Positions 1 to 64,000 of a stretch of DNA of 64,000 nt are shown here, in pieces. The translations under genes and the position numbers were made by a program. Below the pieces are notes generated by a model. It worked only from the letters and a program-made list of their open reading frames with translations. It had not been told where the DNA came from and did not search any database. This DNA is from Virgibacillus necropolis (GTDB lineage: Bacteria > Bacillota > Bacilli > Bacillales > Amphibacillaceae). Within the stretch, counting starts at the first letter, position 1. Each line of letters starts with the position of its first letter. The stretch covers positions 1,736,001 through 1,800,000 of the forward strand of contig NZ_CP022437.1 of NCBI RefSeq assembly GCF_002224365.1, in the 5' to 3' direction.

Positions 1-448
1 TGTCAAGTTTTTGTGACTTTTCACGTAGACTAAATACCTGACTTGGTTTTAGACGGTATGATGGAATATCAACACGTCTGCCATCTACAGTTACATGGCC
101 GTGGTTTACAAGCTGACGCGCTTGACTACGTGTGCGTGCAAGACCTGCACGGTATACAAGGTTATCTAAACGTGATTCAAGTAGAATCATGAAGTTTTCA
201 CCATGAATACCTTTCTGCTTACCTGCTTGGACAAATAAATTACGGAATTGACGTTCGTTCAATCCGTACATGAAGCGTAGTTTTTGCTTCTCTTGTTGTT
301 GCAAGCCGTATTCAGAGATTTTTTTTCTTTGGTTTGGTCCATGTTGACCAGGAGCGTAAGGGCGTTTGTCTAATTCCTTACCAGTTCCAGTTAATGAAAT
401 GCCAAGACGACGTGATTTTTTCCAGACTGATCCAGTAAAACGTGACAT
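1..448 (-). CDS. rpsD: 30S ribosomal protein S4, 3' end outside the window
   Basis: Primary 16S rRNA-binding protein that nucleates small-subunit assembly and, in bacilli, represses its own mRNA. Reading leftward from ATG at 448-446, the protein opens [20 protein letters not shown] and continues through the S4-type [12 protein letters not shown] and [20 protein letters not shown] segments, the latter being the S4 RNA-binding fold. The C-terminal quarter lies beyond base 1. A strong Shine-Dalgarno (AAAGGAGG) sits about 10 bases before the start. The gene is monocistronic on its 5' side, with its own promoter and a long leader. In B. subtilis tyrS follows it; that cannot be checked here. Confidence 0.97.
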
Positions 449-632
449 AGGACATTTCCTCCTTTATTATTTTATTTGCATAAAAATAAGCGACCGTGTT
501 CCTATCCGTCTGCTCATTTTGTTTTCATGTACCATCGCTCCAGCAGCAGAGAGTTACACGATACACCTCTAATTTGAGGAACAAAATGATAACAAGCGTC
601 GGTTCACAAAGGCTACCTTTTTATTTTACACA
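449..632 (-). ncRNA. rpsD mRNA leader, probable S4 autoregulatory element
   Basis: About 180 bases of untranslated RNA separate the predicted rpsD start point (near 632) from its start codon. The stretch at 481-560 contains GGATAGGAACACGGTCGCTT on the minus strand, the kind of 16S-like segment found in Firmicutes S4 leaders, followed by the ribosome-binding site. Translational autorepression by S4 is established in B. subtilis; assignment here rests on position and this motif, not on a covariance model. Confidence 0.6.
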
Positions 633-638
633 AAGAAT

Positions 639-667
639 AGTATATAAGTTTATTATATAAAAGTCAA
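639..667 (-). promoter_or_regulatory. sigma-A promoter of rpsD
   Basis: On the minus strand, -35 TTGACT (667-662) and -10 TATACT (644-639) are separated by exactly 17 bases in an AT-rich background. This is the strongest match to the vegetative consensus near rpsD and starts the long S4 leader. Confidence 0.85.
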
Positions 668-902
668 TCATTTCTGCACAAATGCTTATTAGAAAACTTG
701 GCTTATCGCCAAGCCTTAATTGCACTCATGAAGTAAGAAGGGATTTAAACTTTCTTAACTGTTAAAAAAAGCTAAAAAAGAATATAGCTTTACATACCTT
801 AATATAGGAAAAAATTCCTATTTACTATATAATCAATATATAATAATTGAAAAGTTTACTAAAAAAGGTAACGAAAATTCATTTGATGATAGGTGATCAC
901 TG
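668..902. other. divergent intergenic region between rpsD and dgcP
   Basis: AT-rich spacer of 235 bases. It contains a short hairpin (CTTGGC, five-base loop, GCCAAG, near 700), a 7-base-arm palindrome ATAGGAA-AAAA-TTCCTAT at 804-821, and a TATAAT at 828-833 that is the likely -10 of the diguanylate cyclase gene. No good -35 lies 17 bases upstream, so that promoter is probably activated or weak. The palindrome sits where the -35 would be, which suggests an operator. Confidence 0.4.
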
Positions 903-2747
903 ATGATAAATCAAAGTCAACTAAAGGAAAGTATGAGGAATATTTTCTTTGAACTTATTTCAGATATAGCAACCACCTCTTATGTTCAGTTATTAAACCA
1001 GGTTTCGATTCAACTACAAGATCTATTAAATGTTCCATATGTGGCTATTTATTCTTATAATCACTGGGAACAAACATATAACCGTGTAACAGGTGATCGG
1101 CATAACGAATTAAGAAAACAATTAGTTGAAGGTGTACCCATAGATAACTATTTTAATCGAAACATTCATGATTTAAAAACGCGAACTCAGTTCTTGCATG
1201 CAAAAACTGAACCAAATGCTTTTTTGTTTCTAGCATATCACCAAAATGATGACAGATTTAATAAGGAAACCTTAGATATAATCAAAGAAGAATTAAAAAA
1301 TGTGTTAAACATATTTAATTACGATAAAATGAGTAAAGAGAAGGAAGAAAGAAATGCTTTTTTATTCGAAATTACGACTAAGTTTTACTCGGTCTTCTCC
1401 AAAAAAAGTATTCTGACAGAAATTACAAAGGCAATGGATAAATGGTATCCTAACTTTAATTATCATATTTTATTGTCCCAAGACTATGAGGAAGAGACAT
1501 CTTTACCGATTAGGACGATAGAATATAGTGATGATGCAACAAAGCGAGTTAGTACACAAGCCTTTATAACTGGGGAAGTCCAATTAGAAGATCGTTTGAA
1601 AGATAAAAAGACTTGTCTATATGCGCCACTAAAAGGAAAGCAAGGTGTCTATGGTGTTTTACAAATTGTTACACCAAATTCGGTAGATTTTCCGCAAAAG
1701 GAAATTGAGTTTATCGGACAGTTTGCGACTGTAGCGGGAAAAGCAATTGAAAGTGCTACACTTTATCAGAATTCAAAGCATTTGGTTGAGGATTTAAAGC
1801 TAATAAATGATGCGACGCACGCATTGAACTCAAACTTAAAAATTGTTGAAATTACTACTATCGTTCGTGAAAAAATAATAGAAGCTTGTGGAGCCACACA
1901 AGTTGGGTTTATCTATACGGGAGAAACACAACATCACATGATAAACGTTTTATCCGGAAGTACAAATTACTTTTTTACAAGTAGCGGAGAAGAGAGCGCA
2001 AATTTTATTTTCAATCAAGTAATGACGACGAAGGAACCAATAATTAGTGGAAACTATACAATAAATGAAACTGATTTTTCCTTTCCTTCTCTGATGGCTA
2101 TCCCAATGTTACATGCGGGTACAATACATGGTGTACTAATTATTATTAAACAAACTAAATACGCCTTTTCTTTTGATAACTTCAAGCTTATGCAATCGCT
2201 AGTCCAGCATTACACGTTAGCATTGACAAACTCTATATTAAATGAAAAGTTAAAAGTAGTAGCGATAACGGATTATTTAACACAGTTATATTCTCGCAGC
2301 CATTTAGAAGAAGAAATTCAAATGCATCTAAAAAGAGATGAAAAGGGCACACTTATTGTTATAGATATTGACGACTTTAAAGGAATTAATGATACGTTTG
2401 GACACCATATTGGTGATGAAGTAATTATTCAAGTTGCCTCTATCGTGCGTGCGCATACAAGTGACAATGATGTTCCAGCCCGCTGGGGAGGGGAAGAGCT
2501 AGCTATTTATTTATCAAATGCAACGATTGACGAAGGAGTTCATATCGCTACTCAAATAAGAAAACAGGCTGAAAATTTTACAAATCCTAAGGTAACATTA
2601 TCCTGTGGAGTTGCTACATGGGACTATACAAAAAAAGTAAATGCGAAAGAATTGTTTGTACGAGCAGATAAAGCATTATATGCAGCTAAGAAAACGGGCA
2701 AGAATTGTGTAGTAAAAGAAATAATTGAAATGCGTATTCGAAATTAG
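903..2747 (+). CDS. dgcP: GAF-GGDEF diguanylate cyclase
   Basis: Makes cyclic di-GMP from two GTP. At 614 residues it matches the plan of B. subtilis DgcP (YtrP): GAF-like sensory segments fill roughly residues 10-445 and a C-terminal GGDEF domain runs from about 450. The active-site loop reads GGEEL at 529-533, acceptable for an active cyclase. The product-inhibition site is degenerate: the residue that should be Arg in RxxD, five residues before GGEEL, is Ser (SDND). No membrane segment is seen, so the enzyme is likely cytosolic and allosterically controlled through GAF. The start is supported by a modest AGGTGAT site. Neighbouring msrC and yttP keep the B. subtilis association. Confidence 0.9.
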   Translation: MINQSQLKESMRNIFFELISDIATTSYVQLLNQVSIQLQDLLNVPYVAIYSYNHWEQTYNRVTGDRHNELRKQLVEGVPIDNYFNRNIHDLKTRTQFLHAKTEPNAFLFLAYHQNDDRFNKETLDIIKEELKNVLNIFNYDKMSKEKEERNAFLFEITTKFYSVFSKKSILTEITKAMDKWYPNFNYHILLSQDYEEETSLPIRTIEYSDDATKRVSTQAFITGEVQLEDRLKDKKTCLYAPLKGKQGVYGVLQIVTPNSVDFPQKEIEFIGQFATVAGKAIESATLYQNSKHLVEDLKLINDATHALNSNLKIVEITTIVREKIIEACGATQVGFIYTGETQHHMINVLSGSTNYFFTSSGEESANFIFNQVMTTKEPIISGNYTINETDFSFPSLMAIPMLHAGTIHGVLIIIKQTKYAFSFDNFKLMQSLVQHYTLALTNSILNEKLKVVAITDYLTQLYSRSHLEEEIQMHLKRDEKGTLIVIDIDDFKGINDTFGHHIGDEVIIQVASIVRAHTSDNDVPARWGGEELAIYLSNATIDEGVHIATQIRKQAENFTNPKVTLSCGVATWDYTKKVNAKELFVRADKALYAAKKTGKNCVVKEIIEMRIRN

Positions 2748-2754
2748 TCTAGTT

Positions 2755-2803
2755 AAAAAAGAATGCTTTCCAAAACATCAGATCGTTTTGGAAAGCATTT
2801 TGT
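2755..2803. terminator. bidirectional terminator between dgcP and msrC
   Basis: A 15-base perfect stem (AATGCTTTCCAAAAC, 2762-2776, pairing with 2785-2799) with an 8-base loop is flanked by an A-run on the left and T-run on the right, so it can stop transcription from both convergent genes. Confidence 0.9.
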
Positions 2804-3285
2804 TAGTTTAACGAGGATTGCACAATTGCAGCGAATTTCTCTATATATTTTTTATCTGTTTCGTCAAATCGATTGGTGCTTGGACTATCGATATCTAATA
2901 CACCATAAATTTCATCGTTAACAACTAAAGGTACGACAATTTCTGATTGGCTGGCACTATCACATGCTATATGTCCAGGGAATGCGTTAACATCGGCAAC
3001 CACTTGGGTTTCTTTTGTTTCAACAGCAGTTCCACATACCCCTTTACCAGTTGGAATTCGAATACAAGCAGGAAGTCCTTGGAATGGACCTAGAACCAAT
3101 TCGGTATCTTTATATATATAAAATCCTACCCAATTCACATTTTCTAGAAATTGATTTAAAAGTGCTGATGCATTCGATAAATTGGCGACGTGATCAGGTT
3201 CATCGTTCAATAATGCTTTTACCTGTTGTAGCAACAATTCGTAATCCTTTACACGATCTCCTGAGTAACTACTTGTTTGAAACAT
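2803..3285 (-). CDS. msrC: free methionine-(R)-sulfoxide reductase
   Basis: GAF-fold enzyme (B. subtilis YtsP family) that reduces free methionine-R-sulfoxide, a repair and scavenging step under oxidative stress. The three family cysteines are visible: C74 in GLPACIRIP, C84 in GKGVCG and C108 in GHIACDSASQSEIVVPL, together with NWVGFY near residue 51. I start it at the second of two in-frame ATGs (3285): AAGGAAG then lies six bases upstream, whereas it would abut the first ATG at 3291. About 160 residues, normal for the family. It is transcribed away from yttP, convergent with dgcP. Confidence 0.92.
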   Translation of the reverse strand: MFQTSSYSGDRVKDYELLLQQVKALLNDEPDHVANLSNASALLNQFLENVNWVGFYIYKDTELVLGPFQGLPACIRIPTGKGVCGTAVETKETQVVADVNAFPGHIACDSASQSEIVVPLVVNDEIYGVLDIDSPSTNRFDETDKKYIEKFAAIVQSSLN

Positions 3286-3400
3286 ATACATCTTCCTTTC
3301 TTTGATAAAATTCGACTTGCCCCCTGCGTTAATTGTCGAGAAGAAATTGCAGGATTAAAGCTTACTCTGTCGTAAAATAACTATAAGGAGTTGAATTTCG

Positions 3401-4027
3401 ATGAAAAAGAATCCAACCAAGCAAAAAGTGGTAGATGCTGCGTCATCTTTATTTTTTCAAAAAGGCTTCCATGGTACTTCAGTTAGGGATATAGCGGACA
3501 AGGCCTCTGTAAATGTGTCACTAATTAGCTATTACTTTAAAGGTAAACAAGGCTTATTGGAGCATGCCGTAACAAACTACTATGAAACATATCTAACTAA
3601 AATGGAAGAAACACTACTAAAAGCGGAAACAGAATTACCTTTAAATAAACTGAAATTATTAATAGATACTATTATACAATATAAACAAAATAATCATCAA
3701 TTTTCTTGTTTTATCCATCGAGAGCTGTCTATTGACTCCATATTTGTACGGGAGATGGCTGTGACGTACTTGGCTAAGGAAAATTACTTTATAAGCAATA
3801 CATTTTTTGAAAGCTTACCAAAAAATTACAAAGGTAATACGGAACATCAATTTTTGCTCATGCAATTAAAAGGTATGTTGATCACACCTTATGTTTTACA
3901 AAATGAGTGGAAAAATCAGGTGGCCGGAAAAACATCACATGATTTATTTGCCCAAAACTACACAAAAGTTATTCATAAATGGTTAGATTTTATCACTACA
4001 GAAACCGTTCACTTTGTAAATCAGTAA
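3401..4027 (+). CDS. yttP: TetR-family transcriptional regulator YttP
   Basis: A 208-residue TetR/AcrR-type repressor. The N-terminal helix-turn-helix is clear at residues 10-55 (KVVDAASSLFFQKGFHGTSV followed by RDIADKASVNVSLISYYFKG). The ligand-binding C-terminal half is unassignable to a particular effector. A good AAGGAG site precedes the ATG. The dgcP-ytsP-yttP-rpsD association is the B. subtilis one. The target genes are not evident here: I found no clear palindrome in the short interval between 3285 and 3401. Confidence 0.85.
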   Translation: MKKNPTKQKVVDAASSLFFQKGFHGTSVRDIADKASVNVSLISYYFKGKQGLLEHAVTNYYETYLTKMEETLLKAETELPLNKLKLLIDTIIQYKQNNHQFSCFIHRELSIDSIFVREMAVTYLAKENYFISNTFFESLPKNYKGNTEHQFLLMQLKGMLITPYVLQNEWKNQVAGKTSHDLFAQNYTKVIHKWLDFITTETVHFVNQ

Positions 4028-4120
4028 AAAATACGTAAAATCATCAATTTATTTGTAATTTTTTAGCCAAAAATGCTATTTACATGGTATCATTAGTATA
4101 ATAATCTCAGAATTAACTTT

Positions 4121-4250
4121 AAGAGGTTGTCCAAAAAGTCACCAAATGATAAACCGCGAATTTCTTTGTTGCGCAGTTTTTCCGGTTCTCAAAATCTTCG
4201 CGCCTTGAACTTCTTGTTTCTAATTTGCCGACTTTTTGAACATGCACTTT
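4121..4250 (-). repeat. interspersed repeat family A, copy 1
   Basis: Starts AGAGGTTGTCCAAAAAGTCACC and ends with the sequence complementary to the left end of copy 2 (GACTTTTTGAACATGCACTT), so it lies in inverse orientation to the copies at 11770 and 27147. It is about 25 bases shorter and lacks the central hairpin of those copies. No coding capacity. It fills most of the 313-base yttP-ezrA gap; the remaining bases hold only the ezrA ribosome-binding site and no convincing promoter. Confidence 0.8.
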
Positions 4251-4339
4251 AATTATTAAACTTAGATGGTACCTGTTCTTGGAGAGAATCTATAAAAAAG
4301 AACATCCTCTTATTCAGGAATATAGTTAGGAGGCTTTAA

Positions 4340-6031
4340 ATGGCATATATCATTGGAATCGTACTCGTTATTATTGCACTAATTATTGTCGGACTCATTT
4401 TACGTAAAAGAATATATGATGTTGTTGATCGGCAAGAAAGCTGGAAAATGGACATTATGAATCGTAATACCGCTTCACAACTCGCCCAGATTAAAAAATT
4501 AAACCTTTCAGGGGAAACACAAGAAAAATTTGAATCCTGGAAAGAACACTGGGAATACATTGTGACAAAGCAACTTCCGGATATAGAAGAATATTTATTT
4601 GATGCAGAGGAAGCCGCAGATCGCTATCGTTTTCCTACAGCGAAAAAAACATTACGAAAAGTTGAACAAACATTACAATCTATTGAAAAAGATATTGAAA
4701 AAATGTTACTTGAGCTAGATGAACTAATAACGTCTGAAGAAACAAGTAGAAAAGAGATAAAAGGGTTAGAACCTGAAATAAAAGGATTAAGAAAAAAACT
4801 ATCACAAACACGTTATCAATATGGTAAAGCTGAAGCGCGCTTTGACGTAGAACTTGATGAAATAGAAGAATATCTTCGTAGATATCGTGAATTGACTGAA
4901 TCAGGAGATTATCTCGAAGCCCAACAGATTGTGGATAATCTAAAACTGCAAATAGAGAATTTACAAGTTGAAATGGATGAGTTCCCAGAATTATATAAAG
5001 CGTGTAAGGAAATACTACCAAATCAATTAGATGATTTAATTTCAGGAATAAGGGATATGAAAGAAAGTGGTTATCGTATCGAGCACCTTGGACTTGAAAA
5101 AGAAATCCGAAACTATCAAGGACGATTATTGGATTGTGTCAATTCTGTTGAAAAAGGGAATATAACTATTGCAAAAGAAACAATAACGGAAATTGATGAA
5201 CGAATTAAAGATATGTATCAACTATTGGAAAATGAAGCAATAGCTAAAAGTTACATAGAAAACAAAATACCAATGTATCGTCAAAAAGTTGATAATATAG
5301 AAACGAAATTTCAACATACTAAATCGGAAGTGGATATGTTAAGAGAAACATATTACTTTGAAGATAGTGACGTGGAGAAATATTTGATACTCGAAAAAAC
5401 GATTACACTCCTAAAAAAACAATTTGTCGAACTATCAGCAAACCTAGAGGATCAAGATGTATCCCATTTGCAGATACGCGATAAGCTAGATGATAATTTG
5501 CAGCAAATAGAATCGTTAACACAACAACATGATGATTTTATAAAGTTCATTCATAATCTGAGAAAAGATGAACTAGAAGCAAAACAGAAATTAGAAGAAA
5601 TGAAAAACCAGGTATACAACACGATTCGAAAGCTGAAGAAAAGTAATGTACCAGGTGTACCAACTTTCATCTGGAATTTGGTAGAGGCTACTAGTGAAAA
5701 AAATGATCGTGTGTTAAAAGCGCTAGAATCAAAGCCACTTGATATGGCTGTAGTACAACGTGCACTAACGGAGGCAAATAAAAGTGTTGATCATGTTGTA
5801 GAGCAAACTGATTTCATTTTAGAACAGGCACATTTAACAGAACAGGTCATTCAATATGCAAATAGGTATCGTAGTAGGTATCCCCTTCTGGCTGCAAAGC
5901 TTGCAGAATCTGAGCGATTATTTAGATCATACGAATATGAGTTATCCTTAGAACATGCCGCAAAAGCAGTAGAAGAAGTGGAGCCTGGATCACTAAAACG
6001 TATTGAAGAATATAAAGAGGTATCTAGTTAA
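4340..6031 (+). CDS. ezrA: septation ring formation regulator EzrA
   Basis: Negative regulator of FtsZ ring formation and a coordinator of division and wall synthesis. The architecture is diagnostic: one N-terminal membrane helix at residues 2-20 (a run of Ile, Leu and Val after MAYIIG), then a long acidic and basic coiled coil that fills the cytoplasmic remainder. The DRQESWKMDIMNRN segment after the helix is typical of EzrA. Its length of 563 residues equals the B. subtilis protein. The ATG has a good AGGAGG site seven bases upstream. It precedes the nifS-like/thiI pair, as in B. subtilis. Confidence 0.97.
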   Translation: MAYIIGIVLVIIALIIVGLILRKRIYDVVDRQESWKMDIMNRNTASQLAQIKKLNLSGETQEKFESWKEHWEYIVTKQLPDIEEYLFDAEEAADRYRFPTAKKTLRKVEQTLQSIEKDIEKMLLELDELITSEETSRKEIKGLEPEIKGLRKKLSQTRYQYGKAEARFDVELDEIEEYLRRYRELTESGDYLEAQQIVDNLKLQIENLQVEMDEFPELYKACKEILPNQLDDLISGIRDMKESGYRIEHLGLEKEIRNYQGRLLDCVNSVEKGNITIAKETITEIDERIKDMYQLLENEAIAKSYIENKIPMYRQKVDNIETKFQHTKSEVDMLRETYYFEDSDVEKYLILEKTITLLKKQFVELSANLEDQDVSHLQIRDKLDDNLQQIESLTQQHDDFIKFIHNLRKDELEAKQKLEEMKNQVYNTIRKLKKSNVPGVPTFIWNLVEATSEKNDRVLKALESKPLDMAVVQRALTEANKSVDHVVEQTDFILEQAHLTEQVIQYANRYRSRYPLLAAKLAESERLFRSYEYELSLEHAAKAVEEVEPGSLKRIEEYKEVSS

Positions 6032-6193
6032 TATGAGCACCTAATTATGCATCACATTAATTGGACAAGTTGACAAAGAACAGAATATGTATAAAAATAA
6101 ACAAGATACTATAGGTTCAGATATATTAATTAACGTTTAAGACTTGAAATTGAAATGGGAGCTAATCGGGTTTTCAATTGATAAATTATAACA

Positions 6194-6250
6194 AAGGCTG
6201 TCTTATGAACGAGGAGTTATCCTTGGTCTTAAGTCAGCCTTCATTAGTGT
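6194..6250 (+). terminator. hairpin between ezrA and the cysteine desulfurase gene
   Basis: AAGGCTGTCTTA (6194-6205) pairs with TAAGTCAGCCTT (6230-6241) with one mismatch around a 24-base loop. The following T-content is low, so termination is only tentative. Confidence 0.35.
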
Positions 6251-6293
6251 TTAGCATGTATAAAGTTGGAAGAAAAAGATGGGAGATGGATAG

Positions 6294-7433
6294 ATGATTT
6301 ATTTAGACAATAGTGCAACAACCAAGCCCCACCCATCCGTACTACGAAGTTACAATCAAGTTTCAGAAAGTTTTTTTGCTAACCCATCGTCTATCCACCA
6401 ATTAGGTGCGGAAGCGGAAAAATTGTTGCAAAAAGCGAAAGAACAAGTAGCACAAATCTTTCATGTAGCAAAGGATGAAATTATATTTACTTCTGGTGGA
6501 ACGGAAGGAAATAATATGGCTATTAAAGGGATAGCATTACAGCATAGACAGCGTGGTAAACATATTATCACTTCGCAAATTGAACATCCTTCTGTTTATG
6601 ACGCTTGTCAATCCTTAGAGGCAATGGGGTATGATATAACCTACTTACCGGTAGATTGTAATGGAGTTGTATCTGCAAACGATGTATCGAATGCGATTAG
6701 AGAAGATACAATACTAATAAGTATTATGCACGTTAATAATGAAATTGGTTCTATTCAGCCAGTCCAAGAAATTGGAGAGCTTGCAAAAAAACATCCAAAA
6801 TTATCTTTTCATGTTGATCATGTGCAAGGTTTAGGGAAAGTACCATTACAATTATCAAACAGTGGGATTGATTTATGTACCATGTCAGGTCACAAAATAC
6901 ATGGTCTTAAGGGAACCGGTATCCTGTATATAGCAAATCGTTCAAAATTGTTTCCCCTTTTTCATGGAGGAAGCCAGGAAAGATCCATTCGATCTGGAAC
7001 TGAGAACCTAGCAGGAGCAGTTGCGATAGTTAAAGCTATAAGAATGATTGATGAACGTGAAAAACAAGATAAAGGTGCTTTATTAGCATTACGTAATTAT
7101 GCAATGCAACGAATAGCTGAACTAGATAATGTCGTAATCAATACGTCCAAGCTAGCTGCACCACACATCATTAATTTCTCAGTAATAGGACTAAAACCAG
7201 AAGTCTTAATTCATGCACTTGGTGAAAAGGAGATTTTTATTTCTACAAAATCAGCATGCTCTTCAAAGCTAAGTGATGAAAGTAGAGTGTTGGCTGCTTT
7301 AGGTTTTGACTCGGAACGTACGATATCTGGACTCAGGGTCAGCATGTCATATGATACAACAAAGGAAGAACTAAATACGTTTATCATCGAATTGGAAAAA
7401 GCAATAAAGCAATTGAAAAAAGTAGTGGGGTAG
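6294..7433 (+). CDS. nifZ: cysteine desulfurase (NifS/IscS family), ThiI partner
   Basis: PLP enzyme that converts cysteine to alanine and passes persulfide sulfur to ThiI for 4-thiouridine in tRNA. At 379 residues it begins MIYLDNSATTKP, has the GGTEGNNMAIKG cofactor site, the SGHKIHGLKG segment with the Schiff-base lysine, and the catalytic cysteine in STKSACSS. It lies seven bases before thiI in one operon, the arrangement of B. subtilis nifZ-thiI, which separates it from the general iron-sulfur desulfurase SufS. A GGGAG site precedes the ATG. Confidence 0.94.
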   Translation: MIYLDNSATTKPHPSVLRSYNQVSESFFANPSSIHQLGAEAEKLLQKAKEQVAQIFHVAKDEIIFTSGGTEGNNMAIKGIALQHRQRGKHIITSQIEHPSVYDACQSLEAMGYDITYLPVDCNGVVSANDVSNAIREDTILISIMHVNNEIGSIQPVQEIGELAKKHPKLSFHVDHVQGLGKVPLQLSNSGIDLCTMSGHKIHGLKGTGILYIANRSKLFPLFHGGSQERSIRSGTENLAGAVAIVKAIRMIDEREKQDKGALLALRNYAMQRIAELDNVVINTSKLAAPHIINFSVIGLKPEVLIHALGEKEIFISTKSACSSKLSDESRVLAALGFDSERTISGLRVSMSYDTTKEELNTFIIELEKAIKQLKKVVG

Positions 7434-7439
7434 ATAAAC

Positions 7440-8639
7440 ATGGAATTTGATCACATATTAATTCGCTATGGTGAAATGGCCTTAAAGGGTAAAAATAGAA
7501 AGAAATTTTATAGTAAGCTTCAGGATAATTTGCGAAACACCTTAGTAGAATTTCCAGAAGTTAAGGTGAAACGAACTCAGGGACGAATGTTTGTTCACTT
7601 AAATGGCCAAGATCCCGCACCGGTCATGGAGAAATGCAAAGAAGTATTTGGAATTCAGAGTTTAAGCTTAGCAATAAAAATTCCAAATGAGGAACAACAG
7701 ATAAAGGAAGCGGCATTGTATGCTTTAAAAAATAGCACTGGAACAAAAACGTTTAAAATCAGTGTAAAACGAATTGATAAAACATTTCCTATCCGATCAC
7801 AGGAATTCAATAAAGAAGTTGGAGCACATTTACTACTAAATTCAAAAGACCATTCAGTAAATGTTCATCAGCCAGATTTGGACCTGAAAATAGAAATTCG
7901 AACGGAAGCGACCTATATTACGTGTGACGTAATAAAAGGTGCAGGTGGATTTCCTGTTGGAACTTCCGGTAAATCATTGTTACTATTGTCAGGCGGTATA
8001 GACAGTCCTGTCGCAGGCTATTTAGCTATGAAGCGCGGTGTGGCAATCGAAGCGGTACATTTTCATTCTCCGCCCTTTACAAGTGAACGTGCAAAACAAA
8101 AAGTAGTGGATTTGGCATCTGAACTAACAAATTACGGTTCTTCCATTAGACTGCATATTGTGCCGTTTACAAAACTTCAGCAATTAGTTTTCCAAAAAAT
8201 GCCTGATCGGTATTCGATGACAATTATGCGAAGAATGATGTTACGCATAAGTGAAGCAATCTGTAAAAAAGAATCAATATTATCTATGACAACAGGTGAG
8301 AGTTTAGGACAGGTAGCAAGTCAAACAATGGATAGTATGAATTGTATAAACGAGGTGACAAATTATCCAGTCATTCGTCCATTAATCACGATGGACAAGC
8401 TTGATATTATTGATGTTTCCAGAAAAATAAACACCTATGATATTTCGATCCGTCCTTTTGAAGATTGTTGTACCATCTTTGTTCCAAAAGCTCCTAAAAC
8501 AAAACCGAAACGAGAGAAAGTAAATTATTTTGAGTCAACAATCAATTTTGATGCGTTAATTCAAGAAGCAGTGGAGGAAACTGAGGTTATCAAAATTACA
8601 AAAGAAACAAAGGAAGACCAGTACCAAGATTTATTTTAA
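7440..8639 (+). CDS. thiI: tRNA 4-thiouridine synthetase ThiI
   Basis: Adenylates U8 of tRNA and inserts sulfur to make 4-thiouridine. The N-terminal ferredoxin-like/THUMP region (ILIRYGEMALKGKNR at residues 7-21) is followed by a PP-loop ATPase domain with SGGIDSPVAGYLAMKRG near residue 184 and the conserved DCCTIFVP motif near the C-terminus. At 399 residues it lacks the rhodanese extension of the enterobacterial enzyme, as is usual in bacilli. It is translated directly after the desulfurase gene and is probably cotranscribed with it. Confidence 0.97.
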   Translation: MEFDHILIRYGEMALKGKNRKKFYSKLQDNLRNTLVEFPEVKVKRTQGRMFVHLNGQDPAPVMEKCKEVFGIQSLSLAIKIPNEEQQIKEAALYALKNSTGTKTFKISVKRIDKTFPIRSQEFNKEVGAHLLLNSKDHSVNVHQPDLDLKIEIRTEATYITCDVIKGAGGFPVGTSGKSLLLLSGGIDSPVAGYLAMKRGVAIEAVHFHSPPFTSERAKQKVVDLASELTNYGSSIRLHIVPFTKLQQLVFQKMPDRYSMTIMRRMMLRISEAICKKESILSMTTGESLGQVASQTMDSMNCINEVTNYPVIRPLITMDKLDIIDVSRKINTYDISIRPFEDCCTIFVPKAPKTKPKREKVNYFESTINFDALIQEAVEETEVIKITKETKEDQYQDLF

Positions 8640-8641
8640 TT

Positions 8642-8802
8642 TAGGCTGTTTTCGTAAAGAATGTGCTGTTGAGAGAATGAATACGTAACATACGATGTTT
8701 GATGGTTGGACAACCGTTCCGGAAATCACGTTGCTGTTACTTCACAGTTTATATTAACTATGAAGATGAAAAAGCAACAATGCGTACGAAAACAGCAGCC
8801 TA
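8642..8802. repeat. interspersed repeat family B, short copy
   Basis: Bounded by TAGGCTGTTTTCGTA on the left and TACGAAAACAGCAGCCTA on the right, an inverted pair. About 160 bases, with no coding potential. Compared with the copies at 20461 and 39900 it lacks the GC-rich core, so it looks like a minimal or internally deleted form. It occupies most of the thiI-SASP gap. Confidence 0.8.
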
Positions 8803-8833
8803 AATTTATTACAACATCTACCAGATTTTTTCA

Positions 8834-8864
8834 TGAATGATTTATCTCCTTATGACGCAATATA
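8834..8864 (+). promoter_or_regulatory. sigma-G-type forespore promoter of the SASP gene
   Basis: GAATG (8835-8839) matches the forespore -35 consensus gHATR and CAATATA (8858-8864) matches CATWMTA at six of seven positions, with an 18-base spacer. Position just upstream of a SASP gene supports this reading. Confidence 0.6.
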
Positions 8865-8890
8865 AAGTTATATCAAGGAGGTGAATTGAC

Positions 8891-9088
8891 ATGGCTAGCA
8901 ACAACAATTCAAACCAATTAGTAGTTCCTGGTGTACAACAAGCTCTTGATCAAATGAAATATGAAATCGCTCAAGAATTTGGAGTAAGCCTTGGGGCTGA
9001 TACAACTTCTCGTTCTAACGGTTCTGTTGGAGGAGAAATCACAAAACGCCTTGTACAAATGGCTGAGCAACAATTTGGTGGAAAGTAA
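8891..9088 (+). CDS. sspA: alpha/beta-type small acid-soluble spore protein
   Basis: DNA-coating protein of the dormant spore core that protects DNA from UV and heat and is degraded at germination. The 65-residue product has both family signatures: the EIAQEFGV segment carrying the GPR protease cleavage site, and the C-terminal [19 protein letters not shown]-binding stretch. It has a very strong AAGGAGGTGAATT ribosome-binding site, a sigma-G-type promoter and a terminator, so it forms a single-gene unit. The position after thiI equals that of sspA in B. subtilis. Confidence 0.96.
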
Positions 9089-9115
9089 TTAAACAATATA
9101 ATAATTAATGGCTAA

Positions 9116-9160
9116 ATGAGCTACCTCATGACTTGAGGTAGCTCATATTTAATTCTTTTA
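9116..9160 (+). terminator. terminator of the SASP gene
   Basis: ATGAGCTACCTCA (9116-9128) pairs perfectly with TGAGGTAGCTCAT (9134-9146), five-base loop, followed by a T-rich tail. Confidence 0.85.
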
Positions 9161-9226
9161 TTAAAAGCTATATCGTGGTACGTTAGTAACGAATAGAGAT
9201 AAATCGTTTGAAATGGGGTATAAATA

Positions 9227-10828
9227 GTGGGAGATTTATGGTTTGGTGGTCAAATCTATACGATGCAACATGAAGGAGATGCGGTAGAAGCAGTCTATAC
9301 AGAAGCTGATAAAATTGTCGCAGTTGGTACATACGAAAAATTGTATCATACGTATTTTTCTAGCATCGAAAACGAAATAAACCTGCAAGGAAAAACGATG
9401 CTACCTGGATTTATTGACAGTCATTTACATATTTTAATGCATGGGGAAAAGCTATTAAGGCTTGATCTTTCACAATTGAAATCAGCTGAGGAAGTAAAGG
9501 AAACACTACGAAATCGAACCGCAAATTTATCAAAGGGTGAGTGGTTAATTGGCGAGGGATGGAATGAAAACCAATGGGAGGATCCTGTTATTATTCATAG
9601 GTCTGAGTTAGATGAAATCTGTCCTAATAACCCGCTTATGCTAACACGGGTGTGCCGTCATGCGCTTTTGGCTAATTCCCAGGCAATTGAATTATCCAAT
9701 GTTCAAAAGGACACACCTGATCCACAGGGTGGAATAATAGTTCGAAATGATAACGGCGATATAACTGGTTATTTTTTAGATACAGCTCAGGAATTAATCA
9801 AAAAGTCATTACCTACTGTTTCGAAAGATTATTTACAAAAAGTAATTGAGATTGCTGTAGACGACTTGGTATCAAAAGGACTGGTTGGTGGCCATAGTGA
9901 GGATCTAAGTTATTATGGTAGCTTCGATAAAACCTACCAAGCCTTCATTGATGGAATAGATGGTGTAAATAAAAAATTCAAAGCACATTTATTGGTTCAT
10001 CATGAAGTTCTCCAAGATATGTTTGATCAAAAACTTGGTTGGTTAGATGGTACGAAATACGTGGAATTAGGAGCAGTTAAAGTTTTTGCTGATGGTGCTA
10101 TTGGAGGACGGACTGCATGGTTAACAGAAGATTACAGCGATGATCCAGGTAACAAAGGTGTGGCAATTTTAAGTTTAGAAAACCTTGAAAAAGTAATCAA
10201 GAAAGCACGAAGTCATAATCTACCCGTCGCAGTTCATGCAATAGGCGACCGAGCGGCAGAGGAAGTATTAACAATCCTTGACCGTAATCCACTAGCGAAT
10301 GGTCGGCGAGATCGATTAATACACGGCCAAATTTTAAATGAACGGGCACTAGCGTTATTAAAAAAGTTACCAGTTGCAGTTGATATACAGCCTTTATTTG
10401 TAACATCAGATTTTCCATGGGCAATAGATCGACTAGGGAAAGATAGGTTAAGACTTGCATATGCTTGGAAAACAATGATTGATCAGAAGGTTCATTGTGC
10501 TGGAAGCTCTGATGCACCAATAGAAGAAGTAAGCCCTTTGCTTGGAATTCAGGCGGCCATTTTACGTAAGGCCTCTTTTGACGGGAAGACTTATTATCCA
10601 GAAGAATCATTATCCGTTTATGAAGCAATCCATATCTATACACATGGAAGTGCCTATGCGATAAATCAAGAAGGTTCTCGTGGGAGATTGATGGCAGGAT
10701 ATGATGCAGATTTCACGATTTTAGAAGAAGATATCTTTCAAGTTGAAGCAGAACGTATTCATGAAATTGACATAGCCATGACTGTTATTAATGGCCAAAT
10801 CGTCTATGAAAAAAATCCTTACTATTAA
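9227..10828 (+). CDS. ytcJ: metal-dependent amidohydrolase, YtcJ family
   Basis: TIM-barrel hydrolase of the amidohydrolase superfamily acting on an unknown amide or cyclic amide; 533 residues. Visible metal and catalytic motifs are DSHLHILMHGE (HxH, about residue 65), the AVHAIGDRA histidine segment and GSSDAPIE with the catalytic aspartate. The C-terminal DFTILEED strand closes the small beta-domain typical of the family. The start is GTG at 9227 with only a weak GGGGT site, so a slightly different start is possible. The last codons lie inside the terminator shared with the convergent NAD kinase gene. Substrate cannot be inferred from the context. Confidence 0.85.
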   Translation: MGDLWFGGQIYTMQHEGDAVEAVYTEADKIVAVGTYEKLYHTYFSSIENEINLQGKTMLPGFIDSHLHILMHGEKLLRLDLSQLKSAEEVKETLRNRTANLSKGEWLIGEGWNENQWEDPVIIHRSELDEICPNNPLMLTRVCRHALLANSQAIELSNVQKDTPDPQGGIIVRNDNGDITGYFLDTAQELIKKSLPTVSKDYLQKVIEIAVDDLVSKGLVGGHSEDLSYYGSFDKTYQAFIDGIDGVNKKFKAHLLVHHEVLQDMFDQKLGWLDGTKYVELGAVKVFADGAIGGRTAWLTEDYSDDPGNKGVAILSLENLEKVIKKARSHNLPVAVHAIGDRAAEEVLTILDRNPLANGRRDRLIHGQILNERALALLKKLPVAVDIQPLFVTSDFPWAIDRLGKDRLRLAYAWKTMIDQKVHCAGSSDAPIEEVSPLLGIQAAILRKASFDGKTYYPEESLSVYEAIHIYTHGSAYAINQEGSRGRLMAGYDADFTILEEDIFQVEAERIHEIDIAMTVINGQIVYEKNPYY

Positions 10829-10846
10829 CTAGTAAGGATTTTTTTT
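10809..10846. terminator. bidirectional terminator overlapping the ytcJ stop codon
   Basis: AAAAATCCTTACTA (10811-10824) and TAGTAAGGATTTTT (10830-10843) pair perfectly around TTAAC; A-run and T-run flank it. The ytcJ stop lies in the loop and the nadK stop begins two bases beyond. Confidence 0.88.
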
Positions 10847-10847
10847 C

Positions 10848-11648
10848 CTATAAAAACGTTCTTTTTACTCGATCCCAATAGGAATTGTTTTTTAATTTAA
10901 TTGTTTTAATTACTTTGTCACTCAGTGTAACTGTAATACTTTTCACTTGTCGAACTGGATAGGCTTCATTATCCATACCTATAACAGGATAATTGTTTCC
11001 TTCTTGAATAATATCAAGTGTGAGTTTGCGGTCTTTATCTAATACAAATGATGATCCAAGTGTTCGGTACCGATTATTATTTAACGATGCGAGTTCTGAA
11101 ACCTGAAAACATGGAATTCTTGGATCCACCACAGATCCACTTGTTGATTTATTATAACCAGTACTTCCTGTTGGTGTTGCGACAATCAGTCCATCTCCTC
11201 GGAATGTTTCAAAATGTTTCGTATCAATTTTTACATCTATTACAATCGTTTTGATGATTGTTGATCTGATACTCATTTCATTTAAACAATTAAATCTGGT
11301 TTCTCCATTAATATCTACATTAATCAACGGGAAGCGGCGAACCTCCATTTCTTCGTGAATCATGGAATGTAGCATTTCGTCAAAGTTATCTAAATTAAAA
11401 TCACAATACAACCCGGCCTCATTTGAGCGTGTTATACCCGTGTATAAGCAATCCTGACGAAATCCTGTTTTTCTTACTGCTTGCAAAAAGGTCCCATCCC
11501 CGCCAATGCTTACAATAATGTTGGCATTTTCTGGATCCTCTAAAATAGTAAAATCATTTTGTTTTGCTAAATCGAATAACGGCTGCAATTTATAAGTTGA
11601 TGCTTCGTCATTTGGATAATAAAAGTAAATATTTCTACGGTTTGTCAT
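10848..11648 (-). CDS. nadK: NAD kinase
   Basis: Phosphorylates NAD to NADP, cytosolic. The 266-residue protein carries the nucleotide-binding GGDGTFLQA loop near residue 50, the NEMSIRSTI segment (NE motif) and GDGLIVATPTGSTGYNKS, the hallmark NAD-binding glycine-rich motif. This is the shorter, YtdI-type enzyme of bacilli. The only start codon available is ATG at 11648. Its Shine-Dalgarno (GAGGAGG) is 13 bases away, longer than usual, which may lower translation. It is convergent with ytcJ. Confidence 0.95.
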   Translation of the reverse strand: MTNRRNIYFYYPNDEASTYKLQPLFDLAKQNDFTILEDPENANIIVSIGGDGTFLQAVRKTGFRQDCLYTGITRSNEAGLYCDFNLDNFDEMLHSMIHEEMEVRRFPLINVDINGETRFNCLNEMSIRSTIIKTIVIDVKIDTKHFETFRGDGLIVATPTGSTGYNKSTSGSVVDPRIPCFQVSELASLNNNRYRTLGSSFVLDKDRKLTLDIIQEGNNYPVIGMDNEAYPVRQVKSITVTLSDKVIKTIKLKNNSYWDRVKRTFL

Positions 11649-11769
11649 TATGATAAGTCAGCCTCCTCATTCTATGTATTTCTTCTATTTATATTAACAT
11701 TTCCATATGCTAAAGTCCCATCGATAGTTGTCTTGTATAAAAATCGAAAGTAGTAAAATACTAGATTAA

Positions 11770-11928
11770 AGTGCGTGTTCAAAAAGTTGCCAAATTAGAA
11801 ACAAGAAGTTTGAGGCGGTGTAGTCTTGAGGACCGAAATGTAGGCATTTCCTACATGAGGACCGGAAAGGCAAGCCAACGAAGAAATTCGCCGTTTATCA
11901 GTTGGTGACTTTTTGAACAACCTCTTAA
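11770..11928 (+). repeat. interspersed repeat family A, copy 2
   Basis: Full-length element of about 159 bases: left end AAGTGCGTGTTCAAAAAGTTG, right end GTGACTTTTTGAACAACCTC; GTTCAAAAAGT and ACTTTTTGAAC form an exact inverted pair at the two ends. The interior has a perfect 7-base stem (ATGTAGG, CCTACAT). It fills the nadK-ytfI gap, where I found no convincing promoter. Confidence 0.85.
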
Positions 11929-11958
11929 ATAGTCGTGTGACTTGGGGTGTTATCGCAA

Positions 11959-12561
11959 ATGGTATGGCTAATAATAATTATTTTTGCATTAATTATTGTG
12001 TTGTTATTTTCCAAAATATATGTAACCGTTAATTTTTCCTATGTAAGTAACAAACAAAATGGTTCTATAGACGTTTATTTTTTAAAGATTCCTCTATATA
12101 GAAAAAATATCCAATCAGATGAAAGCAAAAAACATTCTATCCTGGAATTGGTAAATAATGATAATCGGCTTTCAGATTTAATAGAAGATGGGAAATTCTT
12201 TATTAAAATGATGAAGGAATCAATTCCAAGTATTTTTAGTTTGCTAAAAAAAATAGCTATACATAAATTCAATTGGCATACAAATGTAGGAGCTGGAGAA
12301 GCTAGTAGTACAGGAATGGTATCTGGAGGCGTATGGTCTGTAAAGGGATTCGTATTAGCTTTAATTAGGGAAACTAGTCAAGTTGTCTGTCCATTACAAA
12401 TAAACGTTCAACCATGTTTTCAGCAAACCGTCTTAAACACCCAAATTAACATGAAAGTTTCCATTCGACTTGGTCAAGCAATTTTGGGCGGGGCAAGAAT
12501 TCTTAGGACGGTTTCGAAACTGGAAAAAAATAAGATTAATTTACGTGAAAGGAAGATTTAA
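11959..12561 (+). CDS. ytfI: DUF2953 membrane protein YtfI
   Basis: About 200 residues with one strong N-terminal membrane helix (MVWLIIIIFALIIVLLF) and a soluble domain of the DUF2953 type containing FNWHTNVGAGEASSTG. YtfI is associated in B. subtilis with ytfJ and forespore expression; its biochemical role is unknown. I prefer ATG at 11959 because GGGGTG lies nine bases upstream; a GTG at 11947 in the same frame has no such site. The stop codon directly abuts the ytfJ start, so the two are translationally coupled. Confidence 0.85.
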   Translation: MVWLIIIIFALIIVLLFSKIYVTVNFSYVSNKQNGSIDVYFLKIPLYRKNIQSDESKKHSILELVNNDNRLSDLIEDGKFFIKMMKESIPSIFSLLKKIAIHKFNWHTNVGAGEASSTGMVSGGVWSVKGFVLALIRETSQVVCPLQINVQPCFQQTVLNTQINMKVSIRLGQAILGGARILRTVSKLEKNKINLRERKI

Positions 12562-13044
12562 ATGAGTGAACATCCAATTCAAGGATTAATGACCACAGCG
12601 ATGGAAAATATAAAAGATATGATTGAAGTAAATACAATTATTGGTGATCCAGTTGAATCACCAGATGGAAGTATTATTATTCCTGTCTCTAAGGTAGGAT
12701 TTGGTTTTGCAGCAGGCGGAAGTGAGTTTCAGCCAAAATCATCTGGCGGTCAAAGTGATTCAGAAGTTGAATTGCCTTTTGGTGGGGGTAGTGGTGGAGG
12801 AGTATCTATTACTCCAGTGGCTTTTCTAATTGTTAGTGCACAAGGTATTAAGATGGTTCATTTAGATGAAAACACACATATTTTTGAAAAAATGATCGAT
12901 TTTGCTCCACAAGTAGTGGATAAAATTCAGCAGATGCTAAAGGAATCATCATCACAAGGTAATAAAAATAAAAAGCAACAAAACAATGAGCGTCAACAAC
13001 AAAATCAAGGAAATCAGCAATCAAACACAAATTACTCTATATAA
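12562..13044 (+). CDS. ytfJ: GerW-family sporulation protein YtfJ
   Basis: 160-residue member of the YtfJ/GerW family, implicated in spore germination or coat and cortex maturation. The family core is plain: VNTIIGDPVESPDGSIIIPV, KVGFGFAAGGSEF and a Gly-rich FGGGSGGGVSITPVAFL segment. The last 30 residues are low-complexity Gln/Asn/Lys, a variable tail not needed for family assignment. AAAGGAAG inside the end of ytfI serves as its ribosome-binding site and there is no intergenic base, so it depends on ytfI transcription. Confidence 0.92.
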   Translation: MSEHPIQGLMTTAMENIKDMIEVNTIIGDPVESPDGSIIIPVSKVGFGFAAGGSEFQPKSSGGQSDSEVELPFGGGSGGGVSITPVAFLIVSAQGIKMVHLDENTHIFEKMIDFAPQVVDKIQQMLKESSSQGNKNKKQQNNERQQQNQGNQQSNTNYSI

Positions 13045-13048
13045 ATAA

Positions 13049-13076
13049 TTGGTTTGTAAATTTTTCCTGTTATAAT
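13049..13076 (+). promoter_or_regulatory. sigma-A promoter of tpx
   Basis: TTGGTT (13049-13054) and a perfect TATAAT (13071-13076) with a 16-base spacer lie about 50 bases upstream of the tpx ATG. Confidence 0.65.
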
Positions 13077-13124
13077 AGAGTAGTAAAGATAAAATGAAGC
13101 GGAAATGATAGGAGGAATGAGATT

Positions 13125-13625
13125 ATGGCAACTGTTACATTCCAACAAAACCCTGTAACTCTTTTAGGTTCAGAAATTAAGGTAGGAGACAAGGCCCCAA
13201 ATTTCACTGTTTTGTCTAATGATTTAGAAGAAATTACATTAGATAATTATAAAGGGAAAGTGAAATTAATCAGTGTAGTACCGTCAATTGATACTGGTGT
13301 ATGCTCGAAGCAAACGAATCGTTTTAATCAAGAGGCTGATGAAGTTGCAAATGCACATGTACTAACGATAAGTATGGACCTACCTTTTGCACAAAAACGC
13401 TGGCGTGACGAAAATGGTGTCGAAAACCTGGACATCTTATCTGACCATCGTAGTGGAGATTTCGGTGAAAAGTATGGTGTACTTATCCAAGAGTTACGGT
13501 TACTTGCAAGAGCCATATTTGTCGTTGATTCTGACAATACTGTCAGGTATGTTGAATACGTACAAGAAGTTAGTAACCATCCCGATTATGAGAAAGCAAT
13601 TAAAGCAGCACAAGAAGCTAAATAA
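13125..13625 (+). CDS. tpx: thiol peroxidase (atypical 2-Cys peroxiredoxin)
   Basis: Reduces hydroperoxides with thioredoxin as donor. The 166-residue protein has the Tpx-specific peroxidatic segment SVVPSIDTGVCSKQTNRFN (Cys near residue 60), FTVLSNDLEE near the N-terminus and LLARAIFVVD near the C-terminus. The usual resolving cysteine in the LPFAQKRWR region is not evident: the segment reads DLPFAQKRWRDENGV with no Cys. The protein may therefore act as a 1-Cys form or be resolved by another thiol, as reported for some Tpx homologues. A strong AGGAGG site, its own promoter and a terminator make it a single-gene unit. Confidence 0.93.
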   Translation: MATVTFQQNPVTLLGSEIKVGDKAPNFTVLSNDLEEITLDNYKGKVKLISVVPSIDTGVCSKQTNRFNQEADEVANAHVLTISMDLPFAQKRWRDENGVENLDILSDHRSGDFGEKYGVLIQELRLLARAIFVVDSDNTVRYVEYVQEVSNHPDYEKAIKAAQEAK

Positions 13626-13642
13626 CAGTATAATTGAACCTG

Positions 13643-13673
13643 CCTCTTGCTCGTTACGAGTGAGGGGTTTTTT
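13643..13673 (+). terminator. terminator of tpx
   Basis: An 11-base stem with G-U wobbles (CCTCTTGCTCG with CGAGTGAGGGG), three-base loop and six T residues. Confidence 0.85.
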
Positions 13674-13841
13674 ATTGGACATATTTTTGTACATACGGCC
13701 CTTCCGTTTGGTACAATAGATACGCTTATTAGCTTGAAGGAAAGTATGAAACATTCAAAGGAAATCAGTATAAAATAAATTTTGTGATTCGTTATTAAGG
13801 ACGAAACCAATGATGAGTTTTTCTGAAAACGGAGGAATACA

Positions 13842-14834
13842 ATGAGTAAAACGACGATTGAACTATTATTTGAATGGATTGATAAAACTACTGATATGAT
13901 TCAGCAACATAAAGATGAGCCTTACCTTGATTGTTTGGCAATAACATTAGAAAGTCTGTTAGAACAAGATTTTTTAGATGAGACAAACTCGCTATTAACT
14001 ACGACTGTACAAGAAAAATTAAAGAAAATTGATCTATCTTCTTATTCATCAGATGAGATTCGAAAGGCGGCTCAGCTCGCAATATTAAAAGGTATGAAAG
14101 GATCCACACAGCAGCAACATGTAATGACTCCGGACACCATTGCACTTTTAGTAGGTTACCTTGCCGGCAAGGTGATGCGTTCATCTGATAAGGTGCGCGT
14201 TTTTGATCCAGCGAGTGGAACTGGCAATTTAGTAGCAACCGTCATTCGCCACTTGGGAAAAGAAACGATTGGATATGGAAGTGAGATTGATCAAACGTTA
14301 ATAAAGCTATCCGTATTAACTGCAAACCTTCAACATTTATCAATAGATTTTTTCCATCAGGATAGCTTGCGTCCATTTCTACTTGATCCAGTAGATGTGG
14401 TTGTGTCGGATTTACCTGTCGGTTATTACCCAGATGACGTAAACGCAAATCAATTCGAATTACGTGCGGAGGAAGGTCATTCTTACTCACATCACTTGTT
14501 TATCGAACAAGGGATCAACTATGTCCAGGAGAATGGATATTTAATTTTCATTATCCCAGAATTCCTATTTGAAAGTGATCAAGCGGACAAACTTCGCACA
14601 TTCCTTCATGAGCACGCGCACATTGTAGGTGTTTTGCATTTACCAGAGAGTACGTTTAAATCAAAAAATAATGCAAAAAGTATATTAATACTTCAGAAAA
14701 GGGGACAAGATACAGAAGCACCGAAACAACCATTGCTTGTAAAACTTCCTTCTCTCAAGAATACAAAGGCAATGGAGGATATATTAGGACAAATGAATAC
14801 ATGGTTTGCTTCCTATTTAAATAATGAAAAATAA
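13842..14834 (+). CDS. ytxK: class I SAM methyltransferase YtxK
   Basis: 330-residue N6-adenine methylase-like protein. It has an N-terminal helical region, then a SAM-binding motif FDPASGTGNLVATVI (about residues 125-140) and a catalytic-like loop VVSDLPVGYYP in place of the NPPY tetrad, the YtxK-specific variant. It has no target-recognition domain or restriction partner, so it is not a restriction-modification enzyme; its substrate is unknown. The ytxK-ackA pair is conserved in bacilli and staphylococci, and here ackA starts 18 bases later. An imperfect palindrome (TTGTAC ... GTACAA, 13687-13716) lies in its upstream region. Confidence 0.9.
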   Translation: MSKTTIELLFEWIDKTTDMIQQHKDEPYLDCLAITLESLLEQDFLDETNSLLTTTVQEKLKKIDLSSYSSDEIRKAAQLAILKGMKGSTQQQHVMTPDTIALLVGYLAGKVMRSSDKVRVFDPASGTGNLVATVIRHLGKETIGYGSEIDQTLIKLSVLTANLQHLSIDFFHQDSLRPFLLDPVDVVVSDLPVGYYPDDVNANQFELRAEEGHSYSHHLFIEQGINYVQENGYLIFIIPEFLFESDQADKLRTFLHEHAHIVGVLHLPESTFKSKNNAKSILILQKRGQDTEAPKQPLLVKLPSLKNTKAMEDILGQMNTWFASYLNNEK

Positions 14835-14852
14835 GGAAGGGAGTTATGACTA

Positions 14853-16037
14853 ATGCAAACAATTTTAGCAATTAATGCAGGTAGTTCTTCATTAAAGTTT
14901 CAACTGATTCAAATGCCAGATGAAAAGATTTTGACTAAAGGATTAGTTGAACGTATCGGAATAGCTAACTCGATATTTACAATTGAAGTAGATGGTAAGA
15001 AAGATAAAACGGTTGTCGATATTCCAGATCATGAGGACGCTGTAAGACGACTAACGGATAAATTAACATCATCAAGAATTATTCAATCGTTGGACGATAT
15101 TCATGCGATTGGTCATCGTGTTGTTCATGGTGGGGAACGTTTTACTGATTCTGTCGTCATCACAGAAGATGTAATGAAAGAAATTGATGAAGTATCAGAA
15201 CTAGCACCATTACACAATCCCGCAAACATAGTAGGAATTCGTGCATTTCAAGAGTTTTTACCACAGGTCCCTATGGTAGCGGTGTTCGACACAGCTTTCC
15301 ATCAAACAATGGAAGAGAAATCATACTTATACAGTTTGCCATACGAGTACTATGAAAAATATGGAATACGAAAATATGGTTTTCATGGAGCGTCACACAA
15401 ATATGTGTCTGAACGTGCATCAGAAATGCTTGGAATACCACTTAAACAACTTCGACTTATCTCTTGTCATTTAGGCAACGGGGCAAGTATTGCTGCCATC
15501 CAACATGGAAAATCAATTGATACATCCATGGGTTTTACACCACTTGCAGGTGTTACAATGGGAACTAGATCTGGAAATATTGATCCAGCGTTATTACCAT
15601 ATATTATGGATAAAACAGGCCAAACTGCAGTAGAAGTACTGAATGTATTGAATAAAAAAAGTGGAATGCTTGCTTTATCAGGATTTTCAAGTGATTTACG
15701 AGATATCGAGCAGCAAGCAGAAACGAATGACCGTGCTGAACTTGCTTTGGAAGTTTTCGCATCAAGAATCCATAAATACTTAGGATCTTATGCAGCAAGA
15801 ATGTCTGGTGTAGATGCAATTATTTTCACAGCAGGTGTGGGCGAAAATAGTGATGTCATTCGTGAAAAAGTGTTAACAGGATTAGAATTTATGGGTGTTT
15901 ACTGGGATCCTGTACGAAATAAGATTCGTGGCAAGGAAACATTTATTAACTATCCACATTCTCCAGTTAAAGTACTAGTAATTCCAACTAATGAAGAGGT
16001 TATGATTGCACGTGATACGGTACGTTTAACCAAATAA
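14853..16037 (+). CDS. ackA: acetate kinase
   Basis: Makes ATP from acetyl phosphate in overflow metabolism, cytosolic. 394 residues with both acetokinase signatures: [15 protein letters not shown] at the N-terminus and the [14 protein letters not shown] and [10 protein letters not shown] segments in the middle; the catalytic Arg is in [12 protein letters not shown]. The ATG has AAGGGAG upstream. I found no cre-like site in the short ytxK-ackA spacer, so any CcpA control would act upstream of ytxK. A perfect 9-base inverted repeat covers its stop codon (16024-16047). Confidence 0.97.
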
Positions 16038-16065
16038 ATGGTTAAACCTGGAATACAAAGGGTAT
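16024..16065 (+). promoter_or_regulatory. hairpin at the ackA stop and sigma-B-like promoter before moaB
   Basis: GTTTAACCA and TGGTTAAAC (16024-16032, 16039-16047) form a perfect hairpin containing the ackA stop. Its right arm provides GTTAAA, which with GGGTAT (16060-16065) at 13 bases resembles a general-stress promoter (GTTTAA-N12-14-GGGTAT) with one mismatch. Confidence 0.35.
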
Positions 16066-16093
16066 GTATACGTAGGTGAAGGAGAGTGGAATC

Positions 16094-16606
16094 ATGTCAT
16101 TAGAGGACCATAAGTCAAAAGAAAAAGAATTAAAGTGTATGGTGGTAACCATTAGTGATACACGTAACGAAATTACCGATAAAAGTGGGAAATTGATCGT
16201 TGAATTATTAGAAAAAGCGAATCACCAAGTTGAAATTACAGAAATCATCCCCGATGAAAAAACGGCCATTAAGCATATGATTGATGCTGGTCGGGAAAAC
16301 CCAGATATTGATGTGATTTTAACTAATGGAGGAACAGGTATAGCTAACCGGGATGTAACGATTGAAACTGTTAAATCGCTATTAGATAAAGAAATTCCAG
16401 GATTCGGGGAACTATTTCGCTCGAAAAGTTATGCTGATGATATTGGATCAGCTGCAATGTTATCAAGAGCTATCGCAGGTGTAACGAATCATACTGCATT
16501 ATTTTCAATGCCCGGGTCATCTGGAGCGGTTCGTTTAGCAATGGAACAACTAATTTTACCCGAACTTTCTCATGTAGTTCACGAAATACAAAAAGATATT
16601 CAATAA
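16094..16606 (+). CDS. moaB: MoaB-family molybdopterin/molybdenum cofactor protein
   Basis: 170-residue MoCF-fold protein that in its relatives adenylates molybdopterin. The signature TNGGTGIANRDVTIETV and the CMVVTISDTRNEITDKSG strand-loop are both present, as is the SMPGSSGAVRLAMEQ segment near the end. ATG at 16094 is preferred to the in-frame GTG at 16076 because AAGGAGAG precedes it. It follows ackA with a possible stress promoter in between, and is convergent with the universal stress gene. No other cofactor genes lie in this window. Confidence 0.92.
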   Translation: MSLEDHKSKEKELKCMVVTISDTRNEITDKSGKLIVELLEKANHQVEITEIIPDEKTAIKHMIDAGRENPDIDVILTNGGTGIANRDVTIETVKSLLDKEIPGFGELFRSKSYADDIGSAAMLSRAIAGVTNHTALFSMPGSSGAVRLAMEQLILPELSHVVHEIQKDIQ

Positions 16607-16639
16607 AAATAATAACGCCTGACAGGCGTTATTATTTTT
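16605..16639. terminator. bidirectional terminator between moaB and usp
   Basis: AAAAATAATAACGCC pairs perfectly with GGCGTTATTATTTTT around TGACA; it serves both convergent genes and reaches the usp stop codon. Confidence 0.9.
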
Positions 16640-17072
16640 ATCTTACGACTAAAACATCGCATTGTGCATAACGGGTAATATTTTCAGATACACTACCGAT
16701 GAAGAATCGTTCCACTGCGTTCATACCTGTTGCACCACAAATAATTAAATCAGCATTGACGCTAGGAGCAATCTCTTTAGCAATTTTGACTTTTGGTGAT
16801 CCATATTCAATACATCTAACTATATCATTGACTCCAGCAGACCTTGCTTTAGTCATATAACCATCAACAAGCTCTTGCGCATAATCTTCCGCTCTTTCGG
16901 CTAATGTCCTGTCATATGCTTCCGCGGTGGCAAATGTTCTTGAATCGACAACATGAGCCAAAATAAGCCTAGCATTATTTCGTTTAGCAATATCTAAAGA
17001 TTTTTTAAAAGCTATTTCAGAGGCATCTGATCCATCGACAGCGACCACAATATCTTTGTATTCAAAATCCAT
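16638..17072 (-). CDS. universal stress protein, UspA family
   Basis: 144-residue nucleotide-binding Usp. It begins with the IVVAVDGSDASEIA strand-loop and ends with GATGMNAVERFFIGSVSENI, the ATP-binding G-x2-G-x9-G-S pattern, so it is an ATP-binding type. The acetate kinase-Usp-Xaa-Pro peptidase-YtkL order recalls the staphylococcal arrangement. A GGGTAT motif about 45 bases upstream of the ATG could be a sigma-B -10, but no good -35 accompanies it, so stress control is only plausible. Confidence 0.93.
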   Translation of the reverse strand: MDFEYKDIVVAVDGSDASEIAFKKSLDIAKRNNARLILAHVVDSRTFATAEAYDRTLAERAEDYAQELVDGYMTKARSAGVNDIVRCIEYGSPKVKIAKEIAPSVNADLIICGATGMNAVERFFIGSVSENITRYAQCDVLVVR

Positions 17073-17207
17073 TTTTCAGTTCCCCCCTTCCTTTATATAA
17101 AATATACCCTTTTTATAGGAAAGATAATCCACCCTTAATTAAATGGAAAAAATTAAGCTACAATTGTAATGACTTTATGGGACAAACTAAACTTGGAGGT
17201 GATACTA

Positions 17208-17360
17208 TTGGGAAAGAAACAAACACAAACATTGCGTGAAGATAAAAAAGGCATTGCGACTGTTCAGAACCAATTATTTGAGAGTTATCAGAGTGGTGTT
17301 GTAGAAGATCAATTGCACAATAATAAAGCAATTCATCACTTCAATAACCGAAAGAGTTAA
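17208..17360 (+). CDS. small hydrophilic protein of unknown function
   Basis: A 50-residue ORF starting at TTG (17208) directly behind an excellent GGAGGTG site seven bases away, ending before a hairpin at 17408. The protein is polar and rich in Gln, Asn and Lys, with no membrane segment, cysteine or recognised motif (it opens with GKKQTQTLREDKKG). The strong ribosome-binding site argues that it is translated. I do not recognise the family; small spore or regulatory proteins are possibilities only. Confidence 0.6.
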   Translation: MGKKQTQTLREDKKGIATVQNQLFESYQSGVVEDQLHNNKAIHHFNNRKS

Positions 17361-17407
17361 TAAAACTCTGATGGTGCTCAAATAAACCCATAATCACTTT
17401 CAAGATG

Positions 17408-17444
17408 AAATTGATCCATCCTTACGAAAAGGGTGGGTCAATTT
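17408..17444 (+). terminator. hairpin downstream of the 50-residue ORF
   Basis: AAATTGATCCATCC pairs with GGGTGGGTCAATTT (two G-U wobbles), nine-base loop. No T-run follows, so it may be a weak terminator or an RNA end-stabilising hairpin. Confidence 0.5.
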
Positions 17445-17462
17445 CTGTGTCAATACCATTAT

Positions 17463-17500
17463 ATGAAAGCGTTTACTTTTTATGTTCTAATTAGTATATT
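17463..17500 (+). promoter_or_regulatory. cre-like CcpA site overlapping a sigma-A promoter
   Basis: ATGAAAGCGTTTACTT (17463-17478) matches the cre consensus WTGNAARCGNWWWCAW at 15 of 16 positions. It overlaps the -35 TTTACT (17472-17477) of a promoter whose -10 is TATATT (17495-17500), spacer 17. Binding here would repress. A perfect inverted repeat, ATTAAGAG-TG-CTCTTAAT (17508-17525), lies at the predicted start point. Confidence 0.65.
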
Positions 17501-17505
17501 TTAAT

Positions 17506-17612
17506 ACATTAAGAGTGCTCTTAATTAGTAAATGTACCTAAAGAAAAATAGGGCATTTGATACGTGAATTTTTAGCAAGTACGTTTAAAGAGAGCCGTGG
17601 TTCTCTTTTTTG
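17506..17612 (+). ncRNA. candidate small RNA or attenuated leader
   Basis: Between the promoter at 17472-17500 and an intrinsic terminator at 17587-17612 lies a transcript of about 105 bases with no credible ORF. It would start with an 8-base-arm hairpin and end with AAGAGAGCC-GTGG-TTCTCTT plus a T-run. It may be a free small RNA or a leader that controls read-through into the LytTR gene at 17778. Purely inferred from sequence signals. Confidence 0.4.
17587..17612 (+). terminator. intrinsic terminator of the leader or small RNA
   Basis: AAGAGAGCC/GGTTCTCTT stem with a short GTGG-centred loop and six T residues. Confidence 0.75.
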
Positions 17613-17777
17613 TATGTAACGATTTGGATCAAAGTTATAGAAAACCAGAAAAAATTTAGAATAATGTGTTATATTTATGAGTGGTTATATAAAAGTGTTC
17701 TTCCTGGATATTATTTTTTAAAATAGTTCAAACAATTTTACTGTAAATTCATATCAAGATTGGATAGGAGTTTTTTT

Positions 17778-18725
17778 ATGGCCTTTAAGATAGAAAATGA
17801 ACTGGTAAAAGACGGGGTACTCCCTGCGTTTTCAATTACCATAAACAATTCACATACCACCGCTATATATAGTGATACAGATATGCAGGATGGACTGGTA
17901 AAAGTACTGCAAAAAAATGGTGAGATTACAGTTTTTGGTCAACAGGAAGGGTTGTACGAACGGTTGACAGTGGAAGACAACATTGCCTTTTTCCATAAAT
18001 GGTTTGGCTGTCAACCACCTTTATCTGAAATTCTTGTGATGTTTAACCTACATAATTGTGCAAAGATGATTCTACGGAAATGCTCAACATCCGAAATTGC
18101 TCGGGTTTATTATGCAAAGCATTATATGATGGATGTCACTTCAAAGGTATTCATAGAGCCGGTACACGGTGTTGATGTTCTTACGATTGACACATTCATT
18201 ACGATGCTTAAAAGATTTACAGATAATCAAACTCCTGTGCTAGTTTTAGTAACAAATATGGAGCATGCACTATTACTCGGTGATGTTACATATAAATTGC
18301 AGGACAAAGGGTTGCACGAGATTGAAATCGAACCTGAGGATGAAGTTACCTCAAAGGTTAACACAACCACGGTACCCTCGGTAGTAAATTTATTCAAAAT
18401 TCCTGCGAAGGTTGATGATAAAGTAATTTTGTTTGACCCTCCAGAGATTGATTATATTGAAAGTCAAGATGGGAAATCAAATATAGTCATTAATAATGAA
18501 TCATTTACAATGGATTCTACGTTGGCTGAAATTGAGAAGAAATTAGAGGTGTACGGTTTTTTTCGTTGCCATCGATCTTACATTGTGAATTTGCAAAAAG
18601 TACGTGAAATTATAACTTGGTCTAAGAATACATACTCCCTTAGACTTGAAAATAAAAACCAATCAACGATTCCGTTATCACGGTCGAAAATACAGGAAAT
18701 CCAAGAAATATTTAACTTAAAATAG
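17778..18725 (+). CDS. LytTR DNA-binding regulator with a degenerate ABC-ATPase N-domain
   Basis: 315 residues from ATG 17778 (AGGAG seven bases upstream; an in-frame TTG at 17760 lacks a site). The C-terminal 95 residues are a LytTR domain (IDYIESQDGKSNIVI, FFRCHRSYIVNLQKV, IPLSRSKIQEI). The first 200 resemble an ABC ATPase that has lost its catalytic parts: no Walker A loop, but a GLYERLTVEDNIAFFHKWF stretch nearly matching LYERLTVYDNLKLF of the next gene, and KVFIEPVHGVD where Walker B and D-loop should be. Such LytTR-ABC fusions are known in Firmicutes. It probably senses or docks with the adjacent exporter and controls its operon. Confidence 0.85.
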   Translation: MAFKIENELVKDGVLPAFSITINNSHTTAIYSDTDMQDGLVKVLQKNGEITVFGQQEGLYERLTVEDNIAFFHKWFGCQPPLSEILVMFNLHNCAKMILRKCSTSEIARVYYAKHYMMDVTSKVFIEPVHGVDVLTIDTFITMLKRFTDNQTPVLVLVTNMEHALLLGDVTYKLQDKGLHEIEIEPEDEVTSKVNTTTVPSVVNLFKIPAKVDDKVILFDPPEIDYIESQDGKSNIVINNESFTMDSTLAEIEKKLEVYGFFRCHRSYIVNLQKVREIITWSKNTYSLRLENKNQSTIPLSRSKIQEIQEIFNLK

Positions 18726-18726
18726 G

Positions 18727-18787
18727 TACATTTTAGCCTCCATTTGTTACATTTCGCCTTGATATAACTGCATTCACGAAAATTATA
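18727..18787 (+). promoter_or_regulatory. direct repeats and promoter of the ABC exporter genes
   Basis: TACATTTTA (18727) and TACATTTCG (18748) are direct repeats exactly 21 bases apart, the spacing of LytTR sites, though each deviates from the usual CGTT core. The second ends two bases before -35 TTGATA (18759-18764); -10 ATTATA (18782-18787) follows after 17 bases. The layout suits activation by the upstream regulator. Confidence 0.5.
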
Positions 18788-18827
18788 TTATACGATGGGT
18801 GCAGATAAACAGAGGGAGGTAATTCAG

Positions 18828-19676
18828 TTGGAAAACGCGATTGAAGTTAATGGATTACGAAAAGTTTTTAACAAAACTACGGCGATTGATGATGTGAATT
18901 TCGCTGTAAAACAGGGAGAGATTTTTGGATTTCTTGGCCCAAGTGGGTCTGGCAAGACAACTACAATTAAAATTTTAACAGGGGAATTGGAAAAAACAGC
19001 CGGTTTGGTAAAGGTATTAGGCTTTAATTCAAACGCGTTTAAAAGTGCTGACTTTAAATCTCAAATTGGTATCTTGTCTGATAACAGTTCACTGTATGAA
19101 CGTCTGACAGTTTACGATAATTTAAAGTTGTTCTGTAAATTGTATAATGCGCCTCTTGAGCAAATTGATGTCATGCTGCGTAAGGTGAATTTGGAGGAAG
19201 AACGGTCAAAAGTGGTATCGAAATTATCAAAAGGGATGAAGCAACGAGTTCTGCTGGCAAAAGCACTTATCCATAAACCAAAGCTAGTATTTTTAGATGA
19301 ACCGACATCAGCTTTAGACCCTGGGAACGCAGCACATATCCACCGTGGATTACAGGCATTAAATGAAGCGGGAACGACAATCTTTTTAACGACACACAAC
19401 ATGGAAGAAGCAACTGTACTATGTGACCGAGTTGCGTTTTTGAACAAAGGCAGACTACAGGAATTAGATAAACCGGATGCTCTTCGTTTCAAACACTCTA
19501 ACCATGTCTTTCATATCGAAACAGTCGATGGGGAAAAGCTTTTAATTGAAAATGAAGCAAAGAATGCGGATAGAATTAGAGAATTAATTGCATACGGACA
19601 TGTGAGAACCATGCATACAGACAATCCTACACTTGGTCAAATCTTTTTAAAAGTGACCGGAAAGGAGCTAGTATAA
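18828..19676 (+). CDS. ABC transporter ATP-binding protein (exporter type)
   Basis: 282-residue ATPase. Walker A is GPSGSGKTT, the signature is LSKGMKQRVLLAKAL, Walker B is LVFLDEPTSALD, and the switch His is in TTHNMEEA; all are intact. Chosen start is TTG at 18828, seven bases after GGGAGG; an upstream ATG at 18795 has no site and lies at the predicted transcription start. The C-terminal 70 residues are the regulatory tail of drug- or peptide-exporter ATPases. It overlaps the permease gene by one base (TAATG). Substrate unknown; drug, bacteriocin or antibiotic export are typical for this class. Confidence 0.92.
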   Translation: MENAIEVNGLRKVFNKTTAIDDVNFAVKQGEIFGFLGPSGSGKTTTIKILTGELEKTAGLVKVLGFNSNAFKSADFKSQIGILSDNSSLYERLTVYDNLKLFCKLYNAPLEQIDVMLRKVNLEEERSKVVSKLSKGMKQRVLLAKALIHKPKLVFLDEPTSALDPGNAAHIHRGLQALNEAGTTIFLTTHNMEEATVLCDRVAFLNKGRLQELDKPDALRFKHSNHVFHIETVDGEKLLIENEAKNADRIRELIAYGHVRTMHTDNPTLGQIFLKVTGKELV

Positions 19677-20371
19677 TGAACGTTCAACGGATAAGCGCAA
19701 TTTTTGAAAAAGATATGAAAGATTTTATGAAGAATATGATGCTTTTAATGATGCCAATTATACCAATAGTACTGGCTGTCCTGTATGGTAGGTTAAACGG
19801 AGATGAACCGATGCCGATTGAGCTGATATATTTGATAGTGGGTGTCACCTTTTCGTCGGTTACAACAAGCTGTATTATGACCATGATGGCAGAAGAAAAT
19901 GAGAAAAAAACGTTACGGGGCTTAATATTGTCACCTGCTTCTTTTATAGACATCCTAGTTGGGAAGAGCTTAGTAACTGGGGTAATGACTCTGGTAACAT
20001 TAATCGTTTCACTTCTCTTTGTTGGTTTAGATCCATTCTTAAATTTACAAGCTATCATTGGTTTGATCCTCTTATTTCTGTTTTTCTTATTACTTGGCAT
20101 TGGTGTTGGGCTTTTTGTTAAATCCGTTGCAGCGACTTTAGCCTATTTAATGCCGATTATGTTTCTATTCGGATTTACACCAATGATCCATTCACTTGGA
20201 CTCGGTGAAGACAGCTTAACAATAAAGATAGCGAACACCTTTCCCATTTCACAATTAATAACCATGCACGATACAGGGTCTTGGCTTCCATTAGGCATCA
20301 TAGCAATCTGGGTGCTTGGTGCAGTGTTATTTGCGTATGTTTGTTTTATAAAGGTCAGAAAGGACGATTGA
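19676..20371 (+). CDS. ABC-2 type exporter permease
   Basis: 231 residues with six predicted membrane segments in the ABC-2 layout: a first helix at about 20-40 (MMLLMMPIIPIVLAVLYG), a cytoplasmic EENEKKTLRGLILSPAS coupling segment, then helices at about 85-110, 113-130, 135-165 and a last one at 205-225. The EEKEKGT-like coupling motif (here EENEKKTLRG) is typical of this permease class. Start codon overlaps the ATPase stop, so the two are made together as a complete exporter. It is followed by repeat B rather than by further genes. Confidence 0.9.
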   Translation: MNVQRISAIFEKDMKDFMKNMMLLMMPIIPIVLAVLYGRLNGDEPMPIELIYLIVGVTFSSVTTSCIMTMMAEENEKKTLRGLILSPASFIDILVGKSLVTGVMTLVTLIVSLLFVGLDPFLNLQAIIGLILLFLFFLLLGIGVGLFVKSVAATLAYLMPIMFLFGFTPMIHSLGLGEDSLTIKIANTFPISQLITMHDTGSWLPLGIIAIWVLGAVLFAYVCFIKVRKDD

Positions 20372-20460
20372 ACCAATGAAACAAATATGATGATTCAAAC
20401 TTAGACTTATCGTTCTGATTTTTTTGTGAGAACGTGGGAAAAAAGATGCTTAAAAAATAA

Positions 20461-20949
20461 AGGCTATTTTCGTAAAGAATGTTGCTTTTGAGAGAATGGA
20501 TATAAATTGTGACGTAACTAAAATTCATGTTCGTTGCACTGTAACCGTTCAGGAAATCCACTACGCTTTCCGCGGGCTCGCGATGAGCCTCCTCGATCGC
20601 AAAGACCACTCTCTGTGGGGTCTCATCGTCTTCGCTTTCCCGCTGGAGTCTCCGTGGATTTCCTTCACTAACATGGTGATTGAGAACAGTAATATATAGC
20701 TCACCCACTATTATGGCAGTTGTTTGGAGCGGAGGACCGTTGACTCCTGCAGGAACAGCACGAGTCTGAAGACCCCCGCAGGAAGTGGTTTTCTTCCGAG
20801 GAGGCTGAAGCCGTGCCTGCGGAAAGCAACGGTCCGCAGTGGAAAACAACCAGCAGTTACATCGTAATGTATTTCCAGAGCGGTATGTTACATCGCATTT
20901 TAAATCAAATATGAATATAAAAAAGCAACCATGCGTACGAAAACAGCCA
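20461..20949. repeat. interspersed repeat family B, long copy
   Basis: About 490 bases between AGGCTATTTTCGTA and TACGAAAACAGCC. Outer parts are AT-rich and similar to the short copy at 8642. The inside (about 20560-20840) is a GC-rich module with CTTTCCGCGGGC, GAGCCTCCTCG and GCCTGCGGAAAGC segments in inverted arrangement. ORFs of 160 codons or less on either strand here are by-products of its composition. Nothing else is seen in the 640-base gap except the terminator at 20951. Confidence 0.85.
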
Positions 20950-20950
20950 A

Positions 20951-20985
20951 TATAAAAGACCGGTCCTATTTAAGGAACCGGTCTA
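20951..20985 (-). terminator. terminator of the Xaa-Pro peptidase gene
   Basis: AGACCGGT pairs with ACCGGTCT (20958-20965, 20978-20985); on the minus strand the stem is followed by CTTTTAT. Confidence 0.8.
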
Positions 20986-21010
20986 AATTTAAATATTTTA
21001 AGACAGTCTG

Positions 21011-22108
21011 CTATTCGATAATCCGTAATTCTTTAGGAGAATTGGTCAAGATTTCTGGCCCTTTTTCTGTCATATAAACCATATCTTCAATTCTGACCCC
21101 ACCGGTATTTGGAACATAAATACCTGGTTCAATGGTGTAACACATGCCTTCTTTAAGTAACAATTCGTTGTTACCATGCATGGATGGATATTCGTGTGTT
21201 TCAAGACCTATTCCATGACCAATTCGGTGGGTGAAGTATTTACCATATCCTGCATCCTCAATATGCTTGCGTGCTGCTAGATCCACTTGACCAACCGCAG
21301 TACCTATTTTCGAGATAGCAATTGCATTTTTTTCAGCTTCTAATACGGTTTCATAAATCTTTTTTTGTTCATCATTAATTGATTTATATGCGACAGTTCG
21401 TGTAATGTCGGAACAGTATCCTTCATATATAACACCTAAATCAAAAAGAATCATGTCGCCTTTTTCAATTTTCTTTGTGCCAGGATTCCCATGTGGTGAA
21501 GCGGTTTTTGCACCTGAAAGAGCCATTGTAGAAAATGACATTCCTTGGATTCCCTTTTTCTTTAATTCGTATTCAATAGTTGCGATGATGTCAATCTCTC
21601 GTACGCCTTCATTTATCGCATTTATACCAGTTTCAATACCGAAATCTGCTAGGTCTGCGGCTTGTTTCAGTATGGTATATTCTTTTTTATTTTTTATTAC
21701 GCGTAGATTTGCTAATGTTTCTTTTGCATCCTTAATGGTAGTATCGGGAAGAATAGAAGATACTGCGTTATATCGATCTAATGTTATGTGATCATACTCA
21801 ATCCCAATTGATTGTGGAAACTTTTCACTTTTTTGAAGGGCTGTTTTAAATAATTCCCATGGATCTTCATGATCATGGTAACCAATTACTTTATACGACC
21901 ATCCTGCGGAAAGAGCATCCTCTTTTTCCATATTCGGCAGGATTAAAATAGGATCTTGGTCGGCAGATATGTATATAGCGATTACCCGCTCATGTGGATC
22001 TGTTAAGTAATCACTCAAATAGTAGACATTTGCTTTTGATGTCACAAGGACACTGTCTAAATTAGATGCTTTCATTTCTGTAAGTAGTGTATCAATTCGA
22101 CTTGTCAT
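21011..22108 (-). CDS. Xaa-Pro dipeptidase / aminopeptidase P family (M24)
   Basis: 365-residue pita-bread metallopeptidase cleaving N-terminal Xaa-Pro bonds. The dinuclear metal ligands can all be found: the two aspartates in FDLGVIYEGYCSDITRTV, the histidine in THRIGHGIGLETHEYP, the glutamate in CYTIEPGIYV and the last glutamate in GGVRIEDMVY. The creatinase-type N-domain fills residues 1-125. GAGGTG sits eight bases before the ATG. It is close to staphylococcal and B. subtilis YkvY/YqhT-like enzymes. It is divergent from the envelope-stress cluster, and the 174-base gap holds the cluster's sigma-W-type promoter. Confidence 0.93.
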   Translation of the reverse strand: MTSRIDTLLTEMKASNLDSVLVTSKANVYYLSDYLTDPHERVIAIYISADQDPILILPNMEKEDALSAGWSYKVIGYHDHEDPWELFKTALQKSEKFPQSIGIEYDHITLDRYNAVSSILPDTTIKDAKETLANLRVIKNKKEYTILKQAADLADFGIETGINAINEGVREIDIIATIEYELKKKGIQGMSFSTMALSGAKTASPHGNPGTKKIEKGDMILFDLGVIYEGYCSDITRTVAYKSINDEQKKIYETVLEAEKNAIAISKIGTAVGQVDLAARKHIEDAGYGKYFTHRIGHGIGLETHEYPSMHGNNELLLKEGMCYTIEPGIYVPNTGGVRIEDMVYMTEKGPEILTNSPKELRIIE

Positions 22109-22209
22109 TTCTTCACCTCATAAACATAGAATACTCCTAGTATAACAAAAAACGTATTGCTATTCATAAGTTGAAATAATGTTACAATTGTAATTGGGAA
22201 ATAAAATTT

Positions 22210-22236
22210 TGAAACCTTTCCTAGTATGTATTCGTA
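22210..22236 (+). promoter_or_regulatory. ECF sigma-W-type promoter of the PspA cluster
   Basis: TGAAAC (22210-22215) continued by CTTT, then CGTA (22233-22236) after 17 bases, matches the B. subtilis sigma-W pattern (TGAAACnnTT ... CGTA). Sigma-W control of pspA is known in B. subtilis. A perfect palindrome TTACAATTGTAA (22182-22193) lies just upstream. Confidence 0.7.
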
Positions 22237-22282
22237 ATACGGAATGTAGGAAGTAATATATAGATGCAAAAGAGGTGAAGCT

Positions 22283-22795
22283 GTGGGTTTATTTTCAAAT
22301 TTATTTAAAAAGAAAGAAACAAATCGACCTGTACCAAAAGAGCGTGATGCATTATCAATTAAAGTTGGTGATATCATTACGTATGATTTACGAGATTTTG
22401 AAGTTGTAGGGAAAATCACCTATCGTGATGGCGGTTATAAGTGGTATGGATATCAATTGTTAGAGGGGCATGATACCATTTGGTTAGCCGCTGAAATGGA
22501 TGATGAGCTTGAGCTTGGCATTTATGAAAAAATTCAACTTCCTGTAAATAAACCTTTTCCAAAAGAGTTGGTTTACGATGGTAAAACATATTTCCTTGAT
22601 GAAGAAGGAAAAGCAGCGGTAACGGGAGAGGGAAGAAGTTCAAATCTACAAGGTTCAGAAACACATTATGCTGATTATAGCGACAGTGAGACTGAGAACT
22701 ATCTTAGCGTTGAGTCATGGGGCACAGAGTTTGAGGTAAGCTATGGCCATCCGATAGAAGCATATGAAATAAAAATATTAGCTGGTTCAAATTAG
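22283..22795 (+). CDS. DUF4178 protein, first gene of the PspA cluster
   Basis: 170-residue soluble protein with the DUF4178 core (VGDIITYDLRDFEVVGKITY, KWYGYQLLEG and a conserved GTEFEVSYGHPI segment at the C-terminus). It starts MGLFSNLFKKKE, a basic amphipathic start like that of many PspA partners. GTG start at 22283 with AGAGGTGAAG upstream. Biochemistry is unknown; the family recurs beside PspA and DUF350 genes. It is read from the sigma-W-type promoter and ends 13 bases before pspA. Confidence 0.85.
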   Translation: MGLFSNLFKKKETNRPVPKERDALSIKVGDIITYDLRDFEVVGKITYRDGGYKWYGYQLLEGHDTIWLAAEMDDELELGIYEKIQLPVNKPFPKELVYDGKTYFLDEEGKAAVTGEGRSSNLQGSETHYADYSDSETENYLSVESWGTEFEVSYGHPIEAYEIKILAGSN

Positions 22796-22808
22796 AGGAG
22801 GAAATTAA

Positions 22809-23483
22809 ATGTTCAAATTTTTTAAACGAGTTTCAACAGTAGTAAGTTCTGAGTTAAATACATTGTTAGATAAAGCGGAAGATCCGGTAAAAATGTTAGA
22901 TCAGTTTATGCGTGATATGGCAGAGGATATTCGCGAAGTAGAAGGTGCAGTAGCTAAACAGATAGCGAACGAGAAAATGCTTAAGCGTAAGGCAGATGAC
23001 GCACAAGCTATGGTAGACAAAAGACAGCAACAAGCAGAGAAAGCACTTAATGCAAATGATGAAGACTTAGCTCGCCGTGCATTACAGGATAAAGGCGAAC
23101 ATGACAAGCAAGCTACATTGCTAAAAGAATCTTGGGAGCGCGCTAAAAAAGATTCCGATATGCTACGTGGTAAACTGGATGAAATGAAAAAAGAATATCA
23201 AGAAATGAAATTGAAGCAAGATTCGTTAAAAGCACGTGCAGAGTCCGCTAAAACACGTACAAAAATGAATCGTACCATGTCTTCTGTTGGAAACGATGAT
23301 TCAAAAGCTGGTTTTGAACGCATGGAAGAGAAAGTTATGCGTTTTGAAGCAGAAGCAGAAACTAGTGAAGATCTTTCACAAGAGAGTCGTTCATTAGATG
23401 ATGAGTTCGAGGACTTAGAAGACAATAGTGTTGACGATGAACTTGCTGCCTTGAAAAAGAAAATGAACAAAGATAAAGCGTAA
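22809..23483 (+). CDS. pspA: PspA/IM30 phage-shock protein
   Basis: 224-residue membrane-repair protein that polymerises into ESCRT-III-like rods on damaged membrane. An amphipathic N-terminal helix (MFKFFKRVSTVVSSELNTLL) is followed by DPVKMLDQFMRDMAEDI, the conserved family segment, and then coiled coil to an acidic tail. Strong GAGGAGG site. It is the central element of a five-gene group, apparently transcribed with the DUF4178 gene under envelope-stress control. A hairpin 20 bases after its stop may lower expression of the downstream genes. Confidence 0.95.
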   Translation: MFKFFKRVSTVVSSELNTLLDKAEDPVKMLDQFMRDMAEDIREVEGAVAKQIANEKMLKRKADDAQAMVDKRQQQAEKALNANDEDLARRALQDKGEHDKQATLLKESWERAKKDSDMLRGKLDEMKKEYQEMKLKQDSLKARAESAKTRTKMNRTMSSVGNDDSKAGFERMEEKVMRFEAEAETSEDLSQESRSLDDEFEDLEDNSVDDELAALKKKMNKDKA

Positions 23484-23495
23484 TGTAAAGGTAAA

Positions 23496-23537
23496 GGGGG
23501 TAATCTCTTTAGCAAAAGAGACTATCCCTGATTTTTC
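23496..23537 (+). terminator. hairpin after pspA, possible partial terminator
   Basis: TCTCTTT-AGC-AAAAGAGA with flanking GGGGGTA/TATCCC pairing, followed by a short T-run. It would attenuate rather than block transcription into the lipoprotein gene. Confidence 0.45.
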
Positions 23538-23558
23538 AAGAGCAAAGAAAGTATAAAG

Positions 23559-23690
23559 GCGATTATCTGTCTAGCTCCAGCGCCTAGACACTCGAGACAT
23601 AAGCAGTTCGCTTCCGTGTAGCAAAAGCAACCACACTGCACCGCTCTGCTTATGTTTGTCGTGTCTTTCAAGGCGCTTGCGCTTTTCTTA
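23559..23690 (+). repeat. interspersed repeat family C, copy 1
   Basis: GCGATTATCTGTCTAGCTCC at the left and GGCGCTTGCGCTTTTCTTA at the right; interior pairs AGCGCC with GGCGCT and AAGCAGTTCGC-like with TCTGCTT sequences. About 130 bases, non-coding. It interrupts the PspA cluster between pspA and the lipoprotein gene. Confidence 0.8.
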
Positions 23691-23726
23691 TGTTAAAAAG
23701 AATGGTAACGAGAGGGGGAATAATAG

Positions 23727-24377
23727 GTGAAAAAATGGAGTGTACTTATTGGTTTCGTATTCATCATGATTATAGCTACAGGATGCTCGTCCCCATTTTC
23801 AAACGACAAAGGCATACAAGAAGAAGTTGAAATTACCGCAAATGATATTCCAGAAGAACCTAGTAAAGATGAAATTATAAATAAGATTAAAAATAATTCT
23901 AGTAATGACATTGATGATATTATTGAAGCGAATTTTCCATTAATGGATGTTGTTCAAGCTGACTCTAATAGCGCTGAAATATATGCAACCAAGCGTTTTG
24001 AGTTAAGTGAATTGGCTTCCGTTTTAACGGAAACAATTGAACCAGATGAAAAAAGTGAAGTGAAAGACAATCAACAGATTTTTATTTATCCAGATGAATT
24101 TGTCACACTAAAAGTTAGCGAAGACGACAACGATGCTTTAATAATAGAAGTTGCTGAAGATGAATTTGTACGCCGAAATTACTCACCAAGTTTTTTAGGT
24201 ACATACTTTGCATTTAGACTCTTAGACAATGTTTTTGGTGTAAATGATTGGAATAGACGTAGATCACAGGAATGTAGGTCAGGAAATTGTTATGGCGGAT
24301 ATACTGGTGGAGGCTATGGAACACCTAACCGCGGGGACACATCTTTCAGAGGTGGCGGACCTGGTTCAGGAAAATAA
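23727..24377 (+). CDS. DUF4247 lipoprotein of the PspA cluster
   Basis: 216 residues. An N-terminal signal peptide with a lipobox ending at Cys20 (IIATGC) predicts a membrane-anchored lipoprotein on the outer face. The DUF4247 core follows (IEANFPLMDVVQADSNSAEIYATKRF), then a Gly-rich, arginine-bearing tail with two cysteines (QECRSGNCYGG) that may form a disulfide. GAGAGGGGG lies upstream of the start near 23727. Function unknown; the family recurs beside DUF350 and spermidine-synthase-like genes. It would be the extracellular component of the cluster. Confidence 0.82.
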   Translation: MKKWSVLIGFVFIMIIATGCSSPFSNDKGIQEEVEITANDIPEEPSKDEIINKIKNNSSNDIDDIIEANFPLMDVVQADSNSAEIYATKRFELSELASVLTETIEPDEKSEVKDNQQIFIYPDEFVTLKVSEDDNDALIIEVAEDEFVRRNYSPSFLGTYFAFRLLDNVFGVNDWNRRRSQECRSGNCYGGYTGGGYGTPNRGDTSFRGGGPGSGK

Positions 24378-24392
24378 AAGGAGAGTGAAATA

Positions 24393-24788
24393 ATGGGACC
24401 ATATATTGCGACACTTGTTTATTTTGTAATTTCAGTTGTAATTGTATTAATCGGGTTATTTATTTTTGAAGTGATGACCAAGAAATATAAGGATTTAGAA
24501 GCGGTTCAACAAGGAAATATAGCGGTTTCCATGTCAATCGCTGGTAAAATTATTGGTATATGCATTATCTTATCATTTGCCATTTATCACAGCAATGCAA
24601 TTTATGAAACAATAATTTGGGGGATATATGGTGTAGTTTTACAGATGATTGCTTATCTGATATTTGATTTTCTAAATGGTAGGTTATCTGTCGAGGAACA
24701 ACTTGCTAAGAACAATATTGCAGTAGGAATCTTATCAATGAGTGTATCAATCGGGTTAGGATTTGTTATCGGTGCATCAATATCATAA
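24393..24788 (+). CDS. DUF350 (YjfL-type) membrane protein
   Basis: 131-residue integral membrane protein with four predicted helices in two similar halves: residues 8-30 and 50-70 (first DUF350 unit), 75-95 and 108-130 (second). The polar ends KKYKDLEAVQQGNIAVSMS and LAKNNIAVGILSMSVSIG are the repeated AVsi-type motif of the family. It follows the lipoprotein gene by 15 bases. In E. coli the relative YjfL lies in an operon with a PspA-like protein and an ATP-grasp amidoligase, which supports a role in a membrane-associated modification system. Confidence 0.88.
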   Translation: MGPYIATLVYFVISVVIVLIGLFIFEVMTKKYKDLEAVQQGNIAVSMSIAGKIIGICIILSFAIYHSNAIYETIIWGIYGVVLQMIAYLIFDFLNGRLSVEEQLAKNNIAVGILSMSVSIGLGFVIGASIS

Positions 24789-24800
24789 GTAAGGAAACAA

Positions 24801-24840
24801 AAAGCGGGCTTTTGTCCGCTTTCTTCTGTTTTTTGTTTAT
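24801..24840 (+). terminator. hairpin between the DUF350 and spermidine-synthase-like genes
   Basis: AAAGCGGG/TCCGCTTT stem with a CTTTTG loop, then a T-rich stretch. Probably attenuates before the last gene of the cluster. Confidence 0.65.
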
Positions 24841-24865
24841 ATAGTAGGGCATGGAGTGGTTGAAA

Positions 24866-26416
24866 ATGAACGATTTAGAAGTAAGAAAGAGTAAAACAAT
24901 ATACTGGGCATCTGGTATTGTATCAATTTGCGGTATTATTTTTGAAGTATTGTTTGGAGCATTAGGTTCATACATATTAGGGGATGGTGTGAAGCAATAT
25001 ACACTCACCATTTCCTTATTTTTAACTGGAATGGGCATCGGAGCTAGTCTGAGTGAAAAGGTAATGAAAAATCTCATTTTGACCTTTGTCTGGATTGAAT
25101 TTGGAGTGGCTATTATTGGTGGATTTTCAAGCTTTACGATGTTTGGTATTACCGCATTTGCACCGGATGGATCAGATGCATTTTTTCTGTATTTTATAAC
25201 ATTATTGGTTGGAGCATTAACCGGGATTGAACTACCGATTCTCATTCGTAAAGCTAATGAGATTGGTGTCTCGTTAAATAAAAGCACAGCTCGTGTTCTA
25301 TTCTCAGACTATGCAGGAGGGTTAGTTGGCGGTCTTTTATTTGTATTTTTATTACGGCCACAATTTGGGATGGTGAAGTCTGCTTTTATCGTTGGTTGCA
25401 TAAATTTGGCTGTTGCTTTAACAATACTATGGTTATTTCGAAAAGAGATAAAAAACTTTGCAGCACATGCAACCTTTGGAATCATAATTGGGATATTGTT
25501 AATTATTGGAGTATTATTTGGCGAAGCGATGGCATTTACTTTCGAACAAAAACTTTACCAAGATCCAATTATATATATGGAACAAAGTGCATATCAAAAG
25601 ATAATTTTGACCCAGGACCAGGGTGATACAAGGCTCTATTTAGATGGGTCCTTGCAATTTAGTTCGACTGATGAGTATCGATACCATGAAGTTCTTGTTC
25701 ATCCTACGATGGCACAGGCCGAGTCGCATGAAAATGTATTAATTCTGGGTGGTGGTGACGGCATTGCTGCAAAAGAAGTTTTGCAATACGATGATGTTGA
25801 ATCGATAACCTTAGTTGATTTAGATCCAGCTGTTGTTGAGCTAGCTAACTCTAATCGACGGCTTTTAGAATTAAATGAGGGATCTTTACAAAATGACAAA
25901 GTACAAGTCCTTCACAAGGATGCTTTCCAGTATCTAGAGAGCACAAAAGAATGGTATGATGTCATCCTTGTCGATTTACCGGATCCTAACAATGAAAGCT
26001 TAAATAAACTTTATACCAAGGAGTTTTATTCGTTAATTCGTAATCATTTAAATCCCGGCGGTGCAACAATGATTCAATCAACAAGCCCTGTGTTTGCAAC
26101 CAAAGTTTATTGGACAATCTCTGAAACAGTAGCATCTACAGGACTATATACTGAAAATTTACATGTTGACGTTCCAAGTTTTGGAAACTGGGGATTTGTA
26201 ATGGCAAGTCGAGAGGAAATTAACATCGATAATTTATCTATTGACGTAGAAACTGAATTTTTATCAGACGATATGTTACCAGGTTTAACACAGTTTGGAA
26301 AAGATGAAGATAAACAGATTGTGAATGAGTCAGGAGAGAAATTCGCTTTCGAACCAAACACGTTAATAGACCCAAATTTAATTCGTTTGTACGAAAATGC
26401 ATGGAAAAATTATTAA
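24866..26416 (+). CDS. membrane-anchored spermidine-synthase-like aminopropyltransferase
   Basis: 516 residues from ATG 24866 (GGAGTGG upstream; an ATG at 24851 is less well served). The N-terminal 215 residues contain about seven membrane helices. The C-terminal half is a spermidine synthase fold: SAYQKIILTQ, LYLDGSLQFSSTDEYRYHE, the SAM/dcSAM loop LILGGGDGIAAKEVL, LVDLDP, and the catalytic-aspartate loop VDLPDPNNES. The extended C-terminus carries LPGLTQFGKDED. The substrate may be a polyamine or aminopropyl acceptor at the membrane; no decarboxylase genes are adjacent. It closes the PspA-DUF350 cluster and is a plausible small-molecule or peptide modifier. Confidence 0.88.
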   Translation: MNDLEVRKSKTIYWASGIVSICGIIFEVLFGALGSYILGDGVKQYTLTISLFLTGMGIGASLSEKVMKNLILTFVWIEFGVAIIGGFSSFTMFGITAFAPDGSDAFFLYFITLLVGALTGIELPILIRKANEIGVSLNKSTARVLFSDYAGGLVGGLLFVFLLRPQFGMVKSAFIVGCINLAVALTILWLFRKEIKNFAAHATFGIIIGILLIIGVLFGEAMAFTFEQKLYQDPIIYMEQSAYQKIILTQDQGDTRLYLDGSLQFSSTDEYRYHEVLVHPTMAQAESHENVLILGGGDGIAAKEVLQYDDVESITLVDLDPAVVELANSNRRLLELNEGSLQNDKVQVLHKDAFQYLESTKEWYDVILVDLPDPNNESLNKLYTKEFYSLIRNHLNPGGATMIQSTSPVFATKVYWTISETVASTGLYTENLHVDVPSFGNWGFVMASREEINIDNLSIDVETEFLSDDMLPGLTQFGKDEDKQIVNESGEKFAFEPNTLIDPNLIRLYENAWKNY

Positions 26417-26461
26417 ACGGGTAAAGCATATAGGTAGAGCCAAATTTTAAAAGGAGAGATT

Positions 26462-27145
26462 ATGTTGAAACTATCTTATCATGGACACTCAGTTGTCAAG
26501 CTAGAGACGGATACACATACGATTTTAATTGATCCATTTATTTCAGGAAATGACGCTTGTGACCTAGATGCTAATAAGGTAAAAGCAGATGTGATTTTGC
26601 TTACACATGGACATAACGACCATGTTGGGGATACTATCCAAATAGCAAAGAACAACGATTCCTTGGTTGTAGCTCCTAATGAACTAGCAGGTTATTTGGG
26701 ATCAAAAGGATTAAACACGCATCCGATGCATATTGGTGGAGCCCATGAATTTGATTTTGGGAAGGTCAAATTCACACAAGCATTTCACGGATCGGCATTT
26801 ACTGAAGATGACGGTTCAATGGTTTACACTGGAATGCCTGCTGGAATTTTACTAACTGTTAATATGAAAACAATCTATCATGTAGGTGACACTGGATTAT
26901 TTTCAGACCTGAAATTAATTGGTGAGATGAATGACATTGATGTAGCATTTGTACCAATTGGTGATAACTTTACGATGGGTCCTGAGGATGCACTGATTGC
27001 TTCGGACTGGATACAGTCTAAAGTGGTGGTACCAGTTCATTACAATACATTCCCAGTGATTGAACAAAATCCAGATGACTTTGCACGGAAGGTTAAGACT
27101 GGTGAAGGTAAGGCAATGAAGATTGGGGAAGTAATGGATTTATAA
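26462..27145 (+). CDS. ytkL: metallo-beta-lactamase-fold hydrolase YtkL (UPF0173)
   Basis: 227 residues. The zinc-binding [12 protein letters not shown] motif is at about residue 55, the second histidine in [19 protein letters not shown] carries the bridging aspartate, and PVHYNTFP the last histidine. These are all the ligands of a binuclear MBL-fold hydrolase. Substrate unknown. AAAAGGAGAG gives a good start. It follows the spermidine-synthase-like gene by 45 bases with no terminator between. The Xaa-Pro peptidase/YtkL neighbourhood also exists in staphylococci, so the PspA cluster may have been inserted between them. Confidence 0.93.
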
Positions 27146-27146
27146 T

Positions 27147-27302
27147 AGTGCGCGTTCAAAAAGCCGGCAAATTAGAAACAAGAAGCTCGAGGCATGAGAG
27201 TTTTGAGGACGGAACGTATGCCCTTAATACGTGAGGACCGGAAAAACCGAGTAACGAAGAGATTCGCCGTTTATCATTTGGTGACTTTTTGAACAACCTC
27301 TA
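27147..27302 (+). repeat. interspersed repeat family A, copy 3
   Basis: Same orientation and ends as the copy at 11770 (GTGCGCGTTCAAAAAG left, GTGACTTTTTGAACAACCTC right). Its central hairpin is ACGTA/TACGT, different in sequence from that of copy 2 but at the same position, which indicates that the hairpin itself is conserved. Confidence 0.85.
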
Positions 27303-27336
27303 TTTCGTGAGCTGCATGCAGCTCACGTTTTGTTAT

Positions 27337-28130
27337 CTACGAGCAATTAATACTTTTATTTATTGTTGTGTCTTTTCCTAAGTCATCTTCTTTTTCACAG
27401 GAGGTATAGCCATCGACTATTATTTTTGCATTATTCCCCTCGAATTTAATATCCTCGTTAAATGCCGCATCACCTTTAACTGCAATGACTGAATCATTTT
27501 TGCCGATAGTAATATCCCCGTTAAATAATGCATCTCCATTTATTGTGATTTCATGGTTATTCTTAATCAATTGAATGTTTCCATCAAATGTAGAATCTCC
27601 ATTCACTTTCATTATTAGGCTGGCATTATGAGCTAGTGTAACATCTTTTTTAAATGTAACATTTTCGCTTTTAATTGTAATTTTGACTTTTTCCGGAATG
27701 TCTATTTCATTCATAAATAATGCACTTCCATTTATTACTTCAATTTCAATAGAATCTTTATCGCTTATTTCATCAATCTTTATCTTCGTATTTCCGTCAA
27801 AACGGCAAAAGGTAAAACTTCCATTAATTTTACAATTTTGATTATCTTCGTTGACGATTTCTTCTGTATAATCAGCTTCTTTATTAATAACTAACTCATA
27901 ATTTTTTTATCAGACCATGTTGTCTCCACAGAAAGGTTTTGCCCGGATTTAGTTGTAGCTGTTAATGTTAAAGATAAAGGTTTATCATTATCTACATTCT
28001 TAATACATCCATCATTTATAGTTCCATTTGAACTCGAAACCTCGCTAACATAAAATCTTTCTTTATTTGTATTAAAGCAAAGTTCAGATTTCCCATCATA
28101 ATAATGATTCAAATTGGTGAGAAGAGGTAC
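27337..28130 (-). pseudogene. minor-pilin-like beta-repeat protein, frameshifted and 5'-truncated
   Basis: Two minus-strand frames join at an A7 run at 27902-27908. The upstream frame ends TTWSDKKIMS-stop; adding one A to the run gives DKKNYELVINKEADYTEE, and the reading continues through NGDSTFDGNIQLIKNN, NGDALFNGDITIGKND and KGDAAFNEDIKFEGNN. These are regular repeats of about 22 residues like beta-helix or polymer-forming proteins, ending at a TAA at 27337. The N-terminal signal or pilin helix is missing because the 5' end runs into a pilC fragment. The LSLTLTATTKSGQNLSVETTW part resembles type IV pilus minor pilins. I call it a broken relic; slippage at the A-run could still permit expression. 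Confidence 0.6.
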
Positions 28131-28139
28131 ACTAGACCA

Positions 28140-28299
28140 TATGCAAAGTAGCTTTTCTATGAAGATGAAGTAGAACAATTATCTAATAGAATCAAAGTTT
28201 TAATTGAACCATTAATGATAATTGTACTGACAGTAATTTGTTGGAAGTATAATCCTAGCAGTAGTTATACCAATGCTTTCACTTTTTGAAAATATTTAA
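28140..28299 (+). pseudogene. C-terminal fragment of a PilC/GspF-type pilus platform protein
   Basis: Plus-strand remnant. FYEDEVEQLSNRIKVLIEPL and MIIVLTVI are followed, after removal of one T near 28240, by VGSIILAVVIPMLSLFENI and a stop at 28297-28299. This is the characteristic C-terminus of the inner-membrane platform protein of type IV pili and type II secretion. At least two lesions (before FYEDEV and in the TTT run) and loss of everything upstream show it is dead. Confidence 0.7.
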
Positions 28300-28388
28300 T
28301 AATAGTGGTAGATATTTGTCAAATGGTAGAATATACTATAATCAGGACAAAAGTAGGATACGATGAAGGATGTAGAGAGTAATAAAGT

Positions 28389-28499
28389 CTGCGTAAGTTG
28401 CTTGATACGAAAGGTTATTTAGAGGGTATTCCTGAAGGGTTTGAAGGTTCTGATGAAGTTGTAAAAAACGGTAATGAATGGGCATTTAGGCAATTATAA
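28389..28499 (+). pseudogene. short coding remnant of unknown family
   Basis: An open stretch of 36 codons, LRKLLDTKGYLEGIPEGFEG then SDEVVKNGNEWAFRQL and stop, with good codon character but no start. An ATG in another frame at about 28360 reads MKDVESNKV just before it, so a frameshifted small gene is likely. A suboptimal TTGTCA-N15-TATAAT lies upstream (28316-28342). Origin unknown; by position it belonged to the pilus locus. Nothing else is seen in 28300-28535. Confidence 0.35.
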
Positions 28500-28535
28500 C
28501 GACGATTGAACAAAAATTCAACAAAATGACTAAAC

Positions 28536-28566
28536 GCCCCGCATCAATTTGTTGCAGGGCTTTTCT
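28536..28566 (+). terminator. terminator upstream of the prepilin peptidase gene
   Basis: GCCCCGCA pairs with TGCAGGGC (one mismatch) around a nine-base loop, then TTTTCTT. Confidence 0.7.
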
Positions 28567-28612
28567 TCCATAACAACAATACAATAAAAGTAATCAGTAA
28601 GGAGTAGCATGC

Positions 28613-29368
28613 ATGGAAATCGCATTAACAATTTTATTTTTTATTCTAGGACTAATCTTCGGTTCATTCTTCAATGTTGTCGGCTTACGTCTTCCGAAAA
28701 ATAAACCATTCACCAATGATCGTTCGTTTTGTCCTTCTTGTAACCACTCATTAGGTTGGCATGAATTAATTCCCGTTTTATCTTTTATCATGCAATTAGG
28801 TAAGTGTCGACATTGTAAATCTACTATATCACCTATTTATCCTATCGGCGAGCTCGTTACAGGCATACTATTCGCACTAAGCTACACGAAAATTGGGCTT
28901 GAACTTGAATTAATCACAGCTTTATTACTGGTTTCTATGTTAATGATTATCTTTGTAGCCGATATAAAATATATGCTGATACCGGATAAAGTTCTTCTTT
29001 TCTTTTTACCATTATTTATTGTGTTCCGTTTTTTGCAACCATTAGATTCGTGGTTGACATCAATTGCTGGAGCAATTACTGGAATCGGAATTACGGCTGT
29101 TATTATTCTTGTTAGCAAAGGTGGAATGGGCGCAGGGGATATGAAGTTGTTTGGAGTACTTGGTATCGTTTTAGGATTGAAGGGTATATTACTTACTTTC
29201 TTTTTATCTATAATTATTGGAGCAATTATAGGAAGTATATTATTGCTATCCAAATTAATAAACCGAAAGCAACCAATACCATTCGGACCTTATATTGTAA
29301 TTGCTTCTATTATTACATATTTTTACGGTACCTCTATCATGGATTGGTACTTTCAATTATACATATGA
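28613..29368 (+). CDS. prepilin peptidase / N-methyltransferase (A24 family)
   Basis: 251-residue multi-pass membrane aspartic peptidase that cleaves and N-methylates type IV prepilin-like leaders. The cytoplasmic zinc loop has paired CxxC motifs (CPSCNHSLGWHELIPV and KCRHCKSTISP). Both active-site aspartates are intact, in VADIKYMLIPD and GMGAGDMKLFG. About seven membrane helices. ATG 28613 has GGAGTAG upstream. All other pilus genes around it are broken, so it may now serve the competence pseudopilins (ComC role); no comG genes are in the window to confirm that. Confidence 0.92.
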   Translation: MEIALTILFFILGLIFGSFFNVVGLRLPKNKPFTNDRSFCPSCNHSLGWHELIPVLSFIMQLGKCRHCKSTISPIYPIGELVTGILFALSYTKIGLELELITALLLVSMLMIIFVADIKYMLIPDKVLLFFLPLFIVFRFLQPLDSWLTSIAGAITGIGITAVIILVSKGGMGAGDMKLFGVLGIVLGLKGILLTFFLSIIIGAIIGSILLLSKLINRKQPIPFGPYIVIASIITYFYGTSIMDWYFQLYI

Positions 29369-29606
29369 GTAGGTGTACAATAAACTTGATTCAGCCAGCA
29401 GTGATCGAAAAAGACAGAATGCCTGAAGGAATTGAGGCAACAAGCTATACCATAAAAGTAACGGCAACAAATTTAGAAGACGTGAATACTATTTTATCTG
29501 CATTCAAAAAAGCAATCGCCTATTTTCGGTGAATAACTTAAGTGTGAATAAAATGGATAATGGGTTTTCTGTAATGGTTACATTCACGACATATAATAAA
29601 AAGTAA
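29365..29606 (+). pseudogene. PilO-like pilus assembly protein remnant, frameshifted
   Basis: Overlaps the peptidase stop (ATGA). The first frame reads PEGIEATSYTIKVTATNLED then VNTILSAFKKAIAYFR and stops at 29530; one base earlier the next frame continues VNNLSVNKMDNGFSVMVTFT and TYNKK with a stop at 29604-29606. Joined, these give the C-terminal ferredoxin-like domain of PilO/PilN-type proteins. The membrane helix and coiled coil are absent, so it is both truncated and frameshifted. Confidence 0.55.
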
Positions 29607-29640
29607 AAAACCCCTATTATTAAAAGAGGGGCTCTTTATT
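29605..29640. terminator. terminator between the pilus relic and the MFS gene
   Basis: CCCCT/AGGGG stem; on the minus strand it is followed by six T residues, so it mainly ends the MFS transcript. Confidence 0.7.
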
Positions 29641-29641
29641 T

Positions 29642-30865
29642 TTACTCATCCGATTCAGGCTTTATATTTTTAAAGGCAAGGAAAGCGGCGATAAGTGCCA
29701 ATATGGAAAGTAAGCTAACTAACCAAGTTAAATCCTGTTTCATTAATAATGCGATAGCAGGAGGACCTCCAGCTACTCCCACAAACCGTGCGGAACTGTA
29801 TATGGAAGTAATTGTACCTCTTACTTCTTTTTTGATACTTTCTGTTATTAAAGCATCCATACAAGGTAACACCGCTCCAATACCTACTCCACAGATAAGA
29901 AAAACAATAATTAAATAAATAAACTGATCTGAAAAACGTATTGCTACCACAGCGCTTCCTGCCACCAAAATGCCAACGAATGTAATCCATTTCATCAAAA
30001 CTAAATTGTCTTTTATTTTTCTACCAGCAAAAAATGATGCTAAACATAATGCGGCAAGTGGAATAGCAAGATACAATCCTTTCTTAATCCCTTTAAAGTC
30101 ATACACTTCTTCCAAAATACTGGAAAGGTAAAAAAGAATACCAAATAAAATAAACATTAAAATAGCTCCTATTACAAAAATGGAGAGAAGCCACCGTTTA
30201 TGCTCTTTAAATACCTCTTTTGTATTTTGTTTGAAATCTTTAAAGCTTGGCCCTTTTTCATCATCTTTTGGTTTTTTTACTAAAAAAATAATGAGAAGGA
30301 CGGATATAAGACAAAATATAGGAATGGAAAAGAACGGTAAAAACCAGATTATTCCTGCCAGCACTGCACCAAGAATGGGACTTAAAACTTTTCCAAATGT
30401 ATTCGAGGTTTCAATAATTCCGAGGGTCGAACTAATGTCTTGATCCTTTTGAAACATATCCCCGACCAGCGGTAAAACGATTGGCGCAGTTCCTGATGCA
30501 CCTACACCTTGAAGAATTCTTCCTATTAGGATAAACATAAAAGCATCCTCCATTTTCCATGAAGCCCATCCAGCTATTAAAGCTCCGATTGCTGCGATAA
30601 TTAAAGAAGGGATGATAACGTTTTTTCTTCCGTAACGATCAGAAAGAAATCCAGCTATCGGAATGAGGAAAATGCCTACTATCGAATAAACGCTTATTAT
30701 ATAACTAGATTGCAGCTTTGAAATATCTAATTCTTTTTCCATAATAGGTAAAACAGGTATTAACATAGAATTTCCCAGGGTCATAATTAATGGGATGGAT
30801 GCCATTGATACGATAGCCCATCTTTTTTCATGTACTTCATTACTTTGTTTAGGCTCACTCACCAT
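29642..30865 (-). CDS. MFS drug/solute exporter (DHA1-like, 12 TM)
   Basis: 407 residues from ATG 30865, where AAGGGAAG lies seven bases upstream; a longer frame from 30916 lacks a site and runs into a repeat A fragment. Motif A of the major facilitator superfamily reads GFLSDRYGRKNVI between helices 2 and 3, and motif C-like glycines occur in ILGAVLAGIIW after TSNTFGKVLSP, which suggests an antiporter exporter. The substrate is unknown. It sits between the pilus relic and the ytoI region and is transcribed alone. Confidence 0.88.
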   Translation of the reverse strand: MVSEPKQSNEVHEKRWAIVSMASIPLIMTLGNSMLIPVLPIMEKELDISKLQSSYIISVYSIVGIFLIPIAGFLSDRYGRKNVIIPSLIIAAIGALIAGWASWKMEDAFMFILIGRILQGVGASGTAPIVLPLVGDMFQKDQDISSTLGIIETSNTFGKVLSPILGAVLAGIIWFLPFFSIPIFCLISVLLIIFLVKKPKDDEKGPSFKDFKQNTKEVFKEHKRWLLSIFVIGAILMFILFGILFYLSSILEEVYDFKGIKKGLYLAIPLAALCLASFFAGRKIKDNLVLMKWITFVGILVAGSAVVAIRFSDQFIYLIIVFLICGVGIGAVLPCMDALITESIKKEVRGTITSIYSSARFVGVAGGPPAIALLMKQDLTWLVSLLSILALIAAFLAFKNIKPESDE

Positions 30866-30917
30866 ACATAAGCTTCCCTTCTTTATATAGTATCCTTTGT
30901 TGGAGGAAGTCGACATT

Positions 30918-30950
30918 GTTTCTAATTTGACAACTTTTGAACACGCACTT
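30918..30950 (-). repeat. repeat family A, isolated end
   Basis: GTTTCTAATTTGACAACTTT and the following GAACACGCACTT match, with two differences, the inverted left end of the copy at 11770. Only this 33-base end remains, immediately upstream of the MFS gene. Confidence 0.65.
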
Positions 30951-31071
30951 GTTAGTTACTATTTACTTTTTTCATGTTCTTATCCTAGATAATGTTCAAA
31001 ACCATTTTTACCTTTGTTCTGAAATCGGACACCATTGCATATGGTAAATATAGGACAAGGGAGGGAATTAA

Positions 31072-31293
31072 ATGCGTCATTATGCTGTTTTACGTTTTTT
31101 ATTAGCGTGCTTTTTTTTATATTTCGCTTGGCCAGTTATTCCTACTGCAGTAACCTCAACAGAAGCTATGTTTTGGGGATTGTGGTTGATTTTATTTCTA
31201 TTGATCGTTGCTGCAAACAGTGCAACAATTTTACAAATTACTGAGCCTCCTTCTATGGAACAGGAAAGAACGAGACAACGCCAAAGGCTTTAA
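31072..31293 (+). CDS. small two-helix membrane protein
   Basis: 73 residues from ATG 31072 with AAGGGAGGG upstream. Two hydrophobic helices (LRFLLACFFLYFAWPVIP and FWGLWLILFLLIVAANSATI) and a charged, Arg/Gln-rich cytoplasmic tail. Conserved-looking but no function that I can name. It is followed after two bases by the ytoI promoter, so the two genes are separately transcribed. Confidence 0.75.
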   Translation: MRHYAVLRFLLACFFLYFAWPVIPTAVTSTEAMFWGLWLILFLLIVAANSATILQITEPPSMEQERTRQRQRL

Positions 31294-31295
31294 CA

Positions 31296-31324
31296 TTGAG
31301 TCTTGGACCTTTCAACTGTATAAT
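31296..31324 (+). promoter_or_regulatory. sigma-A promoter of ytoI
   Basis: TTGAGT (31296-31301), 17-base spacer, perfect TATAAT (31319-31324). An 11-base inverted repeat brackets the -10: CTTTCAACTGT at 31309-31319 and ACAGTTGAAAG at 31347-31357. Because the -35 is at 31296, the ytoI start must be further downstream. Confidence 0.75.
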
Positions 31325-31370
31325 AAAGACCAAAATATACACTAGTACAGTTGAAAGTCGGTGGAATAAA

Positions 31371-32678
31371 GTGACAACGAAACACGAGCAAATTATTCAA
31401 CATATAGGAACGTTGACGATTGGCAATAAAATATCGGTTCGCCAAGTAGCAAAAGATTTAAATGTAAGTGAAGGTACTGCATATAGAGCGATTAAGGAAG
31501 CAGAAAACCAAGGGTTAGTAAGCACAATTGAGCGGGTCGGAACCATACGAATTGAACGGAAAAGCAAAGAAAACTTTGAGAGCTTGACCTTTGCGGAGGT
31601 AATTAATGTTGTTGATGGACAAGTTTTAGGCGGTCAAAGTGGTTTATACAAAACATTGAGTAAATTCGTAATAGGTGCTATGCAACTAGATGCAATGATG
31701 CGCTATACGGAACGAGATTCTTTACTAATCGTTGGTAACCGAATAGAGGCGCATGAGCTTGCATTGCAGGAGGGAGCTGCAGTTCTTATTACTGGCGGTT
31801 TTGATACCGAAGAACATATTAAACGACTTGCAGACGAAAAAGAGATTCCAATTATGTCCACAAGCTATGATACCTTTACAGTTGCTGCAATGATCAATCG
31901 CGCCATTTATGACCAATTGATAAAGAAAGAAATTGTTGTTGTAGACGATATATGTACACCTGTTGAACATGCTTATTATTTGGATTCAAAAGATCTATTG
32001 GAAAAATGGTATACACTTAATGATCTGTCGACTCATTCTAGATTTCCTGTTGTTGATGAAAAACTGCGAGTCATGGGAATGGTTACCTCAAAAGATATAA
32101 TCGGGAAGAATGGTCAAACCCCAATAGAAAAAGTTATGACAAAGCGCCCACATGTTGTCCAAACAAAGACCTCATTAGCATATGTTGCCCATATGATGGT
32201 ATGGGAGGGTATTGAGGTTATGCCTGTTGTAGATCAATCGAATAAATTACTAGGTGTTGTATCAAGGCAAGATGTGTTAAAAGCGCTGCAGCAAATTCAG
32301 CGACAACCACAAGTAGGCGAGACGATAGACGATATAATCGGCCGAAACTTAGAATCACTTGACACTGAACAGACGATTTTTCAAGCTAATATTACACCAC
32401 AAATGACAAACCAACTGGGTACATTATCAAATGGCGTTTTCACTTCGCTAATTTCGGAGGCAAGCAGTCGACTGTTATTGCAGGCTAAAAAGAGTGATTT
32501 GGTAGTGGAAAATATTACTGTTTATTTTATGAAGCCTGTACAAATAGACAGTAAGATTATTATTAAACCAAAGTTGCTTGAAGTTGGAAAAATATATGCA
32601 AAAATAGATATTGAGGTATTCAATAATAAAAAAATGGTTGGAAAAGGTTTATTGATGGCTCAACTGATTGACAGGTAG
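31371..32678 (+). CDS. ytoI: YtoI: HTH-DRTGG-CBS-hotdog regulatory protein
   Basis: 435 residues from GTG 31371. Domains in order: winged or GntR-like helix-turn-helix (residues 1-70, ISVRQVAKDLNVSEGTAYRA), DRTGG domain (80-190), two CBS repeats (195-310, with STHSRFPVVDEKLRVMGMVT and EGIEVMPVVDQSNKLLGVVS), and a C-terminal MaoC/thioesterase-like hotdog domain (FMKPVQIDSKIIIKPKLLEV). It thus joins DNA binding with nucleotide and acyl-type ligand sensing. A longer frame from 31296 would include its own promoter and is rejected. The promoter palindrome is a candidate for autoregulation. Confidence 0.9.
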   Translation: MTTKHEQIIQHIGTLTIGNKISVRQVAKDLNVSEGTAYRAIKEAENQGLVSTIERVGTIRIERKSKENFESLTFAEVINVVDGQVLGGQSGLYKTLSKFVIGAMQLDAMMRYTERDSLLIVGNRIEAHELALQEGAAVLITGGFDTEEHIKRLADEKEIPIMSTSYDTFTVAAMINRAIYDQLIKKEIVVVDDICTPVEHAYYLDSKDLLEKWYTLNDLSTHSRFPVVDEKLRVMGMVTSKDIIGKNGQTPIEKVMTKRPHVVQTKTSLAYVAHMMVWEGIEVMPVVDQSNKLLGVVSRQDVLKALQQIQRQPQVGETIDDIIGRNLESLDTEQTIFQANITPQMTNQLGTLSNGVFTSLISEASSRLLLQAKKSDLVVENITVYFMKPVQIDSKIIIKPKLLEVGKIYAKIDIEVFNNKKMVGKGLLMAQLIDR

Positions 32679-32708
32679 GGATAATGCCTATCCTAACTTT
32701 TCCTTTTT
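32676..32708 (+). terminator. terminator of ytoI
   Basis: TAGGGATA/TATCCTA stem starting at the stop codon, followed by ACTTTTCCTTTTT. Confidence 0.6.
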
Positions 32709-32729
32709 ACAAAGGTTTAAAAAGATTCA

Positions 32730-32854
32730 CTTAGGGAACAGAATATTATGATAACTATTTCTGTTAAATTAAAGCTGAAACGTGGAGGAGTGATTCTTTC
32801 CCTAAGATACAGGTTTTTTAGGTTGTTTTTTACAGGGTTTTAAAAATTAGGGAA
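32730..32854 (+). promoter_or_regulatory. TTAGGGAA motifs upstream of the ATP-grasp gene
   Basis: CTTAGGGAA (32730-32738), its inverted form TTCCCTAAG (32798-32806) and a direct TTAGGGAA (32847-32854) occur in the 190-base leader. The outer pair could form an RNA hairpin enclosing 59 bases or a looped operator. No convincing -35/-10 was found. Confidence 0.3.
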
Positions 32855-32874
32855 AAGCTAGGAGTGAATTGTAT

Positions 32875-34089
32875 ATGGAAGAAAATAACATACGAACTGC
32901 GTTAATTGGTTGGAGTCTGCAGGCGATAGAAGCAATTGATAAAATGGAACGCCCTTTCGTTGTGGTAGGTCCGCCAGATTTTGAAGGTTATGCTTCTGAG
33001 CATGGAATTAATTTTGTCGGTTGGGAATTTGACAGAATTAATGAAAAGTCTAATGATCTTTATACCCAATTGCATGAAATGGGAGTAGAGATAGCAGTCC
33101 CGTTATATGAAGAAACTGTAGAGTGGGCTGGTGCCTTAAATGCCCGTTTTCAGGATGATATGCGAATTTTTAACCGTTCGCTGTTACTGCGAGATAAAGG
33201 GTTGATGAAACGGAAGGCACAAATGGCTGGTATCCATGTCGGGGTCTTTGAAGAAGCGCGAAACAAAGATGATGTGAACCGGTTTCTAAAACGAGTGAAT
33301 GCAGCATTATTGAAATTGGATGGAGATCCAAATGAACCGATTCATTTAAAACCAATGGATGCTGCAGGGTCAGTTGGTCATCGTATGATAAGTACTGCAG
33401 AAGATGTTGACAATCTTTCGGAAGAGGACTTTCCAGGGTTGTTGGAAAGCCATTTGGACGGTCAGGAATTTTCTTGCGAGGTATTCGTCCATAATGGTAA
33501 AATACAATTTCTAAACATTACGGAATATGTCCGCTTAGGCCATTCCAACTTTGTGCCAGCCTCTCCTGAACTAGAAGCAAAGCGCCCACTAATTCGCAAG
33601 GCAGTCGAGGAATTAATAGAAGCTTTTCAAATTAAAAATGGTCTCATCCATCCTGAGTATTTTATAACTTCTGATAATAAACTACATTTCGGGGAGGTTG
33701 CTGCGAGGGTTCCTGGTGGTCACATTTTTGAATTAATTGAGCGAGCTTATGGCTTCAGCCCGTTCCAAGCTCAGGTATTGTGTAGTGATCCAGAAACGAC
33801 AGATGAAGAACTAGAAGCTTTTTTTCCAAAAGAATCGGAAGCAAAAGGGTATGCTGGTAACCTGATGGTTTACCCGCATGTGAGATTTATCGAACGTCTA
33901 AACTTGCCTGATGGTCTTGAGGAACACCCTTATTTTGAAAAGCATGATATGTATATTCCACAGACAAGCAAAGTAGCGGAGCGAGTTGGATTTGGAAATC
34001 ATTATGGGACGATTTTCTTTTTCGGTAAGGATAGCGCGACCATCAATGAATTGTTGTTGGAATATGAGACATGGGATTTCTACTTGTAA
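32875..34089 (+). CDS. ATP-grasp ligase of an accessory cassette
   Basis: 404 residues from ATG 32875 (AGGAGTG eight bases upstream). The fold is of the carbamoyl-phosphate-synthase/biotin-carboxylase-like ATP-grasp type: an N-terminal Rossmann-like part (TALIGWSLQAIEAID), a central ATP-binding lobe with IHLKPMDAAGSVGHRMI and LESHLDGQEFSCEVFVHNGK, and the metal and phosphate site GEVAARVPGGHIFELIERAYG. It should make an amide or peptide-like bond through an acyl phosphate; substrates unknown. The first papain-like gene starts 38 bases later, so the two are probably cotranscribed. The cassette is absent from this position in B. subtilis. Confidence 0.85.
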   Translation: MEENNIRTALIGWSLQAIEAIDKMERPFVVVGPPDFEGYASEHGINFVGWEFDRINEKSNDLYTQLHEMGVEIAVPLYEETVEWAGALNARFQDDMRIFNRSLLLRDKGLMKRKAQMAGIHVGVFEEARNKDDVNRFLKRVNAALLKLDGDPNEPIHLKPMDAAGSVGHRMISTAEDVDNLSEEDFPGLLESHLDGQEFSCEVFVHNGKIQFLNITEYVRLGHSNFVPASPELEAKRPLIRKAVEELIEAFQIKNGLIHPEYFITSDNKLHFGEVAARVPGGHIFELIERAYGFSPFQAQVLCSDPETTDEELEAFFPKESEAKGYAGNLMVYPHVRFIERLNLPDGLEEHPYFEKHDMYIPQTSKVAERVGFGNHYGTIFFFGKDSATINELLLEYETWDFYL

Positions 34090-34127
34090 TTAACTAACGT
34101 GTATTAGCTGAAAAGGAGAGCGTATTG

Positions 34128-36074
34128 ATGTCGAATCTACTACAACAGAACATGGAACGATTTTCGAAATCTTTTCGCTCGCTGGAAGAAGCCAAATCTT
34201 TTGCAAAGAAACTACATCGAGGGAACTTACTACAGCAGGCCAACCGCTTGTTGAATACGCAGGAAGGAATGGATCACTTATACCATTGCGCAAACGAGTT
34301 TGATGATGCAGGCTTATTTTTAAATACACCATGGGATAATCCTTCAAAACTACAGCCGAAACTCGTTGCTGAAACACTTAAATCCAAAACACCTGATGCA
34401 ACGATGGAAATACTGAGTGAATTACGGATGCTAGCAATTGCTAAAGGGAATTGTCGAAGTCAACAGGTTACAGCAAAGGAGGCTTCCCATTTCCTAAATG
34501 AGGTAATGGCCAGCAATGTTGATCTGCTGTTTCCTGATGAAACTGAGGCTTCTCGCATGGAAGTGGGGGACGAGTTGAAGCGGGCCAAATTGCTTGTTCA
34601 ATTTTTGGCAAATCATCTTTCTTTAAAAACAATTCTTCATAGCCTTCTTGAAGAAATTGAGCGGTTGGCGGTACAGCGCCCTATTATGGTGAATCATATT
34701 ATTGATTTAATTTCGGCTGCTAAAAAATCCGGGTATTCAGAAGTTAGTCAAGGTGATCAAGAAAAATTGAAGAAATATGACGATGCAATAACGGGTCCCA
34801 CGCTGCTAAGTAGACAGGTTTCTAATCGGTTAGGATATGAAGAAATAATCAAAGAGAAAGATCCTGAAGTCCAAAAAAGAGAAGCTGAAGGTTTTGGAAG
34901 CTCGATGAAACAGACTGGTCTTGTTTGTCCCATCCATGCAGAGCTATTACGTCATTTGAGTCAATCCCACCCTGAGCTGATTGCCACAGCTTTAGCGCTT
35001 AACTCAGAAGGTAAGGCTAATCTTAATGTCAACATGACGCTTGTACAGAAAATCATTGAAATAGCCATTTATCCAGCGACAAGTCAGTCCATCTACGGTC
35101 TTGCCCGATTTTTAGAACGTGGTGTATTGTCCGTTCCTTCTGTAGCTCCTGTATTGCGTCGTCTTATGGTACTCCCAATCCATTTTGATGTAAGTAAAAA
35201 ACTAAAGCGTAAAGATGTAACTGCAAACGGTGTCCTTATAGCAGGTGTAATAAGTGCTTTAGGTCAACCTTTAGGCATAGGGCAAGGATTGAATCCAACG
35301 TGTCAGTCCGCACGGGGGATTAGTCTATGGGCTCAGCATGCACCAACATATTTGTTGGAACTCGTTGAAGGCGCTGCAAGAGATAGGGGTATTGTAATCG
35401 GTTTGGAAGGGCTTCCGTTATATTCCAGTTTGCTGTCTGGAGGCCTTGCCCCAAATTTAAATACTGAGCTTGATCCAGTTTCATTGATTCTTGTTCCACA
35501 TCTCGATCGCATATACAGCGAAATGATGACGCGTATGTTGTATAGAGGCGAAGATGGTCATAAATGGGTAAATCCAGCATTTTATGGTCACTGGGTGTTA
35601 CAAGGTTTCACTGCAGTCACGGATTCATACACTAGAATAGTTAGTAATTATGAAGGATTTGTCCGATGTTTTTACGCCACTCATCATCCCGACTATAATG
35701 GGGGACACGAGCTAATTTACCCAAATCCGGTCGGTATTTTTGTGACCAATGTTCATGCCCATTTTCTTGGACTACATGCCATATCGATTCAGCGCATTAA
35801 AAAGGACCCTCGGGGGAAATGGCGGATTTATTTCTATAATCCTAATAATGATGGAGGTCAGGACTGGGGTCAAAACATTCATTGTTCGATTACTGGAAAT
35901 GGAGAAGAAGAGGGTGAATCCTCACTGCCTTTTTCTCAATTTACTGCTCGATTGTATGCGTTTCACTATAACCCCCTTAAGCTAGGTCAAACGCAGGCTG
36001 TACCTAGGGAAACTCTTGCTAAGGTGGAAAAGCTGGCTCAAGAAAGTTGGGGAAGAAACTATACGTGGGCATAA
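34128..36074 (+). CDS. large protein with papain-like Cys-His-Asn arrangement, paralog 1
   Basis: 648 residues from ATG 34128 (AAGGAGAG seven bases upstream). The first 370 residues are mostly helical, with no membrane segment or signal peptide. The C-terminal 270 look like a papain-fold catalytic domain: GQGLNPTCQSARGISLWAQ places Gln386 six residues before Cys392, as Gln19-Cys25 in papain; LGLHAISIQRI gives His550; YFYNPNND gives Asn571. I do not recognise the family. Peptidase, transglutaminase-like or amidotransfer chemistry is possible. It ends NYTWA, about ten residues shorter than paralog 2 (36344-38326), because a family C repeat begins exactly at the stop codon. Confidence 0.8.
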   Translation: MSNLLQQNMERFSKSFRSLEEAKSFAKKLHRGNLLQQANRLLNTQEGMDHLYHCANEFDDAGLFLNTPWDNPSKLQPKLVAETLKSKTPDATMEILSELRMLAIAKGNCRSQQVTAKEASHFLNEVMASNVDLLFPDETEASRMEVGDELKRAKLLVQFLANHLSLKTILHSLLEEIERLAVQRPIMVNHIIDLISAAKKSGYSEVSQGDQEKLKKYDDAITGPTLLSRQVSNRLGYEEIIKEKDPEVQKREAEGFGSSMKQTGLVCPIHAELLRHLSQSHPELIATALALNSEGKANLNVNMTLVQKIIEIAIYPATSQSIYGLARFLERGVLSVPSVAPVLRRLMVLPIHFDVSKKLKRKDVTANGVLIAGVISALGQPLGIGQGLNPTCQSARGISLWAQHAPTYLLELVEGAARDRGIVIGLEGLPLYSSLLSGGLAPNLNTELDPVSLILVPHLDRIYSEMMTRMLYRGEDGHKWVNPAFYGHWVLQGFTAVTDSYTRIVSNYEGFVRCFYATHHPDYNGGHELIYPNPVGIFVTNVHAHFLGLHAISIQRIKKDPRGKWRIYFYNPNNDGGQDWGQNIHCSITGNGEEEGESSLPFSQFTARLYAFHYNPLKLGQTQAVPRETLAKVEKLAQESWGRNYTWA

Positions 36075-36241
36075 GAAAAGTGCAAGCGCCCTGGTAAGCC
36101 AAGGCAAGTTTAAGAAAACCTCATTGGGATGGCTATTTATCACAAAGAGATTCATCTTAACATTCGATCCAGGATATCAACACTCATTCGGATATATCAA
36201 CGTTCAATGGTCTAGGCGTTGGAGCTAGATTGATAATCGCC
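36072..36241 (-). repeat. interspersed repeat family C, copy 2
   Basis: Inverse orientation to the copy at 23559: begins CATAAGAAAAGTGCAAGCGCC on the plus strand and ends GGCGTTGGAGCTAGATTGATAATCGC in two parts matching the other copy's left end. The TAA within its first bases is the stop of the preceding gene. Interior differs in length and sequence from copy 1. Confidence 0.8.
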
Positions 36242-36270
36242 AAAATTTTATATTTTCTTTGCTCTAAATA

Positions 36271-36314
36271 AAAAGACCCCTCTCCTGGTTTAAAACCAGG
36301 AGAGGGGTCTTTTT
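36271..36314. terminator. strong bidirectional terminator between the papain-like paralogs
   Basis: An 18-base perfect stem (AAAAGACCCCTCTCCTGG and its complement) with A- and T-runs at either side, one of the strongest in the window. Confidence 0.95.
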
Positions 36315-36343
36315 AATTAAGTAGTAACTAGACAATTTTTTAG

Positions 36344-38326
36344 TTATAAATTATTAGGATATAAAGCATTTAAATCCATCCATGTGTAATTTTTACCCCA
36401 ACTCTCACGAGCGAGAGAGGTGATCCTATCGATGATCTCCTGACTAACATCTTGAAGATCTCCCATTTCATTCGGATTGTAATGGAATGCATATATACGC
36501 GAGGCGAATTCATGAAAGGGTAATGATGCCTCTCCTTCCTCTTCTCCGTGGGCGCGTACTGTTGAACGGATTCCCTGTCCCCAATTTTGGCCACTATCAT
36601 TGTTTGGATTGTAAAAATATACACGATATTGCCCTTTTGAATCACAAGCAATCCGTTGAATCGAAATTGCATGAAGACCTAGTAAATCAGCATTGGCTGT
36701 TGTCACGAAAGTACCTACTGGGTTCGGGTAAATAAGTTGATGCTGTTCATTGTAATCTGGATGGTGGGTTGCATAAAATAACCGTACAAAATTGGCAAAA
36801 TCAGTAACCCCACCTAAGGAATTGACCGCCGCACTGAATTCGTTGGATATCCATTGTCCATAAAAAGCTGGATTCGTCCATTTATGACCATCTTCGCCTC
36901 GAATGGCTACACGTCTCATCATATCATCGTAAATACGATCGAGGTGGGGAACTAATATTAACGAGACTGGATCAAGTTTTTTGTGCAGATCAGGTGCCAA
37001 TCCGCCAACTAAGTTCTCAGAGTGTATTTCAATACCTTCAAACATCATATCAATATCTCCATCTCTTCCAGCCCTGGCAATTAGCTCCATTAAATACCCA
37101 GGGTCATGCTGCGCCCAAAGGCTTATGCCCCGAGCTGATTGACATGTAGGATTCAGACCTTGCCCAACACCTAATGGTTGACCAAATACGCTAATCAATC
37201 CCGCCGTCAAAATCCCCGAAGCCGTCATTTCTTTCGGATAATCCTTCGAAATAAATAACATTTCCTCTACATCTGGAAGCAATTCTAATTCAAGCATTCT
37301 TTCAAAGCCTGGAATCACAGGGGCAGATGATAATACACCACGTTCGAGCATGAGAGCAAGGCCATATAACGTCTGACAGGTAGCCGGGTGAACTGCAACA
37401 TCTATTAGCTTATTGATAAGCGATAAATGCTCGTTCAAATTTGCTTGCCCTTTTTCACTTAACGCAAGTGCTTTAGAAATTTTTTCTGGTTCGGTGTCGT
37501 TTAGAAAACGAATAAAAACTGCATGGTGGGGGGCTACCAGACCAGTCGCACGCATAATTTTGGCTAGCTCTTTTGCTTCTTTATTAATTTCCTTGGTTGC
37601 TAAATCTTTCAGTTCACTTCCATATTCCGTTATATTGTTGTATTTTTTGCTTAATGTGGAGGGGGCGTTTAGTGCATTGACGTAATATTCAATTGCTTTT
37701 CGTTCACTCGCTTTCAAATCCGAGGTAAGCATGTTTTTCGCATGTTGGATGATAGACACAATACGATCCACCATAATCGGACGCTGCGCCGCCAAACGGT
37801 CAAGTTCATCCACTAACTTGGTTGAGAAGGCACTTAATGATAATTCTGAACCCAAGAACTTAAACAGGGTATGCCCCCTTGTTAAACTATCCCCTTGTTG
37901 AACTCTTGTTTCTTCTGTTTCTTTAGGAAATAATAGATCAAGGTTTAATGCCATTACCTGATTCAAATAATCATTAGCGAATTCTGCTGTAGCCTTGGGA
38001 TGCTTGTAATGGTTGTTTGCTATAGCAAGCATACGTAACTCACTAAGTACTTCAAAGAGAGGATAAGGGTCGTCTGCCTTAAACGAGCCACCAACTAAGT
38101 TTGCTTGTAATTTGGACGGGTTCTCCCAGGGGCTTCCGTTAAAAATCCCAGCCTGATCGTATTGTTCGGCTAATTCAAGCAGTGTTGCCATACCATTTTC
38201 ATTGTCCATTATAGTTGACGCTTGTTGTAATGCTTGTTCCTTTAACAGAGTAGACTCTTGACTTTTTAATTCATCAAGGGTTTGAATAAATTGCTCATTT
38301 GCAGTTCCGTCAAATTCTGACTTCAT
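36344..38326 (-). CDS. large protein with papain-like Cys-His-Asn arrangement, paralog 2
   Basis: 660 residues from ATG 38326; GAGGG lies eight bases upstream, and its own promoter reads TTGAAT-N17-TATTAT (38389-38361). The longer frame from 38389 is unsupported. Very similar along its whole length to the gene at 34128: GQGLNPTCQSARGISLWAQ is identical (Gln389, Cys395), then LGLHAISIQRI (His552) and YFYNPNND (Asn573). The Cys-His and His-Asn distances agree with the paralog within one residue. The last ten residues (DLNALYPNNL) are missing in the other copy. It is convergent with that gene and separately controlled. Confidence 0.8.
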   Translation of the reverse strand: MKSEFDGTANEQFIQTLDELKSQESTLLKEQALQQASTIMDNENGMATLLELAEQYDQAGIFNGSPWENPSKLQANLVGGSFKADDPYPLFEVLSELRMLAIANNHYKHPKATAEFANDYLNQVMALNLDLLFPKETEETRVQQGDSLTRGHTLFKFLGSELSLSAFSTKLVDELDRLAAQRPIMVDRIVSIIQHAKNMLTSDLKASERKAIEYYVNALNAPSTLSKKYNNITEYGSELKDLATKEINKEAKELAKIMRATGLVAPHHAVFIRFLNDTEPEKISKALALSEKGQANLNEHLSLINKLIDVAVHPATCQTLYGLALMLERGVLSSAPVIPGFERMLELELLPDVEEMLFISKDYPKEMTASGILTAGLISVFGQPLGVGQGLNPTCQSARGISLWAQHDPGYLMELIARAGRDGDIDMMFEGIEIHSENLVGGLAPDLHKKLDPVSLILVPHLDRIYDDMMRRVAIRGEDGHKWTNPAFYGQWISNEFSAAVNSLGGVTDFANFVRLFYATHHPDYNEQHQLIYPNPVGTFVTTANADLLGLHAISIQRIACDSKGQYRVYFYNPNNDSGQNWGQGIRSTVRAHGEEEGEASLPFHEFASRIYAFHYNPNEMGDLQDVSQEIIDRITSLARESWGKNYTWMDLNALYPNNL

Positions 38327-38360
38327 CCTATAATCCCTCGTTTCATGGTAATCATGTGAT

Positions 38361-38389
38361 ATAATAATACCCCAACTAATCTTATTCAA
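38361..38389 (-). promoter_or_regulatory. sigma-A promoter of papain-like paralog 2
   Basis: On the minus strand TTGAAT (38389-38384) and TATTAT (38366-38361), spacer 17, about 35 bases before the start codon. Confidence 0.65.
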
Positions 38390-38454
38390 ACCTGTGGCGG
38401 GTGGTCACCCCCTTTATCCTATATATTTTTGGGCGAAAATTCAGATATTTTAAC

Positions 38455-38501
38455 TGAATAAAAAAGCTTGTAGAGAAAAATAATAAGTTCTCTCTCAAGC
38501 T
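38455..38501 (-). terminator. terminator of ytpI
   Basis: AGCTTG/CAAGCT and AGAGA/TCTCT stem; minus-strand T-run of six follows. Confidence 0.75.
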
Positions 38502-38518
38502 AAATCGAACGAGTATCC

Positions 38519-38812
38519 TTATTCATTATTAAGTCGTTTCCATTCATTTTTGTAGTGCCCTGCTTCCTTGATACCGCGTGATAGTTGCATTACACCCAGT
38601 ATTAGAAATGCAATACCTACAAATAATGAAATCCGTGTTTGATAAAATATGTACTGGTTTATTGCAAAAAATAAAATGAAACTTCCAAGACAAATTCTCG
38701 ATTTTGCGTTAAGATATGCTTGGGTAAGGTTATCGTCACTTTTTAAAATAGCTACTTTATAGTATACATAAAATACAAGTGATAATGTAATTAGAATTGG
38801 AAAAATAATCAT
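38519..38812 (-). CDS. ytpI: YtpI family membrane protein
   Basis: 97 residues with three membrane helices (about 2-20, 42-60, 62-80). The AKSRICLGSFILFFAINQ segment is the YtpI family hallmark. Function unknown. Position between ytoI and nrnA, and opposite to nrnA, agrees with B. subtilis except for the accessory cassette now lying between ytoI and ytpI. The start ATG at 38812 shares a 120-base divergent region with nrnA. Confidence 0.88.
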   Translation of the reverse strand: MIIFPILITLSLVFYVYYKVAILKSDDNLTQAYLNAKSRICLGSFILFFAINQYIFYQTRISLFVGIAFLILGVMQLSRGIKEAGHYKNEWKRLNNE

Positions 38813-38931
38813 TTAATCTACTCCATGAAAAATTTTATTTGTGTGAAACGAATCTTTTTATTATTGTAGCTTGTTTTATTGTATTTTGCTAGAAGAAATG
38901 TCTAGTATAATAGGAAACGGATGTGAAATAG

Positions 38932-39876
38932 ATGAACTTTGAGCAAGTAGTACAAGCAATTGATAAACATGATACGATTATCATTCATCGTCATGTTCGA
39001 CCTGACCCTGATGCCTTAGGATCGCAAGGTGGATTAATGCATTTGATTAAAGAAACATATCCATCCAAAAATGTATATATCGTTGGTTCAGAAGATCCAT
39101 CTTTAACATTTTTAATTGAAATGGATACGATTAGTGATGATAGTTATGAGGGATCCCTTGTGATTGCTTGCGATACGGCTAACGCTGCACGAATCGATGA
39201 TAAACGGTATAACAAGGGAAATATGCTAATTAAAATTGACCACCATCCAAATGTGGATGAATATGGCGATATCATGTCCGTTGATACAACAGCGAGTTCA
39301 ACAAGTGAAATTATTTATGATCTATTTTTATATGCCAAAAGTCATGGATATGAAATGAATGATCAGGCAGCTCGACTTATTTATGGAGGTATCGTTGGTG
39401 ATACTGGGAGGTTTTTATTCCCAAGTACTACAAAAAAGACGTTTCAGTATGCTGCAGAACTTGTAACCTATAATTTTGATCGTACTGCATTATATGATGG
39501 TATTTATAATACAAAGGAAACCATCGCTAGATTGCGCGGCTATATTTTACAGAACTATAAGTTGTCTGAGTCTGGCATGAGTACAATTAAATTAACAAAG
39601 TCGATATTAAGTGAGTTTGACGTGAGCGTTATGGAGACGGGTCAATTAGTAGGTGTATTAGGTGATGTTGAAGGAATTAAAGCGTGGGCATTTTTTATTG
39701 AAGAAGATGATTTAATCCGTGTTCGCCTCCGTTCTAAAGGTCCAGTAATTAATACAATTGCCGCAACATACAATGGTGGAGGTCATCCAATGGCTGCTGG
39801 GGCATCTGTTGATTCATGGAATGAGGTTGAGCAAGTCATCCATGACCTTGATCAAGCGTGTCTTTCATACACTTAA
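38932..39876 (+). CDS. nrnA: oligoribonuclease / 3'-phosphoadenosine 5'-phosphate phosphatase
   Basis: DHH-DHHA1 phosphoesterase that degrades nanoRNA and pAp. 314 residues: IIIHRHVRPDPDALGSQGGL (first metal motif), IACDTANAARID, IDHHPNVD (the DHH signature) and the substrate-binding GGGHPMAAGASV in the C-terminal DHHA1 domain. All catalytic residues are in place. GGATGTG precedes ATG 38932. Followed by repeat B rather than directly by ytrHI/dnaE genes as in B. subtilis. Confidence 0.95.
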   Translation: MNFEQVVQAIDKHDTIIIHRHVRPDPDALGSQGGLMHLIKETYPSKNVYIVGSEDPSLTFLIEMDTISDDSYEGSLVIACDTANAARIDDKRYNKGNMLIKIDHHPNVDEYGDIMSVDTTASSTSEIIYDLFLYAKSHGYEMNDQAARLIYGGIVGDTGRFLFPSTTKKTFQYAAELVTYNFDRTALYDGIYNTKETIARLRGYILQNYKLSESGMSTIKLTKSILSEFDVSVMETGQLVGVLGDVEGIKAWAFFIEEDDLIRVRLRSKGPVINTIAATYNGGGHPMAAGASVDSWNEVEQVIHDLDQACLSYT

Positions 39877-39899
39877 TAAAACGCTCTTTTAATCAGAAT

Positions 39900-40262
39900 C
39901 GGGTGCCGCAATATCGTAGTTTATAGATTTTGACACAAAAGATATAGACTGCGACGTAACAGCAACGTGATTTCCGCTGCGGGCAGTCGCTTTCCGCGGG
40001 CGGCTGGTGAGCCTCCTCGTGCTGTCGCACTGCGGGGTCTCACCTATGCCTATCCTCCCGCAGGAGTCGACTGCCCTCCGCTCCAATCACTGAAGAGTGA
40101 AGAGATGAATGTTATGAATTTTAGGAGGAGGCTCATCGCGAGCCCGCGGAAAGCGTAGTGTTTTTCCGCAGCGGTCACAGGGCGCCGAACATTATTTTAG
40201 CTATGTCACATTTTTTATCAACTTCGGTGGTATGAGCAACAAACTATACGAAAACAGCCTTT
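39900..40262. repeat. interspersed repeat family B, third copy
   Basis: GC-rich core (CTTTCCGCGGGCGG, GAGCCTCCTCGTGC, CGGGGTCTCACC, then AGCCCGCGGAAAGCG) as in the copy at 20461, and the right end TACGAAAACAGCC. The left end has decayed. It fills the 450-base nrnA-ytzJ gap; short ORFs in it are not genes. Confidence 0.8.
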
Positions 40263-40275
40263 AAAGAACAGTATA

Positions 40276-40308
40276 ATAAAAAAGAAGTGCTGATACAGCG
40301 CTTCTTTT
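40276..40308. terminator. terminator downstream of the small gene at 40330
   Basis: AAAAGAAGTGCTG/CAGCGCTTCTTTT stem (one G-U), ATA loop, A- and T-runs on both sides; serves the minus-strand genes. Confidence 0.82.
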
Positions 40309-40329
40309 GGTTTATTGAATGGCATTATA

Positions 40330-40527
40330 TTAACTACTTATCCTCTCGTGAAGTGGTATAAACCAGCATCCTGAAGGTGTTTCATCACAGTGTACATGAA
40401 GGTCATATTTCAGTATATCCCGCTTTATTAACCGGATTAACTCATGTGTTTCTGCAAATGCTGTTTGACCTTCCCTTAACTGGTTAATTTTTTCTTCTTT
40501 TATTCGCTTTTGATTCATAATAAACAT
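40330..40527 (-). CDS. small protein, YtzJ-like
   Basis: 65 residues from ATG 40527 with AAAGGAG nine bases upstream. Basic N-terminal half (MNQKRIKEEKINQLREGQ) and a C-terminal HVHCDETPSGCWFIPLHE with two cysteines. No membrane segment. By position between nrnA and ytrI it matches the small YtzJ gene of B. subtilis; function unknown. Possibly the last gene of the ytrHI transcript. Confidence 0.65.
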   Translation of the reverse strand: MFIMNQKRIKEEKINQLREGQTAFAETHELIRLIKRDILKYDLHVHCDETPSGCWFIPLHERISS

Positions 40528-40596
40528 ACGAACCCACTCCTTTCAATTAAAATAGTATATGAAAACAATCATAAATGTGCCTACACAAATTTAATT

Positions 40597-41100
40597 TTAT
40601 CCTTCAATTTCAGCTTCCAACGTTAGTTTTACTTCGTCCGTTATGGAAGTTTTTATTGTTGTAAATTTATATGTCATATCATCAACATCAAAACTTTTAT
40701 TTTCAATTGTAGATTCCAATAATTCAATGCTTTCCGCTACTGTATCAACGTCTTGACCGATTATATGGGATATTTCTTCCTTTATGAGTACCTCGAGCTG
40801 GTGTACAATTAATTTGTCCATCTTTAATTCTGCCTCGTTTGAAATACTAATTTCGATTGTTTTTACTGTATCAGATTCTTTTGTCTGTTGGTTAAGGTCT
40901 TCCTTATCTTGTAGTAATGCTTTATTCTGATCCTGTAAAGCGTCTACCTTTGATTGTAATTCTATAGTTTGTTCCAGTAAGTCTTCATACATGTTTCCAT
41001 ACATATAAAGAAGGACACAGTATCCGATTACTGCACCAAAAAATGTACCAACCAAGAAACGCTGCCAACTCTTTTTCTTATAATACGGTGGTATATGCAT
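40597..41100 (-). CDS. ytrI: sporulation membrane protein YtrI
   Basis: 167 residues from ATG 41100, preceded by AGGAGAT; the nine upstream codons of the longer frame are inside ytrH. One membrane helix (residues 16-36, LVGTFFGAVIGYCVLLYMYG) then a coiled-coil outer domain. YtrI is needed for efficient sporulation in B. subtilis. The start overlaps the ytrH stop by one base, so they are coupled and share the sigma-E-type promoter. Confidence 0.9.
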   Translation of the reverse strand: MHIPPYYKKKSWQRFLVGTFFGAVIGYCVLLYMYGNMYEDLLEQTIELQSKVDALQDQNKALLQDKEDLNQQTKESDTVKTIEISISNEAELKMDKLIVHQLEVLIKEEISHIIGQDVDTVAESIELLESTIENKSFDVDDMTYKFTTIKTSITDEVKLTLEAEIEG

Positions 41101-41429
41101 TATTCTATCTCCTGTTGAACGGCCCATGAAAGCAGTAAAATGGCAGACTTTACCCCGCCCATTGCAGCAACAATTAACAATACTTGTTTAAAAACATCAA
41201 TTGTCGATCCATCAAGGCCTCTTTCAAAGTTAGCAATAGCATCAAATGTACCACCAATCGCCGCTACAATCGCCCATATACGTAAGCTTTTTGCAAGCCG
41301 TGTAATTGACGTAACAGGGGCGTCGCCAGTCATAAACGAACCAATACTTCCAATAATAGCTCCACCAATAATGACCCCGAATGCGATAAAGTAACAATGT
41401 ATGAATGTAGCAAAAAAACGTTCTTCCAT
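41100..41429 (-). CDS. ytrH: sporulation protein YtrH
   Basis: 109 residues from ATG 41429 (GGGGAG nine bases upstream); the TTG at 41447 would overlap that site. Three hydrophobic helices, with FGVIIGGAIIGSIGSFM and VLLIVAAMGGVKSAILLLSW. Mother-cell protein of sporulation with unknown mechanism. First gene of the ytrH-ytrI pair, divergent from dnaE, as in B. subtilis. Confidence 0.9.
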   Translation of the reverse strand: MEERFFATFIHCYFIAFGVIIGGAIIGSIGSFMTGDAPVTSITRLAKSLRIWAIVAAIGGTFDAIANFERGLDGSTIDVFKQVLLIVAAMGGVKSAILLLSWAVQQEIE

Positions 41430-41461
41430 AATATACGCTCCCCACAAGGTAGACTACTTCC

Positions 41462-41490
41462 ACTATATGATTGATGTGGACGAGATATGA
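41462..41490 (-). promoter_or_regulatory. sigma-E-type promoter of ytrHI
   Basis: On the minus strand TCATATC (41490-41484), 14-base spacer, CATATAGT (41469-41462), close to the mother-cell consensus KMATATT-N14-CATACAHT. ytrHI are sigma-E genes in B. subtilis. Confidence 0.6.
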
Positions 41491-41555
41491 ATTATGCAAG
41501 TACAATCAGATTCGTTATAATAAATAATAACGCACGTATTAAAAGGTGGGATAGG

Positions 41556-44500
41556 ATGTCGTTCACGCATTTACAAGTTAAAAGTGGATATAGTTTAATG
41601 GAAAGCACTATTACAATCGATAAGCTTGTAAAAAAAGCCGCTGATCTTAATTTCCAAGCGTTAGCATTAACGGATGATCACGTTTTATATGGTGCCATTC
41701 CATTTTATAAAGCATGCAAAAGTCATGGTATAAAACCTATAATAGGAATAAACGTTCAGGTAATAGATGAGCATACGGAAGAAATTACTTGTATTTTACT
41801 CGCAAAAAACAATCAAGGTTATAAGCAATTAATGAAGCTTAGTACGGATGTTCAATTGAGTGACAACAAAAATATCGAGTTCGCCCAACTAAATAAATAT
41901 ACGCAAGATCTCATTGGAATCGTATCAACAACTAGCAAAGAAATAGGTATTCGGTTTGAAAACCAATCATTTGAAGAAATCAATGAGTATTTGGCACATT
42001 GGAAACAGGCATTTGCAGGTGGTGACTTTTATTTAAGTGTTGAAGACCACGGCAAGGAACGGGATAAAACGTTGCATCAAAAAGTCCAAACTTATTCAAT
42101 TCGGGAACGAGTTAATGTAGTTGCAGTTAATGATGTTAGATATTTGGATCAAAAAGATGATCATGCTTATGATTGTTTACAAGCCATAAAAAAAGGGCAA
42201 CAATGGGTACCTACTAACAATCCTTCTGTTCCCCATCATCATTTGCGATCATCAGATGAAATGGATAGTTTATTTGGACTAACCTGGCCAGAAGTTATAG
42301 AGGCAACTAATGGGATTGTGGAAAAATGCAATGTAGAGTTAAACTTTGATGAACGACTACTCCCTTCCTTTGCGGTACCAGAGGAAATGGATGCTCATAC
42401 ATACTTAGAAAAACAATGCTTTGACAATTTAGAGACCAAGTTCAAGTCGGTTTCAAATGAAGTAAAAGAGCGGTTGAAATATGAACTATCCGTAATAAAG
42501 TCCATGGGATTTAGTGATTATTTTTTGATTGTATGGGATTTTATCAATTATGCAAAAAGAAATGACATAGTTGTTGGTCCTGGACGCGGTTCTGCTGCAG
42601 GTTCATTAGTCGCTTATGTGTTGTCAATAACGGATGTGGATCCAATCAAACACCAGTTGCTTTTTGAACGTTTTCTCAATCCTGAACGAATCACAATGCC
42701 AGATATAGATATCGACTTTTCAGATAACCGTCGTGATGAAGTAATTGACTATGTCCGGGATAAATACGGCGTGGACCATGTTGCGCAAATTATTACATTT
42801 GGTACGTTTGCAGCTCGTTCACTGGTACGTGAGTTAATTAAGACTATAGGAATTGATCAACAAGATGCTTATTTTTTATTAAAAGAGATACCAATACAAG
42901 CTAATAAATCATTGCTCGACTACATACAGGCTTCAGAAGATTTAAAGAAGTATATTAAGCAGTCGGCTTCATTAAAAGCATTATTTACGATTGCACTTAA
43001 GCTTGAAGGTTTACCTAGACATGTTTCAACGCATGCTGCTGGAGTAGTGATAAGTGAGAAACCACTTGTCGAACATATTCCACTTACTATAGGATCAAGC
43101 CATACGCTTTTAACGCAATATCCGATGAATGAATTGGAATCTGTAGGGTTATTAAAAATGGACTTCTTAGGTTTAAGAAATCTAACCTTATTGGAACGAG
43201 TTATTAAATCAATTGGACAAACACAAAATAAACAACTACATCTAGACGAAATACCAGAAAGTGATGAAGAAACGTTTAACCTTCTTCAATCGGGGATGAC
43301 TGATGGTATATTTCAATTAGAATCAGAAGGAATGAAACAGGTTTTAACAAAACTTAAACCTACATCCTTTGAAGATATCGTTGCGGTGAATGCACTTTAT
43401 CGTCCAGGTCCAATGGAAAATATACCTACTTATATAAGTAGAAAACATAATCAGTCGCCCATTCACTATCCACATCCAGATTTAGAGCCAATCCTAAAAA
43501 AAACTTACGGTGTACTCATTTATCAAGAACAAATTATGCAAATTGCGAGCCACCTTGCTGGTTTCTCACTTGGTAAGGCTGATATTTTGCGTCGAGCTGT
43601 TAGTAAAAAACAACATGAATTAATGGATGAACAAAGAGAGACTTTCATAGCTGGTTGTTTAAATAATGGCTATGATGAAGCCGTTGCAATAGAAATTTTT
43701 GACTGGATTGTCCAGTTTTCAAACTATGGATTTAACCGAAGTCATGCTGTGGCATATAGTAAAATCTCGTATCAATTAGCCTATTTGAAAGCTCACTATC
43801 CTGCTAGTTTTTTTGCTGAGTTACTAAGCACGAGTGTGAACCAACAAGAAAAAGTGCATCATTATCGAAAAGAAGCAAAAGACTTCAAGCTTGAATTTCT
43901 ACCGCCAAACATCAATAATAGTTTTGGTAAATATACAGTTGAACATGGACAAATTCGAATGGGACTACTATCGATAAAAGGAATTGGTAATCAAGCAGTT
44001 AAAGAAATTGTTCGTGCTCGTAAGTCAGGTCCATTTAAAAGTATTTTTGATTTCTGCTTACGTATTTCTACAAAATTAATAAATCGTCAGTCAATGGAAT
44101 TGCTAATAATGGTTGGAGCGTTTGATGATACGTATCATAATCGCGCAAGCCTTTTAGCCACAATTGATCATGCAATGGAACAAGGTGAATTATTTCGTGA
44201 ATTTGCTGATCAACCCAGCTTGTTTCAGGATAAAATGGATCTAGAAGTAACCTATGTAGAAATCGAGGATTTTAGCTTAATGAAAAAGCTTGCTGATGAA
44301 AAAGAACTAGTTGGAATCTATATTTCAAGTCACCCATTAGCAAGTTATCGCGAGAAACTGAGAATGAGTGGTTATCTAACCTTAAATCAAGCAAATAGAA
44401 TGGTTGGTAAGCGAAATGTAAAAAGTGCTGTTATTATTCAATCTATGAAAACCATTCGAACAAAGCGTGGAGACCCAATGGCGTTTGTTACGATTGGTGA

Positions 44501-44909
44501 CGAGACAAGTGAGATGGAAGCGGTAATTTTCCCAGACGTATTTCGAGAAGTAAATAGGTGGCTCAATGAGGAAGTTATTATTCTGATAACTGGGAAAATC
44601 GAATTACGTAACAATAAAAATCAATGGTTAGTTCAAGAAATACATCAGTTTAACGAAGAGGATGTAAAGGCCAAGGCAAATCAACGGCTTTTTGTGAAAT
44701 TTAGTGAACAAAATAGTGAAAAGGTATTGTTGAACATGAAAGAGATTGCAATTAACCATCCCGGGAATACTCCGGTGATTATTCATAGGGAGGATAAAAA
44801 ACAAACGTACCAATTAGCTAGTGAATATTTCATGGAAGCTACTAGAGAATGTCTGCAAGAATTAAAAGGATATTTTGGGGAAGCGAATGTAGTCTTAAAA
44901 AAAGAATAG
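41556..44909 (+). CDS. dnaE: DNA polymerase III alpha subunit DnaE
   Basis: Error-prone replicative polymerase that extends primers on the lagging strand in bacilli, alongside PolC. 1117 residues from ATG 41556 (AAGGTGG upstream; the longer frame has no site). PHP domain at 1-200 (LTDDHVLYGAIPFYKACKSH), catalytic palm with PDIDIDFSDNRRDEVIDYV, GRGSAAGSLVAYVLS, helix-hairpin-helix around LLSIKGIGNQAVKEI, and a C-terminal OB fold. No proofreading domain. A TATAAT at 41516 without a good -35 may be its promoter. Confidence 0.97.
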   Translation: MSFTHLQVKSGYSLMESTITIDKLVKKAADLNFQALALTDDHVLYGAIPFYKACKSHGIKPIIGINVQVIDEHTEEITCILLAKNNQGYKQLMKLSTDVQLSDNKNIEFAQLNKYTQDLIGIVSTTSKEIGIRFENQSFEEINEYLAHWKQAFAGGDFYLSVEDHGKERDKTLHQKVQTYSIRERVNVVAVNDVRYLDQKDDHAYDCLQAIKKGQQWVPTNNPSVPHHHLRSSDEMDSLFGLTWPEVIEATNGIVEKCNVELNFDERLLPSFAVPEEMDAHTYLEKQCFDNLETKFKSVSNEVKERLKYELSVIKSMGFSDYFLIVWDFINYAKRNDIVVGPGRGSAAGSLVAYVLSITDVDPIKHQLLFERFLNPERITMPDIDIDFSDNRRDEVIDYVRDKYGVDHVAQIITFGTFAARSLVRELIKTIGIDQQDAYFLLKEIPIQANKSLLDYIQASEDLKKYIKQSASLKALFTIALKLEGLPRHVSTHAAGVVISEKPLVEHIPLTIGSSHTLLTQYPMNELESVGLLKMDFLGLRNLTLLERVIKSIGQTQNKQLHLDEIPESDEETFNLLQSGMTDGIFQLESEGMKQVLTKLKPTSFEDIVAVNALYRPGPMENIPTYISRKHNQSPIHYPHPDLEPILKKTYGVLIYQEQIMQIASHLAGFSLGKADILRRAVSKKQHELMDEQRETFIAGCLNNGYDEAVAIEIFDWIVQFSNYGFNRSHAVAYSKISYQLAYLKAHYPASFFAELLSTSVNQQEKVHHYRKEAKDFKLEFLPPNINNSFGKYTVEHGQIRMGLLSIKGIGNQAVKEIVRARKSGPFKSIFDFCLRISTKLINRQSMELLIMVGAFDDTYHNRASLLATIDHAMEQGELFREFADQPSLFQDKMDLEVTYVEIEDFSLMKKLADEKELVGIYISSHPLASYREKLRMSGYLTLNQANRMVGKRNVKSAVIIQSMKTIRTKRGDPMAFVTIGDETSEMEAVIFPDVFREVNRWLNEEVIILITGKIELRNNKNQWLVQEIHQFNEEDVKAKANQRLFVKFSEQNSEKVLLNMKEIAINHPGNTPVIIHREDKKQTYQLASEYFMEATRECLQELKGYFGEANVVLKKE

Positions 44910-44927
44910 TTGCCTACATCACAAGAC

Positions 44928-44980
44928 TTTACACAATAATAGCATCTGTTATAATAAAATAACCAAGTGGTCTGACCACT
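44928..44980 (+). promoter_or_regulatory. promoter and FadR/GntR-type operator of the malic enzyme operon
   Basis: TTTACA (44928-44933) and TATAAT (44950-44955), spacer 16. AGTGGTCTGACCACT (44966-44980) is a perfect palindrome around CTG and fits the GntR/FadR operator form TNGTNNNACNA. It sits at the transcription start, a repressor position; the FadR-type regulator at 46286 is the obvious ligand. Confidence 0.72.
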
Positions 44981-45028
44981 AAATGACGAGTGATAAAACT
45001 ATTATTGCTAAAAGGGAGAGAAAGTGGC

Positions 45029-46267
45029 ATGTCGAATTTAAGAGACGAAGCACTACAAATGCATAAATCAAATAAAGGTAAACTAACTATCCAATCAAAG
45101 GTACCTATTCGTAATGCTAGAGATTTGAGTTTAGCTTATTCGCCCGGTGTTGCGGAACCATGTAAAGAAATACATGACCACAAAGAAAAGGTATATGATT
45201 ATACAATGAAAGGCAATATGGTAGCAGTTATAAGTGACGGATCAGCTGTACTTGGACTTGGAAATATAGGTCCAGAAGCGGCTCTACCTGTTATGGAAGG
45301 GAAGTCTGTATTATTTAAAGGTTTTGCCGGAGTGGATTCTTTCCCAATCTGTCTTGGAACGCATGATGTAGAAGAAATCGTACGTACAGTAAAATTAATG
45401 GAACCAACATTTGGTGGGGTTAATTTAGAAGATATTGCTGCACCGAATTGTTTTATTATTGAAGAAAGACTTAAAAAGGAAACAAACATTCCAATCTTTC
45501 ACGATGATCAGCATGGAACAGCAATTGTTACTATTGCTGGCTTAATTAATGCTTTGAAGGTTGTCGGGAAATCTTTTTCGGATATAAAGGTAGTTGCAAA
45601 TGGGGCGGGAGCTGCAGGTATTGCTATCATAAAGTTACTCCACAGTTTTGGTGTACGCGAAATGATTATGTGTGATTCAAAAGGGGCAATAGTTGAAGGT
45701 CGACCATACGGTATGAATGATGTTAAAGATGAAGTTGCCAAAATGACGAATAAGGAACATAAAGAAGGTTCGCTTGAAGAAGTTCTTGAAGGTGCTGATG
45801 TCTTTATTGGTGTATCAGTTGGCGGGTTATTAACAAAGGAAATGGTTGAGCGTATGAGTACAGACCCAATTATTTTTGCGATGGCTAATCCCGATCCAGA
45901 GATAATGCCGGATGATGCAAAAGCAGCTGGTGCTAAAGTGATTGGTACTGGGAGATCCGATTTCCCGAATCAAGTTAATAATGTTTTAGCTTTTCCAGGT
46001 ATTTTTCGTGGAGCGTTAGATGTTCGAGCTACACGGATCAATGAGAGGATGAAAGTTGCTGCTGCAGAAGCGATTGCATCGTTGATAGCTGAAGAGGATC
46101 TAAACGAAGATTATGTTATCCCAAATCCGTTTGATGCTAGAGTAGCACCAATTGTAGCAAAAAGTGTTGCAAAAGCAGCAATGGAGTCTGGTGTTGCAAG
46201 AATCAACGTTGATCCTGAAGCGATTGCTGATAAAACGAGAAGATTAACACAAATAGATACAGAGTAG
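45029..46267 (+). CDS. ytsJ: NAD(P)-dependent malic enzyme
   Basis: Decarboxylates malate to pyruvate, supplying NADPH in B. subtilis YtsJ. 412 residues from ATG 45029 (GGGAGAG eight bases upstream). LAYSPGVAEPCKEI with the catalytic Tyr, the substrate lysine in VLGLGNIGPEAALPVMEGK, metal ligands in FHDDQHGTAIVT, and a Rossmann loop VVANGAGAAGIAI. No C-terminal phosphotransacetylase domain. First gene of an apparent operon with the regulator gene, accDA and perhaps pfkA-pyk. Confidence 0.95.
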   Translation: MSNLRDEALQMHKSNKGKLTIQSKVPIRNARDLSLAYSPGVAEPCKEIHDHKEKVYDYTMKGNMVAVISDGSAVLGLGNIGPEAALPVMEGKSVLFKGFAGVDSFPICLGTHDVEEIVRTVKLMEPTFGGVNLEDIAAPNCFIIEERLKKETNIPIFHDDQHGTAIVTIAGLINALKVVGKSFSDIKVVANGAGAAGIAIIKLLHSFGVREMIMCDSKGAIVEGRPYGMNDVKDEVAKMTNKEHKEGSLEEVLEGADVFIGVSVGGLLTKEMVERMSTDPIIFAMANPDPEIMPDDAKAAGAKVIGTGRSDFPNQVNNVLAFPGIFRGALDVRATRINERMKVAAAEAIASLIAEEDLNEDYVIPNPFDARVAPIVAKSVAKAAMESGVARINVDPEAIADKTRRLTQIDTE

Positions 46268-46285
46268 GTCGTAAAGGAGGGGGTC

Positions 46286-46891
46286 ATGGCTGTGTCCATG
46301 TCACCTAAACAAAAAGTATACCAAGCCGTGTTAAACGAGATTCGAAGGTATATAAATGAAAATAACTTAAAGCCTGGTGATAAGCTCCCTTCTGAACGTG
46401 ATCTTGCAGAAAATTTACAAGCTGGAAGGTCGTCTATTAGGGAAGCGCTCAGAGCAATGGAGTTACTTGGTTTAATTGAAACACGAAGCGGTCAAGGTAC
46501 TTTTTTAAGTATTTATAAGCCGTACCAAACCGTTGAATTACTAGCTTCCTTTATTTTACAGGGCAGCAAAACAAAGCAGGATTTGACAGTAGCAAAAATA
46601 ATAATTGAAAAAGAAATTGCAAAGCTTGCTTTTCATCAACTAGATAATGAAGATATACATGTACTAAAAACGATAGCAAAAGAAAATAAGACAAAAAAAC
46701 ATAGTGAATTTTTCCGTTTCTTATTCAAAAAAACGGATAATCATCTATTGACGAAAATTTGGGACTTAATGGAGGACTTTTCTCAGACGATAAATGAGCG
46801 TAATTATGATAAAATGTTTTATGAGGATCTTATTGCTGTTTATCAAAAACAAAAATATGATGCCATTGAAGGGTTATTTGAAGATGTCTAA
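46286..46891 (+). CDS. GntR-family (FadR subfamily) regulator
   Basis: 201 residues. The N-terminal winged helix is standard GntR (LKPGDKLPSERDLAENLQAG then RSSIREALRAMELLGLIETR); the helical C-terminal domain is short for FadR/FCD proteins and lacks an obvious set of metal histidines. AAAGGAGGGGG precedes the ATG. It is placed between malic enzyme and accDA, and the palindrome on the upstream promoter fits its subfamily, so it probably controls its own operon in response to a carbon or acyl metabolite. Ligand unknown. Confidence 0.88.
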   Translation: MAVSMSPKQKVYQAVLNEIRRYINENNLKPGDKLPSERDLAENLQAGRSSIREALRAMELLGLIETRSGQGTFLSIYKPYQTVELLASFILQGSKTKQDLTVAKIIIEKEIAKLAFHQLDNEDIHVLKTIAKENKTKKHSEFFRFLFKKTDNHLLTKIWDLMEDFSQTINERNYDKMFYEDLIAVYQKQKYDAIEGLFEDV

Positions 46892-47047
46892 AATGTTTTT
46901 TGTGACAGAAATTTTCACAGTATTTATTGAAACAAATGAAACCAAATTATGACAAAATTCATTTGGATGATTCGTTATGCTATTACATATAGGCACAATG
47001 TTTTTGTCAAAATAGCCTCACCTGTTTTCTGAAAAGGAGGAGTTACC

Positions 47048-47908
47048 TTGCTAAAGGATTTTTTCGGCAAGAAAAAGAAATATGCACCAATTCCAGGCGA
47101 ACAAGGCAAATTGGATGTACCAGAAGGATTAATGAAAAAGTGTCAAGGATGCCACAAAATATATTATCGAAAAGAAATGAACAAAAATTTAAATGTCTGC
47201 CCAAATTGTGGTTTCCATCACCAATTAAATGCTTGGGAAAGGATTGAGAGTTTATTTGATGAAGGTTCTTTTCAGGAATGGGATAAAAATTTGATTTCTA
47301 CTAATCCACTCGGTTTCCCTGGATATGAAGAAAAACTAGAAAAAGACAGAATTAATACAAATTTAAACGAAGCAGTAGTCACTGGCAAGGGTACGATAGA
47401 CGAACAGCCTACAGTTGTCAGTATCATGGATGCTAGATTTCGAATGGGTAGTATGGGATCTGTTGTTGGTGAGAAGATAGCCCGGGCAGTTGAGGAAGCA
47501 AGAAAGCAATCATTACCTATTATTATTTTTACTGCTTCTGGCGGTGCTCGAATGCAGGAAGGTGTACTAAGTTTAATGCAAATGACAAAAACTTCCGTTG
47601 CAATCAAGCGTTTTAGCGATTCTGGAGGTTTGATGTTATCTATCATGACACATCCAACAACTGGTGGTGTCTCTGCAAGTTTTGCATCTATTGGTGATTA
47701 TAATTTTGCCGAACCAGGTGCTTTAATTGGTTTTGCAGGAAGACGAATTGTTGAACAGACCATTCGAGAAAAATTACCTGACGATTTTCAAACTGCAGAG
47801 TTTCTTTTAGAACATGGGCAACTAGATCAAGTTATTCACAGACGTGATTTGAAGCGAATTTTGACCACAATGCTTCATATGCATCAGAAGGGCGGGGACT
47901 CTGAGTGA
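47048..47908 (+). CDS. accD: acetyl-CoA carboxylase carboxyltransferase subunit beta
   Basis: Transfers CO2 from carboxybiotin to acetyl-CoA with AccA, the committed step of fatty acid synthesis. 286 residues starting at TTG (47048) behind AAAGGAGGAG. Zinc ribbon with C32, C35, C51 and C54 (CQGCHK and CPNCGFH), then the crotonase-fold core with [13 protein letters not shown] and [12 protein letters not shown]. It overlaps accA by four bases (GTGA), so the two subunits are coupled in equal amounts. A rare start codon could limit synthesis. Confidence 0.97.
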
Positions 47909-48867
47909 GGCAAGTATTAGATTTTGAGAAGCCAATCGTTAATCTAAAAGAAAAAATCACGGAATTGAAAAGTTTCACAGAAGATAGTGAAATAGACTTA
48001 TCTGACGAGATTAACACATTGGAAAAGCGGCTAACTAAATTAGAAGATGATATCTATACAAATTTAAAACCGTGGAATCGCGTACAAATGGCGCGTCACC
48101 CGGAACGTCCAACAACACTTGACTACATTGACGAATTATTTACGGATTTTATGGAGTTCCACGGTGATCGTGCATTTGGTGATGATGCTGCCATTGTAGC
48201 TGGAATTGCAAACTACAATGGTAAACCAGTTACTATAATTGGCCATCAACGTGGTAAAGATACGAAGGAAAATATCCGTCGTAATTTTGGTATGCCACAT
48301 CCAGAAGGGTATCGAAAAGCATTACGCCATATGAAGCAAGCTAATAAGTTCAACCGGCCTATTGTTTGCTTTATCGATACGAAAGGCGCTTTTCCAGGTA
48401 AAGCTGCCGAAGAACGAGGGCAAAGTGAAGCAATCGCGCGAAACTTAATGGAAATGGCCGGTCTAACTGTGCCAATTATTTGTATTGTTATTGGTGAAGG
48501 TGGAAGTGGTGGAGCACTTGCCCTTGGTGTTGGAGATCACATTCATATGCTTGAAAACTCTACATATTCAGTGATATCACCTGAGGGAGCAGCAGCATTG
48601 CTATGGAAAGATTCCGGACTTGCCCAAAAGGCAGCTGAAACGATGAAAATAACTTCTTATGATTTAAAAGAACTTGGTGTAATTGATGAAATTATTCCAG
48701 AAGTTAAGGGGGGAGCTCATCGGGATGTTAAACAACAGGCTTCCTATATTAATGATGCCTTGTCAAAGTCCTTGTCAACACTAATTGAAATTGATCAAGA
48801 AGAATTACTTGAAAAAAGATGGGAAAAGTATAAACAAATTGGTGATTATGAGGAACTTGAACAATAG
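47905..48867 (+). CDS. accA: acetyl-CoA carboxylase carboxyltransferase subunit alpha
   Basis: 320 residues from GTG 47905, overlapping the accD stop. N-terminal helical region then the carboxyltransferase core: [68 protein letters not shown] and [18 protein letters not shown]. All are typical. It is cotranscribed with accD and ends at a palindromic hairpin at 48887, before pfkA. Confidence 0.97.
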
Positions 48868-48886
48868 ATAAAATTAGTTTTCCTAA

Positions 48887-48926
48887 ATGAGGTTGACAGT
48901 TGTCAACCTCATCGTTGGTTTTTTTG
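48887..48926 (+). terminator. terminator between accA and pfkA
   Basis: ATGAGGTTGACA and TGTCAACCTCAT (48887-48898, 48901-48912) pair perfectly, with a T-run six bases later. May be partial because of that spacing. Confidence 0.7.
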
Positions 48927-48941
48927 CAAATTGGCTTGTAA

Positions 48942-49964
<1,023 letters not shown>

Positions 49965-49997
49965 GATACACTTAAAAGCAACCAAGGAGGAAATAGA

Positions 49998-51758
49998 ATG
50001 AGAAAAACAAAAATCGTTTGTACGATTGGCCCAGCTTCAGAGTCAATTGAAACGCTAGAGCAATTGATTAGATCTGGTATGAATGTAGCTCGTCTGAATT
50101 TTTCACATGGAGATTTTGATGAACACAGACAACGAATTGAAAATATTAAAACGGCCGCAAAAAATACAGGGGAAACAGTTGCCATTCTTCTTGATACGAA
50201 AGGGCCTGAAATTAGAACTGGTTCTTTTAAAAATGGTGAAGATGAAATAGTTGAAGGGACTTCCGTTAAATTATCTATGAAAGAAATAGAAGGTACAGCT
50301 GAACACTTTTCTATTACATATCCTGGATTAATTGATGACGTTCATATCGGGTCTTCCATTTTACTTGATGATGGTTTAATTGAGCTTAAAGTTAAGAAAA
50401 TAGACAAAGAAAATCAAGAAATAATTACTACCGCGCTAAATAGTGGAACGATTAAAAATAAAAAAGGTGTTAATGTACCAAATGTTCAGGTGAAATTACC
50501 GGGTATAACAGACAAAGATACAAAGGATATTGAGTTTGGAATAGAAGAAGGGGTAGACTTTATTGCAGCTTCTTTTGTACGTAGGCCTTCTGATGTATTT
50601 GAAATCCGAGCATTGTTAGAACGACATGATGCAACACATATTAATATCATCCCTAAAATTGAAAACAATGAAGGGGTGGAAAATATTGATTCCATTATAG
50701 AAGTGAGTGATGGGATAATGGTTGCACGTGGGGATTTAGGTGTTGAAATTCCTGCAGAAGATGTTCCACTCGTACAAAAAAAACTGATTAGTAAATGTAA
50801 TATTGCAGGTAAACCTGTTATTACAGCCACCCAAATGTTAGATTCCATGCAACGCAATCCAAGACCTACAAGAGCTGAAGCATCAGATGTTGCAAATGCA
50901 ATTTTTGACGGAACCGATGCTATTATGCTTTCAGGTGAAACGGCAGCTGGACACTATCCAGTAGAATCTGTTCAAACGATGAGCAATATCGCATTAAAAG
51001 CAGAAACGGCACTAGATCATAAGTTGATTTTGACCAATCGTTCCAAAACGGTTGATATGACAATAACGGATGCAATTAGTCAGTCTGTTACTCATACTGC
51101 GATGAATTTAGATGTAAGTGCAATTATTACTCCGACTGAAAGTGGTCATACTGCACGTATGATTTCTAAGTATCGTCCAAAAGCGCCAATTGTGGCAGTT
51201 ACATTTTCAGATCACGTAAATCGTCAATTGGCACTAGTATGGGGTGTGCACGCTGCGGCAGGCAGAAAAGCTAATTCCACTGATGAAATGCTAGATATTG
51301 CGGTAGAGGAAGGGTTAAAAACAGAACTTTTTAATCGCGGAAGTAGAGTTCTTATAACAGCGGGAGTGCCTGTTGGGGAAAGTGGGACAACGAACTTAAT
51401 GAAAGTACATGTAATTGGAGACGTAATAGCAAAAGCACAAGGAATTGGAAGAAGAAGTGCATACGGAAAGGCAGTAATAGCGAAAACAGCTGCAGAAGCC
51501 ATATCAAAAGTTACGGAAGAAGATATCTTAGTGACATATAGTACAGATCGTGATATGATGCCCGCGATTGAAAAAGCTGGTGGGATCATAACAGAAGAAG
51601 GCGGTTTAACGTCACATGCTGCTGTGGTAGGATTGAGCCTTGGAATACCAGTAATTGTTGGACTCGAAAATGTGTTTGAGCTTATTAAAGATGGTGATGA
51701 TATTACGATTGATTCCGCAAAAGGTGATGTCTATAGAGGTCATACAAGTGTTTTATAG
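49998..51758 (+). CDS. pyk: pyruvate kinase
   Basis: Last ATP-forming step of glycolysis. 586 residues from ATG 49998 (AAGGAGG). The core has [33 protein letters not shown] and the active-site TATQMLDSM. It carries the extra C-terminal PEP-utilising-enzyme mobile domain of bacillar enzymes ([20 protein letters not shown]) after residue 475, which adds the 110 residues beyond the E. coli length. Terminates at the hairpin at 51759. Confidence 0.98.
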
Positions 51759-51788
51759 AAAATGAAGGGACTAATTCCCTTCATTTTT
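51759..51788 (+). terminator. terminator of pyk
   Basis: AAAATGAAGGGA/TCCCTTCATTTT stem directly after the stop codon, short loop, T-run. Confidence 0.85.
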
Positions 51789-51827
51789 GGTGGCTTGTGT
51801 TTTTTCGTATGGAAAGGGTGATGACCA

Positions 51828-52214
51828 ATGCGCTGGTTAATAATTGCGCTATTAATCGTTCCGGCAATGGAAATAGGTATTTTCATTTGGGCTGGAGGAA
51901 TAGTCGGGCCTTGGTGGGTTGTAGGTATTATTATTTTTACTGGAATTGTCGGTGTAATGATAGCTAAGAAACAAGGAGCCGAAACATGGAATCGTGCTAG
52001 ACTTTCTATGAACAGTGGGCAGCTACCAGCTGAAGAAATAATAGATGGTATATGCATTTTTGTCGGGGCAGTTTTTCTATTTACGCCAGGTTTTATCACG
52101 GATACTTTCGGTTTTCTTTTAGTCCTGCCACTAACACGTAACCCATTCAAGAATTTAATTCGAGCATTTATTAAAAGCCGTTTAAATAAAAGTACAATCA
52201 TCTATCGTAAATAG
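51828..52214 (+). CDS. fxsA: FxsA family cytoplasmic membrane protein
   Basis: 128 residues with four hydrophobic helices: 3-20 (IIALLIVPAMEIGIFIW), 26-45, 76-92 (ICIFVGAVFLFTPGFITD) and 93-102. The PGFITDTFGFLLVLP segment is the FxsA signature. Known for relieving phage exclusion by F plasmid in E. coli when overproduced; its normal role is unknown. AAAGGGTGATGACC upstream. Same position after pyk as in B. subtilis. Confidence 0.9.
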   Translation: MRWLIIALLIVPAMEIGIFIWAGGIVGPWWVVGIIIFTGIVGVMIAKKQGAETWNRARLSMNSGQLPAEEIIDGICIFVGAVFLFTPGFITDTFGFLLVLPLTRNPFKNLIRAFIKSRLNKSTIIYRK

Positions 52215-52224
52215 TATCTACTTA

Positions 52225-53331
52225 CTAGCCTTTAATAAAGATGAATAGGTGCCTAACCACATTCGTTTGATTGCAAGCATTCCAAATAATTAAGATAATT
52301 GGGCTGATAAATAAGCCCATAATTCCCCATAGATTTAAACCAATGAACATAGTTAGCAGTGTAGCCAGTGGGTTTAAACCTATGCTAGCAGATAATAACT
52401 TTGGTTCTATTAGTTGTCTAACAACGATAATCAACATATATAAAATAGCCAATTGTATAGTCATCGAATAATTAGCTGTTAAAAACAAATAGCCAATCCA
52501 TGGAATAAAAATAACTCCTGTTCCAATATAAGGAAGTAAATCTAGTAACGCTGCAAGAATAGCAATTGTAAGGGCATACTTCACATCTAGCAACGTCAAC
52601 CCAATATAAATAGACAGCGCGGTTATAAATATTAAGATGACTTGAGCTTTTAAGAACCCCATTATGGATGATTTTATATGGTGTAAAAAGTCCTTAACGA
52701 TGGGTTTTTTTAAAAATGGAAAACTGTTTACCGCTAAAGATTGAAGCTGAGTCCAATCTTTTGTGACTAAAAAGGTAGCGAATAGTGTTACAGTAAATAT
52801 AGTTAGCGAGCTTGGAAGAAGGCTTAATGTTTCTGGTATGTTTAATAGAAACCCCTTGATTAAAATGGAGCCTGATGTAGTTATTTGGTTTGTTACTTTT
52901 TCTATATTGGTGTTGATTGCCTGTTGTTGGGATGAATTTAATGAATTAAAAAAAGCAGCTAGCTTATCGTATAATGGCAAAACATAGGTATAAAAAAATT
53001 CTTCGCAAAGTGCCACAAAGTCCTGAAAATGTGTAGGGAGTAGATTAGCTAAGAAGGTTGTGCCTTGAATTAATTCATTAACGATGATCGCTACACATAA
53101 TGTACTTACTAATAAAAAAATAGATAACGTGATAAAGGTAGCTATAAATCTCGGAAATCTCAATTTTTCTTCAAGAATACTAACCGACGGATTAAGAATA
53201 AAAGCACATAGAATTGCAATAATAAATGGATAAAGAAAAAGTAACGTATACTTTGCTAGCAAAAACCCTGCTATAAGGACTATGATAACAAACAAAAACC
53301 GAAGTACACGATCAATATAGTGCAGATACAT
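52225..53331 (-). CDS. ytvI: YtvI, AI-2E family membrane protein
   Basis: 368 residues with eight or so membrane helices in the AI-2 exporter/PerM arrangement; LLDLLPYIGTGVIFIPW is the conserved family segment and LSASIGLNPLATLLTMFIG follows. In B. subtilis ytvI is a sporulation-associated gene. ATG 53331 with GGGGTG nine bases upstream. Transported compound unknown. It lies divergent from citZ. Confidence 0.88.
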   Translation of the reverse strand: MYLHYIDRVLRFLFVIIVLIAGFLLAKYTLLFLYPFIIAILCAFILNPSVSILEEKLRFPRFIATFITLSIFLLVSTLCVAIIVNELIQGTTFLANLLPTHFQDFVALCEEFFYTYVLPLYDKLAAFFNSLNSSQQQAINTNIEKVTNQITTSGSILIKGFLLNIPETLSLLPSSLTIFTVTLFATFLVTKDWTQLQSLAVNSFPFLKKPIVKDFLHHIKSSIMGFLKAQVILIFITALSIYIGLTLLDVKYALTIAILAALLDLLPYIGTGVIFIPWIGYLFLTANYSMTIQLAILYMLIIVVRQLIEPKLLSASIGLNPLATLLTMFIGLNLWGIMGLFISPIILIIWNACNQTNVVRHLFIFIKG

Positions 53332-53449
53332 ATATGTGTCACCCCATAATTATTAAAAGTAGCTTGTCTTATTTTACATATGATTAGAAAGGACAAAATA
53401 GACATTTTCTTTCAACAAAAATTTGTACTTTCTTAAAAATATTGGTAAA

Positions 53450-53493
53450 AATAATCGCTTTCAATTCACATTGTTATGATTATACTTTATAAT
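53450..53493 (+). promoter_or_regulatory. citZ promoter with cre-like site
   Basis: TTCACA (53465-53470), 17-base spacer, TATAAT (53488-53493). AATAATCGCTTTCAAT (53450-53465), read on the other strand as TTGAAAGCGATTATT, approximates a CcpA cre with two mismatches and abuts the -35. CcpA and CcpC control citZ in B. subtilis. The remaining 110 bases before the gene show nothing definite. Confidence 0.5.
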
Positions 53494-53604
53494 TATCCAT
53501 GGGGATGACAATGTTAGTTGTTCGAATATTGTCAAACGTAGTCATTAATTCATTAATGTATCCTGACTAAAAGTGAAAAACTATAGAAAAAGGAGAGGAA
53601 TGTT

Positions 53605-54720
53605 ATGACAACAACTAAAGGTCTTGAAGGGGTTGTAGCAACTCAATCATCAATTAGTTCAATTATAGATGATCAACTTACATATGTTGGTTATAGGATT
53701 GATGATTTAGCTGAGAATTCGAGTTTTGAGGAAGTAATTTATTTATTATGGAATCTAAAGCTGCCAACAAAAACTGAATTAGATTCTTTTAAAGCGGAAC
53801 TTGCTTCCAATATGGAGTTGCCAGATGCTGTAATTGAACATTTGCGTTCATATAATCTATCAACTGTACATCCAATGGCAGCATTACGTACAGCAATATC
53901 ACTACTAGGACTATATGACGAGGAAGCAGATGTAATGGAAGAAGCTGCAAATAAGCAAAAAGCGATTCGGTTGCAGGCAAAAATTGCAACAATCGTAACT
54001 GCGTTTGCTCGTATTCGTAAAGGTAAAGAACCAATTAAACCGAAAAAAGAACTAGGATTTGCTGCCAACTTCCTATTTATGTTAAATGGTGTAGAAGGAA
54101 AAGATATCGAGGTTGAAGCGGTTAACAAAGCGCTTGTTCTTCATGCAGATCATGAGTTAAATGCATCTACATTTACTGCGCGTGTATGTGTTGCAACATT
54201 ATCAGATATTTATTCTGGTGTAACTGCAGCAATCGGCGCTCTAAAAGGTCCATTGCACGGTGGGGCAAATGAACGTGTTATGGCAATGTTGACTGAAATT
54301 GGTGATGAAGATAACGCTATCCCTTACATTAAAGAAAAAGTAGAACAAAAAGAGAAAATTATGGGTATGGGACATCGCGTTTATAAAAACGGTGATCCTC
54401 GTGCAAAGCATTTAAAGCATATGTCTAAAGAATTGACTAAAATAACAGGACAGTCGAAATGGTATAATATGTCTGTCAAAATTGAAGATTATATTAAAGA
54501 AGAAAAAGGATTACCAGCAAACGTTGATTTCTATTCAGCTTCTGTTTACCACAGCTTAGGAATTGATCACGATTTATTTACACCACTTTTTGCGGTTAGT
54601 CGTGTTTCAGGGTGGTTAGCTCATATCTTAGAACAATACTCTAATAACCGTTTAATCCGTCCACGTGCTGAATACATTGGACCTAAAACACAGGATTATG
54701 TAGCAATGGAGAATCGCTAA
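53605..54720 (+). CDS. citZ: citrate synthase
   Basis: Condenses acetyl-CoA with oxaloacetate. 371 residues from ATG 53605 (AAAGGAGAGG upstream). Catalytic histidines are in GPLHGGANERVM and MGHRVYKNGDPRAKHLK, and the aspartate in FYSASVYHSLGIDHDLF. Type II-like dimeric enzyme of Gram-positives. Heads the citZ-icd-mdh operon, with 96 bases to icd. Confidence 0.97.
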   Translation: MTTTKGLEGVVATQSSISSIIDDQLTYVGYRIDDLAENSSFEEVIYLLWNLKLPTKTELDSFKAELASNMELPDAVIEHLRSYNLSTVHPMAALRTAISLLGLYDEEADVMEEAANKQKAIRLQAKIATIVTAFARIRKGKEPIKPKKELGFAANFLFMLNGVEGKDIEVEAVNKALVLHADHELNASTFTARVCVATLSDIYSGVTAAIGALKGPLHGGANERVMAMLTEIGDEDNAIPYIKEKVEQKEKIMGMGHRVYKNGDPRAKHLKHMSKELTKITGQSKWYNMSVKIEDYIKEEKGLPANVDFYSASVYHSLGIDHDLFTPLFAVSRVSGWLAHILEQYSNNRLIRPRAEYIGPKTQDYVAMENR

Positions 54721-54816
54721 GTCATTTGAAAAGCGAAAAAGCAGTGCACTTGTAAATTTTTGATAATATAATTGATAATATAAATTTGTATGAACATGAC
54801 TAGGAGGTACTTTTTT

Positions 54817-56088
54817 ATGGTACAAGGAGAAAGAATTACAGTTGAGAATGGACAGATGAATGTTCCGGAACGTCCAGTTATTCCGTTTATTGAAGGCGAT
54901 GGAATTGGTCCTGATATTTGGGCTGCAGCAAGCAAAGTAATCGAAGCAGCAGTTGAAAAAGCGTATAACGGTACAAAAGGAATCGAGTGGAAAGAAGTTT
55001 ATGCTGGACAAAAAGCATTTGATAAAACAGGTGAATGGTTACCTGCAGAAACACTTGATGTAATTCGCGACTACAAAATTGCAATTAAAGGCCCACTTAC
55101 TACACCAATCGGTGGTGGTATTCGTTCCTTAAACGTAGCGCTACGTCAAGAATTAGATCTTTTCACATGCTTACGCCCTGTACGTTACTTTGAAGGTGTT
55201 CCATCACCAGTAAAACGCCCTGAAGAAGTTGACATGGTGATTTTCCGCGAAAATACAGAAGATATTTATGCGGGAATTGAGTGGCAAAAAGGCACTCCAG
55301 AAGTGAAGAAAGTTATCGAATTTCTAGAAAATGAAATGGGTGTACATAATATCCGTTTTCCTGAAACATCTGGTATTGGTATCAAGCCTGTATCTGAGGA
55401 AGGTACAAAACGCCTTGTTCGTTCAAGCATTGAATATGCGATTAATGAAGGTCGTAAAAGTGTTACATTAGTTCATAAAGGTAACATTATGAAGTTCACT
55501 GAAGGTGCTTTCAAAGCTTGGGGATATGAAGTTGCTGAAGAAGAGTTTGGTGACAAAGTATTCACATGGGCTGAATATGACCGTATTGTAGAGAAAGACG
55601 GTAAAGAGGCAGCTAATAAAGCTCAAGATGAAGCAATTAAATCGGGCAAAATTCTAGTTAAAGATTCAATTGCAGATATTTTCTTGCAACAAATCCTAAC
55701 TCGTCCAAATGAGTTTGATGTAGTTGCGACAATGAACCTAAACGGAGATTATGTTTCAGATGCGTTAGCGGCACAAGTTGGCGGAATTGGTATTGCACCA
55801 GGAGCAAACATTAACTTTGTGACAGGTCATGCAATTTTTGAAGCGACTCATGGTACTGCACCTAAATATGCTGGTATGGATAAGGTTAATCCTTCATCCG
55901 TTATTCTTTCAGCTGTTCTTATGCTTGAACACCTTGAGTGGAGAGAAGCTGCAGATCTAATTTCAAAAGCAATGGACAAAACAATAGCTTCAAAAGTAGT
56001 TACGTACGATTTTGCTCGTCTAATGGACGGCGCAACGGAAGTTAAATGTTCGGAGTTTGGTCAAGAATTAATTAAGAACATGGACTAA
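54817..56088 (+). CDS. icd: NADP-dependent isocitrate dehydrogenase
   Basis: 423 residues from ATG 54817 (AGGAGG eight bases upstream; the frame from 54790 is not served). Substrate and phospho-regulatory loop is [19 protein letters not shown]; metal aspartates lie in [33 protein letters not shown] near the coenzyme site indicates NADP use, as in B. subtilis CitC. mdh follows after 20 bases. Confidence 0.97.
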
Positions 56089-56108
56089 GGTAAGGAAGGG
56101 GAGCAACA

Positions 56109-57047
56109 ATGGCTATTAAACGTAATAAGATTTCAGTGATTGGTTCTGGTTTTACAGGTGCAACCACTGCATTAATGGTTGCACAGAAAGAACTTGGAGA
56201 TGTTGTTTTAGTAGATATTCCAACTATGGAAGATCCAACAAAAGGGAAAGCACTTGATATGCTTGAAGCAAGTCCTGTCCAAGGATTCGATGCTAAGATC
56301 ACTGGTACAGCTAACTACGAGGAAACGAAAGATTCTGATCTAGTTATTATTACAGCAGGTATCGCCCGTAAACCAGGTATGAGCCGCGATGATTTAGTGA
56401 ACACGAATGCAAAAATCATGAAATCGGTTGCTAAAGAAATTGCGAAATATGCCCCAGAATCTATTATCGTTGTCTTGTCAAACCCAGTGGATGCAATGAC
56501 TTACACAGCATTCAAAGAATCTGGATTCCCTAAAGAACGTGTTATTGGTCAATCTGGTGTACTTGACACCGCTCGTTTCTGTACATTTGTTGCACAAGAA
56601 CTTAATCTTTCTGTAAAAGATATTAAAGGATTTGTTCTTGGTGGGCATGGAGATGATATGGTTCCATTAATTCGTTATTCGAATGCTGGTGGTGTTCCAT
56701 TAGAAAAACTTATCTCCAAAGAGCGTTTAGACGCAATTGTTGAACGCACACGTAAAGGTGGCGGAGAAATTGTAGGCCTACTTGGTAATGGTAGTGCATA
56801 TTACGCGCCTGCCGCTTCGTTAACAGTAATGGCTGAAGCAATACTTAAGGATCAGCGCCGCGTAATCCCAGCGATTGCTTACCTTGAAGGAGAATACGGA
56901 TATTCTAATATTTACCTTGGTGTACCAACCGTAATTGGTGGAAAAGGAATTGAAGACATCATCGAACTGGATTTAAATGATGATGAAAAGGCTGCCCTTG
57001 ATAAATCAGCTGACTCGGTCAAAAACGTTCTAAACGTCTTGCAATAA
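56109..57047 (+). CDS. mdh: malate dehydrogenase
   Basis: 312 residues, LDH-like malate dehydrogenase. NAD-binding [18 protein letters not shown], substrate arginines in [27 protein letters not shown], and the catalytic histidine in [23 protein letters not shown] upstream. Third gene of citZ-icd-mdh; a hairpin terminator follows. The TCA trio is next to phoPR, a known arrangement in bacilli. Confidence 0.98.
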
Positions 57048-57054
57048 TTATGGG

Positions 57055-57092
57055 AAACTTCTCCTTGCTTCGTAGTGAGGGGGAGTTTTTTC
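57055..57092 (+). terminator. terminator of the citZ-icd-mdh operon
   Basis: AAACTTCTCC pairs with GGGGGAGTTT with small interior mismatches, followed by TTTTTTCT. Confidence 0.75.
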
Positions 57093-57178
57093 TACATATT
57101 ACACAATCAATTTCATTATATATCTGGCTAATCATCACTATCGTGTTTCACATTGTATTAGAAAAATATCTGTGACTT

Positions 57179-57202
57179 TGATATAATAGAAAACGCTTAC
57201 AT
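57179..57202 (+). promoter_or_regulatory. extended -10 promoter with cre-like site before the MaoC-type gene
   Basis: TG-A-TATAAT (57179-57187) is an extended -10. TAGAAAACGCTTACAT (57187-57202), in reverse ATGTAAGCGTTTTCTA, matches the cre consensus at 15 of 16 positions and lies on the start point, a repressing position. Confidence 0.65.
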
Positions 57203-57219
57203 AAAATGGAGGTGGGAAT

Positions 57220-57696
57220 GTGCTTGGAAAAAAGAGAAAGCTTGGTAAAAAGATAAATGAATTGCAAGTTGGGGAATCATACACAGCAGTACATACTATT
57301 GAAGATAAAGATTTGTTACTGTATTTAGGATTAACGAATGATGCTAATCCCTTATACATCCAGCATGATTATGCTTCACAGACCCCTTATAAACAACCTA
57401 TCGTTCCATCGGTAATGCTTTTTGGCATGGTATCTTCTATTATTTCCATGCACTTACCAGGACCGGGAAGTCACATTATTTCACAGGAAATAACTTACCC
57501 AAAACCAGCTTTTCATAGCTCGGAAATAACATTTACGATTGGAATTACCACGATTACTAACGATGAACATTATGTTTCATTGTCAGTTGAAGGTTATAAT
57601 GTAGATGGGGATTCGGTCATAACTGGGACTATTAAGGTTTGTCCTGCATATAAACCGAACTCTATTACCGCTAGCTCATTAGAAAACTTTTTTTAA
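57220..57696 (+). CDS. MaoC-like hotdog dehydratase
   Basis: 158 residues from GTG 57220 (GGAGGTGGG upstream). Single hotdog domain with the R-specific enoyl-CoA hydratase layout: LGLTNDANPLYIQHDYA holds the catalytic Asp (normally followed by a His, here NPLYIQHDYA), then VPSVMLFGMVSSIISMHLPG and a GxGs-like PGPGSHIISQEI. It probably hydrates or binds acyl-CoA thioesters; substrate unknown. Not part of the TCA operon: it has its own promoter with a CcpA-type site and its own terminator. Confidence 0.85.
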   Translation: MLGKKRKLGKKINELQVGESYTAVHTIEDKDLLLYLGLTNDANPLYIQHDYASQTPYKQPIVPSVMLFGMVSSIISMHLPGPGSHIISQEITYPKPAFHSSEITFTIGITTITNDEHYVSLSVEGYNVDGDSVITGTIKVCPAYKPNSITASSLENFF

Positions 57697-57699
57697 TGG

Positions 57700-57742
57700 A
57701 AAAACTATCACTTTCTACCACTTGGTGATAGTTTTTCTTTTT
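57700..57742 (+). terminator. terminator of the MaoC-type gene
   Basis: AAAAACTATCAC/GTGATAGTTTTT perfect 12-base stem, 13-base loop, T-rich tail. Confidence 0.88.
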
Positions 57743-57859
57743 TACCAGACTTAATTGTAAATTTTTTTTAACAATTATTTGTGTTCACTTCTAGTTAAGT
57801 TCCATGTACTATAAAAGAAATGGCAGTCATTGAATTGATTTGAGGAGGGACGGATAGTT

Positions 57860-58552
57860 ATGAAGCAAAAAGTACTTATCGTTGATGATGAGGTTTCAAT
57901 AGTTACGCTGCTTACATATAACATGGAACAGGCAGGATATGAGACAGATTATGCTTATGATGGACTTGAAGCAATTAAGAAGGCAAGAAGTACTCATTTT
58001 GATTTAATTATACTAGATTTAATGCTACCAGAAATGGATGGTATGGAGGTATGTAAATATCTAAGGGAAAATCGGATTGACACACCTATTTTAATGTTAA
58101 CAGCAAAAGATGAAGAGATAGATAAAATTCTAGGACTTGAGCTTGGTGCTGATGATTATCTTACAAAACCATTTAGTCCAAAAGAGGTAGTAGCTAGAAC
58201 AAAAGCTATCATTAGAAGATCAGATAAATCCCGTAAACCAATGCATTCCTCCTATAAAATTGGTGAATTGATTATTTACCCTGAACGATATGAAGCGGAA
58301 TTGAAAGGCGAAATTATAACCTTTACCCGAAAAGAATTTGAACTGTTACATTATCTAGCCGATCATTTAGGAAATATATTATCAAGAGATCAATTGTTAA
58401 GCGCAGTATGGAATTATGATTTTGCTGGTGATACGAGAATTGTTGATGTACATGTTAGTCATTTAAGAGAGAAAATTGAACCTGATTCAAAGCATCCAAG
58501 CTATATAAAAACAATTCGAGGACTAGGTTATAAAATGGAGGAGCCGAAATAA
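57860..58552 (+). CDS. phoP: phosphate-response regulator PhoP
   Basis: OmpR-type response regulator of the Pho regulon. 230 residues: receiver with acidic pocket DDE at 9-11 and phospho-acceptor Asp53 in LDLMLPEMDG, Lys in LTKPFSPKE, then a winged-helix domain with FTRKEFELLHYLADHLGNIL and VDVHVSHLREKIEPD. GAGGAGGGAC upstream. Its stop overlaps the phoR start (TAATG). Orthology rests on phoR, the mdh-phoPR-polA order and sequence type. Confidence 0.93.
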   Translation: MKQKVLIVDDEVSIVTLLTYNMEQAGYETDYAYDGLEAIKKARSTHFDLIILDLMLPEMDGMEVCKYLRENRIDTPILMLTAKDEEIDKILGLELGADDYLTKPFSPKEVVARTKAIIRRSDKSRKPMHSSYKIGELIIYPERYEAELKGEIITFTRKEFELLHYLADHLGNILSRDQLLSAVWNYDFAGDTRIVDVHVSHLREKIEPDSKHPSYIKTIRGLGYKMEEPK

Positions 58553-59922
58553 TGCATAATATATTTAAAAAACCTCTTTTTACATATGTTATTGGAATTT
58601 TACTAGTAGTATTACTTACCGGAGTGATAATTAGTCAGTTAACATCTGATTTAATTATACTATTTGCTGTGTTGCTTGTTGAATTTGTTGTTTTAGTTCT
58701 CATGTTACTTCATATTTTTGAGAAATATATGAAACCAATAAAAAAAGCAACAAAGACCGTCGATGAATTAGTTAAAGGCAACTATCGTGCTCGGATTCAT
58801 CATACTGCGAATGGAAGTGTTGCAGAGCTAAACAACAAAATCAATATTTTAGCACGAAATCTTAGTGAACTCACGATTCAAGAAGATATTCACGAAAAGC
58901 AATTGGCAACTGTTATCGATAATACAGAAAGTGGTCTAGTATTAATTGATGAAAAAGGATACATCCATTTGGTAAATCGAAAGTTTATTTCCATGTTTGG
59001 AAATTCTGCAAAAGACTATAATGGATACCTATATTATGAGGTTCTAGATAATGAAAAAATTCATCATTTAGTTCAACAAACCTTTCTTTATGAAGAAAAT
59101 ATGAAGGAATCGTTTACCCAAATTATTGATTTTAACAAAAAGTATATACAGATAATTGGAGCCCCAATTTTTAACGAGAAGAAAGTACTAAAAGGTGCTG
59201 TTCTAGTCTTTTACGATATTACTGAATTAAAGAAACTTGAATTGATGCGAAAAGATTTCGTAGCAAACGTCTCGCACGAATTAAAAACACCAATAACTTC
59301 TATTAAAGGATTTGCCGAAACACTTCTTGAAAATAAAGAGGATAATCCAGATGTACTAAATAAGTTTCATAAAATTATCTTTGATGAAAGTGATCGCTTG
59401 CAACTATTAATTCAAGATTTATTGACCATATCTAAATTAGAGAAAAATGAATTTAAATTAATAGTTACGGATTTTGAAATCGGTAAGGTCGTGGATGAAG
59501 TAGTAGCGGTGATGAGTCAGCAATTAGAAATGAATATGCTTAATCTGGTAGTGAATGTAGAAGACAACATTACGATAAAAGCTGATTATGAACAAATTAA
59601 GCAAGTGTTAATAAATCTGCTTGCTAACGCAGTGAGTTATACACCTGAGAACGGTGAAATTACATTAGTGGTCGAATTAATTGATGAGTATATGCATCTA
59701 TCTGTTACAGATACAGGCATAGGGATTGATAAGGAAGTAATTCCAAGGGTGTTTGAACGCTTTTATCGTGTAGATAAAGCAAGAAGTCGAAATACAGGTG
59801 GGACTGGTTTAGGTCTAGCTATTGTGAAACACATTATAGAAGTGCATAATGGGAAAATCAAGGTGGAAAGTGAATTGAATGAGGGATCAACTTTTCATGT
59901 GTATATTCCAACAAATCTATAG
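58552..59922 (+). CDS. phoR: sensor histidine kinase PhoR, lacking an extracytoplasmic domain
   Basis: 456 residues, over 100 shorter than B. subtilis PhoR. Two membrane helices (10-28 and 34-54) are joined by only about five residues (QLTSD), so no outer sensor domain exists. Then HAMP (55-110), PAS (115-225, VIDNTESGLVLIDEKGYIHL), HisKA with His242 in NVSHELKTP, and an intact HATPase domain (NLLANAVSYTPENGEITLVV, TDTGIGID, GTGLGLAIVKHI). Sensing must therefore be through membrane or cytoplasmic PAS, in line with reports that wall teichoic acid intermediates act on the inner PAS domain. Confidence 0.92.
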   Translation: MHNIFKKPLFTYVIGILLVVLLTGVIISQLTSDLIILFAVLLVEFVVLVLMLLHIFEKYMKPIKKATKTVDELVKGNYRARIHHTANGSVAELNNKINILARNLSELTIQEDIHEKQLATVIDNTESGLVLIDEKGYIHLVNRKFISMFGNSAKDYNGYLYYEVLDNEKIHHLVQQTFLYEENMKESFTQIIDFNKKYIQIIGAPIFNEKKVLKGAVLVFYDITELKKLELMRKDFVANVSHELKTPITSIKGFAETLLENKEDNPDVLNKFHKIIFDESDRLQLLIQDLLTISKLEKNEFKLIVTDFEIGKVVDEVVAVMSQQLEMNMLNLVVNVEDNITIKADYEQIKQVLINLLANAVSYTPENGEITLVVELIDEYMHLSVTDTGIGIDKEVIPRVFERFYRVDKARSRNTGGTGLGLAIVKHIIEVHNGKIKVESELNEGSTFHVYIPTNL

Positions 59923-59929
59923 TAGGCTT

Positions 59930-59973
59930 ACTGGTCAACGTCATTTATAGTGAATGATGTTGACCAGTTTTTT
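59930..59973 (+). terminator. terminator of phoPR
   Basis: A 16-base stem with one G-U (ACTGGTCAACGTCATT/AATGATGTTGACCAGT), seven-base loop and six T residues. Confidence 0.92.
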
Positions 59974-60035
59974 GGATTGACGGAATATAAATTTTTTCAT
60001 AAGATAAACTTCACTAATGGACAAGATGGTCTATA

Positions 60036-60065
60036 TTGTTAGTTTGACCCTTTTTGCTCTATAAT
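60036..60065 (+). promoter_or_regulatory. sigma-A promoter of polA
   Basis: TTGTTA (60036-60041), 18-base spacer, TATAAT (60060-60065), about 80 bases before the gene. Confidence 0.6.
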
Positions 60066-60145
60066 GTAACTATATACATATAAGAGGATATTCAAAAACG
60101 AAACAAAAGATTAGCTAATATTTTTTCGAAATGGGAGGTTTAGAT

Positions 60146-62788
60146 ATGTCAAATAAATTAGTATTAATAGATGGTAATAGTATTATTTATCGTGCGTTTT
60201 TTGCTTTACCATTATTGAATAATGACAAAGGCGTTTATACAAATGCTGTATTTGGGTTCACAACTATGCTACTTCGAATTTTAGAAGATGAAAAGCCAAC
60301 CCATATGTTAGTTGCTTTTGATGCAGGGAAAACAACTTTTCGACATAAAACGTATAAAGAATACAAGGGTGGCCGTCAAAAGACTCCGCCAGAATTATCT
60401 GAGCAGTTCCCATTATTAAAGGAACTTTTGGATTCATTTGATATACCACATTACCAGTTAGATCAGTATGAAGCTGATGATATTATTGGGACGCTGGCTA
60501 AAAATGGAAATGACGATAAATGGGATGTCACGGTTATATCAGGAGATAAAGATTTACTTCAGCTTGTATCCGACAAGGTTACAGTGAAGTTGACGAAAAA
60601 AGGCATCAGTGATGTTGAAGCATATACACCGGTGTTTTTAAAAGAAAAAATGGAAATAGATCCAGAACAGGTAATAGAGTTAAAAGCTTTGATGGGGGAT
60701 AGTTCAGATAATATTCCAGGTGTGCCTGGTGTTGGACAAAAGACTGCAATCAAATTATTGAAACAATATAATACACTTGATGGTGTCTATGAAAACTTAG
60801 ATGAAGTAAGTGGAAAGAAGTTAAAAGAAAAGCTCACAGACCATAAAGAAGATGCATACATGAGTAGAGAGCTCGTTACGATTAATACAGATTCACCAAT
60901 CGAAATTGGATTAAAAGATCTATCCTATGTAGGGTATCAATCCAATAAAGTAAGTATGGTTTTTAAAGACCTAGGCTTTCAATCATTATTAAGCAAATTG
61001 AATGGTGAAGAAGACGAATCAGATGAACCTCAGGAAGCAATTCAGGACATAAACTATGAAATAGTAGATAAGGTAACAAAAGATCTATTTACGGGAAATG
61101 AAGCAGTAGTAGTTGAAATGGTGAATGATAACTATCATCAAGCAGCAATTGAAGGTTTCGGGATTGCGAATGAAACACATGCTTATTTTATTCCGACTGA
61201 AATAGCTCTACAATCTGAGGAATTCAGATCATGGGCAACGGACCCTTCACAAGAAAAATACTTATTTGATGCAAAAGGTGCACTAGTAGCGCTTCTAAAT
61301 CATGAGGATATTCATCTAAAAGGAATAACGTTTGATATGCTCCTCGCATCTTACTTATTAAATCCATCAGAAAATCATCATGATATTCCTGCAATAAGCC
61401 ACCGATTGGGAAAGAAAAATGTATTATTTGATGAAGAAGTATATGGAAAAGGTGCAAAACTTAAGGTTCCAGAGCAAGACAAACTTGCTGAGCATGTTGC
61501 GCGAAAGGCTCGTGTACTTTACGATGTAAAACCTAAAATGGTATCTAGCTTAAAAAGTAACGAGTTATTTGAATTATATCAAGAGCTTGAAATGCCACTA
61601 GCATTAATTCTTGGTGATGTAGAGCATACAGGAGTAAAAGTTGATATCGAACGTTTAGAACAAACGCGTATTGAATTGAAAGAACGTTTAGATGAAATCG
61701 AAGCTAGTGTATATGAGTTAGCGGGTGAAAAATTTAACTTGAATTCACCAAAACAATTAGGCCCAATTTTATTTGAAAAGTTAAAGCTGCCAGTCATCAA
61801 AAAAACAAAAACGGGTTACTCCACTGCAGCTGATGTATTGGAACAATTACAGGATGAACATGAAATAATTCCAAAATTATTGTTATACCGTCAGTTAGGA
61901 AAACTTCAGTCCACGTATATTGAAGGTCTGCTAAAAGTAGTAAATAAGGATACAATGAAAATTCATACACGCTATAATCAAGCGTTGGCGCAAACTGGAA
62001 GGCTTAGTTCAGTTGAACCAAACTTACAAAATATCCCGATCCGTTTAGAAGAAGGAAGAAAAATAAGACAGGCCTTTATTCCGTCTCAAAAAGATTGGAT
62101 TATGTTTGCAGCCGATTATTCACAAATTGAATTAAGAGTGTTAGCACACATAGCAGAAGACGAGAAATTAATAGAAGCATTTCGTAATGACTTAGATATT
62201 CATACACAAACTGCTATGGACGTTTTTCATGTGAATGCAGATGAGGTTACCTCTACTATGCGTAGACACGCAAAGGCGGTTAACTTTGGTATCGTTTATG
62301 GAATAAGTGATTATGGATTGTCACAGAGTCTAGGCATCACCCGTAAAGAGGCAAAAAAGTTCATTGATCGCTATTTAGAAAGCTATCCAGGTGTAAAAAC
62401 ATACATGAATACGAGTATTCAAGATGCAAAACATCAAGGGTATGTCACAACATTGATGAATAGAAGAAGGTATTTACCTGAAATTACAAGTAGAAATTTT
62501 AATCAACGTAGTTTTGCAGAACGAACAGCAATGAACACGCCAATTCAAGGCAGTGCAGCAGATATTATCAAAAAGGCTATGATTGACCTATATGAAAAAT
62601 TAAAGGATGAAAACCTTCAGGCACGGATTCTTCTACAGGTGCACGATGAATTAATATTGGAAGCGCCAAAAGAGGAGCTTGAAAAGTTAAAAGAAATTGT
62701 TCCTGATATAATGGAGCATACTGTTTCATTAAATGCTCCATTGAAGGTTGATTATGAATTTGGTGACAGCTGGTTCGATGCAAAGTAA
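60146..62788 (+). CDS. polA: DNA polymerase I
   Basis: 880 residues from ATG 60146 (GGGAGG seven bases upstream). 5'-3' exonuclease domain at 1-300 (LVLIDGNSIIYRAFFALP, YEADDIIGTLA, GDSSDNIPGVPGVGQKTA), a 3'-5' exonuclease-like domain without the catalytic DxE (the strand reads VVVEMVND), and the polymerase domain with AADYSQIELRVLAHIAED, RRHAKAVNFGIVYGIS and QVHDELILEAP. Proofreading is inactive, as in other bacillar Pol I. mutM starts 15 bases later, forming a repair operon with coaE. Confidence 0.98.
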   Translation: MSNKLVLIDGNSIIYRAFFALPLLNNDKGVYTNAVFGFTTMLLRILEDEKPTHMLVAFDAGKTTFRHKTYKEYKGGRQKTPPELSEQFPLLKELLDSFDIPHYQLDQYEADDIIGTLAKNGNDDKWDVTVISGDKDLLQLVSDKVTVKLTKKGISDVEAYTPVFLKEKMEIDPEQVIELKALMGDSSDNIPGVPGVGQKTAIKLLKQYNTLDGVYENLDEVSGKKLKEKLTDHKEDAYMSRELVTINTDSPIEIGLKDLSYVGYQSNKVSMVFKDLGFQSLLSKLNGEEDESDEPQEAIQDINYEIVDKVTKDLFTGNEAVVVEMVNDNYHQAAIEGFGIANETHAYFIPTEIALQSEEFRSWATDPSQEKYLFDAKGALVALLNHEDIHLKGITFDMLLASYLLNPSENHHDIPAISHRLGKKNVLFDEEVYGKGAKLKVPEQDKLAEHVARKARVLYDVKPKMVSSLKSNELFELYQELEMPLALILGDVEHTGVKVDIERLEQTRIELKERLDEIEASVYELAGEKFNLNSPKQLGPILFEKLKLPVIKKTKTGYSTAADVLEQLQDEHEIIPKLLLYRQLGKLQSTYIEGLLKVVNKDTMKIHTRYNQALAQTGRLSSVEPNLQNIPIRLEEGRKIRQAFIPSQKDWIMFAADYSQIELRVLAHIAEDEKLIEAFRNDLDIHTQTAMDVFHVNADEVTSTMRRHAKAVNFGIVYGISDYGLSQSLGITRKEAKKFIDRYLESYPGVKTYMNTSIQDAKHQGYVTTLMNRRRYLPEITSRNFNQRSFAERTAMNTPIQGSAADIIKKAMIDLYEKLKDENLQARILLQVHDELILEAPKEELEKLKEIVPDIMEHTVSLNAPLKVDYEFGDSWFDAK

Positions 62789-62803
62789 TAAGGAGAAATT
62801 AAC

Positions 62804-63628
62804 ATGCCAGAATTACCAGAAGTAGAAACAGTAAAACAAACATTAAAACGACTTGTTCAAAATAAAACCATTCAAGGTGTGGAAGTATTTTGGCCTAATA
62901 TTATAAAACTGCCTGATGATGTTGAAGAATTTAAAATTAATTTACAACAACAAACGATCCTAGATATACATCGTAAGGGCAAATTTTTATTATTTGAATT
63001 AAGTGATTATATGTTAATTTCGCATCTTCGCATGGAAGGTAAATACAGTGTGCACGAAAACGGTGAACCTGTGAAGAAACATACACATGTAATTTTCACT
63101 TTTACAGATGGTGATGAATTACGCTATAACGATGTCCGTAAGTTTGGGACGATGCATATTGTGAATAAAGGCACGGAGCTAGATCAAAAGCCATTAAATC
63201 AACTAGGTCCAGATCCGTTTGACGCAGCATTTACATTTGATTACTTTTATAAAAAGCTTCATAAAACAGATCGCGTGATAAAGGCTGCGTTATTGGATCA
63301 ATCAATAGTCGCAGGACTTGGAAACATTTATGTAGATGAGACGTTATTTCAAGCTAAAGTGAACCCATTGAAAAAATCGAATAAACTTACCAAAAAAGAA
63401 GTGAAGTCAATTCAAGAGGAAGCTAAAACAATTCTTCAACACGCGATAGAATTAGGTGGAACCACCATACGCTCCTATGTAAACAGTAGTGGTGAAATGG
63501 GGATGTTCCAGCAAACATTATATGTATATGGACAAGAAAATAACCCATGCAGAACTTGCGGAAGGCCAATAGTCAAAATGAAAATTGGCGGTCGCGGTAC
63601 ACATGTGTGTATGAATTGTCAAAAATAG
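62804..63628 (+). CDS. mutM: formamidopyrimidine-DNA glycosylase
   Basis: Removes 8-oxoguanine and nicks the site. 274 residues. After Met removal, Pro2 and Glu3 (PELPEVETVKQTL) form the catalytic N-terminus; Lys56-type residue in IHRKGKFLLFEL; the H2TH segment LLDQSIVAGLGNIYVDETLF; and a C-terminal zinc finger CRTCGRPIVKMKIGGRGTHV ending CMNC. All catalytic residues are intact. AAGGAGAAA upstream. Between polA and coaE, as in B. subtilis. Confidence 0.98.
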   Translation: MPELPEVETVKQTLKRLVQNKTIQGVEVFWPNIIKLPDDVEEFKINLQQQTILDIHRKGKFLLFELSDYMLISHLRMEGKYSVHENGEPVKKHTHVIFTFTDGDELRYNDVRKFGTMHIVNKGTELDQKPLNQLGPDPFDAAFTFDYFYKKLHKTDRVIKAALLDQSIVAGLGNIYVDETLFQAKVNPLKKSNKLTKKEVKSIQEEAKTILQHAIELGGTTIRSYVNSSGEMGMFQQTLYVYGQENNPCRTCGRPIVKMKIGGRGTHVCMNCQK

Positions 63629-63644
63629 TTTCAAAGGAGTATAT

Positions 63645-64000
63645 ATGACAATGGCATTGATTATAGGTCTAACCGGAAGTATTGCTAGTGGCAAAAGTAC
63701 GGTATCAACGATGTTTCATGATTATAATATACCTGTCGTAGACGCTGATAAAATTTCACGAGATGTCGTTTGTCCAGGTGAAGAGGCTTACCAACAAATA
63801 GTTGAGACATTCGGTGAAGAAATTTTACTTGAGGACAAAACGGTTGATCGTAAAAAATTAGGTGCTATCATTTTTCCTGATAAAGAAAAACGAACTGAAT
63901 TAAATGAAATTGTACATCCTGCGGTTCGGAAAAAAATGCTTAAGCAAAAAGATGATTACATTGCTGGCGGTGCAAATTGTGTTGTACTGGATATTCCATT
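63645..64000 (+). CDS. coaE: dephospho-CoA kinase, 3' end outside the window
   Basis: Final step of coenzyme A synthesis. The visible 118 codons start MTMALIIGLTGSIASGKSTV with the P-loop, then VVDADKISRDVV (the DAD motif) and LNEIVHPAVRKKM, all characteristic. AAAGGAG lies six bases before ATG 63645; a second in-frame ATG at 63651 is possible. It follows mutM by 16 bases. Confidence 0.95.
   Translation, partial: MTMALIIGLTGSIASGKSTVSTMFHDYNIPVVDADKISRDVVCPGEEAYQQIVETFGEEILLEDKTVDRKKLGAIIFPDKEKRTELNEIVHPAVRKKMLKQKDDYIAGGANCVVLDIP

Follow-up and report, generated by a model that had tools for sequence, protein, structure and literature searches.

A paired ATP-grasp ligase and papain-signature protein in Virgibacillus necropolis and other Bacillus relatives, with a tentative role in making an acetylated, amide-linked solute

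The window, i.e., the whole stretch of 64,000 nucleotides that was analyzed, contains an ATP-grasp gene and papA in tandem, followed by the convergent paralog papB and a strong common terminator, all located between ytoI and ytpI. This arrangement, described in an earlier note on the same DNA, was confirmed by the open reading frames with their starts and stops checked. The single elements are:

31296-32678, plus strand: left flank, ytoI-like gene with DRTGG, CBS, and 4HBT domains, exact start unsure
32715-32739, plus strand: sigma-B-like promoter site of the ATP-grasp gene (GTTTAA, 13 bases, GGGAAC), 11/12 against a sigma-B consensus
32875-34089, plus strand: ATP-grasp ligase gene, 404 amino acids, ATG start, PF13535 match
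34113-34118, plus strand: ribosome-binding site of papA, AAGGAG, assigned from sequence
34128-36074, plus strand: papA, 648 amino acids, ATG start, papain-signature protein with helical N-terminal part (open reading frame, predicted structure, alignment)
35301-35303, plus strand: codon of papA Cys392, proposed nucleophile, invariant in 109 rows
35775-35777, plus strand: codon of papA His550, proposed catalytic base, invariant in 109 rows
35838-35849, plus strand: papA codons 571-574 (Asn-Pro-Asn-Asn), invariant in 109 rows, with Asn571 or Asn574 as proposed third residue
36269-36315 (about), no strand assigned: strong hairpin between the convergent genes, predicted bidirectional terminator (folding energy against shuffles)
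36344-38326, minus strand: papB, paralog of 660 amino acids on an orphan branch, open reading frame from ATG
38367-38391, minus strand: sigma-B-like promoter site of papB (GTTTGA, 13 bases, GGGTAT), 11/12 against a sigma-B consensus
38519-38812, minus strand: right flank, ytpI (PF14007, E = 6e-30)

The stop codon of the ATP-grasp gene and the start of papA are separated by 38 bases, and PapA and PapB share 50-51% identity. For papB an alternative upstream start is possible (TTG at 38389), but it overlaps the promoter-like site. The GC content amounts to 40-43% over 33-38 kb versus 33-39% in the surroundings. The calculated folding energy of the intergenic hairpin is -39.3 kcal/mol for one strand and -40 for the other (z < -9), and none of 200 shuffles folded as well. 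A simple terminator scan of the window did not list it among its sites, and the scans for sigma-70 promoters and terminators gave no more sites than were found in shuffles. Sub-threshold Rfam matches at about 36218-36407 coincide with the hairpin. At gathering score, Rfam returned from 8 of the 80 named loci only two purine riboswitches, both at locus L082 and away from the gene pair.

Both transcripts of the window carry a predicted sigma-B-like site, the one of the ATP-grasp gene lying 160 bases upstream of its start. The proposal that papB has its own promoter was thereby refined to a sigma-B-like element with a sequence score of 11/12. Scanned with a sigma-B consensus, such sites preceded 11 of 75 ligase genes and eight of 24 GNAT genes of clade II, compared with 16 of 776 other genes; none was detected in 12 linked ablB genes or in 90 pap genes. 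The overall score shift of the ligase genes reached only P = 0.047, with rows that are not independent. Sigma-B-like sites are confined to a minority of the loci.

The label “accessory” given in the earlier note proved appropriate: among 12 genomes of the same family, 10 have ytpI after ytoI with no cassette in between, and in the remaining two only nrnA was found at the site. In a genome of the same genus the site is empty and the two genes are about 40 bases apart. Both ATP-grasp and pap genes were present and adjacent in 47 of 299 genomes of the order and both were missing from the other 252 at the cut-offs used, so that pap genomes and ligase genomes form an identical set. All 48 ligase matches adjoin a pap match by coordinates. 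Within the 80 named loci the ligase gene lies directly upstream of pap in 76, with a median gap of 22 bases. A pair was also found in a Halomonas replicon, and some soil bacilli are among the carriers. The suggested gene-neighborhood comparison therefore revealed co-occurrence of ATP-grasp and pap genes in many genomes. In contrast, conservation of the cassette as three genes did not hold: the stable unit is the ATP-grasp gene with papA, and papB is optional, the four other sampled members of its branch adjoining no ATP-grasp gene. We regard the existence of this hitherto undescribed module of Bacillus relatives as nearly certain.

Two alternative explanations are touched by these data. If pap released ammonia from an amide such as glutamine for the ligase to build a carboxamide, the strict one-to-one adjacency with its short gap would suit a complex, and in the synthesis of the osmoprotectant N-acetylglutaminylglutamine amide (NAGGN) a separate amidotransferase, AsnO, performs that step according to the relevant section of PMC8070244. 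However, pap has no match to a glutaminase family, and the orphan pap paralogs would lack an adjoining partner; this explanation is quite improbable. An anti-phage defense or other conflict system would fit a patchy, horizontally moved unit placed between housekeeping genes, yet none of the three proteins matched a PADLOC model at E up to 1 or gave a meaningful PHROG hit, no relative occurred in a phage collection or viral contigs, and an unsystematic look at the neighborhoods noticed no defense genes, which makes such a function very improbable.

The ligase matches PF13535 with E = 5e-10 (39.6 bits, curated cut-off 27), and its nearest solved relatives by sequence in a profile search were the L-amino-acid ligases 4wd3 (E = 9e-13) and 3vot (BL00235, E = 1e-5). 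The metal-binding residues E268 and E281 as well as R285 (A4 row 1 numbering) are invariant in 30 rows and align with 4wd3. The predicted protein thus resembles L-amino-acid ligases, with which it shares the ATP-grasp branch and metal-site motifs, whereas it appears as a distant relative and is strictly paired with pap. Most of the chain was predicted at low confidence (small alignments of 7 and 4 sequences for both models). Within NCBIfam a weak match to the dapdiamide synthase DdaF was obtained. As antibiotic pathways include such ligases, and the distribution is patchy with insertion sites that differ between genomes, a secondary metabolite or siderophore-like peptide might be made instead of a stress solute. 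We consider this distinctly unlikely, since conserved genes for a transporter, carrier protein, or synthetase are missing from the clustered flanks of the pair, and retention within genera such as g55 and g63 looks vertical.

Near-identical rows of the partner protein pap (from 133 to 109) and of the ATP-grasp enzyme (from 111 to 91) were collapsed before counting. Pap comprises at least 462 relatives, in some cases several paralogs within one genome, and carries an active-site signature in the order Gln-x5-Cys, His-Ala, and Asn-x5-Trp-Gly, in which Asn574 has the same spacing to Trp-Gly as in papain. The pattern, written after inspection of the alignment, was present in 88 of 90 pap frames, in none of 1242 other frames or 20000 shuffles, and in all five real C1 domains. 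It is shared with the papain-like peptidases of clan CA, from which pap is set apart by its large helical N-terminal part and by the lack of any match to papain-like cysteine peptidase families by sequence or profile. A comparison of the pap profile with the five C1 domains by hhalign failed (4-9%), and searches against Pfam, NCBIfam, PHROG, PADLOC, and PDB sequences gave no convincing match. Weak PDB matches to cGAS (E about 0.3) were rejected, as they were gone with a 44-row catalytic profile. A BtrH_N search gave one locus. The catalytic part of the model is mostly below 50 pLDDT (again from small alignments, with 7 and 4 sequences for the two models). Consequently, the description “papain-like” stands for the active-site signature and lacks a family match, and neither the family searches nor Foldseek assigned pap to a characterized non-peptidase family.

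The pap model also bears on a modification of proteins, in which proteins would be tagged with an amino acid or peptide by the ATP-grasp enzyme, and the tag removed or transferred by pap, under stress control. The helical N-terminal part of the model could bind a protein partner, the weak Foldseek matches of this low-confidence model are helical-repeat proteins, multiple paralogs per genome would suit multiple targets, and no conserved peptide or substrate gene adjoins the pair. Nevertheless, no Foldseek match reached E ≤ 0.001, the ligases of known structure closest to this one couple free amino acids, and the linked AblB-type enzymes described below indicate free diamino acids, so that protein modification seems unlikely.

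Of the 13 clade-I loci, 12 carry an AblB-type acetyltransferase gene, arranged in three different ways, and all four linked proteins tested exceeded the AblB cut-off. This clade-specific link of the ATP-grasp and pap pair to an AblB-type acetyltransferase is new here. At 24 of 29 clade-II loci another GNAT gene, divergent, is present, and 38 of the 80 loci have neither acetyltransferase. The genome of the window has no AblB above the cut-off, and AblB is absent from six further cassette genomes. In a second AblB tree of 47 rows the cassette branch consists exclusively of rows from cassette genomes (23/23), and the 24 other rows lie outside; this tree omits the linked rows L054, L071, L072, L076, and L079, whose genome copies were already included, and the below-cut-off matches L184-L187. 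KamA exceeded its cut-off in two of ten genomes with linked AblB and in none of five with an unlinked copy. The linked acetyltransferase resembles the KamA/AblB pathway to N-epsilon-acetyl-beta-lysine by its score, but it forms its own branch, eight of the ten genomes have no KamA above the cut-off, and KamA forms no amide and requires no ATP-grasp enzyme.

Osmolyte genes (solitary ectC or betaine genes) flank the three loci L045, L082, and L054, which are picked cases because the flanks of the 80 loci lacked one-by-one annotation. EctC was not significantly enriched in cassette genomes (18/47 versus 69/252, P = 0.16). A comparable gene content is known from the NAGGN cluster, where, in the section of PMC8070244 concerned, asnO-ngg and an aminopeptidase gene bring together a peptidase and the activities for acetyl transfer and for forming a peptide bond in one osmoprotectant cluster. 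There, a single protein, accompanied by an amidotransferase of the asparagine-synthetase type and a glutamyl aminopeptidase, both acetylates and ligates (same section of PMC8070244). In contrast, the cassette contains a papain-signature enzyme and, at some loci only, a separate GNAT. The NCBIfam listing for the ligase, with E up to 1, contained no NAGGN model. Glutathionylspermidine synthetase is of the ATP-grasp type. It is combined with an amidase which is papain-like and named CHAP in an excerpt of PMC10318531. This combination resembles the pair, whereas both activities are fused in a single CHAP-domain protein, and pap has no CHAP match.

Taken together, we favor, with a probability of roughly 0.45, a two-enzyme core of ligase and pap that makes a stress-linked, N-acetylated, amide-linked amino-acid solute. 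Pap paralogs are optional additions to this core, as is, in many relatives, the adjoining acetyltransferase. The ligase would join an amino-acid carboxylate to an amine with release of ADP, and pap would attack the same compound to give a cysteine thioester, the acyl group of which is then transferred or hydrolyzed. A role of pap in synthesis is slightly likelier than turnover alone, because the ligase was never found without it. Where present, the acetyltransferase would cap a free amine; its substrate is probably a diamino acid that does not derive from lysine aminomutase, and the small product may protect against osmotic or general stress, perhaps with turnover by the same cassette. Against this reading stand the many loci with neither acetyltransferase, the insignificant EctC comparison, the missing sigma-B-like sites at linked ablB and pap genes, and the soil bacilli among the carriers. 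In the earlier note a bond-forming and bond-breaking or transferring pair had been suggested; an amide- or peptide-forming ATP-grasp enzyme always beside a papain-signature protein agrees with this, with a putative papain fold and a putative peptidase or transferase activity. From its choice between a peptide-type metabolite and protein modification, a small amide-type metabolite emerges as the best reading, the latter being kept only as a rival. A more detailed version of the favored solute reading appears doubtful: an acetylated, amide-linked compatible solute with pap as obligate synthetic acyl-transfer partner, one clade's own AblB subfamily working without lysine aminomutase, and ring closure by the solitary ectoine synthase at L045 and L082.

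Pap represents a large family which none of the libraries searched covers, and if a papain-type enzyme is a fixed partner of an amino-acid ligase, the known uses of such chemistry would widen. The role of solitary EctC proteins is called unresolved in a passage of PMC5924519, and acetylated lysine and ornithine solutes are reported for Halobacillus halophilus, of which deletion mutants exist (PMC3995056), and a Planococcus strain in parts of PMC2412884, PMC3995056, and PMC4685198. The module offers a testable candidate both for what solitary EctC proteins do and for the genes making the acetylated solutes of these bacteria.

The cassette consists of an ATP-grasp ligase gene and papA (648 amino acids), accompanied here by the paralog papB (660 amino acids); start and stop were verified for all three open frames:

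32875-34089, + strand, ATP-grasp ligase gene, open frame
34128-36074, + strand, papA, open frame
about 36269-36315, both strands, hairpin, folding at -39.3 and -40 kcal/mol
36344-38326, - strand, papB, open frame convergent to papA

An AAGGAG lies inside the 38-base gap between the ATP-grasp stop and the papA ATG. The hairpin was equalled in folding by 0 of 200 shuffles, which bears out the very strong terminator common to the convergent genes that an earlier note had described. The left neighbour of the cassette is a ytoI-like gene with DRTGG, CBS and 4HBT domains and the right neighbour is ytpI (PF14007). When ytoI was sought in 12 genomes of the window's own family, the order ytoI to ytpI was found in ten and only nrnA there in two, and the ligase gene and papA were absent from all 12 ytoI stretches fetched. 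In a genome of the same genus (L131) the gap between ytoI and ytpI measures about 40 bases. With a GC content of 40-43% vs 33-39% in its surroundings, the cassette is an insertion between ytoI and ytpI, accessory as had been proposed.

The ATP-grasp protein exceeds the PF13535 cut-off and its profile matches two L-amino-acid ligases, 4wd3 at E=9e-13 and 3vot at E=1e-5, whose metal-site motifs align with its own, in agreement with its designation as a ligase. For pap, the protein family of both paralogs, no convincing match was obtained in Pfam, NCBIfam, PHROGs, PADLOC or PDB sequences. Gln386, Cys392, His550, Asn571 and Asn574 (papA numbering) are invariant in 109 of 109 pap rows. The pattern Q-x5-C ... 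HA ... N-x5-WG, composed after viewing the pap alignment, is present in 88/90 pap frames, 0/1242 other frames, 0/20000 shuffles and five of five genuine C1 domains. The pap profile reached only 4-9% probability against the same five domains, which is no support, and Foldseek returned nothing at E <= 0.001 for a structure model from seven sequences whose N-terminal part is helical and confident and whose catalytic part is poor. Since the family matches the C1 signature but neither profile nor Foldseek, the term "papain-like" of the earlier note holds for the putative active-site signature and not for homology or fold.

Among 299 genomes of the order, 47 carried pap and the identical 47 carried the ligase (E <= 1e-40), the other 252 having neither at the cut-offs used; by coordinates, all 48 ligase matches adjoin a pap match. 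The named loci are biased towards the window because they were chosen as the best 80 of at least 462 relatives; in 76 of these 80 the ligase gene lies directly upstream of pap, with a median gap of 22 and a maximum of 104 bases, and the remaining four (L081, L083, L084, L087) hold orphan paralogs that share 59-60% identity with papB. Over 93 pairs the distances of ligase and pap show a correlation of 0.80, against at most 0.18 in 2000 permutations, and shared species history accounts for part of it. A phylum-wide draw of 398 genomes, few of them from this order, contained pap in the window's own genome only. More distant named carriers include Herbivorax, Melghirimyces and Paenibacillus, as well as a 1.83-Mb gammaproteobacterial replicon, listed as a plasmid, of Halomonas sp. 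PA16-9 (L119, NZ_CP040452.1, pair at 10693-14031; identity 55.5% for the ligase, 41.9% for pap), whose pap frame diverges from the family close to its end, perhaps by sequencing error or decay. L014, titled Chryseobacterium sp. ISL-80 and labelled Bacteroidota, has the pair, a linked GNAT acetyltransferase and a short paralog; its pap falls among Bacillus sequences and the label may be wrong.

In a quick pap tree of 109 distinct rows, with some long branches, 93 rows have an adjacent ligase and 16 do not, namely the five of the branch that includes papB, and 11 paralogs that are shorter, at about 610 amino acids. Such a third paralog occurs within the fetched flank of ten of the best 80 loci, downstream of the pair (L009, L014, L036, L051, L056, L057, L064, L065, L069, L075), either immediately next to it or several genes off. 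What is stable is the pairing of ligase and pap; of the three-gene co-occurrence suggested earlier the pair is retained, while papB is an optional extra that happens to adjoin it in the window genome.

ACETYLTRANSFERASE partners were grouped by pap clade over the best 80 of at least 462 relatives. In clade I an AblB-type acetyltransferase adjoins the pair in 12 of 13 loci (ten upstream on the same strand; L058 downstream and convergent; L080 downstream on the same strand), and all four linked proteins tested passed the TIGR03827 cut-off. Two frames lie upstream of the sole clade-I pair lacking AblB (L078:2896-5605): one is for an aldehyde dehydrogenase, the other for a dehydrogenase that, with only a weak NCBIfam match, presumably resembles lysine dehydrogenase. 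In clade II a different GNAT is divergent from the ligase in 24 of 29 loci, the genes past it differing from genus to genus. Neither acetyltransferase occurs at the other 38 loci, among which are those resembling the window.

AblB was found in 159 of the 299 genomes, 40/47 with and 119/252 without the cassette (P=9e-7, kinship not corrected); the window genome has none over the cut-off. In a tree of 47 rows (48 in an earlier one), which omitted most stronger-scoring cassette-free AblB genes as well as second copies, for example in G229, one branch (support 100/99) drew all 23 rows from cassette genomes: 17 linked, five unlinked and the second G088 copy. Outside this branch fall the remaining 24 rows, including all ten cassette-free genomes with a best AblB worse than 1e-80. 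KamA, the lysine 2,3-aminomutase, exceeded its cut-off in 27 of 47 cassette genomes, in two of ten with linked AblB (G045 and G306, both of which have a further AblB that falls outside the branch) and in none of the five with unlinked branch AblB; in three of the ten the search gave a relative below the cut-off and nothing more. Given this rarity, the cassette-branch AblB probably acts on an amine other than the KamA product.

Flanks were inspected by eye at 14 loci and clustered at the remainder, so the osmolyte neighbours are picked cases: ectC, for ectoine synthase, downstream of the pair in L045 and L082, and, also downstream, genes for betaine aldehyde dehydrogenase and for choline dehydrogenase in L054. 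At both ectC loci the ectoine synthase gene stands alone directly after the pair (L045:10006-10404, L082:9993-10379); the window genome has one ectoine synthase gene, which lies outside the window and distant from the cassette (G000:C1:1182365-1182739). EctC is not enriched with the cassette (18/47 vs 69/252 genomes, P=0.16). The L082 flank also contains two purine riboswitches (15116-15219 and 17134-17235), probably unrelated to the cassette. Sigma-B-like sites, with 11 or more of 12 positions of an assumed consensus, precede both window transcripts, 11/75 ligase genes and 8/24 clade-II GNAT genes vs 16/776 other genes. Such a site is absent from all 12 linked ablB genes, and the ligase genes taken together are shifted weakly (P=0.047, with related rows not independent). 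Many named carriers are, judging by name, presumably saline or alkaline isolates, and others soil bacilli.

Most likely, the ligase would convert an amino-acid carboxylate to an amide, the acetyltransferase, at loci that have one, would cap a free amine, and pap would act on the same compound via a cysteine thioester at Cys392, transferring or hydrolysing. Modification of a protein is an unlikely alternative reading of the same genes, a secondary metabolite as product somewhat less probable still, and an amidotransferase pair the least probable of the three. The synthesis of the osmoprotectant NAGGN, as far as described in the part of the source consulted, combines acetylation, peptide-bond formation and amidation with an aminopeptidase gene (PMC8070244); its logic is like that of the ligase-pap module, whereas the genes differ. 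Excerpts report acetyl-lysine and acetyl-ornithine for Halobacillus halophilus (PMC2412884, PMC3995056) and N-epsilon-acetyl-lysine for a Planococcus strain (PMC4685198), and another terms the function of solitary EctC unresolved (PMC5924519). In the accessible text of a papain-like protein classification the word ATP-grasp appears once, within the reference list (PMC10318531), and a 2010 study describes in its available portion peptide operons containing a new papain-like family, and this family may or may not be pap (PMC2922099). Within the literature searched, largely without subscription papers, none was recognised as treating the pair. The ligase-pap module is real and, as far as searched, undescribed, with components and accompanying genes that are new. 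The class of pathway assigned to it is plausible rather than proven, the putative product being a stress solute of acetylated amide type.
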